Below are positions 1-64,000 of a stretch of 64,000 nucleotides of DNA, one piece after another. Location of the stretch: positions 7,006,001-7,070,000 of the forward strand of contig NZ_CP090063.1 in the NCBI RefSeq assembly GCF_021391495.1, in the 5' to 3' direction. The stretch comes from Amycolatopsis acidiphila. GTDB taxonomy: Bacteria > Actinomycetota > Actinomycetes > Mycobacteriales > Pseudonocardiaceae. Each line of letters opens with the position of its first letter. Position 1 is the first letter of the stretch. The notes under the pieces were generated by a model, which did not search any database, was not told the origin of the DNA, and saw nothing but the letters and a program-made list of their open reading frames with translations. The position numbers and the translations under genes are program-made.

Positions 1-495
1 AACTGGAGCGACGCCGGTGCCCAGCGTCAGATCGCTGCCGCGCAGGAGGCCGGGGTGCGCGCCGGGATCCGGCACTACGCCCGCCCCGGCGCCCCGCAGG
101 ACCAGGCCGAGCACTGCGTCCGCCTGGGCAAGCAGCTCGGCGTGTTCGGCCCCGGCTCGCTCGCGCCCGCGCTCGAGGTGGACGCCGTGGGCGTGGACGA
201 CCGGTTCATCAAGGCCTGGATCAAGGGCGTCCGCCACGCCGCGGGCATCCGGCGCGTGCTCGTCTACGCCCGCTACGACACCTGGCTGCACCACCTGCGG
301 CCGGACAAGTGGGCCGACTCCGACGTGGTGCTGTGGGTGCGCCGGCACAACGGCATCCCGGGCAGACCCGGCTGGTTCCACCCGCGGCTGGGCCTGCACC
401 AGCACCGCGCCGCCCCGATCGCGCCCGGGCTGAACGGCCCGATCGGCCTCGACGCGATCGTCTACCCGTTCACGATGACGGACGTCCTGCTGTAG
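1..495 (+). CDS. GH25-like glycoside hydrolase (5' partial)
   Basis: The reading frame is open from the first base of the window and stops at TAG 493-495, so the start lies upstream. The 164 visible residues look like the C-terminal part of a lysozyme-type GH25 barrel. They show a beta-strand followed by GIRHYARPGAPQDQAEH (the usual G-x-YHF...QA element), an acidic strand LEVDAVGVDD where the family has its D-x-E, then LVYARYDTW, LWVRRH and a closing GLHQHRAAPIAPG...GLDAIVY resembling the usual W-x-x-HQY...G-x-D end. The catalytic acidic pair is not perfectly recognisable, so it may be a divergent or inactive member. It is tail-to-tail with the DUF4185 gene, with 10 bases between the stops. 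Confidence 0.55.
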   Translation, partial: NWSDAGAQRQIAAAQEAGVRAGIRHYARPGAPQDQAEHCVRLGKQLGVFGPGSLAPALEVDAVGVDDRFIKAWIKGVRHAAGIRRVLVYARYDTWLHHLRPDKWADSDVVLWVRRHNGIPGRPGWFHPRLGLHQHRAAPIAPGLNGPIGLDAIVYPFTMTDVLL

Positions 496-505
496 CCGAC
501 CGCGC

Positions 506-1489
506 TCACCCGGCGGCGAGCCGCGACCGCATGAGGAACACGTTGTACGGGCCCCACTGCGACATCAGGTAGTAGATGTCAGGGCCGTCAAGGGCCCACG
601 GGTGGAGATAGCCGCCGTACAGGCCGGGGTACTGCGCCCCGGGGACGGCCACCTCGCCCGGGGACCACGGGCCTTCGAGGCGGTCGGCGGTGTGCAGCAG
701 GATCGCGCCGCCGGGGTCGTCGAGGTGCATCGCGAGCCACTGTCCCAAGTGGACGTCGTAGGCGACGGAGAGCTCGCCGACCGGGCCGGGCAGCACCGGT
801 ACGGCGGCGGACTCGTCGCGCGTCCAGCCGGTGCCGGTGAAGTACTCGTAGGCCTGGGCGTTCAGGATTTCGGGCACCGCCGCGCGGGCGAGGTAGGCGT
901 CGCCGTGGCGGCCGTTGGTGGTGCCGAAGAGGTACAGGTGGTCCCCGTGGCGGGCGAATGCGCCCATCTGGAACGGGTCGTCGCGGCGGCTCTTCCGGTT
1001 GCGCCAGCGGGCGTCGGACGGCTTTTCCCAGGTGACGCCGCCATCCGCGGAGTAGGCGATGCCGCCGTAGTTGGTGTGCCAGTAGCCGGGCGGCCCCCAC
1101 TCGCGGACGGACATGTACTGCACGTACTGGACGCCGTCGATCGCGATGCCCGTGTTCGGGATGACGGTGACCTCGCCGCGTCGCTTGTCGCGCGGGATGA
1201 CCTGGGCGGCCGTGCCGTCGGGGCGGGGGATGAAGCCGTCGAGCAGCAGGCCCTGGGAGAGGTCCGTCGTCCGGGAGAACCCGAGGACGTTGCACCGCCA
1301 GTCCGCGCTGTTCGGGCCGCCGCCGTCGCCGCCCCATCCCTCGCCGAAGGTGTCCCCGAACAGCACGAACACCCGCCCGTCGCCGCCGTCCCACAGGATC
1401 CCGAGATCGGTCCCGTGCACGGCGAACCGCCGGTCGGTGTACCCGGGCCCGGTCACCTTCGCGACGAGCTCCGTCCCCTCGACTCGCAT
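506..1489 (-). CDS. DUF4185 domain protein
   Basis: The protein has 327 residues and matches the DUF4185 family, a beta-propeller-like fold seen in secreted or cell-surface proteins of actinobacteria. Visible family features are the opening GPGYTDRRFAVHGTDLGILWD, the strand RVFVLFGDTFGEG, and repeated aromatic-Gly strands such as HLYLFGTTNGR and QYPGLYGGYLHPWA. No signal peptide is visible from the chosen start. The frame extends upstream to a GTG at 1531, but that codon lies inside a CRP-like palindrome and has no ribosome site. I therefore prefer ATG at 1489, which has a purine-rich GGGAGG very close upstream. Function is unknown; sugar binding or hydrolysis is only a family-level guess. 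Confidence 0.75.
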   Translation of the reverse strand: MRVEGTELVAKVTGPGYTDRRFAVHGTDLGILWDGGDGRVFVLFGDTFGEGWGGDGGGPNSADWRCNVLGFSRTTDLSQGLLLDGFIPRPDGTAAQVIPRDKRRGEVTVIPNTGIAIDGVQYVQYMSVREWGPPGYWHTNYGGIAYSADGGVTWEKPSDARWRNRKSRRDDPFQMGAFARHGDHLYLFGTTNGRHGDAYLARAAVPEILNAQAYEYFTGTGWTRDESAAVPVLPGPVGELSVAYDVHLGQWLAMHLDDPGGAILLHTADRLEGPWSPGEVAVPGAQYPGLYGGYLHPWALDGPDIYYLMSQWGPYNVFLMRSRLAAG

Positions 1490-1516
1490 GCCTCCCACGT
1501 TAGGCGATGCAGATTT

Positions 1517-1532
1517 TGTGACGCGGGTCACG
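1517..1532. promoter_or_regulatory. CRP/GlxR-like palindrome
   Basis: TGTGA (1517-1521), six bases, then TCACG (1528-1532) matches the TGTGA-N6-TCACA form of CRP-family sites with one mismatch. It lies 28 bases upstream of the preferred start of the DUF4185 gene, in the gap between that gene and the rightward small gene, so it could serve either. Regulation by a CRP homologue is inference. Confidence 0.4.
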
Positions 1533-1615
1533 CGAACGCGATAAGATCAGCGTTTCTGTCGTCGCCAGCAGGGAGGATGGAGCAAGACAAGAGCCGAGGT
1601 GCGACCGGAGGCGTT

Positions 1616-1804
1616 ATGACGACCATTGTGAAGGTCAGCCGTGCCACGCTGCTCGCTCGCCGTGCCCGAATTCTTCGGCGTCTGGGCACGAACCTCGAAG
1701 AGTTCACCGAGCGCGCGCATGCCTTCGGTCTCGTCGGCGAAGAATGGGACGCTTGGGACCAACTCCAGAACATCGCGTTCCTGCTCGGCGATGACAGGTC
1801 CTGA
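1616..1804 (+). CDS. Small hypothetical protein (62 aa)
   Basis: The start ATG at 1616 has a good ribosome site (CCGGAGG, 1606-1611). The product begins MTTIVKVSRATLLARR, is basic in its first half and acidic with tryptophans in its second half (EEWDAWDQLQNIAFLLGDD). It resembles the short upstream member of two-gene cassettes of unknown function; I do not recognise a named family. Its last 14 bases overlap the next frame (start 1791), suggesting translational coupling. A toxin-antitoxin-like relation is possible but only from layout and size. Confidence 0.5.
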   Translation: MTTIVKVSRATLLARRARILRRLGTNLEEFTERAHAFGLVGEEWDAWDQLQNIAFLLGDDRS

Positions 1805-2463
1805 CCTCGCGACGGAAGTCCAGCTGTTCACCGCCGAAACGGAGACTTTGCTGCGCGCCTGCTTCTCGCGGGTGAACGAGCCGAGGATCGAGGACAGCGG
1901 TGCTCGTGTCGTCGTCGAGATCAGCGCGGTGGCCTCGGGCAGGACGGGCAGGAGCTCGCCGACCTCGACATCTGTCAGCGGTTCTGCCTCGACAGCACGG
2001 AGGCGTACCTGGCGGTCGAGCAATCGGTGTTCAAGGTGACGGCGAAGGTCGACCGGACACCCATCGCCAGGTACGACTACGACCGCGAGGCCCGCGCGAA
2101 GCCGTCATCGCACATCCAGATTCACGCCCACCGCGGCGCGATCTCGCACCTGCTTTCCCAAGCGGGCCATCCGAACCACACGCACTCGAGTCGCTGCACT
2201 TCCCGACCGGTGGCGCGCGTTTCCGGCCGTCACTGGAGGACCTGCTGGAGTTCCTCATCCGCGACTGCAGGTTCGCCGCCAAGGACGGTTGGCACCGGGC
2301 TGTACGCGAAGGCCGGGAACGGTGGCGACGGCGTCAGCTCCGATCTATCGTTCGCGCCGTACCGAGCGAGGACGTGTCAGTTCTGAAGGAGCTCGGCTAC
2401 ACAGTCATCGCACCCCCGGCAGGTGTCGAGCAGGACAGGTCGAAACCCCTGCACAGCTGGTGA
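1791..2463 (+). pseudogene. Frameshifted hypothetical partner protein
   Basis: Three reading frames in succession encode one plausible protein of about 220 residues. The frame from ATG 1791 gives MTGPDLATEVQLFTAETETL and runs to about 1935. A second frame continues with ELADLDICQRFCLDSTEAYL and KVDRTPIARYDYDREAR to about 2165. A third ends with RFRPSLEDLLEFLIRDCRF and ELGYTVIAPP, stopping at 2461-2463. At least two single-base shifts are therefore present. The pieces join smoothly, so the gene is recently broken or the assembly has errors here. Family unknown; it overlaps and was probably coupled to the small gene before it. It ends five bases before the convergent response-regulator stop. 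Confidence 0.6.
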
Positions 2464-2467
2464 ACGC

Positions 2468-3124
2468 CTAGGCACGCCAGCTGTACTCGTGCTCCGGCCG
2501 GCCTGTCGCGCCGTAGCGGAGGCGCATTTCGACCGTGCCGGCCTCGGCCAGGGCCGTGAGGTAGCGCTGCGCCGTGGCGCGGGCCACGCCCAACTCGTTC
2601 GCGATCTCCGCCGCCGAGAGTGGGCGCGCCGCGCGCTGGAGCTGCTCGGACACCAGCCGCGCGGTCGCGCTCGACTGGCCTTTCGGCGTCGCCGCGCGGT
2701 CCTGTTCGTGCAGGACGCGGAAGGCCCGGTCGAGGCCGGCCTGGTCCAGGTTCCGGTCGTCCGCGACGAGCTGCCGGTACCGGGCATACGCGGTCAGCCG
2801 CTCCGCGAACTGGCGCGTGGTGAACGGCTTGATCAGGTAGTTCAGCGCCCCGCCGCGGACCGCCGCGCGCACCGAGCGGGTGTCCGTCGCCGCGGACAGG
2901 ATGATCGTGTCGGTCTGCAGCTCCGCCAGCAGGCTCAGCCCCGACTCGTCCGGCAGGTAGACGTCGAGCAGCACCAGGTCCGGCGACAGCTCCCGCACCC
3001 GCGCGCGGGCCTCGGCGGCGGTGTGCGCCGTGCCGACCACCGCGAACCCCGGCACCGCCTCGACGAACCCCGCGTGCACACCGGCGACCCGGAAGTCGTC
3101 GTCCACGATCAGGGTGCGGATCAT
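2468..3124 (-). CDS. CitB/DcuR-type response regulator
   Basis: The product has 218 residues: a receiver domain (1-120) with the acidic pair in LIVDDD, phospho-acceptor Asp in LVLLDVYLPD and Lys in YLIKPF, then a linker and a winged HTH (about 150-218) containing LSAAEIANELGVARATAQRYL. This is the layout of CitB/DcuR/DctR regulators that sense di- and tricarboxylates through a partner kinase. The frame extends to 3202, but the start at 3124 begins exactly at MIRTLIVDDD and overlaps the kinase stop by four bases (ATGA), which fixes it. The expected target is the divergent ABC transporter operon at 4941. Confidence 0.9.
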   Translation of the reverse strand: MIRTLIVDDDFRVAGVHAGFVEAVPGFAVVGTAHTAAEARARVRELSPDLVLLDVYLPDESGLSLLAELQTDTIILSAATDTRSVRAAVRGGALNYLIKPFTTRQFAERLTAYARYRQLVADDRNLDQAGLDRAFRVLHEQDRAATPKGQSSATARLVSEQLQRAARPLSAAEIANELGVARATAQRYLTALAEAGTVEMRLRYGATGRPEHEYSWRA

Positions 3125-4725
3125 GCCTCCCCCTCCAGCAGCTCCGGCAGCGCCGCGACGAACAACGCGCCCCGGTCCGCACCGCCCGCGTCCGCGAGCC
3201 ACACGTCACCGCCCCGTGCCCGCGCCGCCTGCCGGGCCAGCGCCAGCCCCAGCCCGTGCCCCGGCGCGATCTTGGTCGACACGCCTTCGTCGAACAGCGT
3301 GTCCCGCAGGTCCGGCGCGATCCCCGCTCCACTGTCCATAACGGACACATGCAAGGTGGTTCCTTCGTCGAGCAAGGCGATTTCGACGGTCGAAGGACGC
3401 CGCGAGCCCATCCGCGCGGCGTGCAGCGCGTTGTCCAGCAGGTTGCCGACGACGGTGTTCACGGCGATCGGATCGGTCACCGTGGCAGGCACCCAGGAGT
3501 CGTCCGACAGCCCGAGTGTGACCCCTTTTTCCTGCGCCTGCTCGATCTTCGCGACCAGCAGTGCCTGCAGGTACGGGTCGGTCACGCTGTCCCCGATCGC
3601 GCCGGGACTCAACATCGAGGTGTCGGTCAGGGTCTGCAGGTACTCGATCGCCTCGCCGTTGTGCCCGAGCTGCAGGAGCCCGGACAAGGTGTGCAGCCGG
3701 TTGCTGAACTCGTGCCGCTGCGCACGCAGGCCGTCCGACAGGGACCGGACCGCGTCGAGCTCGCGGGTGAGCGCGTCGAGATCGGTGCGGTCGCGGAATG
3801 TCAGCACTGTGCCGAGATCCCGCTCGTCCCGGCGCACCGCCCGCGAGTTCACCACGAGCACCCGGTTTCCGGCCACGGCAAGGAGATTGTCCACCTGCTG
3901 CCGTTCTGCAACCGCTTTCCCGAGCCGCGGCGACAGGTCCAGTTCGGACACCTGCGCACCCACGGGTAACGGCTTTCCCAGCAGCCGCTCGGCTTCGTCG
4001 TTGCGCGCGGACACGCGGCCCACCGCGTCGACGGCCAGCATGCCCTCGCCGATGCCGTGCAACACGGCCTCCCGCTCGTACAACAACTCCGTCAGCTCAC
4101 GCGGTTCCAGCCCGTGCGTCAGCCGGTTCAACCGCCTGGTCAGCAGCGCCGACGCGCCCACCCCGAGCGCGAGCGCGCCGACCGCGAACAGTGCGCAGGT
4201 GAGGATCAACCGGCCCAGATCCCCTGTCGCCGCACCGATCTCGTACCCGACACTGACCTCGCCGACGATCCGGTCGTCCGCGGTCCTGATGGGCGTCTTG
4301 CTGCGGACCGACTGGCCCAGCGTGCCCGCCTGCACGGCGCTGACCACGTCCTTGCCCGCCAGCGCTTCCGACGGATCCGTGCTCACCAGCTTGCCGATCT
4401 GGCTGACGTCGGGATGCGCGAGCCGGATACCCCGATCATCGGTGATGACCACGAACAGCGCCCCGGTCCGCGCGGTCACGGCCTGCACCTGCTGCTCGAG
4501 CTCGCCACCCGGTCGTCTCGCGGCGGCGTTCGCGACGACCACCGGATCGACGGCCACCGTATGGGCGATGCCCAGCGCGCGCTCGCCGTACTGCTCACGC
4601 AGCGTGCCCCACAGCAGCCAGCTCACCAGTGCCAGCCCGACCGCCAGCAGCAGCACCACGACCCCGATCTGGAGGATCAGGATCTGCCGCGAGAACCGCA
4701 TGCGACCGAAGACGCCGTTGTCCAT
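3121..4725 (-). CDS. CitA/DcuS-type sensor histidine kinase
   Basis: The 534-residue membrane sensor has a first membrane helix at about 13-36, an extracytoplasmic sCache domain (about 37-165) with the family strand DRGIRLAHPDVSQIGK, a second helix (about 172-195) and a PAS domain (about 205-320). A SpoOB-type dimerisation helix follows with phospho-acceptor His in RAQRHEFSNRLHTLSGLLQ. The C-terminal HATPase has the N box (NLLDNALHAA), G1 (DSGAGI) and G2 (GHGLGLAL). The architecture is that of citrate, malate or C4-dicarboxylate sensors. It is co-transcribed with its regulator and divergent from an ABC importer, so the sensed ligand may be the imported one. Confidence 0.9.
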   Translation of the reverse strand: MDNGVFGRMRFSRQILILQIGVVVLLLAVGLALVSWLLWGTLREQYGERALGIAHTVAVDPVVVANAAARRPGGELEQQVQAVTARTGALFVVITDDRGIRLAHPDVSQIGKLVSTDPSEALAGKDVVSAVQAGTLGQSVRSKTPIRTADDRIVGEVSVGYEIGAATGDLGRLILTCALFAVGALALGVGASALLTRRLNRLTHGLEPRELTELLYEREAVLHGIGEGMLAVDAVGRVSARNDEAERLLGKPLPVGAQVSELDLSPRLGKAVAERQQVDNLLAVAGNRVLVVNSRAVRRDERDLGTVLTFRDRTDLDALTRELDAVRSLSDGLRAQRHEFSNRLHTLSGLLQLGHNGEAIEYLQTLTDTSMLSPGAIGDSVTDPYLQALLVAKIEQAQEKGVTLGLSDDSWVPATVTDPIAVNTVVGNLLDNALHAARMGSRRPSTVEIALLDEGTTLHVSVMDSGAGIAPDLRDTLFDEGVSTKIAPGHGLGLALARQAARARGGDVWLADAGGADRGALFVAALPELLEGEA

Positions 4726-4832
4726 TTCGGGAGATTACTGCGGCGCGAAGCGTCTCGGTGAGGGGCGGCGGTCGGGCGAGGGGCTGGCGGATACCCACTG
4801 CTCAAGACACTGAGCTTAATGTGCGAAACGCT

Positions 4833-4861
4833 CAGAACGCGCGAGAGACAGGCAGAACGCG
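4833..4861. promoter_or_regulatory. 20-bp-phased direct repeats between sensor kinase and ABC operon
   Basis: CAGAACGCG occurs at 4833-4841 and again at 4853-4861, exactly 20 bases (two helical turns) apart, with a related CGAAACGC just upstream at 4824-4831. Direct repeats in phase are typical of response-regulator binding. The rest of the 215-base gap (4726-4940) holds no gene; the downstream ATPase has its ribosome site AAGGAG at 4928-4933. Binding by the neighbouring CitB-like regulator is inference. Confidence 0.4.
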
Positions 4862-4940
4862 AACAAGCTTCACGCGCGGGACACGGCTTCTTAACCTCCG
4901 TCACACGGTCCACCCAACCGAGTGACGAAGGAGTCACCCG

Positions 4941-5747
4941 ATGTCCTCACCACTGATCGAACTGGTCGGTGCCACCAAGCGGTTCCCCAGCGGGAGCGGT
5001 TCGGTGCACACCGCGGTTCGGGAGCTCGATCTGACCGTCGACCCGGGCGAGTTCGTCGCCGTGGTCGGACCCACCGGGTGCGGCAAGTCCACCACGCTGT
5101 CGCTGGTCTCCGGCCTGCAGCCGGCCTCCGCGGGGCAGGTGCGCGTCAACGGCGAGCCCGTCACGTCCATTCCGGACGGTGTCGGCTACATGTTCCAGAC
5201 GGACGCCGTGATGCCGTGGCGCTCGGTGCTCGACAACGTCGCCTCGGGCCCGCGGTTCCGGGGCGCCTCGAAGGCCGAGGCCCGCCGGCAGGCCGCCGAC
5301 TGGGTCGAGCGCGTCGGCCTCGCCGGGTTCGAGAAGTACTACCCGCACCAGCTCTCGGGCGGGATGCGCAAGCGGGTCGCACTGGCCCAGACCCTGGTGA
5401 CCAGGCCGCGGATCATGCTGATGGACGAGCCGTTCTCGGCGCTCGACGTGCAGACCCGCGCGCTGATGCAGGACGAGCTGCTGCGGTTGTGGTCGGGCAG
5501 CGGCGCCGCTGTGGTGTTCGTGACCCACGACCTCGAAGAGGCGATCGTGCTGGCCGACAAGGTCGTCGTGCTGACCACGAGCCCGGCGACCGTCAAGGAC
5601 GTGTTCACCATCGACCTGCCGCGCCCGCGGAAGGTCGAAGAGCTGCGCATCACCGAGGAGTTCCTGGGGATCTACCGCGAGGTGTGGGAGTCGCTGCGCG
5701 TGGAGGTCGACAAGGCCCGGACGAAGGGAGCGAGTGATGTCGCTTGA
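4941..5747 (+). CDS. NitT/TauT-family ABC transporter ATPase
   Basis: This is a 268-residue nucleotide-binding subunit with Walker A GPTGCGKS (about 44-51), Q-loop YMFQTDAVMPW, signature LSGGMRKRVALAQ, Walker B IMLMDEPFSALD and the H-loop VTHDLEEA. The Q-loop context and signature match the SsuB/TauB/NrtD group that imports nitrate, sulfonates, taurine or pyrimidine precursors. The start ATG follows AAGGAG at a good distance. It forms an operon with the permease, whose start overlaps the end of this gene, and with a lipoprotein receptor. Confidence 0.92.
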   Translation: MSSPLIELVGATKRFPSGSGSVHTAVRELDLTVDPGEFVAVVGPTGCGKSTTLSLVSGLQPASAGQVRVNGEPVTSIPDGVGYMFQTDAVMPWRSVLDNVASGPRFRGASKAEARRQAADWVERVGLAGFEKYYPHQLSGGMRKRVALAQTLVTRPRIMLMDEPFSALDVQTRALMQDELLRLWSGSGAAVVFVTHDLEEAIVLADKVVVLTTSPATVKDVFTIDLPRPRKVEELRITEEFLGIYREVWESLRVEVDKARTKGASDVA

Positions 5748-6615
5748 GACCGCAGGCACGCCGATTCTGGTGCAGCCGGAGACCGAGGAGATGATCCTGG
5801 CCCGCCAGCGCAAGGCCGTGGGCCGGCGCCGGCGCAACACCTGGTTGCTACGGCTGGGAATCGTCGTGGTGTGGCTCGGCAGCTGGGAGCTCGCCGCCAC
5901 GTTGTGGATCGACCCGTTCTTCTACTCGAAGCCCTCCCGCATCTGGGACCGGCTGGTCGGCTGGTTCACCGCGGGCACCGATTTCGGCTCGATCTGGTAC
6001 CAGCTGTGGGTCACCGTCGAGGAGGCCGTGTTCGGGTTCGTGCTCGGCGCGCTCGCCGGGGTCGTGCTCGGCGTGCTCCTCGGGCGCAGTCAGTACCTCG
6101 CCGACGTGCTGGCGCCGTTCATCAAGGCGGCCAACGCCGTGCCCCGGATCGTGCTCGCCTCGCTGTTCGTGATCTGGTTCGGCCTCGGGCTGGCCTCGAA
6201 GGTCGCGACCGTGATCGTGCTGGTGTTCTTCGCGGTGTTCTTCAACGCCTTCACCGGCGCCCGGGAGGTGGACCGCAACCTGATCGACAACGCGCGCATC
6301 CTCGGCGCGCGTCCCGTCCAGGTGCTGCGGTCGATCGTGCTGCCCAGCGCCACGTCGTGGATCCTGTCCTCGCTGCACACCGCGTTCGGCTTCGCACTGA
6401 TCGGCGCCGTGGTCGGTGAGTACGCCGGTTCCAAGGCCGGCATCGGCTTCCTGATCGCGAACGCGCAGGGCACGTTCGACTCGGCGGGCATCTACGCCGC
6501 CATGATCATCATCACCGTCGTCGCCCTGCTCGCCGAATGGGGCATCGGACATCTCGAGAACCGGCTGCTGCGCTGGCGGCCGTCGATTTCCGCCCAGACC
6601 ACCTCGGCCGTCTAG
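5737..6615 (+). CDS. NitT/TauT-family ABC transporter permease
   Basis: This is an SsuC/TauC-like membrane subunit of 292 residues with about six helices: one at about 36-56, then a cluster from about 90 to 275. The EAA-type loop that docks the ATPase is visible as AREVDRNLIDNARILGARP. ATG 5737 is preceded by AAGGGAG (5724-5730) and overlaps the ATPase gene by 11 bases. The frame also contains a GTG immediately before this ATG. Role: transmembrane pore of the importer. Confidence 0.9.
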   Translation: MSLETAGTPILVQPETEEMILARQRKAVGRRRRNTWLLRLGIVVVWLGSWELAATLWIDPFFYSKPSRIWDRLVGWFTAGTDFGSIWYQLWVTVEEAVFGFVLGALAGVVLGVLLGRSQYLADVLAPFIKAANAVPRIVLASLFVIWFGLGLASKVATVIVLVFFAVFFNAFTGAREVDRNLIDNARILGARPVQVLRSIVLPSATSWILSSLHTAFGFALIGAVVGEYAGSKAGIGFLIANAQGTFDSAGIYAAMIIITVVALLAEWGIGHLENRLLRWRPSISAQTTSAV

Positions 6616-6631
6616 AAAGGACACCGGATCA

Positions 6632-7681
6632 ATGAGGATTCGCAGGATCGCCGCCGCCGTCGCCGCGCTCGCCCTTGTCGTGGGCGCGACGACCGCCTGT
6701 CAGGACTCGCGCGTCGCGCAGACCGGGGCGAACGGCAAACCGAAGGTGACGATCATCGTCGGTGGCCTCGAGAAGGTCATCTACCTGCCCGCGATGCTGA
6801 CCCAGCAGCTGGGCAACTTCACCGCACAGGGCCTCGACGTCGAACTGCAGGGCGAGCAGTCGGGTGCCACCGCGGAGACCTCGCTCGTGGCCAAGCAGGT
6901 CGACGGCGTGGTCGGGTTCTACGACCACACGATCGACCTGCAGGCGAAGGACCAGTGCATCCAGAGCGTGGTGCAGATGGCCAACATCCCCGGTGAGGCG
7001 GAGGTCATCGGCACCGCGAGCGCGGGCAGCATCAACAGCGCCGCGGATTTCAAGGGCAAGAAGCTGGGCGTGACCTCGCTCGGGTCGTCGACCGACTTCC
7101 TGACGAAGGCGCTCGCGGCGAAGGCGGGCGTCGGGGCCGACCAGTACACGCCGGTGAAGGTCGGCGCCGGGCAGACGTTCATCGCCGGACTGGACAACGG
7201 CGGCATCGACGGCGGTATGACGACCGACCCGACCATCGCGCAGCTGACCAACACGGGCAAGGCGAAGGTGCTCTACGACATGCGCACCGTCGAGGGCACG
7301 AAGGCCGCGCTCGGCGGCCTGTACCCGGCGACCTCGCTGTACCTGAACTGCGACTTCGTGAAGCAGAACCACGACGTGGTGCAGAAGCTCGCCAACGCCT
7401 TCGTGGCCACGCTCAAGTGGATCGGCCAGCACACCCCGGAGGAGATCGCCGCGAAGATGCCGCCCTCCTACAGCGGCGGTGACCAGGCGTTGTACGTGAA
7501 GTCGATCAAGGACAGCATCGGGATGTTCAACACCGACGGGAAGATGGACCCCGCGGGCGCGAAGAACGCGCTCGAGGTGCTGTCGTCGTTCTCGACGAAC
7601 GTCAAGCCCCGCAAGGATTCCATCGACCTGTCGAAGACCTACACGACAGAGTTCGTGGACGCGGCGGCCGGCCAGGGCTGA
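6632..7681 (+). CDS. NMT1/ThiY-like ABC transporter substrate-binding lipoprotein
   Basis: The 349-residue receptor begins with a lipoprotein signal peptide (basic MRIRRIAA, hydrophobic stretch, then GATTAC with the lipidated Cys at about 23). The mature part is a type II periplasmic-binding fold of the NMT1/SsuA group: KVTIIVGGLEKVIYLPAMLT at the start, KGKKLGVTSLGSSTDFL in the second lobe and GGIDGGMTTDPTIAQL near the hinge. It is the third gene of the importer operon, with AAAGGA upstream. The ligand cannot be told from sequence. The CitA-like sensor next door argues for an organic acid or related anion, while family precedent argues for an aromatic or sulfur compound. Confidence 0.9.
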   Translation: MRIRRIAAAVAALALVVGATTACQDSRVAQTGANGKPKVTIIVGGLEKVIYLPAMLTQQLGNFTAQGLDVELQGEQSGATAETSLVAKQVDGVVGFYDHTIDLQAKDQCIQSVVQMANIPGEAEVIGTASAGSINSAADFKGKKLGVTSLGSSTDFLTKALAAKAGVGADQYTPVKVGAGQTFIAGLDNGGIDGGMTTDPTIAQLTNTGKAKVLYDMRTVEGTKAALGGLYPATSLYLNCDFVKQNHDVVQKLANAFVATLKWIGQHTPEEIAAKMPPSYSGGDQALYVKSIKDSIGMFNTDGKMDPAGAKNALEVLSSFSTNVKPRKDSIDLSKTYTTEFVDAAAGQG

Positions 7682-7692
7682 GCAACCTCCCG

Positions 7693-7724
7693 ACGGGGCC
7701 GGGCGCGAGCACCCGGCCCCGTTT
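7693..7724 (+). terminator. Rho-independent terminator of the ABC operon
   Basis: An 11-bp perfect stem is formed by ACGGGGCCGGG (7693-7703) and its complement (7712-7722) around an eight-base loop, followed by TTT. It starts 12 bases after the receptor stop codon. Confidence 0.8.
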
Positions 7725-7864
7725 ACCTTTCCTTGAATCTTCCTTGGTTGGTGATTTTGATCCGAAAGTAGCTGTTGGCGAGGAAGCTTCGATATCGATA
7801 ATTACCGGCGGTGCACCCCCGATCACGCTCGAGTCCCCTGCCGATGAACGGATTGGAACCCGCT

Positions 7865-8554
7865 ATGAAACCGACCCTCTCCCGCTGCGCGGGCATGCTC
7901 GCCGTCGCAGCTGTCGCCACCACCGCCTTCGCGGGCACGGCGACGGCGGCGCCCGTCTTCGGGGCGCAGAACTTCTCCGGTGGAAACTGGGGTGGTTACG
8001 TGAGTTTCGGCAGCTTCACCACCGCGACGGCCAGCTGGGTCGAACCGTCGGTCACCTGCAACTCGACCAACGACCTGTTCGCCCCGTGGGTCGGCATCGA
8101 CGGCGACGGCTCGTCGACGGTCGAGCAGACCGGGGTCGCGACCGACTGCTCCAGCGGTTCCGCCGTGTACCAGGCGTGGTACGAGATGTACCCGGCCGCG
8201 CCGGTGTACTACAGCAACCCGGTCAGCGCGGGTGACCACATCTCCGCGACGGTGACCCGGACCGGCACCAGCACGTACAACCTGGTCATCAGCGACACCA
8301 CCAAGGGCTGGTCGAAGACCACCACGAAGTCGCTGTCGTCGAAGCACTCGTCCGCCGAGGCGATCATCGAGTCCCCGACCGACTCGTACCCGAGCATCAG
8401 CGGCGGGGTGAAGTTCACCGGGGTCAAGTTCGACGGGACGAACCTCGCGTCGACCTCGCCGTCCGCGCTCGACGCCGACGACCGGGGCTCCTACACCTGG
8501 ATCCCGGGTGCCATCGCGTCCGACGGCACCGACTTCACGATGACGCGCCACTAG
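7865..8554 (+). CDS. Secreted G1-family glutamic endopeptidase
   Basis: The protein of 229 residues has an N-terminal Sec signal peptide (about 1-29, cleavage near ATAAP). The mature part matches eqolisins (peptidase family G1): SGGNWGGYV at the start, APWVGIDGDGSSTVEQTGV carrying the catalytic Gln, WYEMYP, and SSAEAIIESP carrying the catalytic Glu. The eqolisin beta-sandwich uses this Gln/Glu dyad to cleave proteins at acidic pH, outside the cell. The start at ATG 7865 places the signal peptide correctly; the frame extends upstream to 7811 without a signal-like sequence. It is a single gene between two hairpins. Confidence 0.9.
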   Translation: MKPTLSRCAGMLAVAAVATTAFAGTATAAPVFGAQNFSGGNWGGYVSFGSFTTATASWVEPSVTCNSTNDLFAPWVGIDGDGSSTVEQTGVATDCSSGSAVYQAWYEMYPAAPVYYSNPVSAGDHISATVTRTGTSTYNLVISDTTKGWSKTTTKSLSSKHSSAEAIIESPTDSYPSISGGVKFTGVKFDGTNLASTSPSALDADDRGSYTWIPGAIASDGTDFTMTRH

Positions 8555-8562
8555 CCGGCTTC

Positions 8563-8590
8563 GCCGCCTCCGGCGCATCCCGGAGGCGGC
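8563..8590. terminator. Strong hairpin after the G1 peptidase gene
   Basis: GCCGCCTCCGG (8563-8573) pairs perfectly with CCGGAGGCGGC (8580-8590) around a six-base loop, nine bases after the peptidase stop. There is no T tract, as is common for actinobacterial terminators. Confidence 0.65.
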
Positions 8591-8610
8591 GGTTCGGGCA
8601 CAATGCCCCA

Positions 8611-9849
8611 GTGCGGCTCGTCAGGAAACGCTTGCGGGGCAAGCGGACCGCGGACGAGGTGCTGGCGTCACTGACGGTGCGCGCGCGGGCGCAAGGGGTG
8701 GGCACGGCGGCCGGGCTGTGTGGCGACTGGTTCGGCTCGCAGGCCGTACTGGCGCCCGAGGTACGGCCGGCGCCGGCCGCCGACCCGTTCTTCCCGTTCC
8801 GAGGCCAGCCCGAGCCGCCCGGGGACGGCGCGGTGGGCGGCGGCTGGTTCGGCTACCTGTCCTACGACCTCACCGACCCGTCCGGCCGCGCCACCGGCAT
8901 CCCACGTGCGGTCTGGAGCTGGGCCGACCACGTGCTGCGCCTCGACACCGAGGGCCAGTGGTGGTTCGAAGCCCTGGGCCCCGGCGCCGACCCCGCCGAG
9001 TTCGAAGCCTTGCTGGCCGCCCCATCGCCGCGCCTGCGCTGGGCACCGGCGCGGCTCGACCGGCCGTTGCCGCACACCGAGGCGATCAAGGCGTGCGTGC
9101 ACGCGATCGAGGCCGGTGAGCTGTTCCAGGCCAACATCTGCACCCGGTTCACCGGGCGGTTCGCGGGCGACCCGGCGGGTCTGTTCGCCGAGGGCGTCCG
9201 GACGCTCGCCCCACGGCGAGCCGCCTACCTCGAGGGCGACTGGGGCGCCATCGTGTCCCTGTCGCCGGAGCTTTTCCTTGCCCGGCAGGGTCTTTCGGTC
9301 CGCTCGACACCCATAAAGGGCACGCTTCCCCGCCGCGGCCCCGCGGACGACCACCTGCGCGCGCGGTTGCGGGAGTCGGTGAAGGACGTGGCGGAGAACG
9401 TCATGATCACCGATCTGGTGCGCAACGACCTCGGCCGCGTGTGCGAGGTGGGCAGCGTGCGGGTGCCGGACCTGCTCACGGTCCGCCCGGCGCCGGGCGT
9501 GTGGCATCTGGAGTCCACAGTGGAGGGTCAGCTGCGCGGGACGGACGAGGACCTGCTGCGCGCGACGTTCCCGCCAGGCTCGGTGACGGGCGCGCCCAAG
9601 ATCCGGGCGCTCGACCTGATCGCGGAGCTGGAGCCCGGCCCTCGCGGGGTGTACACCGGCGCGGTCGGCCTGGTGTCGCCGGTCGCCGGGCTGGAGCTGA
9701 ACGTCGCGATCCGCACGTTCGAGATCGCGGCGGGCCGGATCGCCCTGGGCGTCGGCGGCGGCATCACGGCGGACTCGGACCCGCAGGCGGAATGGGCGGA
9801 ATGCCTCCACAAGGCGGCGCCCCTGGAACGCCTGCTGGCGGCGGGCTGA
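8611..9849 (+). CDS. pabB: Aminodeoxychorismate synthase component I
   Basis: The 412-residue chorismate-binding enzyme adds ammonia (from a PabA glutaminase) to chorismate to give aminodeoxychorismate for folate. The motif TPIKGTLPRRG carries the catalytic Lys of PIKGT, which marks PabB rather than anthranilate synthase (PIAGT). Also visible are ENVMITDLVRNDLGRVC, GSVTGAPKIRALDLI and the C-terminal GVGGGITADSDPQAEW. The N-terminal half is shorter than in TrpE. No pabA or pabC is next to it. The GTG start follows a -10-like CACAAT (8599-8604) with no ribosome site, so a leaderless transcript is possible. Confidence 0.9.
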   Translation: MRLVRKRLRGKRTADEVLASLTVRARAQGVGTAAGLCGDWFGSQAVLAPEVRPAPAADPFFPFRGQPEPPGDGAVGGGWFGYLSYDLTDPSGRATGIPRAVWSWADHVLRLDTEGQWWFEALGPGADPAEFEALLAAPSPRLRWAPARLDRPLPHTEAIKACVHAIEAGELFQANICTRFTGRFAGDPAGLFAEGVRTLAPRRAAYLEGDWGAIVSLSPELFLARQGLSVRSTPIKGTLPRRGPADDHLRARLRESVKDVAENVMITDLVRNDLGRVCEVGSVRVPDLLTVRPAPGVWHLESTVEGQLRGTDEDLLRATFPPGSVTGAPKIRALDLIAELEPGPRGVYTGAVGLVSPVAGLELNVAIRTFEIAAGRIALGVGGGITADSDPQAEWAECLHKAAPLERLLAAG

Positions 9850-9957
9850 CCTCGCGCTGTGCCCGAGGTGGCGGGTACTCGAAACCCGCCGCCCGGCAAC
9901 GAAACGAAGGCCGTCCTGGCCAGGCCGCTCCCTGATCCCGATACGCAGCCTCCTCAG

Positions 9958-10012
9958 CGGTCGCCGCGCCGGGTCAAGGCATCTTTCCCGCCTTGACGCG
10001 GTGTGGCGACCG
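9958..10012. terminator. Composite hairpin between convergent pabB and oxidoreductase genes
   Basis: The outer arms CGGTCGCC (9958-9965) and GGCGACCG (10005-10012) and the inner arms GTCAAGGC (9973-9980) and GCCTTGAC (9990-9997) are both perfect, separated by a partly paired seven-base internal loop. The apical loop is nine bases. It sits in the 216-base gap between two convergent genes and may terminate both. The same gap carries CCCGGCAACG at 9892-9901, a word shared with repeats at 13770 and 21991. Confidence 0.65.
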
Positions 10013-10065
10013 TTGAACACTTGGCGATCGGGTCAAGGACGGCCCCGCCCCCACCCCGCCCGTCC

Positions 10066-11022
10066 CTACCGGCGCGGGTCCAGGATCAGCTTGCCCATCG
10101 TGGCCCGCGAGCGCAGCGCCTCGTGCGCCTTGCGCGCCTCCGAAAGCCCGTACTCGCCGCCGGGAACCGCCCGGATCTTCCCCCCGAGCGACAGCTCGAA
10201 CAGCTCCGCCATGGCCTTGCCGAACACGTTGCCCGGCAGAGTGAGCGCGTGCGGCAGCCACATGCCCGAGATCGTCGTCGAGTGGCTGAGCACGGCGCCG
10301 AGCTGCACGGGCTTCGGCTGCTGCCGGCTCGCCATCCCGTAGAACGCGAGCCGCCCGAAGGGGGCCAGCGCGGCGATGCTCTGGTCGGTCACCCGCCCGC
10401 CGGTCATGTCGAGCACGATGTCCACCCGCTTGCCGCCGTTGGCCTCGCGCAGTGTCGCGGTCATGTCCTCGGCGCGGGAGTCCACCGCGACGTCCGCGCC
10501 CAGCTCCAGCGCCAGCGCCCGCTTCTCCTCGCTGCTGGCGGTCGCGATCACGCTCCCGGCGCCCCACGCCTTCGCCAGCTGCACCGCGATGCTGCCGACT
10601 CCGCCGGCGGCCGCGTGCACGACAACGCTTTCTCCTGATTCCAAATGCGCGTTTTTGCGCAACAACAACCACGCGGTCGAACCCTGCACGATGAAGGAAA
10701 GCGCGGAAAGGTCGTCGACCCCGTCGGGCACCGGAATGAGCGTGCGGCGATCGGCGACTGCCCGTTCGGCATATCCGCCGCTGTTCACCAGCGCCACCAC
10801 GCGGGCACCTTCGGACGTGCGCCCGATCACCTCGCCGCCGGGCACCAGCGGCAGCCGGCTCGGGGCCAGATAGGTGTTCTCGGCCTGGTGGGTGTCCGCG
10901 TAGTTGACCCCGGCGTGGTCCACCTCGACCAGCACCTGGCCCTCGCCGGGCACGGGATCGGGCAGTTCGACATTCCGCAGGACCTCGGGACCACCGAACT
11001 CCGTCACCTGAACAGCGCGCAT
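10066..11022 (-). CDS. Zinc-independent quinone oxidoreductase (MDR superfamily)
   Basis: The product (318 residues) opens MRAVQVTEFGGPEVL, the usual start of NADPH:quinone oxidoreductases. It has the N-terminal GroES-like fold with VEVDHAGVNYADTHQ and a Rossmann domain with AAAGGVGSIAVQLAKAWG at about 140-160. No catalytic or structural zinc ligands are present. The frame extends upstream to 11091, but the start at 11022 fits the family and leaves a TetR-type palindrome in the promoter. Likely role: NADPH-dependent reduction of quinones or reactive enones. Confidence 0.85.
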   Translation of the reverse strand: MRAVQVTEFGGPEVLRNVELPDPVPGEGQVLVEVDHAGVNYADTHQAENTYLAPSRLPLVPGGEVIGRTSEGARVVALVNSGGYAERAVADRRTLIPVPDGVDDLSALSFIVQGSTAWLLLRKNAHLESGESVVVHAAAGGVGSIAVQLAKAWGAGSVIATASSEEKRALALELGADVAVDSRAEDMTATLREANGGKRVDIVLDMTGGRVTDQSIAALAPFGRLAFYGMASRQQPKPVQLGAVLSHSTTISGMWLPHALTLPGNVFGKAMAELFELSLGGKIRAVPGGEYGLSEARKAHEALRSRATMGKLILDPRR

Positions 11023-11032
11023 GGCCGGAACC

Positions 11033-11046
11033 TTACCGGTCGGTAA
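11033..11046. promoter_or_regulatory. TetR-type operator candidate
   Basis: TTACCG (11033-11038), two bases, then CGGTAA (11041-11046) is an inverted repeat 11 bases upstream of the quinone oxidoreductase start. TTACCG...CGGTAA is a common form for TetR/AcrR repressor sites that control such oxidoreductases. No regulator gene is adjacent. Confidence 0.45.
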
Positions 11047-11102
11047 TCGGATAAACGGCGGTAGCCTGGCCGCGCTGGGGGATTTTGTCATCGGGGGGTT
11101 CG

Positions 11103-11378
11103 ATGAATGCCGAAAGCGTGAGCTATCCGATAGCGGGGGACATCGGGTACGTGGTCGTCGGCGAGTACCGGCGGCGGCTCACCGTCGAGCTCAACGTCCA
11201 GGCCGTGCGCAAGCTGCCGACAGCCGTCGTCAGCCGCCGGGTGTTGATCGCGGCGAAGCGCGCGTTAGCCTCGGCGGGCAGCGAGGACGGCGTCGTAGAG
11301 CTCTTTCTTGGAGACCCCGGCGACACCGGCGACCTCGGCGGCGGCGAACTTGAGCCGCTCGCCGGCGGCAACCCGTGA
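11103..11378 (+). CDS. Doubtful small protein overlapping rsmI
   Basis: ATG 11103 follows a G-rich sequence (GGGGGG) and the first 50 or so codons read like a real protein (SYPIAGDIGYVVVGEYRRRL, then NVQAVRKLPTAVVSRRV). The last 114 bases run antisense to the 3' end of rsmI, and the residues there (LFLGDPGDTGDLGGGELEPL) look like a shadow. It may be a real small gene whose end was lost, or chance. No family recognised. Confidence 0.3.
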   Translation: MNAESVSYPIAGDIGYVVVGEYRRRLTVELNVQAVRKLPTAVVSRRVLIAAKRALASAGSEDGVVELFLGDPGDTGDLGGGELEPLAGGNP

Positions 11379-12089
11379 CACGACCTCCTCGACCAGGTCG
11401 CTGACCTGGACCGCGGCGGGCCGGGCGCCTTCGAGGACCACCGTGATCTCGCCACGCACACCGTCGGCGGCCCACTCGGCCAGCTCCGCGAGCGTGCCCC
11501 GGCGCACCTCTTCGTAGGTCTTGGTCAGCTCGCGGCACACGGCGGCGCGGCGCTCGCCCAGCGCCTTCGCGGCCTCGTCGAGCGTCACCGCCAGCCGGTG
11601 CGGTGACTCGAAGAAGACGACGGTGCGCTGCTCACCGGACAACGCGGCGAACCACTTGGCCTTCTCACCGGCCTTGCGCGGGGCGAAGCCCTCGAAGCAG
11701 AACCGGTCGCTGGGCAGCCCGGACAGGGCGAGCGCCGTGGTCACCGCGGACGGCCCGGGCAGGCAGGTGACCGGCAGGTCCTCGGTCACGCAGGCCGCGA
11801 CGAGCCGGTAGCCGGGGTCGGACACGCTGGGCATGCCCGCGTCCGTCACCAGCAGCACGGTTTCGCCCGCGTGCAGCGCTTCCAGCAGCTTCGGCAACCG
11901 CGCCGTCTCGACGTCTTCGTAGAAGCTGACGACCCGGCCACCCGGCGTCACGTCCAGTGCGGCGGCCAGCGCGCGCAGGCGCCGGGTGTCCTCGGCGGCG
12001 ATGACGTCGGCCTCCGCCAGCGCGGTGATCAGGCGCGGGGACGCGTCCCGCGAGTCACCCAAGGGTGTGGCGGCGAGGACCAGCGGCAT
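11265..12089 (-). CDS. rsmI: 16S rRNA (cytidine-1402-2'-O)-methyltransferase
   Basis: This 274-residue SAM-dependent tetrapyrrole-methylase-fold enzyme modifies C1402 in the ribosomal decoding centre. The family markers are LVLAATPLGDSRDASPR at the start, ADVIAAEDTRR, LLVTDAGMPSVSDPGYRLV, LPGPSAVTTALALSGLP and CRELTKTYEEVRRGTL. The frame allows a GTG at 12098, but ATG 12089 sits about nine bases after a -10-like TAGGGT (12104-12099 on this strand), fitting a leaderless transcript. It is divergent from pmt, an arrangement usual in actinobacteria. Confidence 0.92.
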   Translation of the reverse strand: MPLVLAATPLGDSRDASPRLITALAEADVIAAEDTRRLRALAAALDVTPGGRVVSFYEDVETARLPKLLEALHAGETVLLVTDAGMPSVSDPGYRLVAACVTEDLPVTCLPGPSAVTTALALSGLPSDRFCFEGFAPRKAGEKAKWFAALSGEQRTVVFFESPHRLAVTLDEAAKALGERRAAVCRELTKTYEEVRRGTLAELAEWAADGVRGEITVVLEGARPAAVQVSDLVEEVVSRVAAGERLKFAAAEVAGVAGVSKKELYDAVLAARRG

Positions 12090-12098
12090 GTCGTACAC

Positions 12099-12137
12099 CC
12101 TAGGGCCACCACGAACTCACCTGGTCACCCCTACGAT
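12099..12137. promoter_or_regulatory. Divergent leaderless promoters of rsmI and pmt
   Basis: In the 56-base gap, TAGGGT on the minus strand (12104-12099) lies about nine bases before the rsmI ATG, and TACGAT on the plus strand (12132-12137) lies eight bases before the pmt GTG. Neither gene has a ribosome site, so both transcripts probably begin at the start codon. This is inference from spacing. Confidence 0.45.
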
Positions 12138-12145
12138 GAGTCCCC

Positions 12146-13699
12146 GTGACCGCACTGCTGACCCGCCCGTCGCCGGACCCGGTCGAGTCACTGCGCCCGC
12201 CGACCGACCGCGAGGCCACCCTGCTCGGCCGCCCGATGCCGTCGGACCGGCTGCGCGGCTGGGTGGTCACCATCGTGCTGGGGCTGGTCGCGGCGATCAC
12301 GCGGTTCCAGAACCTGGGGTTCCCCACCGACAAGGGCACCCCGATCTTCGACGAGAAGCACTACGTGCCGCAGGCGTGGCAGATGCTGCGCAACGGCGGC
12401 TTCGAGGACAACGCCGGCTACGAGCTGGTGGTGCACCCGCCGCTGGCGAAGCAGCTGATCTCGCTCGGCGAGTGGATGTTCGGCTACGACGGCTGGGGCT
12501 GGCGGTTCAGCTCCGCGGTGGCCGGCACGATCATCGTGGTGCTGACCGTGCGTGCCGCCCGGCGGCTCACCCGGTCCACGCTGCTCGGCGGGATCGCGGG
12601 CATCCTGGTCGTCTGCGACGGGGTGTTGTTCCTGCAGTCGCGGATGGGGATGCTCGACATCTTCATCGCGCTGTTCTCGTTCGCCGCGTTCGCCTGCCTG
12701 CTCGTCGACCGTGACCAGGTGCGCCAGCGGCTCGCCGTCGCGGTGCGGGAGGGCTGGGCGGACGAGTCGCCGTGGGGGCCGCGGCTGGGGTTCCGCTGGT
12801 GGCGGTTCGCGAGCGGGGTGTGCGTCGGGCTGACCTTCGCTGTCAAATGGTCCGGGCTGTACTACATGGCGTTCTTCGGGCTGCTGGTCGTCGGGCTCGA
12901 CGTCGCCGCCCGCCGTGCGGCCGGGGTGCCGCGCCCGTGGCTGGGCACGCTCCGGCGTGACGTCCTGCCCGCGCTGTGGGCGATGGTCGCGCTGCCGATC
13001 ATCATCTATCTGGCGAGCTGGTGGTCCTGGTTCGCGAGCGAGTCGGCGACGGACCGGCACTACACCGAGATCAAGGACATCGCGCCAGGATTCTGGGGCT
13101 GGGTGCCGGCGGGGCTGCGGTCGCTCGGTGACTACTCGATGAACGTGCTGCACTTCCACGAGACGCTGCTGACGCCGAAGAACGACCCGCACCCGTGGGA
13201 GTCGAAGCCGTGGACCTGGCCGATGGGCCTGCGGCCGATGCTCTACTACTACGAGTCGGGCACCAGCACGTGCGGCAGCACGGACTGCGTCCAGGCGACG
13301 ATGCTCATCGGGACGCCCGCGACCTGGTGGCTGGCCGGCCCGATGATCGGCTGGGGTCTGTGGCGCTGGGTGTTCCGCTTCGACTGGCGATACGCCGTCG
13401 TGCTGGTCGGGTATTTCGCCGGGTACCTGCCGTGGTTCACCAACATCGACCGGCAGATGTACTTCTTCTACGCCACGCCGATGGCCCCGTTCCTCGCGCT
13501 CGGGCTGACACTCGCGCTGGGCCAGATCCTGGGCAGCGCCCGGCGCGGTTTCGAGCGCCGGGGCACGGGCCTGCTCGTGGTGGCACTGTATGTGGGGCTG
13601 GTGGTGGCCAACTTCGCCTGGCTGTGGCCCATCCTGAACGGGGATACCATCTCGGGTGCCCACTGGCAGGCGGAGCTGTGGCTACCGAGCTGGCGGTAG
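12146..13699 (+). CDS. pmt: Protein O-mannosyltransferase
   Basis: The GT39-family membrane enzyme has 517 residues and transfers mannose from polyprenyl-phosphate-mannose to Ser/Thr of exported proteins. About ten hydrophobic segments are visible. The first extracytoplasmic loop has the acidic pair in TPIFDEKHYVPQAWQML, and later loops have HPPLAKQLISLGEWMFGYD, NVLHFHETL and ESKPWTWPMGLRPMLYYY, all hallmarks of actinobacterial Pmt. Length is typical. The C-terminus ends soon after the last helix (GDTISGAHWQAELWLPSWR). It is divergent from rsmI and convergent with the kinase gene. Confidence 0.92.
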   Translation: MTALLTRPSPDPVESLRPPTDREATLLGRPMPSDRLRGWVVTIVLGLVAAITRFQNLGFPTDKGTPIFDEKHYVPQAWQMLRNGGFEDNAGYELVVHPPLAKQLISLGEWMFGYDGWGWRFSSAVAGTIIVVLTVRAARRLTRSTLLGGIAGILVVCDGVLFLQSRMGMLDIFIALFSFAAFACLLVDRDQVRQRLAVAVREGWADESPWGPRLGFRWWRFASGVCVGLTFAVKWSGLYYMAFFGLLVVGLDVAARRAAGVPRPWLGTLRRDVLPALWAMVALPIIIYLASWWSWFASESATDRHYTEIKDIAPGFWGWVPAGLRSLGDYSMNVLHFHETLLTPKNDPHPWESKPWTWPMGLRPMLYYYESGTSTCGSTDCVQATMLIGTPATWWLAGPMIGWGLWRWVFRFDWRYAVVLVGYFAGYLPWFTNIDRQMYFFYATPMAPFLALGLTLALGQILGSARRGFERRGTGLLVVALYVGLVVANFAWLWPILNGDTISGAHWQAELWLPSWR

Positions 13700-13822
13700 C
13701 CGGTGGGCGGTGCTCCCAGCCACCCACTCACGGCGACCCGGCAACGCCCGACCGCCCCGCGAAGGCGAACCCGGCAACGGCAGCCAAGAATGCGATCCCC
13801 GCGTCCCTAACACTCCGCGATC

Positions 13823-13873
13823 GGGGTGGGGCGGCCCACCTCGCGCCCCGCGCGGGGTGGGCCGCCCCACCCC
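13823..13873. repeat. Perfect 18-bp inverted repeat after pmt
   Basis: GGGGTGGGGCGGCCCACC (13823-13840) and its exact complement (13856-13873) flank a 15-base spacer that is itself C/G-rich. It lies in the 496-base gene-free stretch 13700-14195 between convergent pmt and the kinase. A related sequence, with the shared word CCCGGCAACGGCAGCC (13770-13785 here), recurs at 21991-22096. A bidirectional terminator or a dispersed intergenic repeat are both possible. Confidence 0.7.
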
Positions 13874-13992
13874 CGCCCCCGCCTAACCCCAGCCCAGCTC
13901 GTGCAGGGGAAAAGATCAAGAGAGTCCTCGCCGGACGGGCAGGCTCAAAGATGAGCCAGGAAAAGCCCCTACGTCACCTTCTCGAGGTGGTC

Positions 13993-14146
13993 GAGTTGGG
14001 TGGCCATCCCGTCGCCTGCGGTATGCGCATATCACTTTGCCCCAGCCCCGCAAGCTTGGTGCTCCCAGCCGCCGGCCCCAGCAGATGTTGCGGGCCTGGA
14101 CCAAAGTGATGCCGCGAGTTCAGGCGACGGGATGACCACCCAACTC
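13993..14146. repeat. Long imperfect palindrome before the kinase stop
   Basis: The left arm begins GAGTTGGGTGGCCATCCCGT (13993) and continues CGCCTG. The right arm, read on the other strand from 14146, gives the same 26 bases with a single mismatch. Beyond a non-matching part of about 10-12 bases the arms match again over ATCACTTTG (14031-14039 and 14102-14110). Further in, CCCGCAA and TTGCGGG match again. The whole 154-base structure could fold into one cruciform or RNA hairpin. No gene is visible within it. It may be a small non-autonomous element or a terminator of the kinase gene. Confidence 0.65.
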
Positions 14147-14195
14147 TGGGGCTGGGACGGGCGTTCCCCAGCCACTCGAACCAATCCCACCCCAC

Positions 14196-15914
14196 CTACC
14201 CCCGAGGCGGCAACGCCCGCGTCGCGGACTGTTGCCTCGGCACGATCCTCGTCACCGGTCCGTCCGGGGACTTGCCCGCGCGGCCCAGCCAGCCTTCGAC
14301 CTCGTGCCGGACCGCGTTCAGCGTCGGGCGGCGGCGGGGTTCGTTGTCCAGCGACGCGATCAGCAACCGCGCGTGCGCCGAGCGCTGGGGCAGCCGCGAA
14401 GCCGGTTCCGCGCGCGCCGCGGCCATGAGCGCCGCCATCGGGCTCTCGCGCGTCCCCCGCGGGGGGTAACCCGACAACGCGTAACTGACCGTCGCCGCGA
14501 GTTGCCAGGCGTCGGAGGCCGGAGAGGCCGCCGCGCCGGCCGCCTGTTCCGGCGCCACGAAGTCCGGCGTGCCGATCATCATGCCCGTCGCGGTCATCGT
14601 GGAGTCGCCGCGGCTGCGGGCGATACCGAAGTCGATCAGGTGCGGCAGCCCACTCGGGTCCAGGATGATGTTCGAGGGCTTGATGTCGCGGTGCAGCACA
14701 CCCTTCTCGTGCGCGGCCTGCAGCGCACCGGCCATCGTCGCCCACAGCCTGCCCGCGGCGATGTCTTCCAACGGGCCCTGACCGTCGACCGCCGTGCCCA
14801 GCGCCTGACCCTCCAGGTACTCCATCACCAGCGCGAGCCCGTCCGGCTCCTCGACCAGGTCGTACACCTTGACGCAGTTCGGGTGGCTGACCATGGCGAG
14901 CGCGCGGGCCTCGCGGCGCATGCGCTCCTCGGTGTCCCGGTCCGGCGCGTGCGCGATCTTCAGCGCCACCGTGCGGCCGAGCTGGTTGTCCACCGCCTGC
15001 CACACCGTGCCGAACCCGCCGTGGCCCAGCCTGCGGATCCGCCGGTACCGCCCACTGCCGTTGGCGGTCGAGCCGGGCGGCACGGGCACCGGGCCCGGCG
15101 CGGACGCGAGCTGCTGCGCGGGCGCGACGGCCGTCGGCGCGTACTGCTTGTTCGGCGGCGCGGCGGGAGGGGGCTGCTGAGGCATCGGCCGCGGCGGTGG
15201 CTCCGGCTTGCGCTCCTGCCGTGGCCGGTTGATCACCGCCCACGGCGGCGGCCCCACGAGCGCGACCGGGATCAGCCCGAGCACGGTGATCGGCAGGAAG
15301 CCCAGCCACAGGTGCACCGCCGTGTTGGCCTCGACCGTCGAGCTGAACACCACGAACAGCACGAACGGCACCCAGAGCAGCCGGCCCGGCCACTTCTGTC
15401 CCCGGCGCATCGCGGTGCGGGCCTGCAGGATCACGAAGAACAGCGACGCGACCGGCAGCCCGATGAGCGCGCCGAGGTAGTAACCGTAGGCGAGCTTGCT
15501 GCCCGACGGGTAGAACAGCGTCTCGAAGACGTTCTGCCCGCCGCCCAGGTACTCGCTCTGCTTGCCGATGAACCCGCAGTAGTCACGGCCGATCGTCGAC
15601 AGCTCGGCGCCGGACAGGCCCGACGGCTGCCCCGCGTACGCGGCGCGGAAGGTGCCGGAGACGCCGTTGGCCAGCAGCCACGGCAGCAGGAACACGGTCA
15701 CCAGGCCTGTCACGGCTATGACACTGATCGTCACGGCGTCGTAGGTGTTGCCGGTGAACTTGCGCATCAGCGCGACGATCACGGCGCCCAGCACCGGGAA
15801 CAACGCGATGAGCGCACCGGCGGCGCTGGTCGCGAACACCCAGTCACCGGGACAGAACCCCGGGTTGAACAGGGTGTGCGCGAGGGACAGCAACCAGCTC
15901 GCGAATGCGTTCAC
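14196..15914 (-). CDS. Membrane Ser/Thr protein kinase
   Basis: The product has 572 residues and an unusual order. An N-terminal membrane part of about five helices (within 1-230) comes first, then a Pro-rich linker (PEPPPRPMPQQPPPAAPP), then a Hanks-type kinase domain (about 290-545). The kinase has the Gly loop LGHGGFGTVWQ, VALKIA with the ATP-binding Lys, catalytic loop LHRDIKPSNIIL, DFGIAR and the APEQ element, so it should be active. GTG 15914 is preceded by AGGAGGG seven bases upstream and is preferred over the upstream ATG at 15953. There are no extracellular PASTA or sensor repeats, so the signal may come through the membrane domain. Confidence 0.88.
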   Translation of the reverse strand: MNAFASWLLSLAHTLFNPGFCPGDWVFATSAAGALIALFPVLGAVIVALMRKFTGNTYDAVTISVIAVTGLVTVFLLPWLLANGVSGTFRAAYAGQPSGLSGAELSTIGRDYCGFIGKQSEYLGGGQNVFETLFYPSGSKLAYGYYLGALIGLPVASLFFVILQARTAMRRGQKWPGRLLWVPFVLFVVFSSTVEANTAVHLWLGFLPITVLGLIPVALVGPPPWAVINRPRQERKPEPPPRPMPQQPPPAAPPNKQYAPTAVAPAQQLASAPGPVPVPPGSTANGSGRYRRIRRLGHGGFGTVWQAVDNQLGRTVALKIAHAPDRDTEERMRREARALAMVSHPNCVKVYDLVEEPDGLALVMEYLEGQALGTAVDGQGPLEDIAAGRLWATMAGALQAAHEKGVLHRDIKPSNIILDPSGLPHLIDFGIARSRGDSTMTATGMMIGTPDFVAPEQAAGAAASPASDAWQLAATVSYALSGYPPRGTRESPMAALMAAARAEPASRLPQRSAHARLLIASLDNEPRRRPTLNAVRHEVEGWLGRAGKSPDGPVTRIVPRQQSATRALPPRG

Positions 15915-16057
15915 CGCCGGTCCCTCCTGCTCGGGTGTTTCGCCGACCCCCACCCTATTAGTCGGTTGGACGCGCGGCCCGCCCGGCGGGTTGCCGCGTC
16001 CTCGTTTCGGGAGATGATGTGGGGAAACCGGCTCGACGACGAGGAGGTCTCTCCCCC

Positions 16058-17929
16058 ATGGGCACCTACGCCGAGGAGTACCAGCGCAGCCTGACCGACC
16101 CGGAGGGGTACTGGCTGGGCGCCGCCAAGGCCATCGACTGGGTCCGGGAGCCCGAGCGGGCGCTCGACACGACGAATGCCCCGCTCTTCCGGTGGTTCCC
16201 CGGCGGCGAGCTCAACACCTCCTACAACGCACTGGACCGGCATGTCGAGCGCGGCCGCGGCGAGCAGGCGGCGCTCATCTGGGACTCCCCGGTGGCATCG
16301 GCGAAGCGGACGTACACCTACGCGCAGCTGCGGGACGAGGTAGCGCGCTTCGCGGGCGCGCTGCGTTCGCTGGGCGTCGGCAAGGGCGACCGGGTGATCA
16401 TCTACATGCCGATGGTGCCCGAAGCCGTCGTCGCGATGCTCGCGTGCGCGCGCATCGGCGCGGTGCATTCAGTCGTGTTCGGCGGCTTCGCACCCAAGGA
16501 GTTGGCGGCACGCGTCGAGGACGCCAAGCCGAAGGTCATCGTTGCCGCGTCGTGCGGCATCGAGCCGACCCGAGTGGTCGAGTACCTGCCGATCATCAAC
16601 GCCGCGCTGGGCGCGACGGCCCATCAGCCGGACAAGGTCGTCGTCCTGCAGCGGGACGCGGCGCAGGCCGAGCTGGGTGCCCGGGACGTCGACTGGCAGG
16701 AGCTGATGGCAACCGCCAAGCCCGCCGAGCCGGTTCCGGTCGCCGCGACCGACCCGCTGTACATCCTCTACACCTCCGGCACGACGGGGAAGCCGAAGGG
16801 CGTGGTGCGCGACACCGGCGGTCACGCGGTCGCGCTCGCGTGGACGATGGGCGCGGTCTACGACATCCAGCCCGGCGACATCTGGTGGACCGCCTCCGAC
16901 GTCGGCTGGGTCGTCGGGCACTCCTACATCGTGTACGCGCCACTGTTGATCGGCGCGACCACGCTGCTGTACGAGGGGAAGCCCGTGGGCACGCCGGACG
17001 CGGGCGCGTTCTGGCGCGTGATCTCCGAGCACCGGGTGAAGGCGCTGTTCACGGCGCCGACGGCGTTGCGGGCGATCAAGCGGATCGACCCGGACGCCCG
17101 CGAGCTCGAGGCGTACGACATGGCGGACTTCAAGACCCTGTTCCTCGCCGGCGAACGGCTCGACCCCGAGACCTACCACTGGGCGCACGAGAAGCTGGGC
17201 ACGCCGGTCATCGACCACTGGTGGCAGACCGAGACGGGCTGGCCGATCGCCGCGAACCCGCGCGGCCTCGAGCCCATGCCGGTCAAACCCGGTTCGGCGA
17301 CCGTGCCGCTGCCCGGGTACGACGTGCGGATCCTCGACCAGTCGGGCGAACAACTGCCCGCCGGCCGCGAGGGCGCGATCGCGATCAAGCTGCCGCTGCC
17401 GCCGGGCACGCTGCCGACACTGTGGGGCGACGACGACCGCTACATCGAGGCGTACCTGTCGCGCTACGAGGGCTACTACCTCACCGGTGACTCGGGCTAC
17501 CGCGACGAGGACGGCTACCTGTTCGTGATGGGTCGTACCGACGACGTGATCAACGTGGCCGGGCACCGGTTGTCCACCGGTTCGATGGAGGCGGCGCTCG
17601 CCTCGCACCCGGCGGTCGCGGAATGCGCGGTGATCGGCGTGCGCGACGAGCTGAAGGGGCAGCTGCCGCGCGGGTTCGTCGTGCTCAAGGCGGGTGTCGA
17701 GATCGAGGAGGACATCCTGCGCGAGGAGCTGGTCGCCACGGTGCGCCGGGACATCGGCCCGGTGGCGGCCTTCCGCCATGTGTCCATTGTGGACGCGCTG
17801 CCGAAGACCCGGTCCGGCAAGATCCTGCGCAAGACGATGCGCGGCATCGCCGAAGGCCGCGACGAACCGGTCCCCTCGACGATCGAGGACCCCGGGGTCC
17901 TCGACGCACTGCGCGACATCCTGCGATAA
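16058..17929 (+). CDS. Propionyl-CoA/acetyl-CoA synthetase-type acyl-CoA ligase
   Basis: The AMP-forming ligase of 623 residues activates a short-chain carboxylate to acyl-adenylate and acyl-CoA. The ATP-binding loop YTSGTTGKPKGVVRD, the adenylation strand DHWWQTETGWPIA, TGDSGYRDEDGYLFVMGR and the C-terminal PKTRSGKILRKTMR are all visible. The last contains the Lys that Pat-type acetyltransferases block in this family. Several stretches (RVIIYMPMVPEAVVAMLACA, SVVFGGFAPKELAARV, SDVGWVVGHSYIVYAPLLIG) are closer to PrpE than to Acs. ATG 16058 follows GAGGAGG (16041-16047). It is divergent from the kinase gene and followed by a MarR regulator that may respond to acyl compounds. Confidence 0.85.
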   Translation: MGTYAEEYQRSLTDPEGYWLGAAKAIDWVREPERALDTTNAPLFRWFPGGELNTSYNALDRHVERGRGEQAALIWDSPVASAKRTYTYAQLRDEVARFAGALRSLGVGKGDRVIIYMPMVPEAVVAMLACARIGAVHSVVFGGFAPKELAARVEDAKPKVIVAASCGIEPTRVVEYLPIINAALGATAHQPDKVVVLQRDAAQAELGARDVDWQELMATAKPAEPVPVAATDPLYILYTSGTTGKPKGVVRDTGGHAVALAWTMGAVYDIQPGDIWWTASDVGWVVGHSYIVYAPLLIGATTLLYEGKPVGTPDAGAFWRVISEHRVKALFTAPTALRAIKRIDPDARELEAYDMADFKTLFLAGERLDPETYHWAHEKLGTPVIDHWWQTETGWPIAANPRGLEPMPVKPGSATVPLPGYDVRILDQSGEQLPAGREGAIAIKLPLPPGTLPTLWGDDDRYIEAYLSRYEGYYLTGDSGYRDEDGYLFVMGRTDDVINVAGHRLSTGSMEAALASHPAVAECAVIGVRDELKGQLPRGFVVLKAGVEIEEDILREELVATVRRDIGPVAAFRHVSIVDALPKTRSGKILRKTMRGIAEGRDEPVPSTIEDPGVLDALRDILR

Positions 17930-17971
17930 CCCCTGCTCAGGTGCCCTTCGCGGCACCGCTTCAGCGAATAG

Positions 17972-18000
17972 TAGCCATGGCAATAATAGCCATGTACACT
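17972..18000. promoter_or_regulatory. MarR autoregulatory operator and leaderless promoter
   Basis: TAGCCATG is repeated at 17972-17979 and 17987-17994, and CATGGC (17976-17981) with GCCATG (17989-17994) forms an inverted repeat over seven A/T bases. The -10-like TACACT (17995-18000) is seven bases before the GTG of the MarR gene. Repeats overlapping a promoter directly before a MarR gene suggest self-repression. This is inference from layout. Confidence 0.5.
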
Positions 18001-18007
18001 AAATTTC

Positions 18008-18892
18008 GTGGAGCCGACGACGGGGTATCTGGTCTGGCGGTTGTCGATGAAGTGGCGGGCGTCGGTGGACCGGACGCTGGCTTCACTCGGACTGACGCAT
18101 GCGCAGTACTCACTCCTGGCGTCCCTGAGCGGCCTTTCCCGCACCGGGACGCAGCCGAGCCAGCGGGAGCTGGCCGACTACACCGGGCTCGAGCCCATCT
18201 ACGTCTCGAAACTGGCCCGCACGCTGGAAAAGGCGGGCCTGGTCGAGCGTCCCGTCCACCCGGACGACCCGCGGGCCGTCCGGCTGAAGCTGACCCAACG
18301 CGGCCAGGAGGTCGTCGCCGAGGCGATCGGCCGCGTGCACGCCCTGTTCGCAGAGCACATGGCACCCATCGGGGGGCCGGACGCGCCGCGTGCCCGGGAG
18401 CTGCGCCAGAGCCTGGTCGCCCTGCTCGGCGAAACCCCGCTCACCATCGACGAAAGCGAGCGCACCATGACCACCCCACGCACGATCAACGGCCGCACCA
18501 TCAACGTCGCCGCCGCCGCGACCCGCTCGGTCCTGGAAACCTTGCTCGACAAGGAAGGCCTGGACTTCGACGCGTGGATCGCGCTGCAGTACGTCACGGA
18601 GCCCACGACGCGTGAGGCCGTCCGGGGCTCGATCACGGTGCCCGGCGCGCCGGGCGGCCCCGCGATCGAGGCCGCGCTCGACCGCCTCGCCGCCGCGGGA
18701 CTGCTTCGGGAAAGTGGCGGACAGGTCGAGCGCACCGCCGAAGGAACTGAGCTGTTCGGGCGAATCACCGCGGTCACGGCCCAGATCGGCGACCAGCTGT
18801 TCGACGGGATCGACCCGCGGGACCTGGCTGCCGCGGAGCGGGTGCTGGAGCGGGTCACCGAGCGTGCGACGGCGGTGCGCGGCGGGCTGTGA
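18008..18892 (+). CDS. Double-domain MarR-family regulator
   Basis: The protein has 294 residues. Part one (about 1-145) is a complete MarR: LTHAQYSLLASLSGL, QPSQRELADYTGLEPIYVSK recognition helix region, then the wing VERPVHPDDPRAVRLKLTQRG. Part two begins at an internal methionine (about 155, DESERTMTTPRTINGRTIN) and contains a second MarR-like winged helix (LDFDAWIALQYV ... GLLRESGGQVERTAEGTELF). Usual MarR proteins have about 150 residues, so this is either a tandem fusion or two genes merged by loss of a stop. The GTG start has no ribosome site but a well-placed -10. Its target is probably itself and possibly the acyl-CoA ligase upstream. Confidence 0.8.
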   Translation: MEPTTGYLVWRLSMKWRASVDRTLASLGLTHAQYSLLASLSGLSRTGTQPSQRELADYTGLEPIYVSKLARTLEKAGLVERPVHPDDPRAVRLKLTQRGQEVVAEAIGRVHALFAEHMAPIGGPDAPRARELRQSLVALLGETPLTIDESERTMTTPRTINGRTINVAAAATRSVLETLLDKEGLDFDAWIALQYVTEPTTREAVRGSITVPGAPGGPAIEAALDRLAAAGLLRESGGQVERTAEGTELFGRITAVTAQIGDQLFDGIDPRDLAAAERVLERVTERATAVRGGL

Positions 18893-18912
18893 GGCATTGC
18901 ATGTCCGGATGA

Positions 18913-18928
18913 AGTGGTCTATACCTTT
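18913..18928. promoter_or_regulatory. DasR-responsive element (dre-like)
   Basis: AGTGGTCTATACCTTT matches the 16-base dre consensus AGTGGTCTAGACCACT at 12 of 16 positions, including the core TGGTCTA-ACC. It lies 34 bases upstream of a secreted hexosaminidase, a classic target of the GlcNAc-responsive GntR regulator DasR. The regulator is not in the window. Confidence 0.6.
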
Positions 18929-18961
18929 GAGATCCGCTCCCCCCGACAGCCGGAGTGCCCG

Positions 18962-20521
18962 ATGCGTAGACGCGTGTCCCTGGCAAGTTTGTTCGGCGCG
19001 GCCCTGCTGGCTCTCACCGTGTTCGCCCAGCCGGCGAGCGCGGAGCAGACCACACGGCAGCTCACCGATGTGATCCCTGTTCCCGTTGACGCCAAACCCG
19101 ACCCCCGAGCCGATTTCCGGCTCGACCCGGCGACGGCCATCGTCGCCGGCCGGGACGCCCGGCAGGTCGCCGGCTACCTCGGCGGCCTGCTGCGGCCGTC
19201 CACCGGATACCGGTTGCCCGTGGTGCCGTTCGCGGTCACCTCGAAGATCGAACTGGATCTGGCCAGGACGGCGAAGGTCGGTGACCAGGGCTACCAGCTC
19301 GACGTCACCAAGCGCGGCGTGACCATCCGCGCGAACACCACCGACGGGCTGTTCGCCGGCGTGCAGACCCTGCGCCAGCTGCTGCCCCCGTCGGTCGAGT
19401 CGAAGACCGTCCAGCACGCGAAGTGGGTCGTGCCCGGCGGCAGCATCACCGACTACCCGCGGTTCGGCGAGCGCGGCGCGATGCTCGACGTGGCGCGGCA
19501 CTTCTTCACCCCGGACCAGGTCAAGCTGTACATCGACCAGATCGCCCAGTACAAGATCAACACGTTGCACCTGCACCTGGCCGACGACCAGGGCTGGCGC
19601 ATCGAGATCAAGAGCTGGCCGAACCTGGCGAAGTACGGCGGCAGCACCGAGGTCGGCGGCGGTCCTGGCGGCTACTACACCCAGGCCCAGTACAAGGACC
19701 TGGTCGCCTACGCCGCGTCCCGGCACATCACGGTCGTCCCGGAGATCGACATGCCCGGGCACACCAACGCCGCGCTGGCCTCCTACCCCGAGCTCAACTG
19801 CGACGGCGTGGCCCCGCCGCTCTACACCGGGATCGACGTCGGCTTCAGCTCGTACTGCGTCGACAAGGACATCACCTACAAGTTCCTCGACGACGTGATC
19901 GGCGAGCTCGCGGCGATGACTCCCGGCAAGTACCTGCACATCGGCGGCGACGAGGCACAGGCGACGACCGAGGCCGACTACCAGAAGTTCGAGAGCCAGG
20001 TGCTGCCGATCGTGGCCAAGCACGGCAAGCTCGCCGAGGGCTGGCACGAGATCGCGAGCGTCAACCCGCCGGTCAGCGCGATTCCGCAGTTCTGGGACAC
20101 CGACGGCCAGGACGCCGCGACGGCCGCCGCGGCCGCGGCCGGCAACAAGATCCTGATGTCGCCGGCGAACAAGGCGTACCTGGACCAGATGTACACCCCC
20201 GACAGCCCGCTGGGCCTGCACTGGGCCGGGTACGTCGAGGTCAAGGACTCCTACGACTGGGATCCGGCGACGGCGGTACAGGGCGTGGGCGAGCAGCAGG
20301 TGGCCGGTGTCGAGGCGCCGTTGTGGTCGGAGACACTGACCAACAGCGACGCCATCGAGTACATGGCCTTCCCGCGGCTGGCGGGGATCGCCGAGATCGG
20401 GTGGTCGCCGGAGTCGACGCACGACTGGAACTCCTACCGCGAGCGATTGGCCGACCAGGGCCCGCGGTGGACCGCCGAGGGAATCGACTTCTACCGGTCA
20501 CCACAGGTCGACTGGAAGTAA
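18962..20521 (+). CDS. Secreted beta-N-acetylhexosaminidase (GH20)
   Basis: The enzyme (519 residues) has a Sec signal peptide (about 1-27, cleavage after PASA). A GH20b-type domain (about 30-155) precedes the catalytic GH20 barrel, which opens with YPRFGERGAMLDVARHFFTP. The catalytic Asp-Glu pair lies in YLHIGGDEAQ, and the substrate-binding strands NTLHLHLADDQGWRIEI, VVPEIDMPGHTNAALASYPE and the Trp of GVEAPLWSE are present. It releases GlcNAc from chitin oligomers by substrate-assisted catalysis. ATG 18962 is chosen because it directly starts the signal peptide; the frame extends upstream to 18914, through the dre-like site. Chitin catabolism is consistent with DasR control. Confidence 0.93.
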   Translation: MRRRVSLASLFGAALLALTVFAQPASAEQTTRQLTDVIPVPVDAKPDPRADFRLDPATAIVAGRDARQVAGYLGGLLRPSTGYRLPVVPFAVTSKIELDLARTAKVGDQGYQLDVTKRGVTIRANTTDGLFAGVQTLRQLLPPSVESKTVQHAKWVVPGGSITDYPRFGERGAMLDVARHFFTPDQVKLYIDQIAQYKINTLHLHLADDQGWRIEIKSWPNLAKYGGSTEVGGGPGGYYTQAQYKDLVAYAASRHITVVPEIDMPGHTNAALASYPELNCDGVAPPLYTGIDVGFSSYCVDKDITYKFLDDVIGELAAMTPGKYLHIGGDEAQATTEADYQKFESQVLPIVAKHGKLAEGWHEIASVNPPVSAIPQFWDTDGQDAATAAAAAAGNKILMSPANKAYLDQMYTPDSPLGLHWAGYVEVKDSYDWDPATAVQGVGEQQVAGVEAPLWSETLTNSDAIEYMAFPRLAGIAEIGWSPESTHDWNSYRERLADQGPRWTAEGIDFYRSPQVDWK

Positions 20522-20527
20522 GCCCCG

Positions 20528-20557
20528 GTAGACACTGTCTACTTCGTTTGGTACCAA
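20528..20557. promoter_or_regulatory. Two palindromes before the GDSL-TetR operon
   Basis: GTAGACA-C-TGTCTAC (20528-20542) and TTGGTACCAA (20548-20557) are both perfect and lie 38-67 bases before the GDSL hydrolase start, right after the hexosaminidase stop. Either could be the site of the TetR regulator encoded downstream; the first could also aid termination. Confidence 0.4.
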
Positions 20558-20594
20558 GGTCTTCTTGGGTGAACAACTCATGACGGAGACCTGA

Positions 20595-21398
20595 ATGCAG
20601 TACGAACGGTTCATCGCCCTCGGCGACAGTTGCACCGAGGGGCTGCACGACCCGTACCCGGGCAGCACGCAGTACCGGGGCTGGGCGGACCTGGCCGCGG
20701 CGACCCTCGCCGCGCTCAACCCCCAGCTCCGGTACGCCAATCTCGGCGTCCGGGGCCGGCGGCTCGACCAGATCATCGTCGAGCAGATCCCCACGGCGCT
20801 CGATCTCCAGCCCGATCTCGTGGCACTGTTCGGCGGCGCCAACGACGTCATGACCAGGCATTTCCGCCCCGAGGTCGTCGCGAAGCGGGTCGACGCGGCG
20901 GTTCGCATCCTCACCAGGTCGGCGCCATCGGTCGTGGTGTTCACCCTGAGCGACGTGTCCAGCCGGATTCCCGGCGTGCTGCGTGTCCGGCACCGGATCG
21001 ACGCGCTGAACGAGTCGATCCGCGCGGCGGCCGGGCAGTACGGCGCGATGCTGGTCGACCTGGCCGACGAGGACGTGCACGACCTGCGGTACTTCGGCCC
21101 CGACCGGCTGCACCTGTCCGAGCCGGGGCATCGCAGACTTGCCGCGCACCTGCTCACCCGGCTGGGTGTTTCCAGTGATCCGGCGTGGCTGGCGCCGCTG
21201 CCCGGCGAACCGCTGCAGCCGGGCCTGCGGGCGCACGCGCAGTGGATGTGGCAGGAGGTGCTGCCGGTGGCGCTGACCCGTACTCGCAACTGGTTCGTGG
21301 GCCGCTCGCCCGGCGACGGCTTCGCGCCCAAACGTCCGGAACTGCTGCCTGTCCTCGACGAACTGAACCCGTGGACAGCGATCCCCGGCGGCGCCTGA
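20595..21398 (+). CDS. SGNH/GDSL hydrolase
   Basis: The 267-residue esterase/lipase-like protein has block I FIALGDSCTEGL (catalytic Ser), block II LGVRGRRLDQI, block III FGGANDVM (oxyanion Asn) and block V DRLHLSEPGHRRLA (catalytic Asp and His). There is no signal peptide, so it is cytoplasmic. GGAG in the leader (CGGAGACCTGA before ATG) supports the start. It overlaps the TetR gene by 28 bases, so the two are co-translated. Substrate unknown. Confidence 0.88.
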   Translation: MQYERFIALGDSCTEGLHDPYPGSTQYRGWADLAAATLAALNPQLRYANLGVRGRRLDQIIVEQIPTALDLQPDLVALFGGANDVMTRHFRPEVVAKRVDAAVRILTRSAPSVVVFTLSDVSSRIPGVLRVRHRIDALNESIRAAAGQYGAMLVDLADEDVHDLRYFGPDRLHLSEPGHRRLAAHLLTRLGVSSDPAWLAPLPGEPLQPGLRAHAQWMWQEVLPVALTRTRNWFVGRSPGDGFAPKRPELLPVLDELNPWTAIPGGA

Positions 21399-21901
21399 TC
21401 TCGAGCGCGGTGGCGCTGCTGACCGACGAAGGCGTGGAGGCGGTGACGCTGCGGCGCATCGCCAGGGAGGCCGGCGTGTCGCACGGGGCGCCGTTGCGGC
21501 ACTTCACAGGACGGGCGGAGCTGCTGTCGGCGGTGGCGAGCGAGGGGTTCGCCGAGCTCGGCGAGGCGGACCTGCCGAAGGCCGGTGCGCAGGCACGGTT
21601 GCTCGCGGCGTGCCGGGCGTACCTCGAGTTCGCCCAGCGGAACCCGGCGATGTTCGAGCTGATGTTCCGGCACGACCTGATCGACACGGCGGAGCTGGAC
21701 CGGGCGTTGTTCACCCGGTTCACGACGCTGGTGGCGGACGCACAGGCGGCGGGCTGGCGCGAAGGCGTGGACTCACGCACCCTGGCGGCGTCCCTGTGGG
21801 CGGCCCTGCATGGCCTCGCCGAACTCTGGCTCTGGGGCGGCCTCGCGGACCGCGACCTACCCACGACCCTCGAGGTGACCCTCACCGCCTACCTGGGCTG
21901 A
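21371..21901 (+). CDS. TetR-family regulator
   Basis: The product has 176 residues. The N-terminal HTH reads RRRLISSAVALLTDEGVEAV, then TLRRIAREAGVSHGAPLRHF. The C-terminal ligand domain has MFELMFRHDLID and a hydrophobic helix LWAALHGLAELWLWGGL, as in WHG-type TetR proteins. GTG 21371 is inside the end of the GDSL gene; longer frames to 21185 have no HTH-related sequence. It probably represses this two-gene operon. Confidence 0.82.
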   Translation: MDSDPRRRLISSAVALLTDEGVEAVTLRRIAREAGVSHGAPLRHFTGRAELLSAVASEGFAELGEADLPKAGAQARLLAACRAYLEFAQRNPAMFELMFRHDLIDTAELDRALFTRFTTLVADAQAAGWREGVDSRTLAASLWAALHGLAELWLWGGLADRDLPTTLEVTLTAYLG

Positions 21902-21990
21902 GAGGTGCGCGTCGGTGGGCAGCCGGCTCCGGCTCGCCACCACCCGCGCCCCGGCGCCACCCTCCACTGCCCACCCCCGGGAACGGCGGC

Positions 21991-22096
21991 CCCGGCAACG
22001 GCAGCCGGGTGGCCCACCGCCCACACCCCGGACCGACCCGAAGCCTCCTCACTCCAGCGCCGGGGCGGGGGTGGGCCACCTCGCGCACAGCGCGAG
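21991..22096. repeat. GC-rich repeat at a convergent junction
   Basis: CCCGGCAACGGCAGCC (21991-22006) is identical to 13770-13785. About 60 bases on, GGGTGGGCCACCTCGCGC (22069-22086) closely matches part of the hairpin at 13823 onward. A local hairpin CTCGCGC-ACA-GCGCGAG (22080-22096) follows. The surrounding gap 21902-22105 between convergent genes has no coding potential. It is a second member of an intergenic repeat. Confidence 0.55.
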
Positions 22097-22105
22097 CCCC
22101 CCAAC

Positions 22106-23518
22106 TCACCGCCGCCCCGGGCTGATCCGCCTCCCGGCCGCCTGCAGCGCCGCCCACGCCGCGTCCACATGGGCCGCCGTCGTCGCCGGGGCGCCGATCG
22201 CCAGGCGGAGCCAGACCTCGTCGCCCACTTTGGTGTGGCTCAGGTACAGCTTGCCCGACGCGTTGACCCGTTCCATCAGCTCCAGCGCGTCCGTCCGAAG
22301 TGGACGGAAGCACACCAGCCCGAACGGATGGTGTGCCCGCAGCTCGAAGTCCGGGTCCGCCGCCACCAGCTCCGCGAACCGGTCCGCCAGCGCGATCCCC
22401 GTCCGCACGTGCTCGCGCAGCCCTTCCGCGCCGTACCACCGGATCACCGACCACAGCTTCAGCGCGCGGAACCGCCGCCCGAGCGGCACCTGCCAGTCCC
22501 GGTAGTCGATCACCTCGCCGGACTCGCTCGCCGCGTTGCGCAGGAACTCCGGCAGGATCGACAGCGCGTCGATCATCGGCTTGCGGTCGGCGACCCACAG
22601 CACGCCGCAGTCGAAGTTCGTCAGCAACCACTTGTGCGGGTTCGTCGCGTAGGAGTCCGCGTACTCCGCCACCCCGTCGTTGATCCACCGCAGGTCCGGG
22701 CACACGGCCGCGACACCCGCGTACGCCGCGTCGATGTGCAACCAGATCCCGTGCTCGCGGCAGATCTCGCCGATGGCGCGCACCGGGTCGATCGCCGTGG
22801 TGGACGTCGTGCCGATCGTCGCGCACACCAGCGCCGGAGTCACACCCGCGGCGACGTCCTCCTCGATCAGCGCACGCAGCCGCGCCGGGTCCATCTCGAG
22901 CGTCTCCGGGTGCACGTCCACGGTTCGCACGTCGCCCGCCACGAGGCCGGTGATCCGGCCCGCCTTCTCCAGCGCCGAATGCGTTTGCGAGGACACGTAG
23001 ATCGTGCGCCGCCCGTCGGTGCCCGTCCGGTGCAGCGCCGCGAGCACGGCCACGAGCGCGGCACTCGACGCCGAGTCCTGGATCACCCCGCCGCCGGCGG
23101 AATCCGTGCGGAAGTGCGCGGGCAGGCCGAGCAGTTCCGCGAGCCAGTCGACCACGACCGTTTCCAGTTCGGTGCACGCCGGGCTCGTCGCCCACACCAT
23201 GCCCTGCACGCCGAGCCCGGACGACAGCAGATCGCCGAGGATGCCCGGCCCGCTGGCGTTCGCCGGGAAGTACGCGAAGAAGCTCGGGTGCTGCCAGTGC
23301 GTGACGCCGGGCAGGATCACCCGGTCCATGTCGGCGAGCACCTGTTCGTACGGTTCGCCCTGCTCGGGCGGATGGGCCGGCAGCATCGCGCGCACGTCGC
23401 CCGGCCGGACCTGTGCGCGCACCGGGTGCTTCTCGACGCTGCCCAGGTAGTCGGCGATCCAGTCGACGACCTGCTTGCCGTACTGCCGGAACTCCTCCGG
23501 CGACATGTGCCCTGCCAT
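22106..23518 (-). CDS. Group II PLP-dependent aromatic amino acid decarboxylase
   Basis: The enzyme (470 residues) is of the DOPA/tryptophan decarboxylase type. Visible are VTHWQHPSFFAYFPANAS at the substrate-binding part, SSQTHSALEKAGR, the PLP-contacting HIDAAYAGVAAVCP and the Schiff-base Lys in DSYATNPHKWLLTNFDCG. It should turn an aromatic L-amino acid into the amine. ATG 23518 is 12 bases after the stop of the metal-ATPase gene upstream on the same strand, so the two are co-transcribed; ATG 23506 is an alternative start. The link between metal export and amine formation is not obvious. Confidence 0.9.
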   Translation of the reverse strand: MAGHMSPEEFRQYGKQVVDWIADYLGSVEKHPVRAQVRPGDVRAMLPAHPPEQGEPYEQVLADMDRVILPGVTHWQHPSFFAYFPANASGPGILGDLLSSGLGVQGMVWATSPACTELETVVVDWLAELLGLPAHFRTDSAGGGVIQDSASSAALVAVLAALHRTGTDGRRTIYVSSQTHSALEKAGRITGLVAGDVRTVDVHPETLEMDPARLRALIEEDVAAGVTPALVCATIGTTSTTAIDPVRAIGEICREHGIWLHIDAAYAGVAAVCPDLRWINDGVAEYADSYATNPHKWLLTNFDCGVLWVADRKPMIDALSILPEFLRNAASESGEVIDYRDWQVPLGRRFRALKLWSVIRWYGAEGLREHVRTGIALADRFAELVAADPDFELRAHHPFGLVCFRPLRTDALELMERVNASGKLYLSHTKVGDEVWLRLAIGAPATTAAHVDAAWAALQAAGRRISPGRR

Positions 23519-23530
23519 CCGCCCAGCTGA

Positions 23531-25261
23531 TCAGGTCCAGGCGGACTTCCGCAACAGCCGCAGCCCGTTGAGGGCCACCAGCGCGGTCGATCCTTCGTGC
23601 CCGATCACGCCCAGCGGCAACGGAAGCGTGCCGAGCAGGTCCCACAGCACGAGGCCGACGATGAACGTGCCCGCGAGCGCGAGGTTGGCCAGCACGAGCC
23701 GCCGGGCCCGCCGGGACAACGCGATGACCGCGGGGATCGTGCTCAGCTCGTTCCGCACCACGACGGCGTCCGCGGTCTCCAGCGCGAGATCGACGCGCCC
23801 GACGGCGACCCCGACGTGGGCCGCCGCGAGCGCGGGCGCATCGTTGATGCCGTCGCCGACCAGCATTACCCGCTCACCCAGCTCGCGCACCGCGGAAACC
23901 TTGTCCTGCGGGAACAATCCCGCTCGCACGTCGGTGATGCCGACCTCGGCGGCGATCTTCCGGGCGGCGTCCTCGCCGTCCCCCGTCAGCAGCACCGGCT
24001 CGAACTCCGCGAGCGCGGCGACGGCCGCGTGCGCGTCGTCCCGCAGCCGGTCGGTGAGGGTGATCGTGCCGACCTCGACGTCGTCGACGTACACCGTCGG
24101 CCCGCGGCCCACGAACACCTGCCTGCCCTCGACGATCGCCCGAACCCCGACACCCGGAACCGCGGAAAACTCTTGCGCGGAAGATACTTCCAGGCGACGT
24201 TCTTGCGCGGCAGAAACTATCGCGCGGCCCAACGGGTGCTCGCTCGCGTACTCCGCAGCCGCCGCGAGCCGGAGGACCTCGTCGTCCGCTTCGACGACCT
24301 GTGGCGCGCCTTCCGTGAGCGTGCCGGTCTTGTCGAACGCGACCCGGGTGGTCGTGCCGAGCTGCTCCATCACCACGGCGGACTTCACCAGCACCCCGTG
24401 CCGGCCCGCGTTGGCGATCGCGGACAGCAGCGGCGGCATGGTCGCGAGCACGACCGCGCACGGGGAGGCGACGATCATGAAGGTCATCGCGCGCAACAGG
24501 GTCGGCCGCAGGTCCGCGCCGAACGCCAGCGGCCCGAAGAACAACGCGAGCGTGGCGAGCACGACGCCCACCGAGTACCGCTGCTCGATCTTCTCGACGA
24601 ACAGCTGGGTCTTCGCCTTGGTGGCCGACGCCTCCTCGACCATCGCGACGATCCGCGCGATGACGGTGTCCGACGCGGCCCTCGTGACGCGCACGTGCAG
24701 CGCACCGGTGCCGTTGAGCGTGCCCGCGAAGACCTCGTCCCCGGCACTCTTGGGCACCGGCAGCGGCTCGCCGGTGATCGACGCCTGGTCGACCTCGCTC
24801 GCCCCCTCGACCACCTCGCCGTCGGCACCGATGCGCTCGCCGGGCCGCACCAGCACGACGTCCTTTACCGCCAGCGACGCCGTGTCCACGACCTCCGCGC
24901 CCTCCGCCGTCAACCGCGTGACGTGATCGCCCGCGAGGTCCAGCAGGCCACGCACGGAGTCCGCCGTCCGCCGGGTCGCGACCGCCTCCAGCGCGCCCGA
25001 AGTCGCGAAGATGATGATCAGCAACCCGCCGTCGAGCACCTGCCCGATCGCGGCCGCGCCCACCGCCGCGACGACCATCAGCAGGTCCACGTCGAGCGTT
25101 TTGTCCCGCAGGGCAAGGAGTCCGTCACGCAAGGGCGCCCAGCCGCCAGCCAGATAACAGCCCGCGTACAGCCATTCGGCGGGCCCGCCCGCGAGCTGCA
25201 CGCCGAGCGCGGCCAGGAAGAACACCGTCGACACCACGGCCCATCGCACTTCCGGAAGCAT
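23531..25261 (-). CDS. P1B-4-type metal-exporting ATPase (CtpJ/CtpD-like)
   Basis: The membrane ATPase (576 residues) lacks an N-terminal metal-binding domain. It has the actuator GEP (ASITGEPLPVPKSAGD), the phosphorylation motif FDKTGTLTEG, SEHPLG and the hinge GDGINDAPAL. The transmembrane signature is SPC (MIVASPCAVV) instead of CPC, together with HEGST in the last helices, which defines the P1B-4 group exporting Co, Ni, Fe or Zn. The start ATG 25261 avoids the operator; an in-frame start at 25285 would lie within it. The divergent NmtR-like gene is the expected nickel/cobalt-sensing repressor, as for mycobacterial CtpJ. Confidence 0.9.
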   Translation of the reverse strand: MLPEVRWAVVSTVFFLAALGVQLAGGPAEWLYAGCYLAGGWAPLRDGLLALRDKTLDVDLLMVVAAVGAAAIGQVLDGGLLIIIFATSGALEAVATRRTADSVRGLLDLAGDHVTRLTAEGAEVVDTASLAVKDVVLVRPGERIGADGEVVEGASEVDQASITGEPLPVPKSAGDEVFAGTLNGTGALHVRVTRAASDTVIARIVAMVEEASATKAKTQLFVEKIEQRYSVGVVLATLALFFGPLAFGADLRPTLLRAMTFMIVASPCAVVLATMPPLLSAIANAGRHGVLVKSAVVMEQLGTTTRVAFDKTGTLTEGAPQVVEADDEVLRLAAAAEYASEHPLGRAIVSAAQERRLEVSSAQEFSAVPGVGVRAIVEGRQVFVGRGPTVYVDDVEVGTITLTDRLRDDAHAAVAALAEFEPVLLTGDGEDAARKIAAEVGITDVRAGLFPQDKVSAVRELGERVMLVGDGINDAPALAAAHVGVAVGRVDLALETADAVVVRNELSTIPAVIALSRRARRLVLANLALAGTFIVGLVLWDLLGTLPLPLGVIGHEGSTALVALNGLRLLRKSAWT

Positions 25262-25277
25262 GCCGCCGAGCCTACAG

Positions 25278-25305
25278 GAACACATGAAGACGTCTACATG
25301 TGTTC
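25278..25305. promoter_or_regulatory. NmtR-type operator between ctpJ-like and nmtR-like genes
   Basis: A 28-base palindrome has arms GAACACATG (25278-25286) and CATGTGTTC (25297-25305) and a centre AGACGTCT (25288-25295), with only two positions unmatched. Length and symmetry fit the 12-2-12 type site of ArsR/SmtB repressors. It lies in the 62-base gap between the divergent genes and would block both promoters. Confidence 0.8.
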
Positions 25306-25323
25306 TATTGCTAGGATTACACC

Positions 25324-25683
25324 GTGGGGCACGGAGTCGAAGGCAGGGACACGCCTGCCGCGTCGCTGGACGCGGCGAGTGCCGCCACGGTCGCCGCCAC
25401 CCTGCAGGCGTTGGCCACGCCGAGTCGCCTGCTCATGCTGACCCGTCTGCGGCAGGGGCCCTGCTCGGTCGGCGAGCTCGCCGAAGCGGTGGAGATGGAG
25501 CAGTCCGCGGTGTCACACCAGCTGCGCCTGCTGCGCAACCTCGGCCTCGTCGCCGGACGCCGCACGGGCCGCAGCATCGTCTACAGCCTGTACGACAACC
25601 ACGTGGCCCAGCTGCTCGACGAGGCCGTCTACCACGTCGAGCACCTCCGACTCGGCGTAACAGACCGCTCCGACACGGCTTGA
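25324..25683 (+). CDS. nmtR: NmtR-like Ni(II)/Co(II)-sensing ArsR-family repressor
   Basis: The 119-residue protein begins MGHGVEGR, the N-terminus that provides metal ligands (Gly2, His3) in mycobacterial NmtR. The HTH is VGELAEAVEMEQSAVSHQLRLLRNL. The alpha5 helix LYDNHVAQLLDEAVYHVEHLRLG keeps the Asp/His/His/His ligand spacing of NmtR. GTG 25324 is seven bases after a -10-like TAGGAT (25312-25317) with no ribosome site, so the mRNA is probably leaderless. It controls the divergent exporter by releasing DNA on binding nickel or cobalt. Confidence 0.88.
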   Translation: MGHGVEGRDTPAASLDAASAATVAATLQALATPSRLLMLTRLRQGPCSVGELAEAVEMEQSAVSHQLRLLRNLGLVAGRRTGRSIVYSLYDNHVAQLLDEAVYHVEHLRLGVTDRSDTA

Positions 25684-25700
25684 CTGGCAGAGTGGTCGAC

Positions 25701-26195
25701 GTGACCGAACCAGTGCTGGATCTTCGGCCCCCGGCGAACCTGGTGAGCCGCCGCGCGGTGCTGTTCTGGACGACCAGGGCGGCCCTCGGCTGGCTCGTCC
25801 CGCTGATCGGCGAGCTGCTGTGGCTCGTCCTCGGCGATGGCGGCACCCCGTTGGCCATCGTCCTCGTCGTCACCGCCGTACTCGCCGTCGCGCACCTGAT
25901 CGTGATGCCCCAGTGGCGTTACCGCGTGCACCGCTGGGAGACGAGCGAGCAGGTCGTCTACACCCAGTCCGGCTGGTTCAACCAGGAACGCCGCATCGCG
26001 CCGGTCTCGCGGATCCAGACCGTCGACACCGAGCGCGGCCCGCTGGAGCGCATGTTCGGCCTCGCCAACCTCACCGTCACCACCGCCTCCGCGCGCGGCC
26101 CGGTGCACATCCACGGCCTGGAACTGGACACCGCGCAACGGCTCGCGGCCGACCTCGCCACCCGCACCCAGGCCACCGTCGGGGACGCGACGTGA
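25701..26195 (+). CDS. PH-domain (bPH2/DUF304) membrane protein, short
   Basis: A 164-residue YdbS-like protein: two hydrophobic helices (about 20-65) followed by one bacterial PH domain with WRYRVHRWETSEQVVYTQSGWFNQERR and RIQTVDTERGPLERMFGLANLTV. The family has an unknown role at the cell membrane. GTG 25701 mirrors the start of the next gene (both give VTEP); GTG 25692 is an alternative. It overlaps the next gene by four bases (GTGA). Confidence 0.85.
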   Translation: MTEPVLDLRPPANLVSRRAVLFWTTRAALGWLVPLIGELLWLVLGDGGTPLAIVLVVTAVLAVAHLIVMPQWRYRVHRWETSEQVVYTQSGWFNQERRIAPVSRIQTVDTERGPLERMFGLANLTVTTASARGPVHIHGLELDTAQRLAADLATRTQATVGDAT

Positions 26196-27664
26196 CCGAG
26201 CCTCCACTGCCCTGGCACCGGCTGAGCGCGAAGATGCTCGCGGTCCACCCGGTGCAGGAGACCATCCGGTTCCTGCCCGTGCTCATCGGCGTGCTGTTCA
26301 TCGGCAGCAACGGCCAGGGCCACATCTGGAGCCTCGTCGGCCTCGGCATCGCGGTGGCGGGCGGGTTGCTGCGCTGGTTCACCACGACCTACCAGATCAC
26401 GCCGTCGCACATCCGGGTCCGCCGCGGACTCCTGCGCCGCCGCGAGCTTTCCGTGCCGCGCGACCGGGTCCGCTCGGTCGACCTGACCGCGCATCCCCTG
26501 CAACGCATCCTCGGCCTCAGCCGCGTAGTCGTCGGCACGGGCCGGTCGGACCGCCACGACGAAGGCGTCACCCTCGACGCGCTCGCGACCCCGGCCGCGG
26601 CCCAGCTACGCGAGGAACTGTTGCACCGCAGCGTTTCCGTCGAGCAGAAGGAGCCCGAGGGAAGAGTCGTCGCGCAGCTGTCGCCGCGGTGGGTCCGGTA
26701 CGGGCCGTTCACGTTGTCCGGCATCGCGACGATCGGTGTCGTGGTCGGCTCGCTGGCCAACCTGTTCAACGAGACGCGCCTCGACCCGGACAACTTCGGC
26801 CTGCTGCGCTCGGTCATCGGGCAGCTCACGTCGGTACCGGTCGCCGTCGCGGTCGTGGAGATCACCGTCTTCGCGGCGGTGCTCGTCGCCGTGCTGTCCG
26901 CGCTCGCCTACGTCCTGGCGTTCTGGAACTTCCGGCTGACCCGCACGGAAGGAACGCTGCACGTCACGCGTGGCCTGCTCACCAGCCGGTCGACGACCAT
27001 CGAGGTGCGACGGCTGCGCGGCGCCGAGATCAGCGAGCCGCTGCTGCTGCGGGCCGCCGGCGGCGCGCGCTGCATGGCGATCACCACCGGCCTGCGGGTC
27101 GGCCGCGGCTCCGAGCACGGCGGGTCGGTCCTGCTGCCCCCGGCGCCGCTCGCCGAAGCGCGGCGGGTCGCGGGCGAGGTCGTCGGCGATGCCGAACCGG
27201 CGGTGCACGACCTCATCCGCCACGGCCCGAGGGCGCACCGGCGCCGCTACACACGGGCGTTCTTGTTCGCGGCGATCGTGACCGGCGTCCTCCTGCTGCT
27301 GTGGTGGCTCGCCCGCTGGCCGGCGTGGCCGTGGCAGGCCGCGCTCGCGCTGTTCCCGCTCGGCGCCCTGCTGGCCGAGGACCGCTACCGCAACCTCGGT
27401 CACGCCCTGCTGGGGCGGCGGCTGGTGTTCCGGCACGGCAGCCTGCTACGCCGCCGGTACATGCTGTCCTCCGAGGGCGTGATCGGCTGGGTCGTGCACC
27501 GGTCGTTCTTCCAGCGCCGGGCGGGACTGGTCTCGCTCACCGCCACCACCGCGGCCGGACGGCAGCACTACACCTGCACAGACATGCCGGCCGCCGAAGC
27601 GGTCGCGCTGGCCCACGACGCCGTGCCCGGGTTACTCGACCCGTTCCTCGTCCGGCGCGAGTGA
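26192..27664 (+). CDS. PH-domain (bPH2) membrane protein, long
   Basis: The 490-residue YdbT-like partner has three repeats of paired helices followed by a PH domain. The first PH has TTYQITPSHIRVRRGLLRRR and VDLTAHPLQRILGLSRVVV, the second has FRLTRTEGTLHVTRGLLTSR, the third GRRLVFRHGSLLRRRYMLSS. It pairs with the short PH protein upstream as in many Gram-positives. The last 33 bases overlap the 3' end of the convergent flavoprotein gene. Function unknown; the pair is probably a membrane complex. Confidence 0.87.
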   Translation: MTEPPLPWHRLSAKMLAVHPVQETIRFLPVLIGVLFIGSNGQGHIWSLVGLGIAVAGGLLRWFTTTYQITPSHIRVRRGLLRRRELSVPRDRVRSVDLTAHPLQRILGLSRVVVGTGRSDRHDEGVTLDALATPAAAQLREELLHRSVSVEQKEPEGRVVAQLSPRWVRYGPFTLSGIATIGVVVGSLANLFNETRLDPDNFGLLRSVIGQLTSVPVAVAVVEITVFAAVLVAVLSALAYVLAFWNFRLTRTEGTLHVTRGLLTSRSTTIEVRRLRGAEISEPLLLRAAGGARCMAITTGLRVGRGSEHGGSVLLPPAPLAEARRVAGEVVGDAEPAVHDLIRHGPRAHRRRYTRAFLFAAIVTGVLLLLWWLARWPAWPWQAALALFPLGALLAEDRYRNLGHALLGRRLVFRHGSLLRRRYMLSSEGVIGWVVHRSFFQRRAGLVSLTATTAAGRQHYTCTDMPAAEAVALAHDAVPGLLDPFLVRRE

Positions 27665-29098
27665 CGGCAGCTCGCGGATGCCGAACTCGTTGCGCAGCAC
27701 GGATTTCGCCGCGAAGTAGCCGCTCATGCCGTGTACCCCCGGGCCGGGCGGCGTGGCCGCGGAGCACAGGTAGACACCGCCGAGCGGCGTGCGGTACGGG
27801 TTCCACTTCAGCACCGGCCGCCCGGCGAGCTGCCGCAGGTCGATCGCGCCGGCAGCGATGTCCCCGCCGACGTAGTTCGGGTTGTATTCGTTCTGTTGCA
27901 AGGCATTCGTGCTCCGGCTGGCGAGCACGGTGTCGGTGAAGCCGGGCGCGAACCGTTCGATCTGACGGCGGATCAGCTCGGTGGGATCGACGGGATCTCC
28001 GTTGGGCACATGGCAGTACGCCCACACCGGCCGCTTTCCCGGTAGGCCACGCGTCGGGTCCGCGACCATGGGCTCGGACAGCAACACGTATGGCGCCTCG
28101 GCTCGTTTCCCTTTCGTGGTGGCGTTTTCGCTCGCGTACACCGCCGCCTGGTCCCCGCACACGTGCACCGTGCCGGCCTTGCGCAGCTCGGGGTTCGCCC
28201 AGGGGATCGGCTCGGACACGAGGAAGTCGACCTTCGCGGCGGCGGGTCCGTAGCGGTACTTCTCGAGACCGCGCCGGTAGCGATCGGGCAACAGGGGACC
28301 CGCGATGTCGAGCAGGTTGCGCGGCCCGATGTCGAGCACGACGGCGCGGAAGGCCGCGAGCTCACGCAGGTCGGTCACCGGCCGCCCGGTGTGCAGAATT
28401 CCGTGGTGCGCGAGGAAATCGTCGGCGAGCGCGTTCGCGATCCGCTGGCTGCCGCCACGTGGGAGGGGCCAGCCGGTCGAATGCGCGAGGTGCCCGAGCA
28501 GCAGGATGATCCCGGCCGCGGGCAGGCTCGGCAACCTGCCGACGGCGTGCCCGGCGACACCGGCGAGCATCGCCGCCGCCTCTTCGGTGTGGAACAAGTG
28601 CCGCGCGATCGGAGTGCCCTGCGTGAGGATCCGGGCGGGCAACGACAGCAGCGCCCACGGATCGGCCGGCACGGACCGCTGGTCGGAGAACAGCGCGTCC
28701 ACCAGGCCCTGGGAGTGCATGACGAGTGGCCGCATCAGCTTCCGGTACCGCGGCCCGTCCGCCCCGAGCGCCTCGCATGTGCGGTCGAGGCTGCGGTATG
28801 CCAGGCCCGCGCGGCCGCCGTCGAGCGGATGCCCGTAGGCGATCTCCGGCTGGCACATCTCGACGCCGCGAGCAGGCAGGTCGAACTCGCGGAAGAAGCG
28901 GCTCGCGGCCGCCATCGGGTGCACGGCCGAACAGATGTCGTGGCCGACCTCGGAGTCGAACAAGGCCTTCGACCGCAGCCCGCCGCCCAGCTGCTCCGCA
29001 CCCTCGCAGATCTCGACCCGGAGCCCGGCGCGGGCGAGCATCACGGCGGCGGCCAGCCCGTTGGGCCCGGATCCGACCACGACGACATCACTGGCCAT
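27632..29098 (-). CDS. Phytoene-dehydrogenase-like FAD oxidoreductase
   Basis: The flavoprotein (488 residues) has the N-terminal dinucleotide fold VVVVGSGPNGLAAAVMLARAG followed by the acidic ICEGAEQLGGGLRSK. The CrtI-type C-terminal box is GVYLCSAATPPGPGVHGMSGYFAAKSVL. It belongs to the broad CrtI/PDH-like family whose members saturate, desaturate or isomerise polyenes. No carotenoid genes are adjacent, so the substrate is unknown. ATG 29098 is chosen over the ATG one codon earlier (29101). Confidence 0.85.
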   Translation of the reverse strand: MASDVVVVGSGPNGLAAAVMLARAGLRVEICEGAEQLGGGLRSKALFDSEVGHDICSAVHPMAAASRFFREFDLPARGVEMCQPEIAYGHPLDGGRAGLAYRSLDRTCEALGADGPRYRKLMRPLVMHSQGLVDALFSDQRSVPADPWALLSLPARILTQGTPIARHLFHTEEAAAMLAGVAGHAVGRLPSLPAAGIILLLGHLAHSTGWPLPRGGSQRIANALADDFLAHHGILHTGRPVTDLRELAAFRAVVLDIGPRNLLDIAGPLLPDRYRRGLEKYRYGPAAAKVDFLVSEPIPWANPELRKAGTVHVCGDQAAVYASENATTKGKRAEAPYVLLSEPMVADPTRGLPGKRPVWAYCHVPNGDPVDPTELIRRQIERFAPGFTDTVLASRSTNALQQNEYNPNYVGGDIAAGAIDLRQLAGRPVLKWNPYRTPLGGVYLCSAATPPGPGVHGMSGYFAAKSVLRNEFGIRELPSLAPDEERVE

Positions 29099-29326
29099 CA
29101 ACCGGGTTTACCCCACCCGATGATCAGGGCAAACACCGGTGTCCGGGAAGTCCGTTCCGGGAAGCTCAACGGTATGGCTTCGCCGACGCTCGAACTCCCC
29201 CGGCTCCCGCTGGTGGTGGTCGTGCTGTTCCTCGGGCCACGCGCCGTATCCGGGCCTCGACCTGGGCCGCCGCCCGGTCAGCCGGCGGTCAGCGGACGGT
29301 CAGCGGACCCCGGCACGCTCCGGGAC

Positions 29327-30490
29327 ATGAACATTCTGATCTCCGGCGCGAGTATCGCCGGCCCCGCATTGGCCTACTGGCTCGACCGCTCCGGTCACCG
29401 CGTCACCGTCGTCGAGAAGTCGTCCGAGCTGCGCACCGGTGGCCAGGCGGTCGACTTCAAGGGCGCCACCCACCTCGAGGTGCTGACGAAGATGGGCGTC
29501 CTCGACGAGGTGCGGCGGCGGCAGACCGGCGGCCACGACCAGACCGTCGTCGACGCCAACGGCAAGACCCTCACGGTCATCCCCGGCGAGTTCACCGGCG
29601 GCGACATCGAGATCCGCCGCGGCGACCTGACCCAGCTGCTGTACAAGCGCACCGTCGAGAGCTGCGAGTACGTCTTCGGCGAGTCGATCACGTCCCTGAC
29701 CGAGACGGGTACCGGCGTCCACGTGACGTTCGAGCACGGCCCGGCCCGCACGTTCGACCTGGTCGTCGGCGCGGACGGAATCCACTCCAACGTCCGGCGG
29801 CTCGCCTTCGGGCCCGAGAAGGACTACGTGCGCTTCCTCGGTCACTACTACGCCCTGGCGGACCTGGACGTGCCCGGCAGTGGGTTGATGTACAACGAGC
29901 CGGGGCGCATGGCCGCGCTCGGCGGCCCGAAGGCGCCGGCGTTCTTCGTGTTCGCGTCGCCGGAACTGGAGTACGACCGCTACGACGCCGAGCAGCAGAA
30001 GCGCCTGTTGATGGCCGCTTACGACGGCGGCGGGTGGCGGATCCCGGAAATGGTGGCCGCGATCCCGTCAGCGCGCGACATCTACCTGGACTCGATCAGC
30101 CGCGTCGAGGTCGACCGCTACGCCCAAGGCCGCGTGGTCCTCCTCGGCGATGCGGCGTACGGCAACACTCTCGGCGGCTTCGGCACCGGCCTCGCGATCG
30201 TCGCGGCGTACGTCCTGGCGGGTGAACTGGCCCTGACACACGGTGATCACCGTGCCGCGTTCGCCGGCTATGAGGAGTCGTTCCGCGACTACGCGAAGAT
30301 CGCGAAGCAGGGCAGCGCGGGCCCGTTCCTGGCCCCCGGTTCCCGGTTGCGGATGCGCCTGCGCAACTGGACCTTCAAGTCGCGCTTCCTGCTGCGTCAG
30401 ATGCTGAAGCTGACAGACAAATTCGCCACGGACATAACGCTGAAGCCCTACCCGCTCCCAGCCGCGAAGAACAACCACTCGGAACGGTAA
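29327..30490 (+). CDS. PHBH-type FAD-dependent monooxygenase
   Basis: The enzyme (387 residues) has the NADPH/FAD fold ILISGASIAGPALAYWLDRSG, the DG-type motif FDLVVGADGIHSNVRRLAF and the second FAD motif GRVVLLGDAAYGNTLGGFGTGLA. This is the class A flavin hydroxylase pattern, closest to rifampicin-monooxygenase/TetX-like proteins. ATG 29327 begins the Rossmann strand; the frame extends far upstream antisense to the previous gene. Just before it, GGTCAGCGGAC is repeated twice in tandem (about 29288-29308). The 225-base gap 29102-29326 otherwise shows nothing. Confidence 0.87.
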   Translation: MNILISGASIAGPALAYWLDRSGHRVTVVEKSSELRTGGQAVDFKGATHLEVLTKMGVLDEVRRRQTGGHDQTVVDANGKTLTVIPGEFTGGDIEIRRGDLTQLLYKRTVESCEYVFGESITSLTETGTGVHVTFEHGPARTFDLVVGADGIHSNVRRLAFGPEKDYVRFLGHYYALADLDVPGSGLMYNEPGRMAALGGPKAPAFFVFASPELEYDRYDAEQQKRLLMAAYDGGGWRIPEMVAAIPSARDIYLDSISRVEVDRYAQGRVVLLGDAAYGNTLGGFGTGLAIVAAYVLAGELALTHGDHRAAFAGYEESFRDYAKIAKQGSAGPFLAPGSRLRMRLRNWTFKSRFLLRQMLKLTDKFATDITLKPYPLPAAKNNHSER

Positions 30491-30555
30491 CCCGCCGGGG
30501 CGGTCACAAACCGCACCTTCACCGCCGACCTGAGACGCGGGCGGCCATTCGGGTT

Positions 30556-30947
30556 GTGAAACCAGCCTCGACACGCTCCTGCCGGCACTAACGCCGCACG
30601 ACCGTCCCCGGCGTGCCCGGCAACTCAGCACCGAGCAGATCCAGGAGCTGATCGCCGGCTACCGGTCCGGCTCGACGGTCTACGAGCTGGGTGCCCAGTT
30701 CTGGATCGAACGGCGAATCGTCAGCAACCTCCTCCACCGGCACGCGTGCCGATGCGCCACCGCGGCCTCTCGCCCGACCAGATCGACCACGCCATCCACC
30801 TCTATAACCTCGGCTGGTCACTCGCCCGAGTCGGCGATCACCTGGACGTCAACCACACCACCGTGCTGAACAAGCTGCGTGAACGCGGGCATCCCCACCC
30901 GCGACACCCACGGCCGTCCACGCGTCGAAGCAGGTGGTGCTCGATGA
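30556..30947 (+). pseudogene. Decayed tandem-HTH protein (copy 1 of 3)
   Basis: The residues [59 protein letters not shown] and [13 protein letters not shown] are readable but need two frame changes, one base lost near 30748 and one gained near 30890. The N-terminal part present in copies at 54482 and 61564 is shortened. The two-HTH arrangement resembles the C-terminal DNA-binding part of actinobacterial serine recombinases. Its end overlaps the DUF2637 fragment by four bases (ATGA), a sign of a former operon in an integrative element. Confidence 0.75.
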
Positions 30948-31203
30948 CAAGCTCTACCGTGGTTCGAGCGGTCACCGTGACCACGGGTGTGGTCGTCGGC
31001 CTCACGTTTCTCTTCGGCTTCGGCAACGTCCTCGACCTCGCGCTCCGGCTCGGCGTGCCCATCTGGGTCGCGCCACTCGTCGCACCTGCCGTTGACCTCT
31101 CAATTTTCGGGCTTCTTCTGGGCTGTCGGCATCTGGCGCAGATCTTCTGCACGCCCTGTCTGCTGCTTCCCCGCCGACCGGAGTCTCGTTGGGTCTATCC
31201 CGT
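30944..31203 (+). pseudogene. DUF2637-like membrane protein fragment
   Basis: ATG 30944 starts VRAVTVTTGVVVGLTFLFGF and continues RLGVPIWVAPLVAPAVDLSI, the N-terminal membrane segment of DUF2637 proteins, which are carried by actinobacterial integrative and conjugative elements. After about 57 codons the frame shifts (the matching residues continue in another frame), and the gene is cut off by the insertion sequence. It is a remnant of an integrated element. Confidence 0.65.
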
Positions 31204-32847
31204 GATCGGCTCTGGCCCGAATGCGGTGGTAGCGCTGGGTGGCGTTAGCCGAGCAAGATGCGGTGACGCAGGAGAGGGAAGCCCGCGCGACCGTACATCT
31301 GCCGTTTGATCATCTTGGTTTTGGTGTTCACTCCTTCCGTTCGTCCGTTGTGGAATGGTTGGGTGAGGGCGGCGTTGACGGCCTCGCGGTCGAATTCGAG
31401 TCCGCGGGTGTAAGCGTGCAGGTGAGGTAGATCCTCGGCTCGGGCCCGGTCGATCCAGTCACTAAGACGGTCATCGTTGCCGGTGGTCGGGGTGAGCAGA
31501 GCCGCGAAGTCACCGACGAGGGTGGCCAGCGCCGTCATCTCGCGGCAGGCGCTCACGGCGGCTTCGAGTCGTTCCCGCTGGCGATCTTGGAGCTTGTCCG
31601 GGCGTGTGAGCAGGTAGCGCGTGAGTCGCTTCGGAGAGATCGCTGGCCGGTCGGATTCGACTCGTCCTTGGGTGATGTAGCGATACAGCAGATTGTGGCT
31701 TCCGGTGTAGCCGCGCTGTTTGATCTCTGCCATCAGCTGATGCACGGGCACGGCCGGGTCCTCGCGGCGGCGGCCACGCAGGTAGTCACGGAATGGGTCG
31801 ACGAGGGTGGGCCGGTACTGCGGTGCGCGAACCAGCCGGTCGGGTTGATCGATGCGGGCGTATCGCTTCACTGTGTTCATTGCCAGGTTCAGCCGGCGTG
31901 CGATTTCGAGCAGCCCCACGCCGTGCTTGAGCAGGTCGTGGATCTGTTGCCAGCGTTGGCGGGTGGTCACCGCTCGCGCGCCCTCGCGCAGTGGCGGACC
32001 GGTCTTGCCCCAGCAGGTGCTGTGCGCGGCGACCTCCTTCAACACGACCTCGGCGAGGTTGTGCCACAGATGCCAGCGGTCGCCAACCTGCACCGCGTCG
32101 GGCAGGGCTCGACGGATCGCCTGGGCATAGGTGGCCGAACCATCCCGGCACACCACCTCCACACCGGGATGCTCCCGCAGCCAGGCCTCCAGCACCTCTG
32201 CTGTGCGGCCTGGCAACACCTCAACCCGCTCGCCGGTTTCCGCGTTGATGATCACGGTGGCGTAGCGTTGCCGCTTACGCAGGGCAAAGTCGTCCACCCC
32301 GATCACCCGGGGCACCGACCTGGTCGGCAACGGCAACTGCAGCAGCGCCCGCAGCGCGGTCTGCCTCGACAGCACCACACCGACGGCGGCCAGGACCCGG
32401 GCGCTTGCACGACCGGCCAATTCCCGCGCAACGCTCGCCACGTGCGCGGCCAGCCGAACAGTTCGACGCTGATATCGCTGCACGATGCCAACGGGCTGCT
32501 CACGGAACGTCTGCCGCAAGCACCCGAGATGCCCGCAGCGCATCCGTCGAATCCGCAGCCGTATCAGCACCCGCCGCCCGTCAACCGGCACATCGACCAC
32601 TTGCCGGACGACATAGCCGTGCACTCGCCCCGTCGCCACCCCGCAGTCCGGGCAGTCCACAGGACCGGGCCGCGTCGATGCCCGCACCACGAGCACCCCA
32701 GCCTCATCGTCGACGCCATCGAGGACCAGGGACGACAGCCCCGAGAACACCAACGCAAGAAGTTGATCACCAGCGCACGGCGCTCACCCTGGCACAGCAC
32801 CGAATCGGACACGCATCGTCACCACCGGATCCGTGCCAGAGCCGATC
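31204..32847. mobile_element. ISL3-family insertion sequence
   Basis: The terminal inverted repeats are GATCGGCTCTGGC (31204-31216) and GCCAGAGCCGATC (32835-32847). The match continues inward imperfectly for another 15-18 bases, including CGGTGGT/ACCACCG. One long transposase gene fills the element. If GGCTCTGGC is the true end, GATC flanks both sides. The 8-base target duplication usual for ISL3 is not seen, and the flanks belong to unrelated genes (DUF2637 fragment left, IclR fragment right), so DNA was lost or rearranged next to the IS. Confidence 0.85.
31245..32753 (-). CDS. ISL3-family transposase
   Basis: The transposase (502 residues) has an N-terminal zinc-ribbon (CPDCGVATGRVHGY ... 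RMRCGHLGC), an HTH and a DDE domain with VIGVDDFALRKRQRYATVI (first Asp), VVCRDGSATYAQAIRRALP (second Asp) and the C-terminal FHNGRTEGVNTKTKMIKRQM (Glu). All hallmarks are intact and there is no frameshift, so it may be functional. It lies wholly within the inverted repeats. Confidence 0.95.
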   Translation of the reverse strand: MVFSGLSSLVLDGVDDEAGVLVVRASTRPGPVDCPDCGVATGRVHGYVVRQVVDVPVDGRRVLIRLRIRRMRCGHLGCLRQTFREQPVGIVQRYQRRTVRLAAHVASVARELAGRASARVLAAVGVVLSRQTALRALLQLPLPTRSVPRVIGVDDFALRKRQRYATVIINAETGERVEVLPGRTAEVLEAWLREHPGVEVVCRDGSATYAQAIRRALPDAVQVGDRWHLWHNLAEVVLKEVAAHSTCWGKTGPPLREGARAVTTRQRWQQIHDLLKHGVGLLEIARRLNLAMNTVKRYARIDQPDRLVRAPQYRPTLVDPFRDYLRGRRREDPAVPVHQLMAEIKQRGYTGSHNLLYRYITQGRVESDRPAISPKRLTRYLLTRPDKLQDRQRERLEAAVSACREMTALATLVGDFAALLTPTTGNDDRLSDWIDRARAEDLPHLHAYTRGLEFDREAVNAALTQPFHNGRTEGVNTKTKMIKRQMYGRAGFPLLRHRILLG

Positions 32848-33311
32848 TTGAAACAGTCCCTACGTCCTCGCCGCATTCGGCGAGGATCGCCTTACCGGCC
32901 GCCCAGGCATGCAGTGGAATCGGCGTGCCCAGCTCATGGATATACCGCAGTGGTTTGGTGCACTCGACACGACGCACGTATATGGCGACCAGGTCGTCCG
33001 GATCGAACCTCGCCAGGTAAGCCGACTCGCCGACCTGGTCGACCTGGTGCGCATGACCCCTTCGATCGACACCGCCGTCGACGAGAGGGACATCACGCGT
33101 GCGGCCAGCTGGACGAGACGAGGTCCGATCGAGTACTGGCCTGCGGTGACTGGGTCGCATACCCCTCTTCGGCGAGGGACTGGAGGATGCGATGCGTCGC
33201 GCTGCGGCTCAAGCCCAGCTGCTCGGAGACTCGCCGAATGCTTGGCCCCGGGTTGCTGGTCGCCAACATGTCCAGCACGACCAACGCGCGATTGGTCGAT
33301 TCAAGAGCCAT
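32848..33311 (-). pseudogene. IclR-family regulator, frameshifted and truncated by the IS
   Basis: The start MALESTNRALVVLDMLATSN (ATG 33311) and the HTH RRVSEQLGLSRSATHRILQS are intact. The reading then moves to a second frame (YSIGPRLVQLAARVMSL) and a third (DQVGESAYLARFDPDDLVAI, then IPLHAWAAGKAILAE). The effector domain ends at the IS boundary, about 100 residues early. At least two indels plus the IS inactivate it. Confidence 0.75.
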
Positions 33312-33407
33312 GGTCACCTCATGCGAGCCGAACGGGACAACCCAGAATACGCACAGTCTCACAACGGCGGCCGAATGGTGGCTCTGGTCCGGTTTCCCGA
33401 GGCCGCT

Positions 33408-34340
33408 TCAGTTCTTGAAGGTGCGCCGGTACGCGGTGGGGGTGGTGTCCAGTACGCGCCGGAAGTGCAGCCGCAGGTTGGCGGCGGTGCCGAGCCCGCA
33501 GTCACGGGCGACGCGATCCACCGGGTGATCGGTGGTCTCCAGTAGTTCTCGAGCCCGGCCAAGACGGGCGTCGAGAAGCCACTGCAATGGGGTCGTGCCG
33601 GTCTCCTCGGTGAACCGGCGTATGAGAGTGCGCTTCGACAGGCCCGCGTACCGGGCGAGTTCGCGCAGGGTGACCGGCTCGCCGAGGCGTTGCAGAGCCC
33701 ATTCGCGAGTGTCGGACAGCGACGCGTCGCCGGCCACCGCGACCGGGGCGGGCACGTACTGGGCTTGCCCGCCTTCGCGGTGCGGGGCGGCGACCAGGCC
33801 GCGGGCGATCCGGTTGGCCACTACCGCGCCGAGGTCGCGGCGCACGATGTGCAGACACAGGTCGATGCCGCAGCACACTCCAGCCGAGGTGAGGACGTCA
33901 CCCTCGTCGACGTAGAGCACGTCGCGATCCACTGACACAGCGGGGAAATCGCGTTCGAAATCATCGATGTACTGCCAGTGGGTGGTGGCGTGCAGGCCGT
34001 CGAGCACGCCAGCCGCGGCCAGCGCGAAGGCTCCCGTGCAGATCGACACCATCCGCTTGCCCCGCTCGTGTGCCTCAGCCAGCGCGGCAAGGATGGCTTC
34101 TGGCGGTCGGCGGGGTGGCTCGGATCCCGGCACGATCACGGTGTCGGCGACGCGCACCTGATCCAAGCCCCCGTCGGTGACCACCGTGAAACCCCCGGTG
34201 GTGTGCACCTTCGTGGCGAAGGTGCACACGGTCAACTCGTACGGGGTCTCCGGCCGGGCGGAGAAGATCTGCGCCGGGATCGCCAGATCAAGGGGCATGA
34301 CCTCGTCCAGGGCCAGGATCGCGATCCGATGAGCGGTCAT
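33408..34340 (-). CDS. GlxA-type AraC regulator with DJ-1/PfpI domain
   Basis: The protein (310 residues) has an N-terminal DJ-1/PfpI domain (about 5-170) with the nucleophile region RMVSICTGAFALAAAG, and a C-terminal AraC HTH with TLRELARYAGLSKRTLIRRF and TTPLQWLLDARLGRARELLE. It starts 71 bases from a divergent HD-domain gene, which it probably controls together with the RidA gene. Ligand unknown. Confidence 0.9.
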   Translation of the reverse strand: MTAHRIAILALDEVMPLDLAIPAQIFSARPETPYELTVCTFATKVHTTGGFTVVTDGGLDQVRVADTVIVPGSEPPRRPPEAILAALAEAHERGKRMVSICTGAFALAAAGVLDGLHATTHWQYIDDFERDFPAVSVDRDVLYVDEGDVLTSAGVCCGIDLCLHIVRRDLGAVVANRIARGLVAAPHREGGQAQYVPAPVAVAGDASLSDTREWALQRLGEPVTLRELARYAGLSKRTLIRRFTEETGTTPLQWLLDARLGRARELLETTDHPVDRVARDCGLGTAANLRLHFRRVLDTTPTAYRRTFKN

Positions 34341-34361
34341 GGCACGATCCTATCGAAGTAT

Positions 34362-34373
34362 GGCAATGTTGCC
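34362..34373. promoter_or_regulatory. Palindrome in the GlxA-type regulator/HD promoter
   Basis: GGCAA-TG-TTGCC lies in the middle of the 71-base divergent gap and overlaps likely promoter elements. It is a candidate site for the AraC-type regulator; these proteins often bind direct repeats instead, so this is weak. Confidence 0.3.
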
Positions 34374-34411
34374 TATTACGAGTTCAGGGCGGTTGCAGGC
34401 AAGCTGAAGAC

Positions 34412-35098
34412 ATGACCGGACCTACTCGTGACGCGCCCCCCGACGGGGCGGCCGACGTGATCACGCTGCCCGGTACACCGTTGGCCAAGGCTGTGGTGGA
34501 CCTGATCCGCCCGGTGGAGACGCCGTCGGTGTTCAATCACAGCGTCCGCAGTTACCTGTTCGCCCGGCTGGTGGCCGGCCGCCTCGGCCTGTCCTCGGGC
34601 CGCGACTACGACGACGACCTACTGTTCTCCGCGTGCGCGATGCACGACCTCGGTGTCGCGTCGGACGGCCCGCACAGCCAGCGGTTCGAGGTCGAGGGCG
34701 CCGATCGCGCCGCCGAATTCCTCATCGGACGCGGGGTGCCCGCATCGGACGCCGATCGGGTGTGGCAGGCGATCGCTTTGCACACCTCGCCGGGCATCGC
34801 GGAGCGCCGCGGCGCGCTGTGCGTGCTCGTCCGCGAAGGCGTCGCGCTCGACTTCGGCGGCCCGATGGGAACAGCGCACGCCGCGGCGCTCACCGACGAG
34901 CAGGCCGATGCCGTGCACGCCATGTATCCGCGGCTGGACATGATCCGGTCGCTCACCGACTCGATCGTCGCGCAGGCGGCGAAAAGCCCGAAGAACGCGC
35001 CCCGCTACTCGATTCCCGGCGAGTTCCTCCGTGAACGCGAGGCTTATGGCCGGACGCGGATGGAGCACTCCTGCAGCTCGTCCCGATGGGGCAACTGA
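34412..35098 (+). CDS. HD-domain hydrolase
   Basis: The protein (228 residues) shows the metal-binding HD pattern: H in FNHSVRSYLFARL, HD in SACAMHDLGVASDG, and a further His in QAIALHTSPGI. This layout is found in cyanamide-hydratase-like HD proteins. It is followed by a RidA-type deaminase, so the pair may process a nitrogenous small molecule. The start ATG follows AAGCTGAAG, a modest ribosome site. Confidence 0.8.
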   Translation: MTGPTRDAPPDGAADVITLPGTPLAKAVVDLIRPVETPSVFNHSVRSYLFARLVAGRLGLSSGRDYDDDLLFSACAMHDLGVASDGPHSQRFEVEGADRAAEFLIGRGVPASDADRVWQAIALHTSPGIAERRGALCVLVREGVALDFGGPMGTAHAAALTDEQADAVHAMYPRLDMIRSLTDSIVAQAAKSPKNAPRYSIPGEFLREREAYGRTRMEHSCSSSRWGN

Positions 35099-35138
35099 AA
35101 TCCCACGGTCCACTAGCCACGAAAGGGGAAATGCCGCA

Positions 35139-35558
35139 ATGGCAATCCACACCGTCGAGGTCCCCGAGGACTCCGAGGTCTTCGGAAAAACCGTCAACGC
35201 GTTCGCGAATTTCGGCTACTCCGCCGCCGTTCGCTCGCACGGGCACCTGTTCATCGCCGGCACGATCGGCCGCCGCGCCGACGGCACCATCCCCGAGGAC
35301 ATCGAGGAACAAACCGAGATCGCCATCCGGCGCATCGAGGAGATCCTCCGGTTGGAAGGGCTCGATCTGTCCGCGCTCGTCGATGTGACCAGCTACCACG
35401 TCGACATCCACCAGCACCTGCCCGGCTTTTCCCAAGCCAAGGCGCGCCTGATCAACCCGCCGTACCCGACCTGGTCGCTGATCGGCGTCAGCGGACTGGC
35501 CAGCCCCGGGCTGCTCGTCGAAATCCGGGCCACCGCCGCCTATCCCGAAGCGTCCTGA
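35139..35558 (+). CDS. RidA/YjgF-family enamine/imine deaminase-like protein
   Basis: A 139-residue RidA-fold protein: YSAAVRSHGHLFIAGTIGRR, then IAIRRIEEILRLEGLDLSAL, VDVTSYHVDIHQ and the C-terminal LVEIRATA. The usual catalytic Arg of the C-terminal strand is present (EIRA). ATG 35139 follows AAAGGGGA. It is the second gene after the HD hydrolase and ends before a strong terminator. Confidence 0.85.
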   Translation: MAIHTVEVPEDSEVFGKTVNAFANFGYSAAVRSHGHLFIAGTIGRRADGTIPEDIEEQTEIAIRRIEEILRLEGLDLSALVDVTSYHVDIHQHLPGFSQAKARLINPPYPTWSLIGVSGLASPGLLVEIRATAAYPEAS

Positions 35559-35565
35559 CCAACCA

Positions 35566-35600
35566 CCGCTCCTGGCCCGGCTCCCCCGGGCCAGGAGCGG
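35566..35600 (+). terminator. Perfect 15-bp hairpin after ridA-like gene
   Basis: CCGCTCCTGGCCCGG (35566-35580) and its exact complement (35586-35600) surround the five-base loop CTCCC, eight bases after the stop codon. There is no T tract. Confidence 0.8.
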
Positions 35601-35624
35601 GCAACCAGCTACTTGGTACTCACC

Positions 35625-36278
35625 ATGAAGATCGTTCGGCGTCCGGGCCTCCTGTTGCCAGCCTCGATGATCGTGTCGTTCCTGGCTTCCTCCAGCACAC
35701 CGACGCCGCTCTACGCCACCTACGCCAACCAGTGGCATTTCTCGCCGATAACAACCACCACGGTGTTCGGCACGTACGCCGTAATTGTGCTGGCCGCACT
35801 GCTCGTGCTCGGCCGGGCATCCGACCACCTCGGTCGCAAGCCGGTGCTGCTCGGCACGCTGGCGTTGCAGATCGTCGCCATGATCGTGTTCAGCGAAGCC
35901 GACGGCATCGGGGCCCTGTTCGCCGGGCGGATCCTGCAGGGGGTCACGACCGGCAGCGCGCTGGGCACGCTCGGCGCGGCGATGCTGGACATCGACCATG
36001 AACGCGGCACCCGCGCCAACGCCGTCGCCCCCGGGCTGGGGTCCGGGATCGGCGCCTTGGCGTCCGGCCTGATCGTCCAGTATCTGCCAGCACCCACCCG
36101 GCTGGTCTACGTCGTGTTCATCGGGGTCTTCGTCGTGCAGGCCCTCGGCGTGGCGCTGCGGCCAGAACCCACCGGCCGCAGGCCCGGACTGCGTGCCGCT
36201 CTCGTACCCGAACTATCTGTGCCCCGGCCTGGTGAATCGGCGACGCCGGAATCCAGTGATTGGGCAAGCGGACCGTAG
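35625..36278 (+). pseudogene. N-terminal half of an MFS transporter
   Basis: The 217 codons encode the first six membrane helices of a major-facilitator protein, with the loop motif GRASDHLGRKPVLLGTLA and the helix-4 region AGRILQGVTTGSALGTLG. Full proteins have about 400 residues and 12 helices. After a short basic segment the frame meets an unrelated tail (LSVPRPGESATPESSDWASG) and stops directly against the stop codon of the LuxR gene, with no gap. A deletion probably removed the second half. Confidence 0.75.
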
Positions 36279-38906
36279 TTACTTCGGAGATGCCGGCGAG
36301 AGTCGGCGTGCCAGGAGCCGCAGCTGGCGGGCGCGTTGAACGGCGGCCGACCGGTCGCCCGCACCGAGTTTGGCATAGAGGTTGCGGATGTGAGTGTTGA
36401 CTGTATGGATGGAGATGTGCAGGTCATGCGCGATCTCTGCCCGCGTCAGGTTTGTCGGGAGAAGTCCAAGGACGCGCAGTTCACTGGGGGTGAGCTCACT
36501 TGGGCGGGGGAGCAACTCTTGGTCCGTGCCCGGCGGCGGCGCGCCTCTCAGTTGGTCGATGATGTCGGCGAGAAGGGCACCATGGGCTGTCTCGTGGTGA
36601 CGGAGCACGCCGAGTACCTCCGCGGCTTCGGTCATGGCGAACGGAAAGACCAGCCGGTCGGGCTCGGCGGTGGCGAGAGCTGCCGCGGCGGCCGCTGCCG
36701 CGGCGTCTCGATCGCCCAAGCGCAGGTACGCGGTGCCGGCGAGCAGATGCGCTTCGACGAGTGTGAACGGTTCGACCGGGGGTGTGGCATCCCGAACGGG
36801 ACTGAGTGCTTCCACCGCCATGCCGGGGTTGCCGTCCACGAGGCAGATCCATGCTCGCGCGTTGGAAATGGCGCCCGTCCGCCCGGGTGCAGGGGAAAAT
36901 CCGGCCAGCGTGGCACGGGCCTCGGCCGGCATTTCCAGGCGAGCTTGCGTGGTTGCGAGCCATCCGGCGATCCGCGGCGCGAGAGCGTGCACACCGGTGA
37001 GCAGCGACTGCGTTCGCGCTGCCGCCGCGAACGCGTCCAGCGCCGATCGTTGCTGCCCGCGACCGGCGTGCAGCATGCCGCCCGTCAGGTGCAAGAGCAC
37101 CGCGGTGGCGGGCTCGACATGTGCGGAGCCGACTTCCCAGGCGCGGTGCAGCCAGCGTTCCCCCTCGTCGAACTCGCCCATCCAGATGGCCATGCCACCG
37201 ACCGCGGCCAGCGCAGGTGCGAGTATCGGTCGATCGTCCAAGCCATAGCGTTCGGCCAGGGCTACCGCCTGGCGGCCCCGCTCACGCGCTGTCGCGACCG
37301 AGACAAGCTTCGACGGAAAACCTTGATGCGCGCGGCACGCGACTTCCAGATAGGGGCGGCCCGTCCTGCGGGCGAGTGCGGCTCCGTCGGCGAGATGCCG
37401 CTCGGCCTCGAGGAGGCGCCCGGTCCACGTCTCGACGATCCCGAGATTCAGCAGCGAGACTCCACGCAGTTCACTACCCATCGCGAGCGGCTCGCTCGAA
37501 GCGTCCGTCATCGAAGCATCGAGCCTCTTCACTTGCTCGACAACCTCACTGAACTGGCCGCTCTGCCTTGCCAGCGCCAGTCGAAGGGACGCGATCGCCA
37601 CCGCCAGACGGCCGCGGCGAGCCGGAGCAGCGCTGGGGAGGTGAGACTCGGCCAGCGCCAGCTGGGCTGCCGCCTCCTGCGTCCGCCCCTGGTTCAGCTC
37701 AGCGGCCGCGTGCGCGAGCGCGAGGTCGGGATGATCGACCGACGCCCCGTCCGGAAACGCTTGCAGGGCCGCGCGAATCGTTCCCGCCTGCCCGTCGAGC
37801 ACCCACTTGAACGAGTTGTCCGCGACGAGCCGGGCGGCATCGGGCCAGTCGCCCGCGGCGATCGTGTGCCGTACCGCCTCAACGACGTTCCCCCGGTCGG
37901 CGAGCCACCGCGCGGCCCGGCGGTGCAGGCCGGGAACCTCGTCGGCGGATCTTCGGCGGAGTTCCAGGCGCAGGAAGTCCGCCAGGAGGTGGTGGTAGCG
38001 AAACCAGGTGCGCTCGGCGTCGAGCGAGACGACGAACGCGTTCGCGTCCTCCAGTGCCAGCAGCATCTGTTCGGAGCCCGAGCGGCCGGCCAGCAGGTCG
38101 GCGAGCTCACCGTTCATCCGGTCGACCAGTGAGGTGCGCAGCAGCATGCGCTGAACCTCGCCCGGCTGGCGCTCGAGCATTTCGGCCATCAGGTACTCGC
38201 CGATAGCGCGGTCGGTCCCCGAGAACTCGGCCACGAAGCGCTCCGGCTCCGGGTGACCGCTCAGCGAGATCACCGCCAGGCGCAGGCCGGCGGCCCACCC
38301 TTCGGTGCGCTGGTGCAGCGCGGCCACCGCTTCGCCGGACAGACTGATGGTGGAATCGGCGAGCAGTTCGCGCGTCTCGTCCTCGGTGAATCGCAGATCT
38401 CCGGCGCGGATCTCGGCGAGCGCGCCGGCCAACCTGAGCTGGTGCAGTTTGATCGGCGGATCCCGGCGGGAGGACAGCACCACGCGTGCAGTGCCCGACA
38501 GATTCGCGAGAAAGTATTCGAGCTGGGTGAGGGCGTCCGTTGACCTCAGCTCATGGAGGTCGTCGATGATCAGCACGACGAGTCCGGCGTGTCCGGCGAT
38601 CTCCGACAGCACACTGTCGACGACGTAGTCCACGTCGGGTACAGCGGTGGGCGCCTCACAAGCCGCTGTGGTGCGCGCCGGGCCACGGATCGCGTCGAGG
38701 ACGGCGCACCAGAACCGCTGTTCGTTCTGCTGGTCGCGCTCGACGGACACGAACGCGACCCGGCGAAGCTTCCCCGAGCGCTCAGCCCACGCTCGCAACA
38801 GGGAAGTCTTTCCACTTCCCGGCGGCGCCGAGATGACCGTCAGACGTTTGGTCACGGCGCCGTCGAGCAGTTGCAGAAGACCCTTCCGGTCGAGCAGGTT
38901 GGTCAT
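36279..38906 (-). CDS. MalT/LAL-type LuxR-family ATPase regulator
   Basis: The regulator (875 residues) has an N-terminal STAND ATPase with Walker A SAPPGSGKTSLLRAW and Walker B LVVLIIDDLHEL, winged helix sequence RTEGWAAGLRLAVISLSGHP, a TPR-like helical middle (about 380-790) and a C-terminal LuxR HTH with LTPSELRVLGLLPTNLTRAEIA and HISIHTVNTHIRNLYAKLG. ATG 38906 follows GGAAGG and fits the family; the frame extends to 38963. It is divergent from a nitroreductase-like gene over a conserved palindromic motif that I take as its operator. Confidence 0.9.
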   Translation of the reverse strand: MTNLLDRKGLLQLLDGAVTKRLTVISAPPGSGKTSLLRAWAERSGKLRRVAFVSVERDQQNEQRFWCAVLDAIRGPARTTAACEAPTAVPDVDYVVDSVLSEIAGHAGLVVLIIDDLHELRSTDALTQLEYFLANLSGTARVVLSSRRDPPIKLHQLRLAGALAEIRAGDLRFTEDETRELLADSTISLSGEAVAALHQRTEGWAAGLRLAVISLSGHPEPERFVAEFSGTDRAIGEYLMAEMLERQPGEVQRMLLRTSLVDRMNGELADLLAGRSGSEQMLLALEDANAFVVSLDAERTWFRYHHLLADFLRLELRRRSADEVPGLHRRAARWLADRGNVVEAVRHTIAAGDWPDAARLVADNSFKWVLDGQAGTIRAALQAFPDGASVDHPDLALAHAAAELNQGRTQEAAAQLALAESHLPSAAPARRGRLAVAIASLRLALARQSGQFSEVVEQVKRLDASMTDASSEPLAMGSELRGVSLLNLGIVETWTGRLLEAERHLADGAALARRTGRPYLEVACRAHQGFPSKLVSVATARERGRQAVALAERYGLDDRPILAPALAAVGGMAIWMGEFDEGERWLHRAWEVGSAHVEPATAVLLHLTGGMLHAGRGQQRSALDAFAAAARTQSLLTGVHALAPRIAGWLATTQARLEMPAEARATLAGFSPAPGRTGAISNARAWICLVDGNPGMAVEALSPVRDATPPVEPFTLVEAHLLAGTAYLRLGDRDAAAAAAAAALATAEPDRLVFPFAMTEAAEVLGVLRHHETAHGALLADIIDQLRGAPPPGTDQELLPRPSELTPSELRVLGLLPTNLTRAEIAHDLHISIHTVNTHIRNLYAKLGAGDRSAAVQRARQLRLLARRLSPASPK

Positions 38907-38974
38907 GGAGGCCTTCCAGCGCCTGCCGAACATGGACCAGAGTGTCGGGGAACCCAAGCCCATCGTACTGCCCC

Positions 38975-39000
38975 GGAATCACCGGAACCCGGCGATGACC
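38975..39000. promoter_or_regulatory. Candidate LAL operator, site 1
   Basis: ATCACCGG (38978-38985), three bases, then CCGGCGATGACC to 39000. The same pattern occurs at 41654, 42021 and 43265. Here it lies between the LuxR gene and the divergent nitroreductase-like gene, 47 bases before the latter. Confidence 0.55.
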
Positions 39001-39047
39001 ATGCTGGTCCAGCGGTGTCAGGCTCGTGTGAACGAGAGGAGTTCGAC

Positions 39048-39497
39048 ATGAGCGACCCGCTCGACTGGAACGCGAAGACCATCGCGGAGTTCCGGGCGAA
39101 CGAGGGCAGGGTTGGCGGGACCTTTGAGGGCGCTCCGCTGGTCCTGGTGCATCACCGCGGCCGCAAAAGCGGGCAGGAGTACGTCACTCCGGTGATGTAT
39201 CTCCCGCACGACACCGAGCCGGACATCATCTACATCTTCGCGACCAAGGGTGGAGCGCCCACCAACCCGGCCTGGTATCACAACTTGACCGCCGCCGGTG
39301 TCGGCAGTGTCGAACGCGGAACCGGGACATACAACGCGACCATCCGCGATGTGACCGGTCCTGAACGCGACCGGATCTACGCCGAGCAAGCGCGGCGCTA
39401 TCCAGGCTTTGCCGAGTACGCGCGCCAAACTGCCGCGGTCCGCACCATTCCCGTGCTCGAACTCGGACTACAGCTCGCCCCTTCACTCACGAACTGA
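39048..39497 (+). CDS. Deazaflavin (F420)-dependent nitroreductase-like protein
   Basis: A 149-residue Ddn-family split-barrel protein with GTFEGAPLVLVHHRGRKSG, TPVMYLPHD and the F420-binding pattern KGGAPTNPAWYHNLTAAG. It likely reduces an organic substrate with F420H2. ATG 39048 follows GAGAGGAG. A truncated paralogue starts at 46797 with nearly the same first 28 residues, and a third family member is at 52911. Confidence 0.88.
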   Translation: MSDPLDWNAKTIAEFRANEGRVGGTFEGAPLVLVHHRGRKSGQEYVTPVMYLPHDTEPDIIYIFATKGGAPTNPAWYHNLTAAGVGSVERGTGTYNATIRDVTGPERDRIYAEQARRYPGFAEYARQTAAVRTIPVLELGLQLAPSLTN

Positions 39498-40208
39498 CGG
39501 GTGCCACCCCCTGCGAGCTGGCGCTCGAGCAGTTTGCCGACACTGTCGCGCCAGCGGGCGCCGATCGGCGCTGAGGCGGGATCGGGGAAGATTTCCTTTT
39601 CCCCGTTGCCGACCGCGTCGAAGATGGCCTGTGCCACGGATTCCGGGGATGCCATGGGCACGTTGGATCCCTGTGTCATGTCGGTCGCCACCGGGCCGGG
39701 CAGGACCGCGTGGACCCTTACTCCCTGCCCGGCCACCAGGGCGCGAAGCGACTGGGTCATCGAGAACGCCGCCGCTTTCGAGAGGGAGTAGGCGGGGATG
39801 ACGAACGGCATAGGGGCGAGAGCGTTTGCCGAGAGGATGTTGACGATGGCTCCGCGGGAGCGGGTCACCGCCGGCAGGAAGGCCTGGGTCACGGCGTGGG
39901 TTCCCAAGAGGTTGACGGCCCAGGTGGCGTTCGAGCACGGCGGGGTCGGTGAGGTCGTCGCGCTGCATGATGCCGGCGTTGTTGATCAGCATGTCCAGTG
40001 ACTCGACCTGGCCGGCTGCTGCCTGAATCTGTGCGGTGCTGGTGATGTCCAGTCGCAGGGACGTCACCCGGTCGTCTGGGTAGGCCAGTGGCTCGCGGGC
40101 GCAGGCGTACACGCGCTGGGCGCCTCTGGCCAAGGCTTCGGCTGCCAGTGCCCGCCCGATGCCGCGGTTGGCTCCGGTCACCAGGATCACCTTGTCTTTC
40201 ATGCCCAT
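39398..40208 (-). pseudogene. Short-chain dehydrogenase, frameshifted
   Basis: The first part (ATG 40208) has VILVTGANRGIGRALAAEAL and SLDMLINNAGIMQRDDL. Near 39935 the reading moves to another frame, which continues WAVNLLGTHAVTQAFLPAVT, the catalytic AYSLSKAAAFSMTQSL and PGPVATDMTQG. One base is gained or lost at this point. The end runs 100 bases antisense into the nitroreductase gene. The start is coupled to the NmrA-like stop (TGATG). The break could be a sequencing error, since everything else is intact. Confidence 0.75.
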
Positions 40209-41083
40209 CACTCCCGTTCGGGCCGGGCCGCCAGCCACTGTTCGAAGGTCTTCGTTCGTGGTGCCAACGCCTTGGTGGCGGCGAAATCGGCCCGGAACGC
40301 CGGCGGGCGGGCGAACCACTCGAACATCGCTCGCTGGTCGGCGTCGCCACCGAGCACTTCGATCGGCAGAGGTTCGTATCGGGCCGGGACGTCGTGACGG
40401 TGCTGGTAGGCCTCAGCGATCTGCTCGCCGGTCCGCTCGTAGCCGGCGATTTCCACCGACCCTCCGGCGACGCGGCCGGGGTCCAACGCCACAGCTGCGG
40501 CGACTGCGCCGACGTCCTCGGCGGCGATCATCTGGAGCGGGATTCCGGGCGGCAGAGGTATCCGCACCATCAGCTTGCCGTCCTGCATGGCCGGTGTCAT
40601 GAACTGTGCGAAGTTGTCCCTGAACACCGGTCGTACGAAGGTGGTGGACAGGCCACGCGCGACGAGGTATTCCTCGACGTCGCGTTTGCCCTCGAAATGG
40701 GGAATCCCGGTGTGGCGCTCCGCTCCGCCGACCGAGCTGTAGATCACGTGCGGGACGCCGACTGCCGCCGCCCCGTCGGCGATCGCGTGCCCGTGCGCCA
40801 CCTCGATGTCGGTGCGTTGGTCGTATCCGGGTGTGGTCATGGCGAAGACTCCGTCCACGCCGGTGAATGCCGCGCGGAGACTTTCGGGATCGTCGAGATC
40901 AGCAGCGACGAGGTCGGCGCCGAGCCCGGTCAGGGCGCGGGCCGCAGCGGAGTCAGTGCGACGCGCCAACGCCCGGACCGCGGCCTGCGTGCGCAGAAGT
41001 GCGCGGGCGGTGGCCCTGCCCTGGAGGCCGGTCGCGCCGACCACCGCGATCGGTCTCCGCTCCGCCGGGTCGCGGGCTGTCAC
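40208..41083 (-). CDS. NmrA-type NAD(P)-binding oxidoreductase
   Basis: The protein (291 residues) has the atypical-SDR fold with IAVVGATGLQGRATARALL (NADPH site), VFAMTTPGYDQ and VIYSSVGGAERHTGIPHF. The last resembles the NmrA-like group that lacks a strict Tyr-x-x-x-Lys. It may be a redox sensor or a reductase. It is the first gene of a minus-strand pair with the broken SDR, whose start overlaps its stop. Confidence 0.85.
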   Translation of the reverse strand: MTARDPAERRPIAVVGATGLQGRATARALLRTQAAVRALARRTDSAAARALTGLGADLVAADLDDPESLRAAFTGVDGVFAMTTPGYDQRTDIEVAHGHAIADGAAAVGVPHVIYSSVGGAERHTGIPHFEGKRDVEEYLVARGLSTTFVRPVFRDNFAQFMTPAMQDGKLMVRIPLPPGIPLQMIAAEDVGAVAAAVALDPGRVAGGSVEIAGYERTGEQIAEAYQHRHDVPARYEPLPIEVLGGDADQRAMFEWFARPPAFRADFAATKALAPRTKTFEQWLAARPERE

Positions 41084-41124
41084 AGGGATTCCTTTCCGCT
41101 GCCGGCTACTTTCAGGTCCGCTGA

Positions 41125-41589
41125 TCAGGTTCCGGCCGCGGCTGCGGACGCGAAGTCCGGCAGGATGCCCATCTGCGCGAACATGGTGGTCGTACCGACA
41201 TGGCAGTTGAACTCCTGGATCTTGCCGTTGCGCACGTACCAGAAGTCGGCGGTCGGGATGTCGAGCTTGGCCCCCGTCGGCTGGATCGCGCCGGTGGGCG
41301 TCTCGAACGGCCCGAGGAAAGTGCCCCGGATCGACAGCTCGATCGCGACGACGTCCCCGAGCACGTTGACCCTGTGCAGCTCCCGGTGAACGTCGGGTAG
41401 CAGCTTGCCCATCCAGGCGACCACATCGCCCAAGTGGTCACCCCGGTAGCTGTCCTGGCCGGACACGCCGCCGATGCCGTTGAACACACCGTCCTCAGCG
41501 AACAGATCGACAAATCCCTGGATGTTCAGGACGTCACCCTGGGCGAAGTGGTACGCGCGGCGCACGAGCGCTTCGGTTTCGGTTGTCAC
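41125..41589 (-). CDS. SnoaL/NTF2-fold protein
   Basis: A 154-residue cone-shaped alpha+beta protein with VRRAYHFAQGDVLNIQGFVD, DGVFNGIGGVSGQDSYRG, LPDVHRELHRVNVLGDVVAI and a C-terminal YVRNGKIQEFNCHVG. The fold is used by cyclases, isomerases and hydrolases, so the reaction is not defined. GTG 41589 follows GGGAG and is preferred over ATG 41610. It is related to the protein at 43318 (both have PDMHREL-like and GKI-x-x-F elements). Confidence 0.82.
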   Translation of the reverse strand: MTTETEALVRRAYHFAQGDVLNIQGFVDLFAEDGVFNGIGGVSGQDSYRGDHLGDVVAWMGKLLPDVHRELHRVNVLGDVVAIELSIRGTFLGPFETPTGAIQPTGAKLDIPTADFWYVRNGKIQEFNCHVGTTTMFAQMGILPDFASAAAAGT

Positions 41590-41643
41590 TGCTATCTCCC
41601 ATTCGGGCATGGAGCAGGGCGAATCAAGGTTCGTCCCGGGGAT

Positions 41644-41693
41644 GGTGAGGGGGCATCGCCGGATTCCGGTGATGACGTCTCACCTCCCTCACC
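41644..41693. promoter_or_regulatory. Candidate LAL operator, site 2
   Basis: CATCGCCGG (41654-41662), three bases, then CCGGTGATG (41666-41674) and ACG. Outer arms GGTGAGGG (41644-41651) and CCCTCACC (41686-41693) enlarge the symmetry. It lies in the 191-base gap between the divergent SnoaL-like gene and the small gene at 41781. No gene is seen in this gap. Confidence 0.55.
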
Positions 41694-41780
41694 ATGAGGC
41701 TGACCCTGTGCGTCGAGTGGCCGAGGCGGGGCACCGCTTGTCGGCACATCTGAAGTGTTTCCGGAAAGTGAGGACATGAC

Positions 41781-42017
41781 ATGGCGGGCCCCGGCGACAA
41801 GCTCAGCTTCGAGCAGGACATCAGGCCGCTGTTCCGGCAGAAGGACCGCGACGCGATGCTGGCCGCCTTCGACCTGTTCGACTACGAGGACGTCGTCGAG
41901 AAGGCCGACGCCATCGTGGGATCGCTGCGCAGCGGGCAGATGCCGTGCGACGGCGCGTGGCCCGCCGAGCAGGTGGACAAGCTGCAGCAGTGGATCGACG
42001 CGGGCACGCCCGCCTGA
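41781..42017 (+). CDS. Small conserved-looking protein (78 aa)
   Basis: The product reads like a real compact domain: KLSFEQDIRPLFRQKDRDAM, LFDYEDVVEKADAIVGSLRS, GAWPAEQVDKLQQWIDAGTP. The end (W-x-x-x-x-V-x-x-L-x-x-WIDAG-x-P) recalls the C-terminus of some c-type cytochrome domains, but there is no CxxCH haem site. It starts 103 bases after a candidate LAL operator, with AGTGAGGACATG at the start. Function unknown. Confidence 0.7.
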   Translation: MAGPGDKLSFEQDIRPLFRQKDRDAMLAAFDLFDYEDVVEKADAIVGSLRSGQMPCDGAWPAEQVDKLQQWIDAGTPA

Positions 42018-42018
42018 C

Positions 42019-42043
42019 GGATCACCGGCATCCGGTGCTGACC
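42019..42043. promoter_or_regulatory. Candidate LAL operator, site 3
   Basis: ATCACCGG (42021-42028), three bases, CCGGTGCTGACC to 42043. It follows the small gene by one base and precedes the 2Fe-2S gene by 35 bases. Confidence 0.5.
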
Positions 42044-42078
42044 AATGTGGAACGTCCCCTCGCTCTCAGGAGATTCTC

Positions 42079-42585
42079 GTGAAGCTGAACGTGAACGGTG
42101 CCGATGTCGACGTTGATGACCGTTTCGCGACCAGCCCGCTGTTGTGGGTGCTGCGTGATGTGCTGGAGTTGACGGGAACCAAGTACGGCTGCGGGATTGG
42201 GTTCTGCGCCGCGTGCACGGTGCTGATCGACGGTCGCAACACGAAGTCGTGCCAGACACCGGCCGAGACCGCTGTCGGCAAGGCGATCACCACGGTCGAA
42301 GGCGTTTCGGGTCTGGTCGTGGAAGCTGTCCGGGACGCGTGGCGCCGGGGCAACGTGGTGCAGTGCGGGTACTGCCAGCCGGGTCAGACCCTGGCCGCCA
42401 CCGCGCTGCTGACGGCCGACCCGTCGCCGGACGACGCGGCGATCGGCAGTTGGATGAACGGAAACCTGTGCCGGTGCGGCACGTACCCACGGATCCGGAA
42501 GGCAATCGGCGAGGCGTCCGAGGCGCTGGCCACCGCGTGGTCGCTGCCGGAGAACTCGGCAACGAAGCGCTCCGGGTCTGGGTGA
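42079..42585 (+). CDS. 2Fe-2S subunit of a molybdenum-hydroxylase-type dehydrogenase, with foreign tail
   Basis: The first 150 or so residues are a complete IorA/CoxS-type subunit. A plant-ferredoxin cluster motif CGIGFCAACTVLIDG and later C (SCQTP) give the first cluster. QCGYCQPGQ and NLCRCGTYPRIRKAI give the second. The C-terminal residues after about 150 (SLPENSATKRSG) are antisense to a LuxR-gene fragment, so the natural end was lost in a deletion. The large molybdopterin subunit that normally follows is missing. The subunit alone is unlikely to work. GTG 42079 follows CAGGAGA. Confidence 0.82.
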   Translation: MKLNVNGADVDVDDRFATSPLLWVLRDVLELTGTKYGCGIGFCAACTVLIDGRNTKSCQTPAETAVGKAITTVEGVSGLVVEAVRDAWRRGNVVQCGYCQPGQTLAATALLTADPSPDDAAIGSWMNGNLCRCGTYPRIRKAIGEASEALATAWSLPENSATKRSGSG

Positions 42586-43250
42586 CCGGCCAGGGCGAGA
42601 GCGGCGAGGCGAAGGCCCGCTGCCCAGCCCTCCGTTCGCTCGTGCAACAGCGCTACGCCCGCATCGGCCAAGTCGACGCCCGACGCCGCGAGCAGGGCTC
42701 GGGTCTCCCGCTCGGTGAACCGGAGTTCGGCGGCGCGGATCTCGGCCAGCTGACCGGCGAGGCGCAACTGGTGCAGTCCCAGCCGCAGGTCGTGCCGGGT
42801 GGTCAACACCGCGTGCCCGTGGGGTGGCAGGTTCGTCAGCAGCCGGGAGAGGTGGGTGAGCGCGTCGGGCGAGGTCAGCTCGTGCAGGTCCTCGACGACC
42901 AGCGTCAGGTCGCCGTCGATCGCGGCGAGTCCGGCCAGCACCGCGTCGACCATCGCGGACGCGTCGAACTCCGGCGTCGCCTCGGCCGGTTCCGCGCGGA
43001 TCGCGTCGAGCAGCGCGAGCCAGAACTGCTAGGCGTCCTGCTGGTCGCGCCGCACCTGGAGCACGAAGATCCGCCGCCGCTCGGCACGGTCCGCCCAGGC
43101 GCGCAACAGGGACGATTTTCCATTGCCGGCCGGTGTCGAAATGATCGTCACCTTCCGCGTCACCGCGCGATCCAGCTTGGCGAGAAGGTCACGCCACTCG
43201 ATGAGCCAAGAAGTTATCGGAGCCACCACAGCGAACCTACCGTCGAGCAT
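42530..43250 (-). pseudogene. LAL-type LuxR regulator fragment
   Basis: The start (ATG 43250) resembles the regulator at 38906: Walker A STPAGNGKSSLLRAWADRAE, then RRDQQDA and an in-frame stop (43029-43031). After the stop the frame continues with AMVDAVLAGLAAIDGDLTLV, VVEDLHELTSPDALTHL and ERTEGWAAGLRLAALALAGH. It ends after PERFVAEFSGSD, at the same place where the 38906 protein continues to its helical middle. About 70% of the gene is missing, including the HTH. Confidence 0.82.
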
Positions 43251-43261
43251 CGCCCGCGGCC

Positions 43262-43287
43262 GGAATCGCCTGAATCAGGTGACGACC
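43262..43287. promoter_or_regulatory. Candidate LAL operator, site 4
   Basis: ATCGCCTG (43265-43272), three bases, CAGGTGACGACC to 43287, between the LuxR fragment and the divergent SnoaL-like gene. A following CTCACCT is shared with site 2. The -10-like CACAAT (43303-43308) lies between it and the start codon. Confidence 0.5.
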
Positions 43288-43317
43288 GCTCACCTATCCG
43301 CTCACAATGCTGGTCCC

Positions 43318-43758
43318 GTGGACAACGAGCAGATCGTCCGGCGGGCCTACCAGGTCGCCGAGGACAAGGACCTGGAAGGGTGGGTCTCCGCCTTTACCGA
43401 GGACGGCACCTTCACCGATGAGTCCATCGGGGTCACCTATCGCGGTTCCAAGGAGTTGCCCATCACCGTCGAGGTGTACGCGCGGGCATTCCCGGACATG
43501 CACCGCGAGCTGTACCAGTTCTACGGCAGCGGTGACATCGTCGTCGTCCAGCTCGCCCTGCAAGGAACCCATCTGGGGCCGTTGAGCCTGCCGTTCGGCA
43601 CGCTGCCGGCGACCGGCAAGCGGATGGACGCGCCGTGCTGCGACGTGTTCGAACTGGTCGGCGGCAAGATCAAGCGCTTCGACTGCTACCCGTCCGGGAC
43701 CGTCCTGTTCACCCAGCTCGGCGTCATCGCGAACATCAGCGCTGCGCTGGAGTCGTGA
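43318..43758 (+). CDS. SnoaL-like polyketide-cyclase-fold protein
   Basis: A 146-residue NTF2-fold protein: VRRAYQVAEDKDLEGWVSAF, DGTFTDESIGVTYRG, FPDMHRELYQFYGSGDIVVV and KIKRFDCYPSGTVLFTQLG. The GTG start has no ribosome site but is 9 bases after CACAAT. It is followed after two bases by the hydrolase pseudogene and then an amidohydrolase, a likely former catabolic operon. Confidence 0.82.
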   Translation: MDNEQIVRRAYQVAEDKDLEGWVSAFTEDGTFTDESIGVTYRGSKELPITVEVYARAFPDMHRELYQFYGSGDIVVVQLALQGTHLGPLSLPFGTLPATGKRMDAPCCDVFELVGGKIKRFDCYPSGTVLFTQLGVIANISAALES

Positions 43759-43760
43759 CG

Positions 43761-45827
43761 ATGAGCGCACAACAGCAAGCGAGCCTGGACGCGGCCCTGC
43801 GCCAGTGGAGCTTCCCGCCCAACATCGGCATCGACGAGCGACGACGGCTGTTGGGCGAGTGATTGGCGGCGAATCCCCTGCCGGCCGACGTGCGCGTGAC
43901 CACGGGTGTGCTCGGTGACGTCCGCACCGCGGAGATCACCGTCGCCGGCGTCGACGCCCGGCACGTCGTGCTCTACTTCCACGGCGGCGTGTACGCGCTC
44001 GGCGACGCGGCGACTGCCGCCGACCTTGCCGCGCAGATCGCCAGGCGGACCAGCGCCGAGGCGATCTCGGTCGAGTATCGGCTCGCTCCCGAACATCCTT
44101 ATCCGGCTGCGGTGGACGACGCGTTCGCCGTCTACCAGGCTCTCCTCGACGATCGAGTGGCCCCTTCGGAGATCGTGACCGCCGGGGAGTCAGCGGGCGG
44201 CGGACTCGCGATCGCCACGCTGGTCAACGCGCGGGAGCGCGGGTTGCCGATGCCCGCCGCGGCGTACGTGCTGTCGCCGTGGGCGAATCTGACCCTGTCC
44301 GGGTCCACTCTGGACAGTAAGAAGGACGTCGACCCGCTACTCGACCGGACGTCCTTGCAGGCGGCGGTCGTCGACTACGTGTCCGGTAAGGACAGTGCGT
44401 CCGGGTTGATCAGTCCGGTGTTCGCCGACCTGTCCGGGCTGCCGCCACTGATCGTCCAGGCCAGCACGCACGAGGTGCTGCTCGACGACGCCATCCGGCT
44501 GGCGCGCACGGCCGCCCTAGCCGACGTGGACGTCACCCTGGACATCACGGCCGGGGTGCCACACGTCTTCCAGTCCTTCTACCCGGTTCTCGACGAAGCC
44601 GTCGCCGCACTGGACCGAGCCGGACGGCTGCTGTCAGGCCATCTCGGCGTCGAAGGCTGGTCCTTCACGGACGTGCTGCCTATGTTCAAGCTGCTGGAGA
44701 ACACGCCGACCGGCGCGGACGCCTACCACGGGCGAACCGGCCCGCTGTCGATCCGGCAACGCGCGGACGAGGAGCTCACGCCGTCGCTGCGCGGGTTCGT
44801 GGAGGCGTCCGTCGCGCACGGGTTCCCGCGCGTGCGCGACTTCAACGGCGCCGACGCGAACGGCGCCGACGGCTACCCGGTCGACGTGGTCGACGGCGTT
44901 CGCCAGAACGTTGGGCTGGCGTACCTCACCGCCGAGGTGCGCCAGCGCCAGAACCTCACCATCCTCGGCGAGGTCAACGTCGACCGCGTGCTGTTCGACG
45001 GCACGACCGCGACCGGCGTACTCACCGCGGACGGCACGGAGTACCGGGGGCGAGAGGTGATCCTCTCCGGCGGAACCTATGGCAGCGCCGCCATCCTGCT
45101 CCGCTCCGGCATCGGCCCCGCCGACCATCTATCCGATATGGACATAAAGGTAATCGCGGATCTGCCCGTGGGCCAACGGCTCCAGGACCAGCCCGGCTAC
45201 TACAACGCCTACGCGCTGGCGCCGGAATACCTGGACATGGATCCGGCGGTCGGCTCCCTGCTCTGGACGGCGTCCAGCCAGGCCGCGGCAGGCGAACTGG
45301 ATCTGCACGTGACCGCGACCCACCTGATGGACGGGTCGCTGAGCCCGACCGGCGGCGCCATCGTGCTGATGGCCGCGCTGACGCGCCCCGAATCGACCGG
45401 CACGGTGACGCTAGCCAGCCGCGATCCCGACGATCCGTCGCTGATCGACCCCAACTACCTCGGCACCGAACGCGACGCCGCCCGCATGCTCGAAGGCGTC
45501 AAACTCGGCCGCGCCATCGCCCGCAACTCGGAATTCGCCAAGTTCGTCGCGGCTGAACTGACACCGGGCGAGGCTGTCACGGACGATGACGCCCTCGCGG
45601 AGGGCATCGCGGCCAACGTCGCGGTCTACGGCCACCCCACCTCCACGGTCCCGATGGGCGGAGCCGGTGATCCGTGGGCCGTCGTCGACTCCGTCGGCGC
45701 GGTCAAGGGTGTCGCCGGGCTCCGGGTCGTCGACGCGTCGATCATCCCCGAGGTTCCGTCGTCAACCACCAACGTCACCGTCATCATGCTGGCCGAACGA
45801 ATCTTCCAACGCGTCTACGCTGGCTGA
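43761..45827 (+). pseudogene. Alpha/beta hydrolase fused to a headless GMC oxidoreductase
   Basis: The frame begins MSAQQQASLDAALRQWSFPP (ATG 43761) and meets an in-frame TGA at 43860-43862, just where relatives have their next residues. It reopens as LAANPLPADVRVTTGVLGDV. The hydrolase part has VLYFHGGVY, the nucleophile GESAGGGLAI and the His in VPHVFQSF, and ends near 44640. The same frame continues as a GMC oxidoreductase (WSFTDVLPMFKLLEN ... ILSGGTYGSAAILLRSGIGP ... GHPTSTVPMGG ... DASIIPEVPSSTTNVTVIM) but lacks its N-terminal FAD-binding GxGxxG segment of about 130 residues. A deletion joined two genes in frame. A TTG at 43863 could still start a 654-residue hybrid. Confidence 0.82.
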
Positions 45828-45840
45828 CCAGGGAGCTGCC

Positions 45841-46800
45841 GTGACCTTCACCGTCGACGTCCACCACCACGTGCTGCCCGACTTCTTCTGGCAGGCCACC
45901 AACGAGGCAGGCCATCCGGCGGGCGGCATCGCACCACCGTCCTGGTCATTGGAAAGCGCGCTGTCCTTTCTGGACGATTCAGAGATCGACGTGGCGATCA
46001 CCTCGATCAGCACCCCCGGCGTGCACACCGGCGACGACGCGGCAGCCCGCAAGCTGGCCCGACAGTGCAACGAACACTCCGCCGAACTGATCCGCGACCA
46101 CCCGGACCGATTCGGCGCTTTCGCCTGCCTTCCGCTGCCGGACGTGGACGGCACGCTCATCGAACTCGCCTATGCCCTCGATGATCTCCACCTGGACGGC
46201 GTAGTGCTGTTCAGCAACGCGCGCGGGATCTATCTCGGAGATCCACGCCTCACTCCGCTGTTCGACGAGCTGCAACGACGCGCCGCCGTGGTGTTCATCC
46301 ACCCCAACCCGTCGCCCGACCCGAGTGCGCACGCGCTCGGCCTGCCCGACTCGCTCATCGACTATCCCGCCGACACCACGAGGGCCGTCGCACAACTGCA
46401 CTACAGCAACACGTTCGCGCGCACCCCGGACGCCACATACATCCTCTCCCACGCGGGCGGAACCGTGCCGTATCTGGCCGGCCGGTTCGGCATCATCGAC
46501 GCCATGGACGTGGTCCCGGGCGGCGAGCACCGGCGGAGCGCCGCCGAGGCCTTCCGCAGCCTGTACTGGGACACCGCGCTGTCCTGGAGCGACCCGGTGC
46601 TGAGCATGTTGCGTGACCTCGTGGGCATGGACCACGTCGTGTTCGGCTCCGACTACCCCTACCTGCGTCGCGATCTCGCGGTCTCCTGTCGCGCCCAGCT
46701 CGAACGGAGCCAGGAACTGAACGACGACGAACGAACCGCGGTCCTGGGCGGCACGGCGCTGTCGGTGATCCCAAGGCTGAATGAAAGGAGAGCGACATGA
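45841..46800 (+). CDS. ACMSD-like amidohydrolase/decarboxylase
   Basis: The enzyme (319 residues) is a metal-dependent TIM-barrel protein of the amidohydrolase 2 family: DVHHHVLPDFFW (metal His pair), AAVVFIHPNPSPD, ATYILSHAGGTVPYLAGRF and the metal Asp in VVFGSDYPYLRRD. Such enzymes decarboxylate or hydrolyse aromatic acids and lactones. GTG 45841 follows AGGGAG. Its stop overlaps the next start (ATGA at 46797), showing operon structure. Confidence 0.9.
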   Translation: MTFTVDVHHHVLPDFFWQATNEAGHPAGGIAPPSWSLESALSFLDDSEIDVAITSISTPGVHTGDDAAARKLARQCNEHSAELIRDHPDRFGAFACLPLPDVDGTLIELAYALDDLHLDGVVLFSNARGIYLGDPRLTPLFDELQRRAAVVFIHPNPSPDPSAHALGLPDSLIDYPADTTRAVAQLHYSNTFARTPDATYILSHAGGTVPYLAGRFGIIDAMDVVPGGEHRRSAAEAFRSLYWDTALSWSDPVLSMLRDLVGMDHVVFGSDYPYLRRDLAVSCRAQLERSQELNDDERTAVLGGTALSVIPRLNERRAT

Positions 46801-46880
46801 GCGAAGTGCTCGACTGGAACGCAAAGACCATCGCGGAGTTCCGCGCGAACGAGGGCAGAGTCGGTGGGACCTTCGAGGGC
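46797..46880 (+). pseudogene. 5' fragment of an F420-dependent nitroreductase-like gene
   Basis: The first 28 codons match the gene at 39048 almost residue for residue (LDWNAKTIAEFRANEGRVGG, TFEG), then identity ends abruptly. The rest of the reading frame, to 47135, has no family resemblance. It was coupled to the amidohydrolase by ATGA. Confidence 0.8.
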
Positions 46881-47158
46881 TCGCCCGTCAATCCGTGCAT
46901 GAGGTTCTCCCTCACACGCCGTTCACCGTCGGCATTCGGCACGACCCGCCAGGCCCGAAACGGCCTGGGTGCAGCAACAGTTCCATCAAAGGACGATCAG
47001 GCCGAGCTGGTTACTGGACGAGAACGCGATCACCCAGCGACCAAACGCTCGCAGGCAGGCCAAAGTGAATCCGCTGGTGGGCCCGGCACTACGGGCCGGC
47101 ACGGTCATCCGGTGTTCCGGATCGAGCCGCGATGACCCGAGGGACTTGGCTGCTCGGT
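46881..47158. other. Unassigned sequence between the nitroreductase fragment and a hydrolase
   Basis: About 280 bases without a convincing gene. The base composition is less GC-rich than the surroundings in parts. On the minus strand, 46924-46891 can fold with a lower stem CGTG/CACG, a two-base bulge and an upper stem TGAGG/CCTCA with loop GAGAA. This is reminiscent of group II intron domain V, but the lower stem is short and no maturase is near. Origin unknown. Confidence 0.3.
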
Positions 47159-48007
47159 CTACTCGACGTCGAGGAACAGCTTGGTGTGCTTGACGAACAG
47201 TTCGGGGTACTGAAAATGGGCGCCATGGTTGGCGTCGGGGTAGAGGATGAGCTGTGCGTCGAGGGCATGCTGCTGGAGCAGGTATGAGTTGATGGTCGGG
47301 ATGATGATGTCGTTGTTGCCGTTGACGACCAGGGTCGGCTGCACCAGTCCTTTGAGGTGGGCGTAGGTCTCGTCCTTGTCCGCGCCGTAGGCCGCGATCG
47401 CGGCGGTCTGCGCCGCAACAGTCTCGGTCGCGACCCCGGCATCACGATCCTCGCGGCCCATGATGCGCGCCAGGAAAGCACGACCGGCGGCCTGGCTGGT
47501 CTCAGTGGAGGAGAACAGGATCGGCAGCCACATCTCCTCCTGGTGCTCATAGGTCTTGAAGAACAGCGCCCTGGTTTCCGGCGGAGCCGCACCGATCCCC
47601 TCACCGCCGCGCGGCCCGGTGCCGACCAGGACCAGGCGGCGTACCAGTGCGGGACGGTCGAGCCCCACCTGCTGGGTGACCAGGCCGCCCATGGAGTGGC
47701 CCAGCAGGTCGACGGTGCCCAGACCGATGGCGTCGATGAATGCCTCGGCGTCGCGCGCAGTCTGCTCGATGGTGTCCGGAGTGGTTCCGGTGGAGGAGGC
47801 GATACCGGCGTTGTTGAACAGGATGACCTCGCGGTCGAGGGCGAATGCGTCGGTCAGCGCCGGGTCGTGGTCGTCGAGATTGCCCATGAAGTGCTGGAAG
47901 AAGACCAGCGGAACACCGTCCTTCGCGCCGAAGCGGCGGTAGGCGAAGCGGATGCCGTTCGCCTCGACGAATTCGGTCGGGGCGGTGTCATGCGTGTAGG
48001 CGGTCAT
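47159..48007 (-). CDS. Alpha/beta-fold hydrolase
   Basis: The 282-residue protein has the oxyanion strand PLVFFQHFMGNLDDHDPALT, nucleophile elbow LLGHSMGGLVTQQVGLDRP, acid in LVVNGNNDIIIP and catalytic His in DANHGAHFQYPE. It resembles esterases or lactonases of the 3-oxoadipate enol-lactonase type. ATG 48007 follows GAAAGG at five bases; a second ATG precedes it. The SDR gene 26 bases upstream on the same strand is probably co-transcribed. Confidence 0.88.
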   Translation of the reverse strand: MTAYTHDTAPTEFVEANGIRFAYRRFGAKDGVPLVFFQHFMGNLDDHDPALTDAFALDREVILFNNAGIASSTGTTPDTIEQTARDAEAFIDAIGLGTVDLLGHSMGGLVTQQVGLDRPALVRRLVLVGTGPRGGEGIGAAPPETRALFFKTYEHQEEMWLPILFSSTETSQAAGRAFLARIMGREDRDAGVATETVAAQTAAIAAYGADKDETYAHLKGLVQPTLVVNGNNDIIIPTINSYLLQQHALDAQLILYPDANHGAHFQYPELFVKHTKLFLDVE

Positions 48008-48033
48008 CATTGCCTTTCGTGTCAACAAGAAGT

Positions 48034-48768
48034 TCAGATCGCGGTGCGGCCGCCATCGGCGGCGACCGTGGCGCCGGTGACGTAGGCCGACGCAGGCGAG
48101 GCCAGGAACGTGATCACCTGGGCGATCTCGTCGGCGTGGGCCGCCCGGCCGAGCAGCGTGGTGGCGCCGAGCGCTTCGATGCGTTCCGGGTCAGCCGCGG
48201 TGAACACCGGGCCGGGCGCGATCGTGTTGACCCGCACACCACGTGGGCTGAACTCGGCCGCCCATGCCCGGGTCATGGCAGTCAGCGTCGCCTTGGTGCC
48301 CCCGTACGCAGCGGCGCCGGACATGCCGATGGTGGCCACCATGCTGGCGACGTTGATGATGCTGCCGCCGCCGTTGGCCGCCATTCGCGGCGCGAGCGCC
48401 GCGACCAGGAAGTAGGGCGCCCGCACGTTGCTGTCGAACAGCGCGTCATAGGTGGCGACGTCCAGGTCGGCAGTGGGACCGAACCAGGAGAAACCCGCGT
48501 TGTTGACGAGCACGTCGACCTCGCCCGCCTCGTCGGCCAGACGTCGGATCTCGGTCGGGTCGGCCAGGTCGGCCGCGATGAACTGCGCCTTTCCGCCCGT
48601 CTGTGTGATTTCGGCGACGACCTGCTCGCCCCGCCGCGCATCACGGCCGTGCAGGACGACATCCGCGCCCTCACCGGCCAGCCGGATCGCGGCGGCACGC
48701 CCGATGCCGGAGGTGGCGCCGGTGACGAGGGCCCTCCGGCCAGCCACATTCTGCTGAGTACTGGTCAT
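48034..48768 (-). CDS. Short-chain dehydrogenase/reductase
   Basis: This classical SDR has 244 residues: cofactor loop ALVTGATSGIGRAAAIRLAG with a following HGRDARR (NADP preference), NNAG in VDVLVNNAGFSWFGPTA, catalytic Ser (NVASMVATIG) and Tyr-x-x-x-Lys in AAYGGTKATLTAMTRAWAAE. The start at 48768 is chosen over the much longer open frame above it, which is a shadow of the LuxR gene. It is divergent from that LuxR gene with a 100-base gap. Confidence 0.9.
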   Translation of the reverse strand: MTSTQQNVAGRRALVTGATSGIGRAAAIRLAGEGADVVLHGRDARRGEQVVAEITQTGGKAQFIAADLADPTEIRRLADEAGEVDVLVNNAGFSWFGPTADLDVATYDALFDSNVRAPYFLVAALAPRMAANGGGSIINVASMVATIGMSGAAAYGGTKATLTAMTRAWAAEFSPRGVRVNTIAPGPVFTAADPERIEALGATTLLGRAAHADEIAQVITFLASPASAYVTGATVAADGGRTAI

Positions 48769-48868
48769 GGCGCGAGCGTCGCACCCCGCCGAACCTCGGA
48801 CACCGCATGAACGTGTGATCTCCTGCGGCCGGAGTGTCAGCCGGGGATGAACGTGCCAGGCTTTCATC

Positions 48869-51676
48869 ATGGCCGTGACGACCACGGTGACAACGGCGCT
48901 GCACGGCCGCGACCCGGAGTTGACCGCACTGAGCGAGGCGCTGGGTTCGCTGCGCTCGGGCACGGGCATGGTCGTGCTGATCGAGGGCAGCCCGGGGATC
49001 GGGAAGAGCCGCCTGCTGGCCGAGGCGGTGCGGATGGCAGGCACCCTGTCAGTACGGGTGGGCGTTGGCGATGCCGACCCGGCCGAGGCCGCCGTCGAAC
49101 TGGCACCGCTGCTGCGGGCACTGTTCGACGGGCCTGCGCTGCTGCTGCCCCGCTCCGCGTTGCCCGTGGCACGCGGTGGTCCCGAACAGCGGTACTGGCT
49201 GCTGCAGGATCTGGAGACGTTGCTGGAGGGCGCGGCGTGCGAAGCACCTCTGGTGGTGTGCCTCGACGACCTCCAGTGGGCGGACAGCGGCACCCTGGCC
49301 GCGCTGCGGGCACTCCCCACCCGGCTCGCGTCGGTCCCGGTCGCCTGGATCCTCGCCGCCCGTCCGGTCCAGCCCGGCAGCGCCCTGGCCGACGTGGTCG
49401 AGCAGCTGGTCGCACAGGGGGCTCGACGCATTACGTTGGAGCCGCTCGCGCCGGCCGCGGTCGCCGAGCTCGCCTCGGAGGTAATGGCAGCCCGGCCCGA
49501 CCAGGCCCTGCTCGACCTGGCGGCGGACGCTGCCGGTAACCCGTTCTTCCTCGTCGAGCTGCTGCGCGGATTGCGTGAGGAGCGACTCGTCCGGATCGAG
49601 GACGGGGCGGCGCGGCTGGTGGAGGCGCGGCTGCCCAAACGGGTCGCCGCAGGCATGCGCCACCGGCTCGCGCGCCTGTCCGAATCAGCCCGCCAGCTCG
49701 CCGCCATCGCGGCATCGCTCGCTCGTCGTTTCACTGTCAGGGAACTGGCCTCGATGCTGGGCGCACCGCCCGCGTCCCTGCTCGTCCCGGTCGAGCAGCT
49801 GATCGAGGCAGGCGTCTTCGCCGAAGGCGCCGACCGGCTGAGTTTCCGGCACGACATCATCCGCGAAGCCGTCCGGGACACGACGACGGTCTCGGCGCGC
49901 CGGGCGCTGGACCGGCAGGCCGTCGACGTCCTGCTCGCGGGCGGGGCGCTCCCGGTCGAGGTCGCCGCGCAGCTCGCCACCAGCGCCGCGCCGGGCGACG
50001 AGATCGCGGTCGGCCTGCTCAAGAGCGCCGCCGACGCGCTCGGCCCGCGCGATCCGGCCGCGGCCGCCGAACTGAGCTGCCACGCGCTGGACCTGATTCC
50101 GGCCGGTCACAGCGCCGCCGGTCCGTTGGTCGCGACCACCACGGTGCTGCTGCACGCCGCGGGCAAGACCGACGACGCCGAAGCGTTCGCGCGCAAACAT
50201 CTGCGCGACGTCGTTCCTGTGGCCGAAGAGACGGCCGTGTCCCTTAGCCTGGCCAGCATGTTCGCCCTGTCGCCAGACGTCCGCGCGGACGCGGGGCGGC
50301 GGGCGCTGGCGCTGCGCGATCTGTCCGATCAGGATCGCGTCCAGCATCTGGCGCGGCTGGCGTACAACCTGGTCCAGGCCGGACGGCCGAGCGAGGCTGC
50401 CGAGCAGCTCCAGCGGGCTCGGCTGACGATCGAACGCGCGGGAGACCTGGCCGCACGCTCGATCCTGCGGCAGGCCGAGGGCGCGCTGCGCTACGTCGAC
50501 GGCTACTTCCAGGACGCGCGCACCCTCCACGAGCAGGCGATGCGCGACGGATTCGGCCCGGGGGAGGAGACCCGGGAGTGGGTCGCGCGCCAGTGGCGCA
50601 GCGAACTGCTCGCCGTGTCCGATCGCTTCCAGGAGTCACTTGAGCTGATCTCGACGGGAATCGCCGCCGCGAACCGGGAGCGGCAGGCGTTCGCGCTCGA
50701 CTTCTTTGAGACCTGGCGCGGCCGGCAGCTGTTCCAGATGGGGCGCCTCGCCGACGCGGCGGCCGCGTTGGAGGGCCGCTTCGACGCGGCCGGCAACACT
50801 CCGGTCGTGGGTGCGCTATACGCGGCAGGCGTCGTCGCGCTCGGCCGGGTCGCGATCCACACCGGTGACGCGCGGCAACGGCGCGAGACGGCGGCGCTGG
50901 CTCGGGCGATGGTGGCAGCGGGCACGCCCGCCAACCGTGCGCACGGCGGCTGGCTGCTCGCGCTCGCCGCGATGGCCGACGGCAAACCAGCCGATGCCCG
51001 CGCGGCGCTCGATGCCGCCCGTCCCGGCGCGGCCGGACGCATCACCCCGCTCTACCCGATGGACGTCACCGACGACCCGCAACTCGTCCGGATCGCGCTC
51101 GCCGCCGGCGACCAGCGACTTGCCCTCGACACGGTCGATTCGGCGGAAGAACGGGCACGTCGCAACCCGGGGATCGGCTCGATCCGCGCGGCGGCCACGC
51201 ACGCCCGCGGCCTGCTCGACGCGGACGTCGCGCTGCTCGCCGAGGCATGCCGGCTCTTCGAGGCAGCGCCGCGCCCGATCGCCCATGCATCGGCGCTGGA
51301 GGACCTGGGGGTCGGACAGCTCAACCGGGGCGAGTCTGCGGCGGGAGTGGAGACGCTCGGTCGCGCACTCGTCGAGTACTCCGAAGCGGGTGCGAGCTGG
51401 GACGCCGGTCGGGTACGCGGGCGGCTGCGCGCCAACGGGGTCCGCCGCAAGCTGGTGACCAGCACGCGACCGAACGCGGGGTGGGCCGCGCTCACCGACT
51501 CCGAACTGACCGTGGTCCGCCTCATCACCACCGGACTGACCAACCGCAAGACAGCTGAACGGCTGTTCGTCTCGCCGCACACGGTCAGCAGCCACCTGCG
51601 CCACGCGTTTACCAAGCTGGGCGTGAACTCCCGCCTCGAACTCGCCCGCGTGGTCGCCGAGCACTCCGCGAACTAG
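48869..51676 (+). CDS. LAL-family LuxR regulator with AAA ATPase
   Basis: The regulator (935 residues) has Walker A IEGSPGIGKSRLLAEAVRMA, Walker B PLVVCLDDLQWADSGTLAAL, a long helical TPR-like middle and a C-terminal LuxR HTH LTDSELTVVRLITTGLTNRK with SPHTVSSHLRHAFTKLGVNS. It is of the bacterial-transcriptional-activator/LAL type and differs from the MalT-like protein at 36279. It likely activates the divergent SDR-hydrolase pair and/or the following SDR-VOC-nitroreductase operon. The start ATG 48869 has only a weak ribosome site (CCAGG). Confidence 0.9.
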   Translation: MAVTTTVTTALHGRDPELTALSEALGSLRSGTGMVVLIEGSPGIGKSRLLAEAVRMAGTLSVRVGVGDADPAEAAVELAPLLRALFDGPALLLPRSALPVARGGPEQRYWLLQDLETLLEGAACEAPLVVCLDDLQWADSGTLAALRALPTRLASVPVAWILAARPVQPGSALADVVEQLVAQGARRITLEPLAPAAVAELASEVMAARPDQALLDLAADAAGNPFFLVELLRGLREERLVRIEDGAARLVEARLPKRVAAGMRHRLARLSESARQLAAIAASLARRFTVRELASMLGAPPASLLVPVEQLIEAGVFAEGADRLSFRHDIIREAVRDTTTVSARRALDRQAVDVLLAGGALPVEVAAQLATSAAPGDEIAVGLLKSAADALGPRDPAAAAELSCHALDLIPAGHSAAGPLVATTTVLLHAAGKTDDAEAFARKHLRDVVPVAEETAVSLSLASMFALSPDVRADAGRRALALRDLSDQDRVQHLARLAYNLVQAGRPSEAAEQLQRARLTIERAGDLAARSILRQAEGALRYVDGYFQDARTLHEQAMRDGFGPGEETREWVARQWRSELLAVSDRFQESLELISTGIAAANRERQAFALDFFETWRGRQLFQMGRLADAAAALEGRFDAAGNTPVVGALYAAGVVALGRVAIHTGDARQRRETAALARAMVAAGTPANRAHGGWLLALAAMADGKPADARAALDAARPGAAGRITPLYPMDVTDDPQLVRIALAAGDQRLALDTVDSAEERARRNPGIGSIRAAATHARGLLDADVALLAEACRLFEAAPRPIAHASALEDLGVGQLNRGESAAGVETLGRALVEYSEAGASWDAGRVRGRLRANGVRRKLVTSTRPNAGWAALTDSELTVVRLITTGLTNRKTAERLFVSPHTVSSHLRHAFTKLGVNSRLELARVVAEHSAN

Positions 51677-51699
51677 ACATCGCACGCCCGTGCGATGTC
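51676..51699 (+). terminator. Hairpin at the LuxR stop codon
   Basis: GACATCGCAC (51676-51685) pairs perfectly with GTGCGATGTC (51690-51699) around a four-base loop; its first base is the last base of the stop codon. Confidence 0.6.
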
Positions 51700-51773
51700 G
51701 CCCCGCTCTCGCGGCGGCAATGTCGTTGTCAGGTCATCCGACCGAAAACGACGACGAAGAAGGCCGAACAGAC

Positions 51774-52523
51774 ATGTCTGGACTGCACGGAAAAGTTGCC
51801 GTGGTCACCGGCGGGACGAGCGGCATCGGCCTGGCCATCACGCAGAGGTTCGTGAAAGAGGGCGCGCATGTCTTCATCACCGGTCGGCGGCAATCCGAGC
51901 TGGACAAGGCGAAGGCCCTGATCGGCGACGGGGTGACCGCGGTGCGCGGTGACGCCACCAGCACCACCGACCTTGACCGTCTCTTTGAGACGGTCAAGGC
52001 GGACAAGGGCGTGCTGGACATCCTGGTCGCCAACTCGGGCCGCGTCGAACCGGAGGAGTTCGGGAAGGTCACCGAGGACAACTTCGACAAGACCTTCGAT
52101 CTCAACGCCAGGGCGACGCTGTTCACCGCGCAGAAAGCACTGCCCTTGATGCGTCAGGGCGGGTCGATCATCCTGGTCGGCTCGATCGCCGGTATCAAGG
52201 GCATGAACGGCTACAGCACCTACAGCGCGACCAAGGCGGCGATCCGCTCCTACACCCGCACCTGGACCCAGGAGTTCCAGGACCGCGGCATCCGGTTCAA
52301 CACCCTGAGTCCCGGCCCGATCGACACGCCGATCATGGACGGCCAGGCGGACACCAAGGCGGGCGCTGACGCCATCCGAGCCGCCTTCGCCTCGGTCATT
52401 CCGCTCGGGCGGATGGGCCAGCCAGAGGAAGTCGCGGCCGCCGCGTATTTCCTGGCCTCCGACGAGAGCAGCTCCGTGACCGGCATCGACCTGGCCGTCG
52501 ACGGCGGCATGGCCCAGGTCTGA
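51774..52523 (+). CDS. Short-chain dehydrogenase/reductase
   Basis: The SDR (249 residues) has AVVTGGTSGIGLAITQRFVK with FITGRRQSE after it, VANSG in place of the usual NNAG, catalytic GSIAGIKGMNGYSTYSATKA and the C-terminal VTGIDLAVDGGMAQV. It is the first gene of an operon with the VOC, nitroreductase, MFS-fragment and SDR genes. ATG 51774 is preceded by GAAGG. Confidence 0.9.
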   Translation: MSGLHGKVAVVTGGTSGIGLAITQRFVKEGAHVFITGRRQSELDKAKALIGDGVTAVRGDATSTTDLDRLFETVKADKGVLDILVANSGRVEPEEFGKVTEDNFDKTFDLNARATLFTAQKALPLMRQGGSIILVGSIAGIKGMNGYSTYSATKAAIRSYTRTWTQEFQDRGIRFNTLSPGPIDTPIMDGQADTKAGADAIRAAFASVIPLGRMGQPEEVAAAAYFLASDESSSVTGIDLAVDGGMAQV

Positions 52524-52560
52524 CGCCACCTTCCGGCACAATCCAGAAAAGGATCACATC

Positions 52561-52914
52561 ATGAACATTTCCGTGCTCGGCCTGAGCATCGACTGCGCCG
52601 ACGCAGTCAAACTGGCCCAGTTCTGGGCCGATGTCCTCGATCGGCAGGTGAGTCCGCGGGCCAGCGCCGAGTTCGCCGCGATCGGTCCCGACGCGTCGAC
52701 GCAGCTTCTTGCGCTGACGTTCCACCAGGTCCCCGAGGCCAAGACGGTCAAGAACCGGCTGCACCTGGACCTGATCAGCACCGAGTTCGCCGCGGAATCC
52801 GACCGCCTGCTGTCCCTGGGCGCCACCCGGGTGGCCGACGTCGAACGCGACGGCGCGCGCTGGAGCACCTTTCGCGACCCCGAGGGCAACGAGTTCGACC
52901 TGGTGGCCGGGTGA
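52561..52914 (+). CDS. VOC-family glyoxalase-like protein
   Basis: A 117-residue one-module vicinal-oxygen-chelate fold protein with DCADAVKLAQFWADVLDRQV, KNRLHLDLIST and WSTFRDPEGNEFDLVAG. The final Glu and the His of the second strand are possible metal ligands. Start ATG follows AAAAGGATC. Its stop overlaps the next GTG start by four bases. Confidence 0.85.
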   Translation: MNISVLGLSIDCADAVKLAQFWADVLDRQVSPRASAEFAAIGPDASTQLLALTFHQVPEAKTVKNRLHLDLISTEFAAESDRLLSLGATRVADVERDGARWSTFRDPEGNEFDLVAG

Positions 52915-53363
52915 ACCCCGACAAGCAGGCGGCTCAGGAGTACGTGCCGAGCCCGAGTGAACGCGTGCGAATCCAGGTGGCCAGCTACGAAGCCACCGAC
53001 GGACGGGAAGGCGGAACGCTGGAAGGACGTCCGGTCGTCATCCTGACCATGACCGGAGCCACCAGCGGCCAGATCCGCAAGACCCCGGTCGTGCGGATCG
53101 AGCGCGACGGCACCTACCTCGCCGTCGCCTCCGCCGGGGGCGCGCCGAACAACCCAGCCTGGTACCACAATCTGATCGCCCATCGCGACGTGCGGCTCCA
53201 GGATGGCGCCCGGGTGTACCACCTGCGCGCTCGCGAGGTCTTCGGCGAAGAGAAGACCGAAGCGTGGACACTGGCCGAATCGCGATGGCCCCATTTTCCG
53301 GAGTATCGAGCCAAAACAAGTCGGGAAATCCCGATCCTGCTACTCGAACCATCGGCACCGTGA
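52911..53363 (+). CDS. Deazaflavin (F420)-dependent nitroreductase-like protein
   Basis: The product has 150 residues and is of the same Ddn-like family as the 39048 gene. It has EGGTLEGRPVVILTMTGATS, TPVVRIERDG and the cofactor element AGGAPNNPAWYHNLIAHRDV. The N-terminus is longer and different. GTG 52911 overlaps the VOC stop, and its own stop overlaps the ATG of the MFS fragment by one base. Confidence 0.88.
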   Translation: MNPDKQAAQEYVPSPSERVRIQVASYEATDGREGGTLEGRPVVILTMTGATSGQIRKTPVVRIERDGTYLAVASAGGAPNNPAWYHNLIAHRDVRLQDGARVYHLRAREVFGEEKTEAWTLAESRWPHFPEYRAKTSREIPILLLEPSAP

Positions 53364-53509
53364 TGACCACCGCCGAGCGCTTGCGCGGCGGGGTGGGCGT
53401 CGCTGCGGTCACCCTCGGCACGTTCACCTTGGTCACCAACGAGTTCATCCCAGTCGGGTTGCTGGCCAGCAAGCCCGTCCCTGCGGAAAGGCAGCGTGCT
53501 AATGGATAA
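53363..53509 (+). pseudogene. MFS transporter 5' fragment
   Basis: Only the first helix remains: MTTAERLRGGVGVAAVTLGT, then FTLVTNEFIPVGLLASK, a typical start of sugar/drug MFS exporters. The frame then ends in unrelated residues (PVPAERQRANG). The following SDR starts inside its end. A deletion that removed most of the transporter is likely. Confidence 0.7.
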
Positions 53510-54248
53510 CCAGGTTGTACTGATCACCGGAGCCCTTGCCGGCATCGGCCGGGCAACGGCGACCGCGTTCGCCCGCGACGGCGCGTCCGTCGTCGTTTCC
53601 GGGCGACGTGACGAGGAAGGCAGGGCGCTGGTCGCCGAACTTCGGGAACTGGGCGGCAACGCCGAGTACATCCATGCCGACGTCGCCATCGAGGACGAGG
53701 TCCGCGCACTGGTCAAGGGCACCGTCACGATATTCGGCAGGCTCGATGCTGCCGTCAACAACGCGGGCTTCACCGGCGACAGCGGCCCGCTGACAACCCA
53801 GACCGAGCAGGCATACGACACCGTGTTCAACACCAACGTCCGCGGCCTGCTGTTCTGCCTCAAGCACGAACTGCGCGTGATGATCGAGCAGGGAAGCGGC
53901 AGCATCGTCAACCTGTCCTCGACCTTCGGTGAGCGCGGCGGCGCGGGCGCGGGCCTGTATGTGGCCAGCAAGCACGCGGTGAACGGATTCACTCGGTCCG
54001 CGGCCCTTGAGGTCGCGGCCGACGGCATCCGGGTCAACGCGGTCGCTCCCGGTCCGGTGGCCACCGCGGGCCTGGCAGCCTTCGCCGGCAGTCCGGATAT
54101 GACCGCGGCCCTGGCCGCCGACGTCCCCATGGGCCGCCTCGGCCACGTCGACGAGATCGCCGAGGTCATCCAGTTTCTCACCTCGGATCAGGCCAGGTTC
54201 ATCACCGGCCAGATCGTCGCCGTGAACGGTGGCAAGACGGCCCGCTGA
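53502..54248 (+). CDS. Short-chain dehydrogenase/reductase
   Basis: The SDR (248 residues) has VVLITGALAGIGRATATAFA with SGRRDEEGR, AAVNNAGFTGDSGPL, catalytic NLSSTFGERGGAGAGLYVAS ending in KHAV (Tyr and Lys present) and TGQIVAVNGGKTAR. ATG 53502 is preferred over GTG 53496. It ends the operon from 51774. The 233 bases after it (54249-54481) hold no gene that I can support. Confidence 0.9.
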   Translation: MDNQVVLITGALAGIGRATATAFARDGASVVVSGRRDEEGRALVAELRELGGNAEYIHADVAIEDEVRALVKGTVTIFGRLDAAVNNAGFTGDSGPLTTQTEQAYDTVFNTNVRGLLFCLKHELRVMIEQGSGSIVNLSSTFGERGGAGAGLYVASKHAVNGFTRSAALEVAADGIRVNAVAPGPVATAGLAAFAGSPDMTAALAADVPMGRLGHVDEIAEVIQFLTSDQARFITGQIVAVNGGKTAR

Positions 54249-54481
54249 CATGGAGGGACAGCTGGAGGGCAAACGCGTGACCCTCACCGATGCCGACTAT
54301 GAACACGATCGGGCACCGGATGCCGGCGCCGCCCGTGGATGCCACCGACCCAGCCCCCGCCGGAGCCGCTGGCGGTATGCGGCCTAGCAGAACGGCTCCC
54401 ATTCGGGAGCTCTCGATAACGAACGAGACAACTTTCGTCGATGCCTGTCCAAAAACCCGAAAATTACGCATTGTAACGGGA

Positions 54482-54922
54482 GTGGACCTTGGGGGAGCTT
54501 ATTACAACCCGAAAGACCAGGTCAGGACCCTTGAACGGCTCCGCGAGAAGCTCCCCAACCTCGACGCACCCGAGCCGACGGAGGCCCGGCCGGACCGGCC
54601 TCGGCGTGCCCGGCAATTCGACTCCGACCAAGTCGAGCGGCTGATCGCCGCCTACCAGGCCGGCGCGACGGTGTACCAACTCAGCGACCGGTTCGGTATC
54701 GAACGGCGCACGGTCAGCAACATCCTCCACCGGCACGGTGTGCCGATGCGCCGCCGCGGCCTCTCTCCAGGCCAAGTCGACGAAGCCATCCACCTCTACA
54801 ACCTCGGCTGGTCCCTGGCACGAGTCGGCGATCACCTCGGCGTCAACCACACCACCGTGCTGAACAAACTCCGTGAACGCGGCGTCCCCACCCGAGACTC
54901 CCACGGCCGACCGCGAACATGA
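54482..54922 (+). CDS. Tandem-HTH protein (copy 2)
   Basis: The 146-residue protein starts [20 protein letters not shown] and contains two HTH units: [20 protein letters not shown] with [20 protein letters not shown], and [20 protein letters not shown] with [20 protein letters not shown]. It is about 75% similar to the protein at 61564 and to the wreck at 30556. The HTH pair resembles the DNA-binding tail of actinobacterial serine recombinases, without a catalytic domain. Sequence identity between copies begins at the GTG, which supports this start over the ATG at 54290. It may be a regulator of integrated elements. Confidence 0.7.
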
Positions 54923-55002
54923 CCGAGACCCGGTCGGGCAGGAAGTGACCGCGCCCGGTGAGCAGTGCCAGCTCGTGGACTCATGATCTCGATCGGTGGG
55001 GT

Positions 55003-55815
55003 TCAGTCGGGAGTGAGGCGGAAGATGGGCCAGCCGATCTCGGTGCGCCATCGGCCGGACTCGTCAGTGTCGCGGGGGCCGACCAGATAGGTTTCGTGGA
55101 TGGGGCCGGCCACGGTCAGGGTGTGCGTGGTAGCCCAGCCGCCCAAGCGGCCGTAGGTGACGTCGATGTCGTCGTGTGGTCCGGTGTGGACGGTGACGGC
55201 GAGTTCGACCGCCGGAAGGTCGAGGACCTCGATCCTCCCGGCTGCTCTGGGTTGGTGCACGGGATGGAACACGGTCATCTCGCCTGAGCCGTGAGTGAAC
55301 AGTTCGTTGGCGTACCGGCCGGCGGGTGCCCCGGTGCGCTCGCCGGGCGGGAACGCGGCGTCGAGCTCGGCCATGGCCGCGGCGTACCAGTGGTGGACGT
55401 CGTCCACTCCGACCGTGCCGCGGATGGCGGCGACCGTGCGCGCCGGTTCGGAGCGCAGGTGCACCGGCAGCTCCTCGGTGCCGGTGCGCAGGAGTGTGCG
55501 CAGGGACACCACGGCGGCGCGGGTGCGGTCGAGGGTGTCCTCCAGCCGACGCAGGTGGGCTGTGACCAAGTCGGTGCGCCGTAGTGGGTCGTCGGTGGCC
55601 AGAATTTGCTTCACCTCGGCCAGCGGCACGTCGAGCTGACGCAGTTGGTGTATCACCTGCGCGGACGGGATCTGCGCCGCTGTGTAGTACCGGTAACCGG
55701 AGCTCGGGTCCACAGTGGTGGGCACCAGCAGGCCGGACTCGTGGTAGCGGCGCAGCGTGCGCACGCTCAGGTGGGTGAGGGTGGCGAATTCTCCGATGGT
55801 CAGCCCGGCGCGCAT
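55003..55815 (-). CDS. MerR-family regulator with GyrI-like effector domain
   Basis: The protein (270 residues) has an N-terminal MerR HTH (LTIGEFATLTHLSVRTLRRY, then ESGLLVPTTVDPSSGYRYYT), a coiled helix (about 75-115) and a C-terminal GyrI-like small-molecule domain (about 120-270) with VELAVTVHTGPHDDIDVTYG. ATG 55815 starts directly before the HTH; the frame extends to 55962. The divergent SnoaL-like gene has a MerR-type promoter and is the likely target. Confidence 0.88.
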   Translation of the reverse strand: MRAGLTIGEFATLTHLSVRTLRRYHESGLLVPTTVDPSSGYRYYTAAQIPSAQVIHQLRQLDVPLAEVKQILATDDPLRRTDLVTAHLRRLEDTLDRTRAAVVSLRTLLRTGTEELPVHLRSEPARTVAAIRGTVGVDDVHHWYAAAMAELDAAFPPGERTGAPAGRYANELFTHGSGEMTVFHPVHQPRAAGRIEVLDLPAVELAVTVHTGPHDDIDVTYGRLGGWATTHTLTVAGPIHETYLVGPRDTDESGRWRTEIGWPIFRLTPD

Positions 55816-55856
55816 GCCCCCACTGTGCCCCCTCCCGCTGGGAGCGGATCCAGGAC

Positions 55857-55887
55857 TTGACCCTCTCCCGGCGAGAGAGCCCAGGTT
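55857..55887 (+). promoter_or_regulatory. MerR-type promoter with 19-bp spacer
   Basis: The -35-like TTGACC (55857-55862) and -10-like CAGGTT (55882-55887) are 19 bases apart, longer than the normal 17, and the spacer holds the dyad CTCTC-CCGGC-GAGAG (55863-55877). This is the standard architecture of promoters activated by DNA distortion by MerR proteins. It precedes the gene at 55895. Confidence 0.55.
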
Positions 55888-55894
55888 GGGTGAC

Positions 55895-56263
55895 ATGGAA
55901 CAATTCGATTGGACCCAGGTGAACGAGATCGCACCGGACGATCTCCCCGACGCGATCACCACCTACCTCGTCGCGCACCATACGCGCGACCTCGATACCG
56001 CGATCGGGCAGTACACCCCTGACGCCGTGGTGACCGACGAGCGCCGCGACCACCACGGGCCAGCGGAGATCCGTGCCTGGCTGGCCCGCTCGGTCACCGA
56101 GTACACCTACACGACCACGCTCACCGCCGCCTACCGCGCCGACCAGGACCACTTCGACGTCCTGCACCGCCTGCAGGGCGACTTCCCCGGCGGAATCGCG
56201 GACCTGCACTACCGCTTCACGCTACGGGACGGCCACGTCGCCCGGCTGGTCATCGAACCGTAG
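55895..56263 (+). CDS. SnoaL/NTF2-fold protein
   Basis: A 122-residue protein with DLPDAITTYLVAHHTRDLDT, YTPDAVVTDERRDHHGPAEI and LHYRFTLRDGHVARLVIEP, a SnoaL-like pattern. It is likely activated by the divergent MerR regulator in response to a small molecule. Its start lies eight bases after the -10, so its leader is very short. Confidence 0.8.
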   Translation: MEQFDWTQVNEIAPDDLPDAITTYLVAHHTRDLDTAIGQYTPDAVVTDERRDHHGPAEIRAWLARSVTEYTYTTTLTAAYRADQDHFDVLHRLQGDFPGGIADLHYRFTLRDGHVARLVIEP

Positions 56264-56270
56264 GGAGCAT

Positions 56271-56815
56271 GGACGTGAGGACGGGGTTCATTGCCGCCGG
56301 CACGCCGGGCGGCTTCGGCACGGCCTACGCACAGGCCGCACTCGACATCGGCGACCGGGTTGTCCTGACCGCCCGCCGGGTCGACGCGCCAGCGGACTGA
56401 GCACGCCGCTACGGCGAGCGCGCACTGGTGTTGCCTCTGGATGTCACCGACCCTGCGCAGGTCCGTGCCGCTGTGGCCGGCGCCGAGGAGCATTTCGGCG
56501 GGATCGACGTACTGGTCAACAACGCCGGACGCGGGTGGCATGGATCGGTCGAAGGAATGGCCGAAACTGCGGTCCGCGCGGTGTTCGAGCTGAACTTTTC
56601 GCCGTGTTGTCGGTCACCCGCGCCGTGCTGCCCGGCATGCACGCCCGCGGCCGCGGCCGGATCATCACCATGTCCTCGGCCGCCGGCCTACGGCCCGCGC
56701 CGGGATTCGGCTACTACAGCGCCGCCAAACACGCGATCGAAGGCATCACCACTGCTCTCCGCACCGAGGTTGGCGGCCTCGGCATCCACGTCCTGACCGT
56801 CGAACCCGGCCCCGC
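56271..56815 (+). pseudogene. Short-chain dehydrogenase, broken and truncated
   Basis: The frame starts MDVRTGFIAAGTPGGFGTAY (ATG 56271), has an in-frame stop TGA at 56398-56400 and continues LPLDVTDPAQVRAAVAGAEE and IDVLVNNAGRGWHGSVEG. Near 56597 it shifts frame to AVLSVTRAVLPGMHARGRGR, then the catalytic GFGYYSAAKHAIEGITTALR. It ends after VLTVEPGP near 56815, where a hydrolase fragment on the other strand begins. About 60 C-terminal residues are missing. Confidence 0.8.
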
Positions 56816-56931
56816 AGCGGGTTCGGCGGGGCGACCACGGTGTGGCCGTCCGTCGCGAGCTCGCGGATCACTCCCGCGAAGCCTGACGCGTCCGCGAAGG
56901 CGCCGTGAACGAGGACCAGCGTGGGGGACAT
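56816..56931 (-). pseudogene. 5' fragment of an alpha/beta hydrolase
   Basis: MSPTLVLVHGAFADASGFAG followed by VIRELATDGHTVVAPPNPL is the standard start of an alpha/beta hydrolase (oxyanion HG). After 39 codons it meets the truncated SDR end-on, so both genes have lost their 3' parts in one event. Confidence 0.75.
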
Positions 56932-56980
56932 GGGCACGCTCCTTTCTCTCGTGCCTTCGAGCCTCCCGCCGGCTCGCACG

Positions 56981-57012
56981 GCGGTCCCTCACACGTTCGG
57001 ATGAGGGACCGC
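56981..57012. promoter_or_regulatory. 11-bp-arm palindrome before the glycosylase gene
   Basis: GCGGTCCCTCA (56981-56991) and TGAGGGACCGC (57002-57012) are perfect arms around ten bases. The site lies between the hydrolase fragment (minus) and the tag-like gene (plus). The inner word TCACACGTTC (56989-56998) recurs in reverse as GAACGTGTGA (48809-48818) in the divergent promoter of the LuxR gene at 48869. Confidence 0.5.
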
Positions 57013-57039
57013 GCCCGGACCGCCGTCCATACTGAGGGC

Positions 57040-57603
57040 ATGTCGGTGGTCGTCGGACAGGACGGGAAGCCGCGCTGCCCCTGGGCCGGCGCCGGCGACT
57101 CCCCGCTCGGTCGCTACCACGATGACGTCTGGGGCCGGCGCACCTACGACGAGTCCGCCATGTTCGAGGCGCTCACGCTCGGCGTGTTCGAGGTCGGGCT
57201 GAGCTGGGCCGTCGTGTTCGGCAAACGGGACGCCTTCCGCGCCGCGTTCCGGAACTTCGCCGTCGCCGAGGTCGCGGCGATGACCGACCGGGACGTCGAC
57301 CGGCTGGTGCTGGACGCCTCGATCATCCGCAACCGCGGCAAGATCCAGGCCACCATCGACAACGCCCGCGCCATGGGCTCCGCGTCACCAAGCCTTGCCG
57401 CGCTCGCCAAGTCGTACGAGGTCAACCGCAAGCACGCGCCCCGCTCCGTCGCCGACCTGCCCAGCTCCACGCCCCAGTCGGAGGCATTCGCCAAGCAGCT
57501 CAAGGCGCAGGGATACCGCTTCGTCGGCCCGACCAGCGTGTACGCGTTCATGCAGAACACCGGCGTGGTCAACGACCACGTCCACGGCTGTTTCCGCGCA
57601 TAG
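57040..57603 (+). CDS. tag: DNA-3-methyladenine glycosylase I
   Basis: The enzyme (187 residues) removes 3-methyladenine from DNA. Family features are RCPWAGAGDSPLGRYHDDVW, FEALTLGVFEVGLSWAVVFG with the substrate-contacting aromatics, IIRNRGKIQATIDNARA, and the zinc-binding end GYRFVGPTSVYAFMQNTGVV with NDHVHGC. Zinc ligands appear as C, H, H, C (Cys near the start; DHVHGC at the end). The start ATG 57040 is preceded by GAGG. Confidence 0.9.
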   Translation: MSVVVGQDGKPRCPWAGAGDSPLGRYHDDVWGRRTYDESAMFEALTLGVFEVGLSWAVVFGKRDAFRAAFRNFAVAEVAAMTDRDVDRLVLDASIIRNRGKIQATIDNARAMGSASPSLAALAKSYEVNRKHAPRSVADLPSSTPQSEAFAKQLKAQGYRFVGPTSVYAFMQNTGVVNDHVHGCFRA

Positions 57604-57667
57604 TGCACGGTGTCGCCGCCGGAACTGGACCTCCGGACGCTGGGACATGACCGTCGGCCGGGAACGG

Positions 57668-58195
57668 TCAGTCCTGCGTGGGGCGCCAGTCGGCAGGCGG
57701 TGGCAGTGTGCCCTGCTTGATGATGTTGGCGTACACGCCCTCCAGTGCCTCGGTGAGCGGACCCAGGAGCTTGGCTGGCAGTCCGTCGAAGAACAGTTGC
57801 CGGACGAGGTCGACGTGGCCGGGGGCGGCCTGATCGAGGACGTCGCGGCCCTGGTCGGTCAGGGCCACTTCGGTGACCCGCTTGTCGGCTGCGGACGGGC
57901 CGCAGGTCACCAGCCCCCGCGTGTCCATCCTGCGGACGTGATGGGACAGCCGGCTGCGCTCCCAACCGATGTGGGCGGCGAGCGCGGTGATCGGCATCCG
58001 CTCGTCGTCGGCGACGCCCAGCGCCGTCAGCACGTCGTAGTCGGGGAGCGACAGGCCGCTGTCGGCGACCAATTGGCGGTTCATCTCGTAGGTCAGGCGC
58101 AGCTGGATCCGGACGTAGGCCAGCCATGCCCGTTGCTCGTCGCTGCCGAGCCAGCCGCCCTCGGGTACCGGGGCAGCCTTGCCATTACGTGACAT
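57668..58195 (-). CDS. MarR-family regulator
   Basis: A 175-residue winged-helix regulator: SLPDYDVLTALGVADDERMP, ITALAAHIGWERSRLSHHVR recognition part and the wing VTCGPSAADKRVTEVALTDQ. ATG 58195 is close to a weak palindrome GTGACATATCAC (58189-58200), which overlaps the start. It is divergent from the quinone oxidoreductase gene at 58296 and is its likely repressor. Confidence 0.87.
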   Translation of the reverse strand: MSRNGKAAPVPEGGWLGSDEQRAWLAYVRIQLRLTYEMNRQLVADSGLSLPDYDVLTALGVADDERMPITALAAHIGWERSRLSHHVRRMDTRGLVTCGPSAADKRVTEVALTDQGRDVLDQAAPGHVDLVRQLFFDGLPAKLLGPLTEALEGVYANIIKQGTLPPPADWRPTQD

Positions 58196-58295
58196 ATCAC
58201 CTAAGTTTCCTTCTCGACACCGCAAGCACAACCACCACCGGCGGCGAGCTCCCGCACATCATCTCGCCCAAGCCGCCGCGACCAGGAGGAAACCC

Positions 58296-59204
58296 ATGTA
58301 CGCGGCAGTGCTCATAAAGTACGGGCCGGCTGACGTGCTCGCCTGGTCCGAAGTGCCCCTGCCCGAGCCGGGCCCCGGTCAGATCAGGATCCGCGTGCTC
58401 GCCGCCGGGGTCGGCCCGACCGACCTCAAGATCCGGCGCGGCGACCTGCAACAGGTGTTCCCGCTGCCGTCGCCGGCGGTTCTCGGCTTCGAAGCCGCGG
58501 GAACGGTCGACGCTGTCGGCTCCGCCGTGACCGGCGTGGCGGTCGGTGACGAGGTCGCGGCCCTGCTGCCCGCTCTCGGCGGATACGCCCAGTACGCCCT
58601 CGCCTCCGCCTGGACGCCCAAGCCGGCCAGGGTGAGCTGGGCCGACGCCGCAGCGCTGCCTGCCTCGGCGGAAGCCGCCGTCGGCGTCCTGCGACAGTTG
58701 CACGCCACCTCGGGCGAGACACTGCTCATCCTCGGCGGCGGAGGATCGGTGGGCCTGATCGCCACCCAGCTCGCCGTCTCCCTGGGCGTCGCCGTTCTCA
58801 GCGCCACCGCATCGCGCGACCAGGACCTCGTCCGGGAACTCGGCGCCATCCCCGTGCACTACGGGCCTGATCTCCGCGCAGAGGTGCACGCCCACGTCGC
58901 GAGGGTCGACGCCGTCTTCGATGCCGCCGGAAAGGGCGCGCTCGGCGACGCCGTCGAACTCGCCGGAGGACCCGCACGAGTGATCACTCTCGCTGACGAA
59001 CACGCAGCCGACCACGGCGTCGCGCTCTCCGCCCCCACTCCGGACCGAGCCCCGGACGCTCTCGACCAGACCATGCCGCTACTTGCGTCCGGCGAACTCC
59101 GCCTGCGCACCCAGCGCCTCTTGCCCGTGCAGGACGCTGCACAAGCGCATCAACTACTCGACACCGGCCAGGCACACGAGAAACTGATACTCACCACCGA
59201 ATAG
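58296..59204 (+). CDS. NADP-dependent MDR oxidoreductase
   Basis: This is a quinone-oxidoreductase-like medium-chain reductase of 302 residues with VLAAGVGPTDLKIRRGDLQ, LGFEAAGTVDAVGSAVTGVA and the cofactor loop LLILGGGGSVGLIATQLAVS. No zinc ligands. ATG 58296 follows a strong AGGAGG. It likely reduces an electrophilic substrate sensed by the divergent MarR protein. Confidence 0.87.
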   Translation: MYAAVLIKYGPADVLAWSEVPLPEPGPGQIRIRVLAAGVGPTDLKIRRGDLQQVFPLPSPAVLGFEAAGTVDAVGSAVTGVAVGDEVAALLPALGGYAQYALASAWTPKPARVSWADAAALPASAEAAVGVLRQLHATSGETLLILGGGGSVGLIATQLAVSLGVAVLSATASRDQDLVRELGAIPVHYGPDLRAEVHAHVARVDAVFDAAGKGALGDAVELAGGPARVITLADEHAADHGVALSAPTPDRAPDALDQTMPLLASGELRLRTQRLLPVQDAAQAHQLLDTGQAHEKLILTTE

Positions 59205-59295
59205 GCCACGACCCCTAACGCCGTCGGGACAACAATTCTCCGACGGTGAGGAAGGACTGCCGACTTCGCCGAAGATCGACCGCAGAAGGATCCAG

Positions 59296-59679
59296 ATGGA
59301 GAGCCCGATCGAGGTGGTGCGCAGGTTTTGCGCGGCATGGTCCGACAATGTCGGGGCAGTTGAGCTGGCCGCATTTTTCACTGATGACGCCGTCTACCAC
59401 AACATCCCGTTCGCGCCGGTCGCCGGCAGGGCGGCCATCGCCGACACCATCGCCTCGTTCATCCGCCCCGGGCCGCCAGGAATTGAGCGAATCGAGTTCA
59501 GGGTCATCAACATCGCGGCCGACGGTCCGGTCGTGATGACCGAGCGGGTGGACGTCTTCACGCTCCCTGGCAAGTCGTTCGAGTTGCCGGTCATGGGAAC
59601 CTTCGAGGTCGATGACGGCAAGATCAAGGCGTGGCGGGACTACTTCGACACCAACCAGTTCACCAGCCGGATGGGATGA
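59296..59679 (+). CDS. Limonene-epoxide-hydrolase/SnoaL-like protein
   Basis: The 127-residue protein has VVRRFCAAWSDNVGAVELAA, DDAVYHNIPFAPVAGRAAIA, VVMTERVDVFTLPGKSFELP and GTFEVDDGKIKAWRDYFD. The Arg and two Asp of the epoxide hydrolase centre are plausible in TERVDVF and KAWRDYFD. It could open an epoxide. ATG follows AGAAGGA. It is a neighbour of the quinone-type reductase but separated by 91 bases. Confidence 0.82.
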   Translation: MESPIEVVRRFCAAWSDNVGAVELAAFFTDDAVYHNIPFAPVAGRAAIADTIASFIRPGPPGIERIEFRVINIAADGPVVMTERVDVFTLPGKSFELPVMGTFEVDDGKIKAWRDYFDTNQFTSRMG

Positions 59680-60057
59680 ACGCGTCGGTGGCGGTCTGCA
59701 ATGCGCCACGTCATCCGGCCTGTCGGCTCCCTCGGCCCGGGGCTTCCGCTCCGTGCTGGTCACAGCGACTCCGCGCCAACGCACGGTGGTACTCGATGAT
59801 CGCCGATACCGCCGCCGCGGTCGGGCTCACCAGCCACACCTGGCTGAGCACCGACATCGCCGGCACCGTCGATGATCAGCCGTGACTGCTGGGCATCGCC
59901 CTGTCGCACGCAACCCAGTCCACGAAACGCCTACCCGCGTGCTGCATACCGCCTGCTACGTGATCTGTCTTCAGAAAGCCGACGGCGCTGAGAATCGCGG
60001 CCCGCGTCTCGCTAGATAAACGCACTCTGGGGCTTGATATGCGAACCTTTCCGTGGC
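59680..60057. other. Intergenic region with possible gene debris
   Basis: About 380 bases. A short frame ending at 59885 reads RWYSMIADTAAAVGLTSHTW, LSTDIAGTVDDQP, which looks like part of a protein but has no start or recognisable family. Further on, TTGATATGCGAA (60034-60045) lies just before the ArsR-like pseudogene and could be its old operator/promoter. Nothing else is supported. Confidence 0.35.
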
Positions 60058-60862
60058 GTGGAAAAGTGCGGCATCACCTACGCCGAGTGGTTCGCCTGGC
60101 TCGCCGAACCTGTCTGGGTCCGGCTGCTCCACGCCGTGGCCACCGGCCCGAAGAGCATCACCGTCGGCGCGCTCACCGAGATCCTCGGCACCAGCCAATC
60201 CACCACCTCGCACCATGTGCGCAAGCTCGCCGACGTCGGCTTCGTCCGCCTCCCCAAGGAAGGCACCGCCACCATCGTCACCGTCAACGAAGCCTGCTGC
60301 GCCGAGCTCCCGCACGCCGCCGACGCCGTCATGGGCCTGCTCGCCCCGCGCCCGTGCTGCCCCGACGACGTGCGCGCCGACATCACCGTCCGCGGCCTCG
60401 AACCCGGCGACTGGGCCGCGGTGCGACACATCTACGGCGAAGGCATCGCCACCGGGATCGCGACCTTCGAGACCACCGTCCCCAGCCGGGCCAGCCTGGA
60501 CGCGAAATGGCTGCCCGAGCACCGGTGGGTCGCCGAACTCGACGGGCAGGTCGTCCGCTAGACCGCCGCCAGCCCCGTCTCCGGCCGCGACTGTTACTCC
60601 GGCGTCGCGGAAACCTCGATCCACGTCGCCGACGGACATCGTGGCCGGGGTGTCGGCAAAGCCTTGCTGTACAAGCACGTCACGGCCGCGACGCTGCCGG
60701 ACTCTGGATGCCGCGAACCGCGATCTTCACCGAGAACCGCGCCAGCATCGCCCTGCGCCACTCCGGCGGATACGCACCGTCGGCATCCGCGAACGCATCA
60801 CCCAACTCAACGGCACCTGGCACGACACCGTCCTCATCGGACGCCGCTCCCCCGTGAACTGA
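60058..60862 (+). pseudogene. ArsR-GNAT fusion (arsenic resistance/ArsN-like), inactivated
   Basis: The first 100 residues are an ArsR repressor: CGITYAEWFAWLAEPVWVRL, SQSTTSHHVRKLADVGFVRL, then cysteine pairs NEACCAEL and PRPCCPDD that would bind arsenite. A GNAT acetyltransferase follows (ADITVRGLEPGDWAAVRHIY ... ATFETTVPSRASL). A TAG at 60559-60561 interrupts it where relatives have Trp. The frame resumes TAASPVSGRDCYSGVAETS, then GHRGRGVGKALLYKHV (acetyl-CoA loop), and two later frame changes carry NRASIALRHSGG and LNGTWHDTVLIGRRSP. Relatives acetylate arsinothricin or phosphinothricin. The gene is dead. Confidence 0.8.
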
Positions 60863-60896
60863 CGCCGATCCGGCGATTCGAGAGGATACTGGAAGC

Positions 60897-61412
60897 GTGG
60901 ATCGGCAAGCAGTACACAACGAGATCGACCGAGCGCGAGTGAGCTTCCACGAACTCCTCGACCACGCCTCGGCCGCTGAACTTCGCCCCTCGACCAACGG
61001 CACCCGCTGGAACAACAAACAACTGCTGTTTCATATGCTGCTCGGATATCTGATCGTTCGAGCGCTGCGCGGCCTGGTCGTGACCATCGACCGACTACCC
61101 ACCAGCGCGGGCCGACGCTTCGCTTACGTGCCCAACGCCGTGACCGTGCCCTTCGACGCGGTCAACTACGCCGACGCGTGGCTCGCCGGCACGGTGCTAC
61201 CCCGGCGAGCACTCAACGCACTCTTCGACCGTGTCATCGCCTCGCTGCACCAACGCCTGGACGCCGAGACCGAGGATTACCTCGCGCGGTCCATGCGCTT
61301 CCCGACCCGGTGGGATCGGTTCTTCCGCGAGACGATGACCCTCGCCGACGTCTACCACTTCCCGACCCAGCACTTCGACTTCCACCGAGCCCAGCTCACG
61401 CTCACCCGATGA
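60897..61412 (+). CDS. DinB-like protein
   Basis: A 171-residue four-helix-bundle candidate: [40 protein letters not shown] and [19 protein letters not shown]. The spaced His residues (LLFH, YHF, HFDFH) fit the metal-binding triad of the DinB_2 superfamily. GTG 60897 follows GGAAG. Role unknown; bacillithiol or mycothiol transferases and damage-induced proteins share the fold. Confidence 0.7.
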
Positions 61413-61492
61413 CGTGACTGAGACCGACACGCATCACGCGAACGCCGGGACACCTTGGGGGAATAAGCGAAAAACTGACGAAAAAGCCGACA

Positions 61493-61553
61493 CCAGCGGT
61501 ACCCCTACACGGCCGCTGACCTGGGGTTTTGCCGTGTCCAGGGGTACCGCTGG
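61493..61553. repeat. Strong hairpin before HTH copy 3
   Basis: CCAGCGGTACCCCT (61493-61506) and ACACGGC (61507-61513) pair with GCCGTGT (61531-61537) and AGGGGTACCGCTGG (61540-61553), leaving a two-base bulge and a 17-base loop containing TTTT. It lies 10 bases before the GTG of the HTH gene. It could control expression or be a recombination or insertion site. Confidence 0.65.
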
Positions 61554-61563
61554 GGCTTCATCT

Positions 61564-62004
61564 GTGGACCTTGGGGGAACTTACTACAACACAAAACCTC
61601 AGGTAGAAGCCCTGGAAACCCTGCTCCGGAAGCTGCCCGGCCCCACCGAACCGGCAGCACCGCCCGTCGATCGACCCAAACCACGACGGGCACGGCAACT
61701 GGACGCCGACCAGGTCCAGGAACTCATCACCGGCTACCAAGCCGGAGCGACGGTGTACGAACTCGGCGACCGGTTCGGCATCGAACGGCGAACGGTCAGC
61801 AACATCCTCAAACGACACGACGTGCCGATACGCCGCCGCGGACTCGCCCCCGAGCAGGTCGACGACGCCATCCACCTCTACAACCTCGGCTGGTCCCTCG
61901 CTCGAGTCGGCGAACACCTGGGCGTCAACCACACCACCGTGCTGACCAAACTCCGCGAACGCGGCATCCCCACCCGCGACACACATGGTCGACCTCGGTC
62001 TTGA
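61564..62004 (+). CDS. Tandem-HTH protein (copy 3)
   Basis: The 146-residue protein starts [20 protein letters not shown], with first [23 protein letters not shown] and [20 protein letters not shown], and second [20 protein letters not shown] and [20 protein letters not shown]. It is the best-preserved relative of the copies at 30556 and 54482. The frame extends upstream through the hairpin to 61414, but sequence identity with copy 2 begins at GTGGACCTTGGGGGA, which supports the start at 61564. Confidence 0.72.
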
Positions 62005-62082
62005 TGTACTGGGATTCTCCGGGGCACCGTCAGACGGTGGTACGTCGAATCGATCTCACCGAGTTCACTACGCTGGTACCCC

Positions 62083-62454
62083 ATGGCAAGGGCTCCGAAG
62101 TTCAGCGCCCGGATGTCCGGTCGATGGCGGATCGTGGCGATGAGTGGCTGGGACCGCGACGCGATCGACCTGGTCGAGCCGGGTTATGTCGAGTTCGCCC
62201 GGAACGGGACCGGCCAGTTCGGTTTCATCGCCGTCCACGGTTGGCTGGACTGCCGCCCGGTCGAGCGGGACGGCCGGCCCGGCGTGGAGTTCACCTGGGA
62301 AGGTTCCGACGAGGGCGATCAGGTCAGCGGACGCGGCTGGGCAGTCATGGCCGACGACGACACGATCGAGGGCCATCTGTTCTTCCACCTGGGCGACGAC
62401 TCGAGTTTCCGGGCGAAGCCGTTCACCGATGCCGACGAACCGGACGGACCATGA
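62083..62454 (+). CDS. Conserved hypothetical protein (123 aa)
   Basis: The product begins MARAPKFSARMSGRWRIVAM and continues DAIDLVEPGYVEFARNGTGQ, FGFIAVHGWLDCRPVERDGR and WEGSDEGDQVSGRGWAVMAD. It has the look of a small beta-rich protein found widely in bacteria without assigned function. A -10-like TACGCT (62069-62074) lies eight bases before ATG and there is no ribosome site, so it may be leaderless. Its stop overlaps the next ATG (ATGA). Confidence 0.7.
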   Translation: MARAPKFSARMSGRWRIVAMSGWDRDAIDLVEPGYVEFARNGTGQFGFIAVHGWLDCRPVERDGRPGVEFTWEGSDEGDQVSGRGWAVMADDDTIEGHLFFHLGDDSSFRAKPFTDADEPDGP

Positions 62455-63617
62455 GCACGTACCAGTACTACGAGTTCCTGGCGATCGACTGGCCACTGGA
62501 CGATCGCGAACAAGCTGCGGTCCGGTCGCTGTCCACCCGGGCGCGGATCTCTTCGACCAGCTTCGTGAACGAGTACCACTGGGGCGACTTCAAGGGTGAC
62601 CCGCGCCGTCTGATGGAGCGCTACTACGACGCGCACCTGTACGTCGCCAACTGGGGTACCCACCGGGTGATGTTCCGTCTGCCGTGCGATCTGCTCGATC
62701 CCGATGTCGTCGAGGACTACTGCATCGGTGACGAGGTGAGCGCCTGGGTCATGGACGAGTTCATCGTGCTCGACATCAGCAGCGAGGACCACGCCGGTGA
62801 GTTCGACTTCGACTACGACCCCGAGAACCTGCTGTCGACGATCGTCGGAGTTCGCGCCGAACTCGCCGCCGGTGATCTCCGGCCGCTCTATCTCGCCTGG
62901 CTGGCGGTCTATGGTGCCTGGGAGCGCGATGAAGACGTTTTCGATCGTGATGCTGACGACGATCTCGAACCACCCGTTCCGCCCGGGCTGGGCACGCTCA
63001 CTGCCGCGCAGCGGGCGCTGGCCGACTTCCTGCGCCTCGACGACGATCTGATCGCGATCGCGGCTCAGACTTCTCCGCCGCTGGGCAAGACGGCCGATAG
63101 CCCTGATGACCTCACCGTTTGGGCAGCTCGCCTGCCGGTCACCGAGAAGGACCGGCTCCTGGCGCGGGTAATGCAGGGTGAGGCGGCGCGGGTGCAGATG
63201 GAGTTGCTGCGTCGTTTCCGCGGCGACACCGCTCCGATCATCCCCGTCCCAGCCCGCCGGACCGTGGCCGACCTGCTCGACGACGCGGCGCGGCGACGAG
63301 CCGACCGTGAGCGTCGGCTGGCCTCAGAGCACGCCGAAGACGAGGTACGCCGGGAACAGGCGCGTCTGCAGGCTCGTGAACGACGACTCGACACACTGGC
63401 CGCTGAGGAAGACGCCGCGTGGTCGCGCGTCGAGGCGATGATCGCCACCAGGAAACCGGCCGAGTATGACGCCGCCGTCACGCTGCTCACCGATCTGCAG
63501 GCGCTGGCCGAACGCGAGGACCGCTACGACACGTTCACCACCCGCACCATCGCGTTGCGGCAAACGCATGCACGCAAACCCAGCCTCATCGAGCGCCTCA
63601 ACCAGGCACGCATCTGA
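62451..63617 (+). CDS. Conserved hypothetical protein (388 aa)
   Basis: The product opens STYQYYEFLAIDWPLDDREQ, then ARISSTSFVNEYHWGDFKGD and LMERYYDAHLYVANWGTHRV, strands typical of a large uncharacterised family that often sits next to SWIM zinc-finger genes. The C-terminal third is a charged coiled coil (about 270-345: DDAARRRADRERRLASEHAE, then VRREQARLQARERRLDTLAA). No SWIM gene follows; instead a TOTE-type primase gene starts 18 bases later, so the three genes may form one operon. ATG 62451 overlaps the previous stop by four bases. Confidence 0.72.
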   Translation: MSTYQYYEFLAIDWPLDDREQAAVRSLSTRARISSTSFVNEYHWGDFKGDPRRLMERYYDAHLYVANWGTHRVMFRLPCDLLDPDVVEDYCIGDEVSAWVMDEFIVLDISSEDHAGEFDFDYDPENLLSTIVGVRAELAAGDLRPLYLAWLAVYGAWERDEDVFDRDADDDLEPPVPPGLGTLTAAQRALADFLRLDDDLIAIAAQTSPPLGKTADSPDDLTVWAARLPVTEKDRLLARVMQGEAARVQMELLRRFRGDTAPIIPVPARRTVADLLDDAARRRADRERRLASEHAEDEVRREQARLQARERRLDTLAAEEDAAWSRVEAMIATRKPAEYDAAVTLLTDLQALAEREDRYDTFTTRTIALRQTHARKPSLIERLNQARI

Positions 63618-63635
63618 CCCATCTACGGTGGCTCT

Positions 63636-64000
63636 GTGGAAGACGATCTCCAGCCAGCGGAGCTTGCGGAGGAACTCACGGAGCTCCGTGAGTTGACAAC
63701 GCAGTTGCGTACGGAGAACGCACGGTTGTTGCGGCTGCTGGAGCTGACTCCGAAACAGGCGGCTCCGCCCGGCCCGGTGCAGACCGGCTTCTTCGAGGCG
63801 CACCCGGGCCCGGTCGACCGGCGATCGGCCCCGGAGGTGAAGGTCGATTTTTTCGCTGCCTTGTTCGCCGCCCGCATCGACATCTACGCCACGCGATGGG
63901 AGAACGCGCGTACTGGCAAAGCTGGTTGGCTGCCGGCGGTGCGCGGCGGGTGGCGCAAGGGCGTCCGGCATGAGGATCGCGACTACCTGCCGCTGAGCAA
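63636..64000 (+). CDS. TOTE conflict system primase-domain protein (3' partial)
   Basis: The frame from GTG 63636 is open to the window end (121 codons). It begins with a coiled coil, ELAEELTELRELTTQLRTEN followed by ARLLRLLEL. A linker follows, then the start of an archaeo-eukaryotic primase domain of the TOTE type: VKVDFFAALFAARIDIYATR, WENARTGKAGWLPAVRGGW, RKGVRHEDRDYLPLS. The order F-x-x-LF-x-x-R-x-D-x-YA-x-RW-x-N-x-x-TG-x-x-GW-x-P-x-x-x-GGW matches what I know of this family. In full-length systems the primase is followed by helicase and nuclease domains or genes, thought to act in conflict with foreign DNA. These lie beyond the window. Confidence 0.72.
   Translation, partial: MEDDLQPAELAEELTELRELTTQLRTENARLLRLLELTPKQAAPPGPVQTGFFEAHPGPVDRRSAPEVKVDFFAALFAARIDIYATRWENARTGKAGWLPAVRGGWRKGVRHEDRDYLPLS

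Follow-up and report, generated by a model that had tools for sequence, protein, structure and literature searches.

A Prim-Pol/XPB-like helicase fusion carried with two companion genes on a mobile element of Amycolatopsis acidiphila, a candidate defence unit

Helicase-fused Prim-Pols outside CRISPR loci are described as common, with no role assigned to them in the literature searched. The CAPP-helicase architecture itself has already been described and, in the available part of that paper, is the most prevalent one among the non-CRISPR homologues of CAPP, typically found in mobile elements (PMC8211822). The CAPP_A protein of this type, as presented in the same part, consists like the protein analysed here of a Prim-Pol with a DxD motif followed by a helicase, but the present locus differs from it by the lack of Cas1 in the genome, by the recurrent association with two small genes, named here U123 and U388, and by its location on an element with defined ends. 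The TOTE systems, whose name stands for TPR, OB, TBP and Effector in the accessible text of PMC12458937, share with this locus the AEP-TOTE primase domain, but a TPR, OB or TBP partner was not found here. The XPB/Rad25 helicases (PDB 6p4f, 6p4o, 5tnu and 2fwr) differ in that the motor is fused here to a primase.

The primase/helicase protein and its relatives

The window, a stretch of 64,000 nucleotides, comes from a complete chromosome of 8.18 Mb, where it occupies positions 7006001-7070000; its features are listed in Table 1. At its right edge, the original prediction had recognised an unfinished frame with a coiled coil and the opening of a primase domain, ascribed to a TOTE conflict system with helicase and nuclease modules. 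When the bases after the window were added (L003, identical to the window in the overlap), the frame did not close soon after 64000 but extended to a protein of 801 aa, with its stop at window-equivalent position 66041. Residues 69-289 of this protein match the Pfam family AEP-TOTE (PF22548) with 246.5 bits (E=3.3e-73), far above chance and over a curated cut-off of 27, so that IDIYATRWENARTGKAGW and PAVRGGWRKG are indeed the start of this domain. The coiled coil is in agreement with a helix at residues 7-34 of the predicted structure, and the expected helicase module is present in the same protein, C-terminal to the Prim-Pol domain, as an SF2 helicase (Pfam ResIII at 425-564 and Helicase_C at 656-756).

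Table 1. Features of the window at the right-hand element and its neighbour
Feature	Position	Strand	Remarks
Left-end motif and HTH ORF of neighbouring same-family element (or remnant)	54482..54922	+	ORF of 146 aa
Element left end, GTGGACCTTGGGGGAACTTACTACAACAC	61564..61592	+	Begins with the 8-base core, which recurs at the right end at window-equivalent 66823-66830
HTH ORF, 146 aa, at element left end	61564..62004	+	In L049 in frame as C-terminal tail of a serine recombinase
U123, 123-aa unnamed protein	62083..62454	+	Alternative start 62113; 4-base overlap with U388
U388, 388-aa unnamed protein	62451..63617	+	Stop 18 bases before primase start
Primase/helicase gene, first 121 codons	63636-63998	+	GTG start; frame open past window end (window edge 64000)

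The Prim-Pol domain is CAPP-like, with the DxD and intact catalytic motifs; CAPP structures match the predicted fold of the protein, and among the PADLOC models CAS-associated PrimPol fits it best (4.8e-74). The helicase half has an XPB-like fold in the predicted structure and RadD/XPB-like matches by sequence, although the protein lies far under the cut-off of the NCBIfam XPB equivalog (71 of 610 bits). The gene belongs to the CAPP-helicase type found outside CRISPR, with a Prim-Pol fused to an XPB-like motor, and dN/dS values of 0.14-0.29 in six pairs indicate that it is under purifying selection.

The remaining parts of the original prediction found no support. Pfam revealed no nuclease domain in the 801 aa, and among the Pfam-scanned neighbours only transposases and integrases. 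TPR, OB/cold-shock and TBP domains were absent from all the neighbours scanned with Pfam, and PF00352 (TBP) had no match in the whole genome nor across the phylum, with 396 genomes searched, so this probe may miss divergent bacterial TBPs. By this partner test a TOTE system was set aside, while the AEP-TOTE domain and the SF2 helicase of the original prediction stand.

A genome scan yielded 524 relatives in 549 matched stretches, from which 80 loci were kept for the locus comparisons on genome contigs. The record titles include Actinobacteria, Elusimicrobia, Spirochaetia, kin of Bdellovibrio, Syntrophaceae, Spartobacteria and Opitutales, among others, and some relatives adjoin toxin-antitoxin, AbiE or restriction genes. 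Within the same family, the primase was detected in 46 of 390 genomes (E<=1e-20), in some as fragments only, with 27 loci near full length; numerous copies are fragmentary, part of them through decay and part through contig ends. Plasmid records matched in 280 of 72,556 cases, 91 of them over at least 80% of the query. Among phages, 1146 of 50,697 records matched, none over 80% of the query, and the 25 matches listed start at residue 369 or later, in the helicase half. Similarly, of 80 viral-contig loci kept from 97 relatives, only L170 covers residues 69-800, with AEP-TOTE, and the other 79 start at residue 321 or later. As the gene is found in chromosomes and plasmids and hardly at all in phages, a role in phage replication is unlikely for it.

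Borders, array and cargo of the element

When the region was compared with loci of other genera, the similarity set in sharply at 61562-61564 and stopped near 66830 (94.6% identity in L040 and 92.3% in L042); L166 is 94.8% identical from 61642. The left border is also common to L041 (87.2%), L049 and L168. Outside these borders little similarity was detected, except for extra copies of the HTH ORF and a second U388 in L166. The longest alignments of the recA region in the same genomes (G248, G216 and G164) are only 81.3-84.9% identical, and in a genome of the same genus (G004) recA is 86.7% and the primase 72.4% identical. This contrast between block and recA identities indicates that the whole U123-U388-primase/helicase block has moved horizontally, and recently, between genera.

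Two other features were noticed. In G004 and G411 (L273/L274 and L272/L275), about 1.07 kb within one open frame interrupt the RecA match near residue 193-198, in what looks like an intein. In addition, L040 carries at 10546-12286 an extra 1.74 kb that is absent from the window's copy at window-equivalent 66176-66181, and that is found in the same place in L166 and L049 and in similar form in L042. It encodes small XRE-type, IrrE-like and PIN-like proteins (named by reading), and the break shows a 6-base overlap, which would fit the gain or loss of a cassette.

Both ends of the element carry GTGGACCT or GTGGAGCT, a direct repeat of a tRNA 3' end. The right copy of the core in L042 is the 3' end of a tRNA-Ala(cgc) that abuts the right end, and in L040 it is followed by an apparent partial tRNA, identified by eye and not called by ARAGORN. 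To the right of the block, the window's genome has no tRNA but a further element that opens with the same core at 66823, and its tRNA-Ala(cgc) is found away from the block, 39 kb past the last left end on the right-hand side. Insertion into tRNA genes is usual for the integrating conjugative elements of actinobacteria, and the core of the present element is likewise identical to a tRNA 3' end in L042. The present element differs from them by its size of 5.26 kb, by the lack of a recombinase or integrase of its own, by its tandem arrangement and by the HTH ORF at its left end, which serves to complete the frame of a serine recombinase.

With up to 3 mismatches allowed, the left-end motif occurs four times in the whole chromosome, in one orientation and within 31 kb (0 in the reversed control); 72 of 346 family genomes contain it, but only 5 of the 80 genome loci do. 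An HTH ORF begins at each of the left ends 54482 (146 aa), 61564 (146 aa) and 85426 (152 aa). A clear right end was recognised at 66823 and at 85426, and a weak one at 61564, where the upstream border (61540) has 8 mismatches to the right-end sequence. In L049 (4337-6367), a 676-aa serine recombinase with Resolvase, Recombinase and zinc ribbon domains runs in frame across the core into the HTH ORF of the next element; a recombinase piece beside an IS701 transposase at window-equivalent 77054-78280 likewise reads into the HTH ORF at 77801. Window-equivalent 79332-84974, with an element end on either side, is taken up by an ORF of 1880 aa that looks polyketide-synthase-like from its protein start alone. 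The primase/helicase unit is best read as cargo within a tandem array of related elements, of which no description was found in the literature searched, without this disproving that one exists.

The next element of the array encodes a tyrosine integrase of 461 aa (L003:7490-8875, window-equivalent 67489-68874), with no close relative among the compared loci searched, which may mobilise the elements of the array.

The cargo of sibling elements was followed in eight stretches hand-picked for two left ends on one contig, five of which span both ends (L283-L285 were cut and do not). In G255 and in G004, the DNA bounded by two left ends contains complete matches to HmaA, HmaB and HmaC (PADLOC, E<=3.5e-260), and Wadjet III JetA, JetC and JetD were found in G171. 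Defence genes were thus recognised in only three of the eight, with none recognised from the protein starts in the other five. The primase, U388 and U123 are absent from all eight stretches; therefore, this element family does not require the primase.

The companion genes U123 and U388

Neither U123 nor U388 had a match in the Pfam, NCBIfam, PADLOC and PHROGs scans. U388 consists of an N-terminal alpha/beta part, a helical middle and a long coiled coil. At least 4224 relatives of U388 and 827 of U123 were found, and among the matches listed nearly all are named 'hypothetical protein'. U388 is present in 77 of 390 genomes of the same family and co-occurs with the primase in 21, against 9.1 expected (hypergeometric P=1.7e-5, relatedness ignored). 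In 19 of these 21 genomes both genes are adjacent, 17 times on the same strand with U388 upstream and twice divergently; the nearest gap in same-strand pairs is 16-86 bases, and the adjacency is kept down to about 65% primase identity. A diverged U388 (E=3e-45) also lies beside the primase, in divergent orientation, in Pelagicoccus (L107). The three genes occur together in L043 and L057, where the left end of the element is not recognisable. The genes upstream of the primase are co-directional with it in 60 of 78 cases, with no excess over the controls (435 of 596).

On the other hand, U388 lies apart from the primase in 58 of the 77 genomes that bear it, and it was not found in 70 of the 80 genome-contig loci, 54 of which are shorter than 18 kb and many of which end at contig ends. 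Because of this, U123-U388 looks like a separate pair that became joined to the primase gene. In L150, L155, L156, L166 and L043, Wadjet JetA/JetC or a type I methylase was found close to U388 or to the pair, as checked with ten hand-picked proteins, eight of which matched. The U123-U388 partnership was not described in the literature searched, which does not disprove an existing description.

A small unnamed 'KLGK'-type gene was observed upstream of U388 in L261, L263 and L265, with a look-alike upstream of the primase in L111; it is a possible further link between U388 and the primase.

A candidate defence function and its alternatives

The Prim-Pol/XPB-like fusion ends a cargo unit of three genes, which we somewhat favour as a candidate for protecting the cell, or the element, from invading DNA. 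In this reading, the XPB-like motor would travel on duplex or forked DNA of the invader and open its strands, and the Prim-Pol would lay down primers, or synthesise second strands, where a strand is exposed, in such a way that priming would stall or corrupt the replication of the invader. U388, with its coiled coil, and U123 could be its partners or sensor subunits. The recurrence of the three genes as a unit, together with the presence of Hma and Wadjet in the same element family, makes this a concrete and testable hypothesis, and the element ends provide a handle for finding other cargo units.

More tentatively, and as a possibility that we regard as rather unlikely, U123-U388-Prim-Pol/XPB could be a new three-gene defence system forming one exchangeable cassette of tandem arrays of elements bounded by tRNA 3' ends. 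In each element, the opening HTH ORF would lie where a serine recombinase coming from upstream could read through the core and acquire its C-terminal DNA-binding part from the neighbouring element, and the array would be a store of exchangeable cargo, defence included, in actinobacteria.

Other roles have to be weighed against defence. An enzyme of CRISPR spacer acquisition, that is, a CAPP proper, would explain the PADLOC model and the structural matches, but it is hardly credible in a genome in which Cas1 (PF01867) was not found. The assignment of the primase domain to AEP-TOTE by Pfam would also suit the effector of a true TOTE system with TPR, OB and TBP partners too diverged to be detected, which the lack of such partners among the scanned neighbours and the genome without PF00352 make very improbable.

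Replication of the mobile element itself and repair of host DNA were given lower weight than defence. The location of the gene on a small element would fit a replication primase-helicase like those of plasmids and phage satellites, and many AEPs of mobile elements are held to replicate them in the available text of PMC5862659. Nevertheless, this is a rather improbable role for a gene whose helicase is an XPB-like SF2 enzyme, which none of the eight sibling stretches carries and whose relatives lie in 75 of 80 loci without the left end of this element; no recurrent replication gene appeared among the neighbour clusters listed. Also unlikely, though less so, is a dispensable accessory enzyme of damage tolerance or repair, in which the Prim-Pol would reprime behind lesions exposed by the XPB-like motor. 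The fold and the RadD/XPB-like matches of the helicase half point in this direction, as does the mycobacterial Prim-PolC, which works in base excision repair according to the accessible part of PMC5663958. Against it, the gene is patchily distributed in the family and has passed recently between genera, on a mobile element, and its relatives have toxin-antitoxin, AbiE and restriction genes as neighbours.
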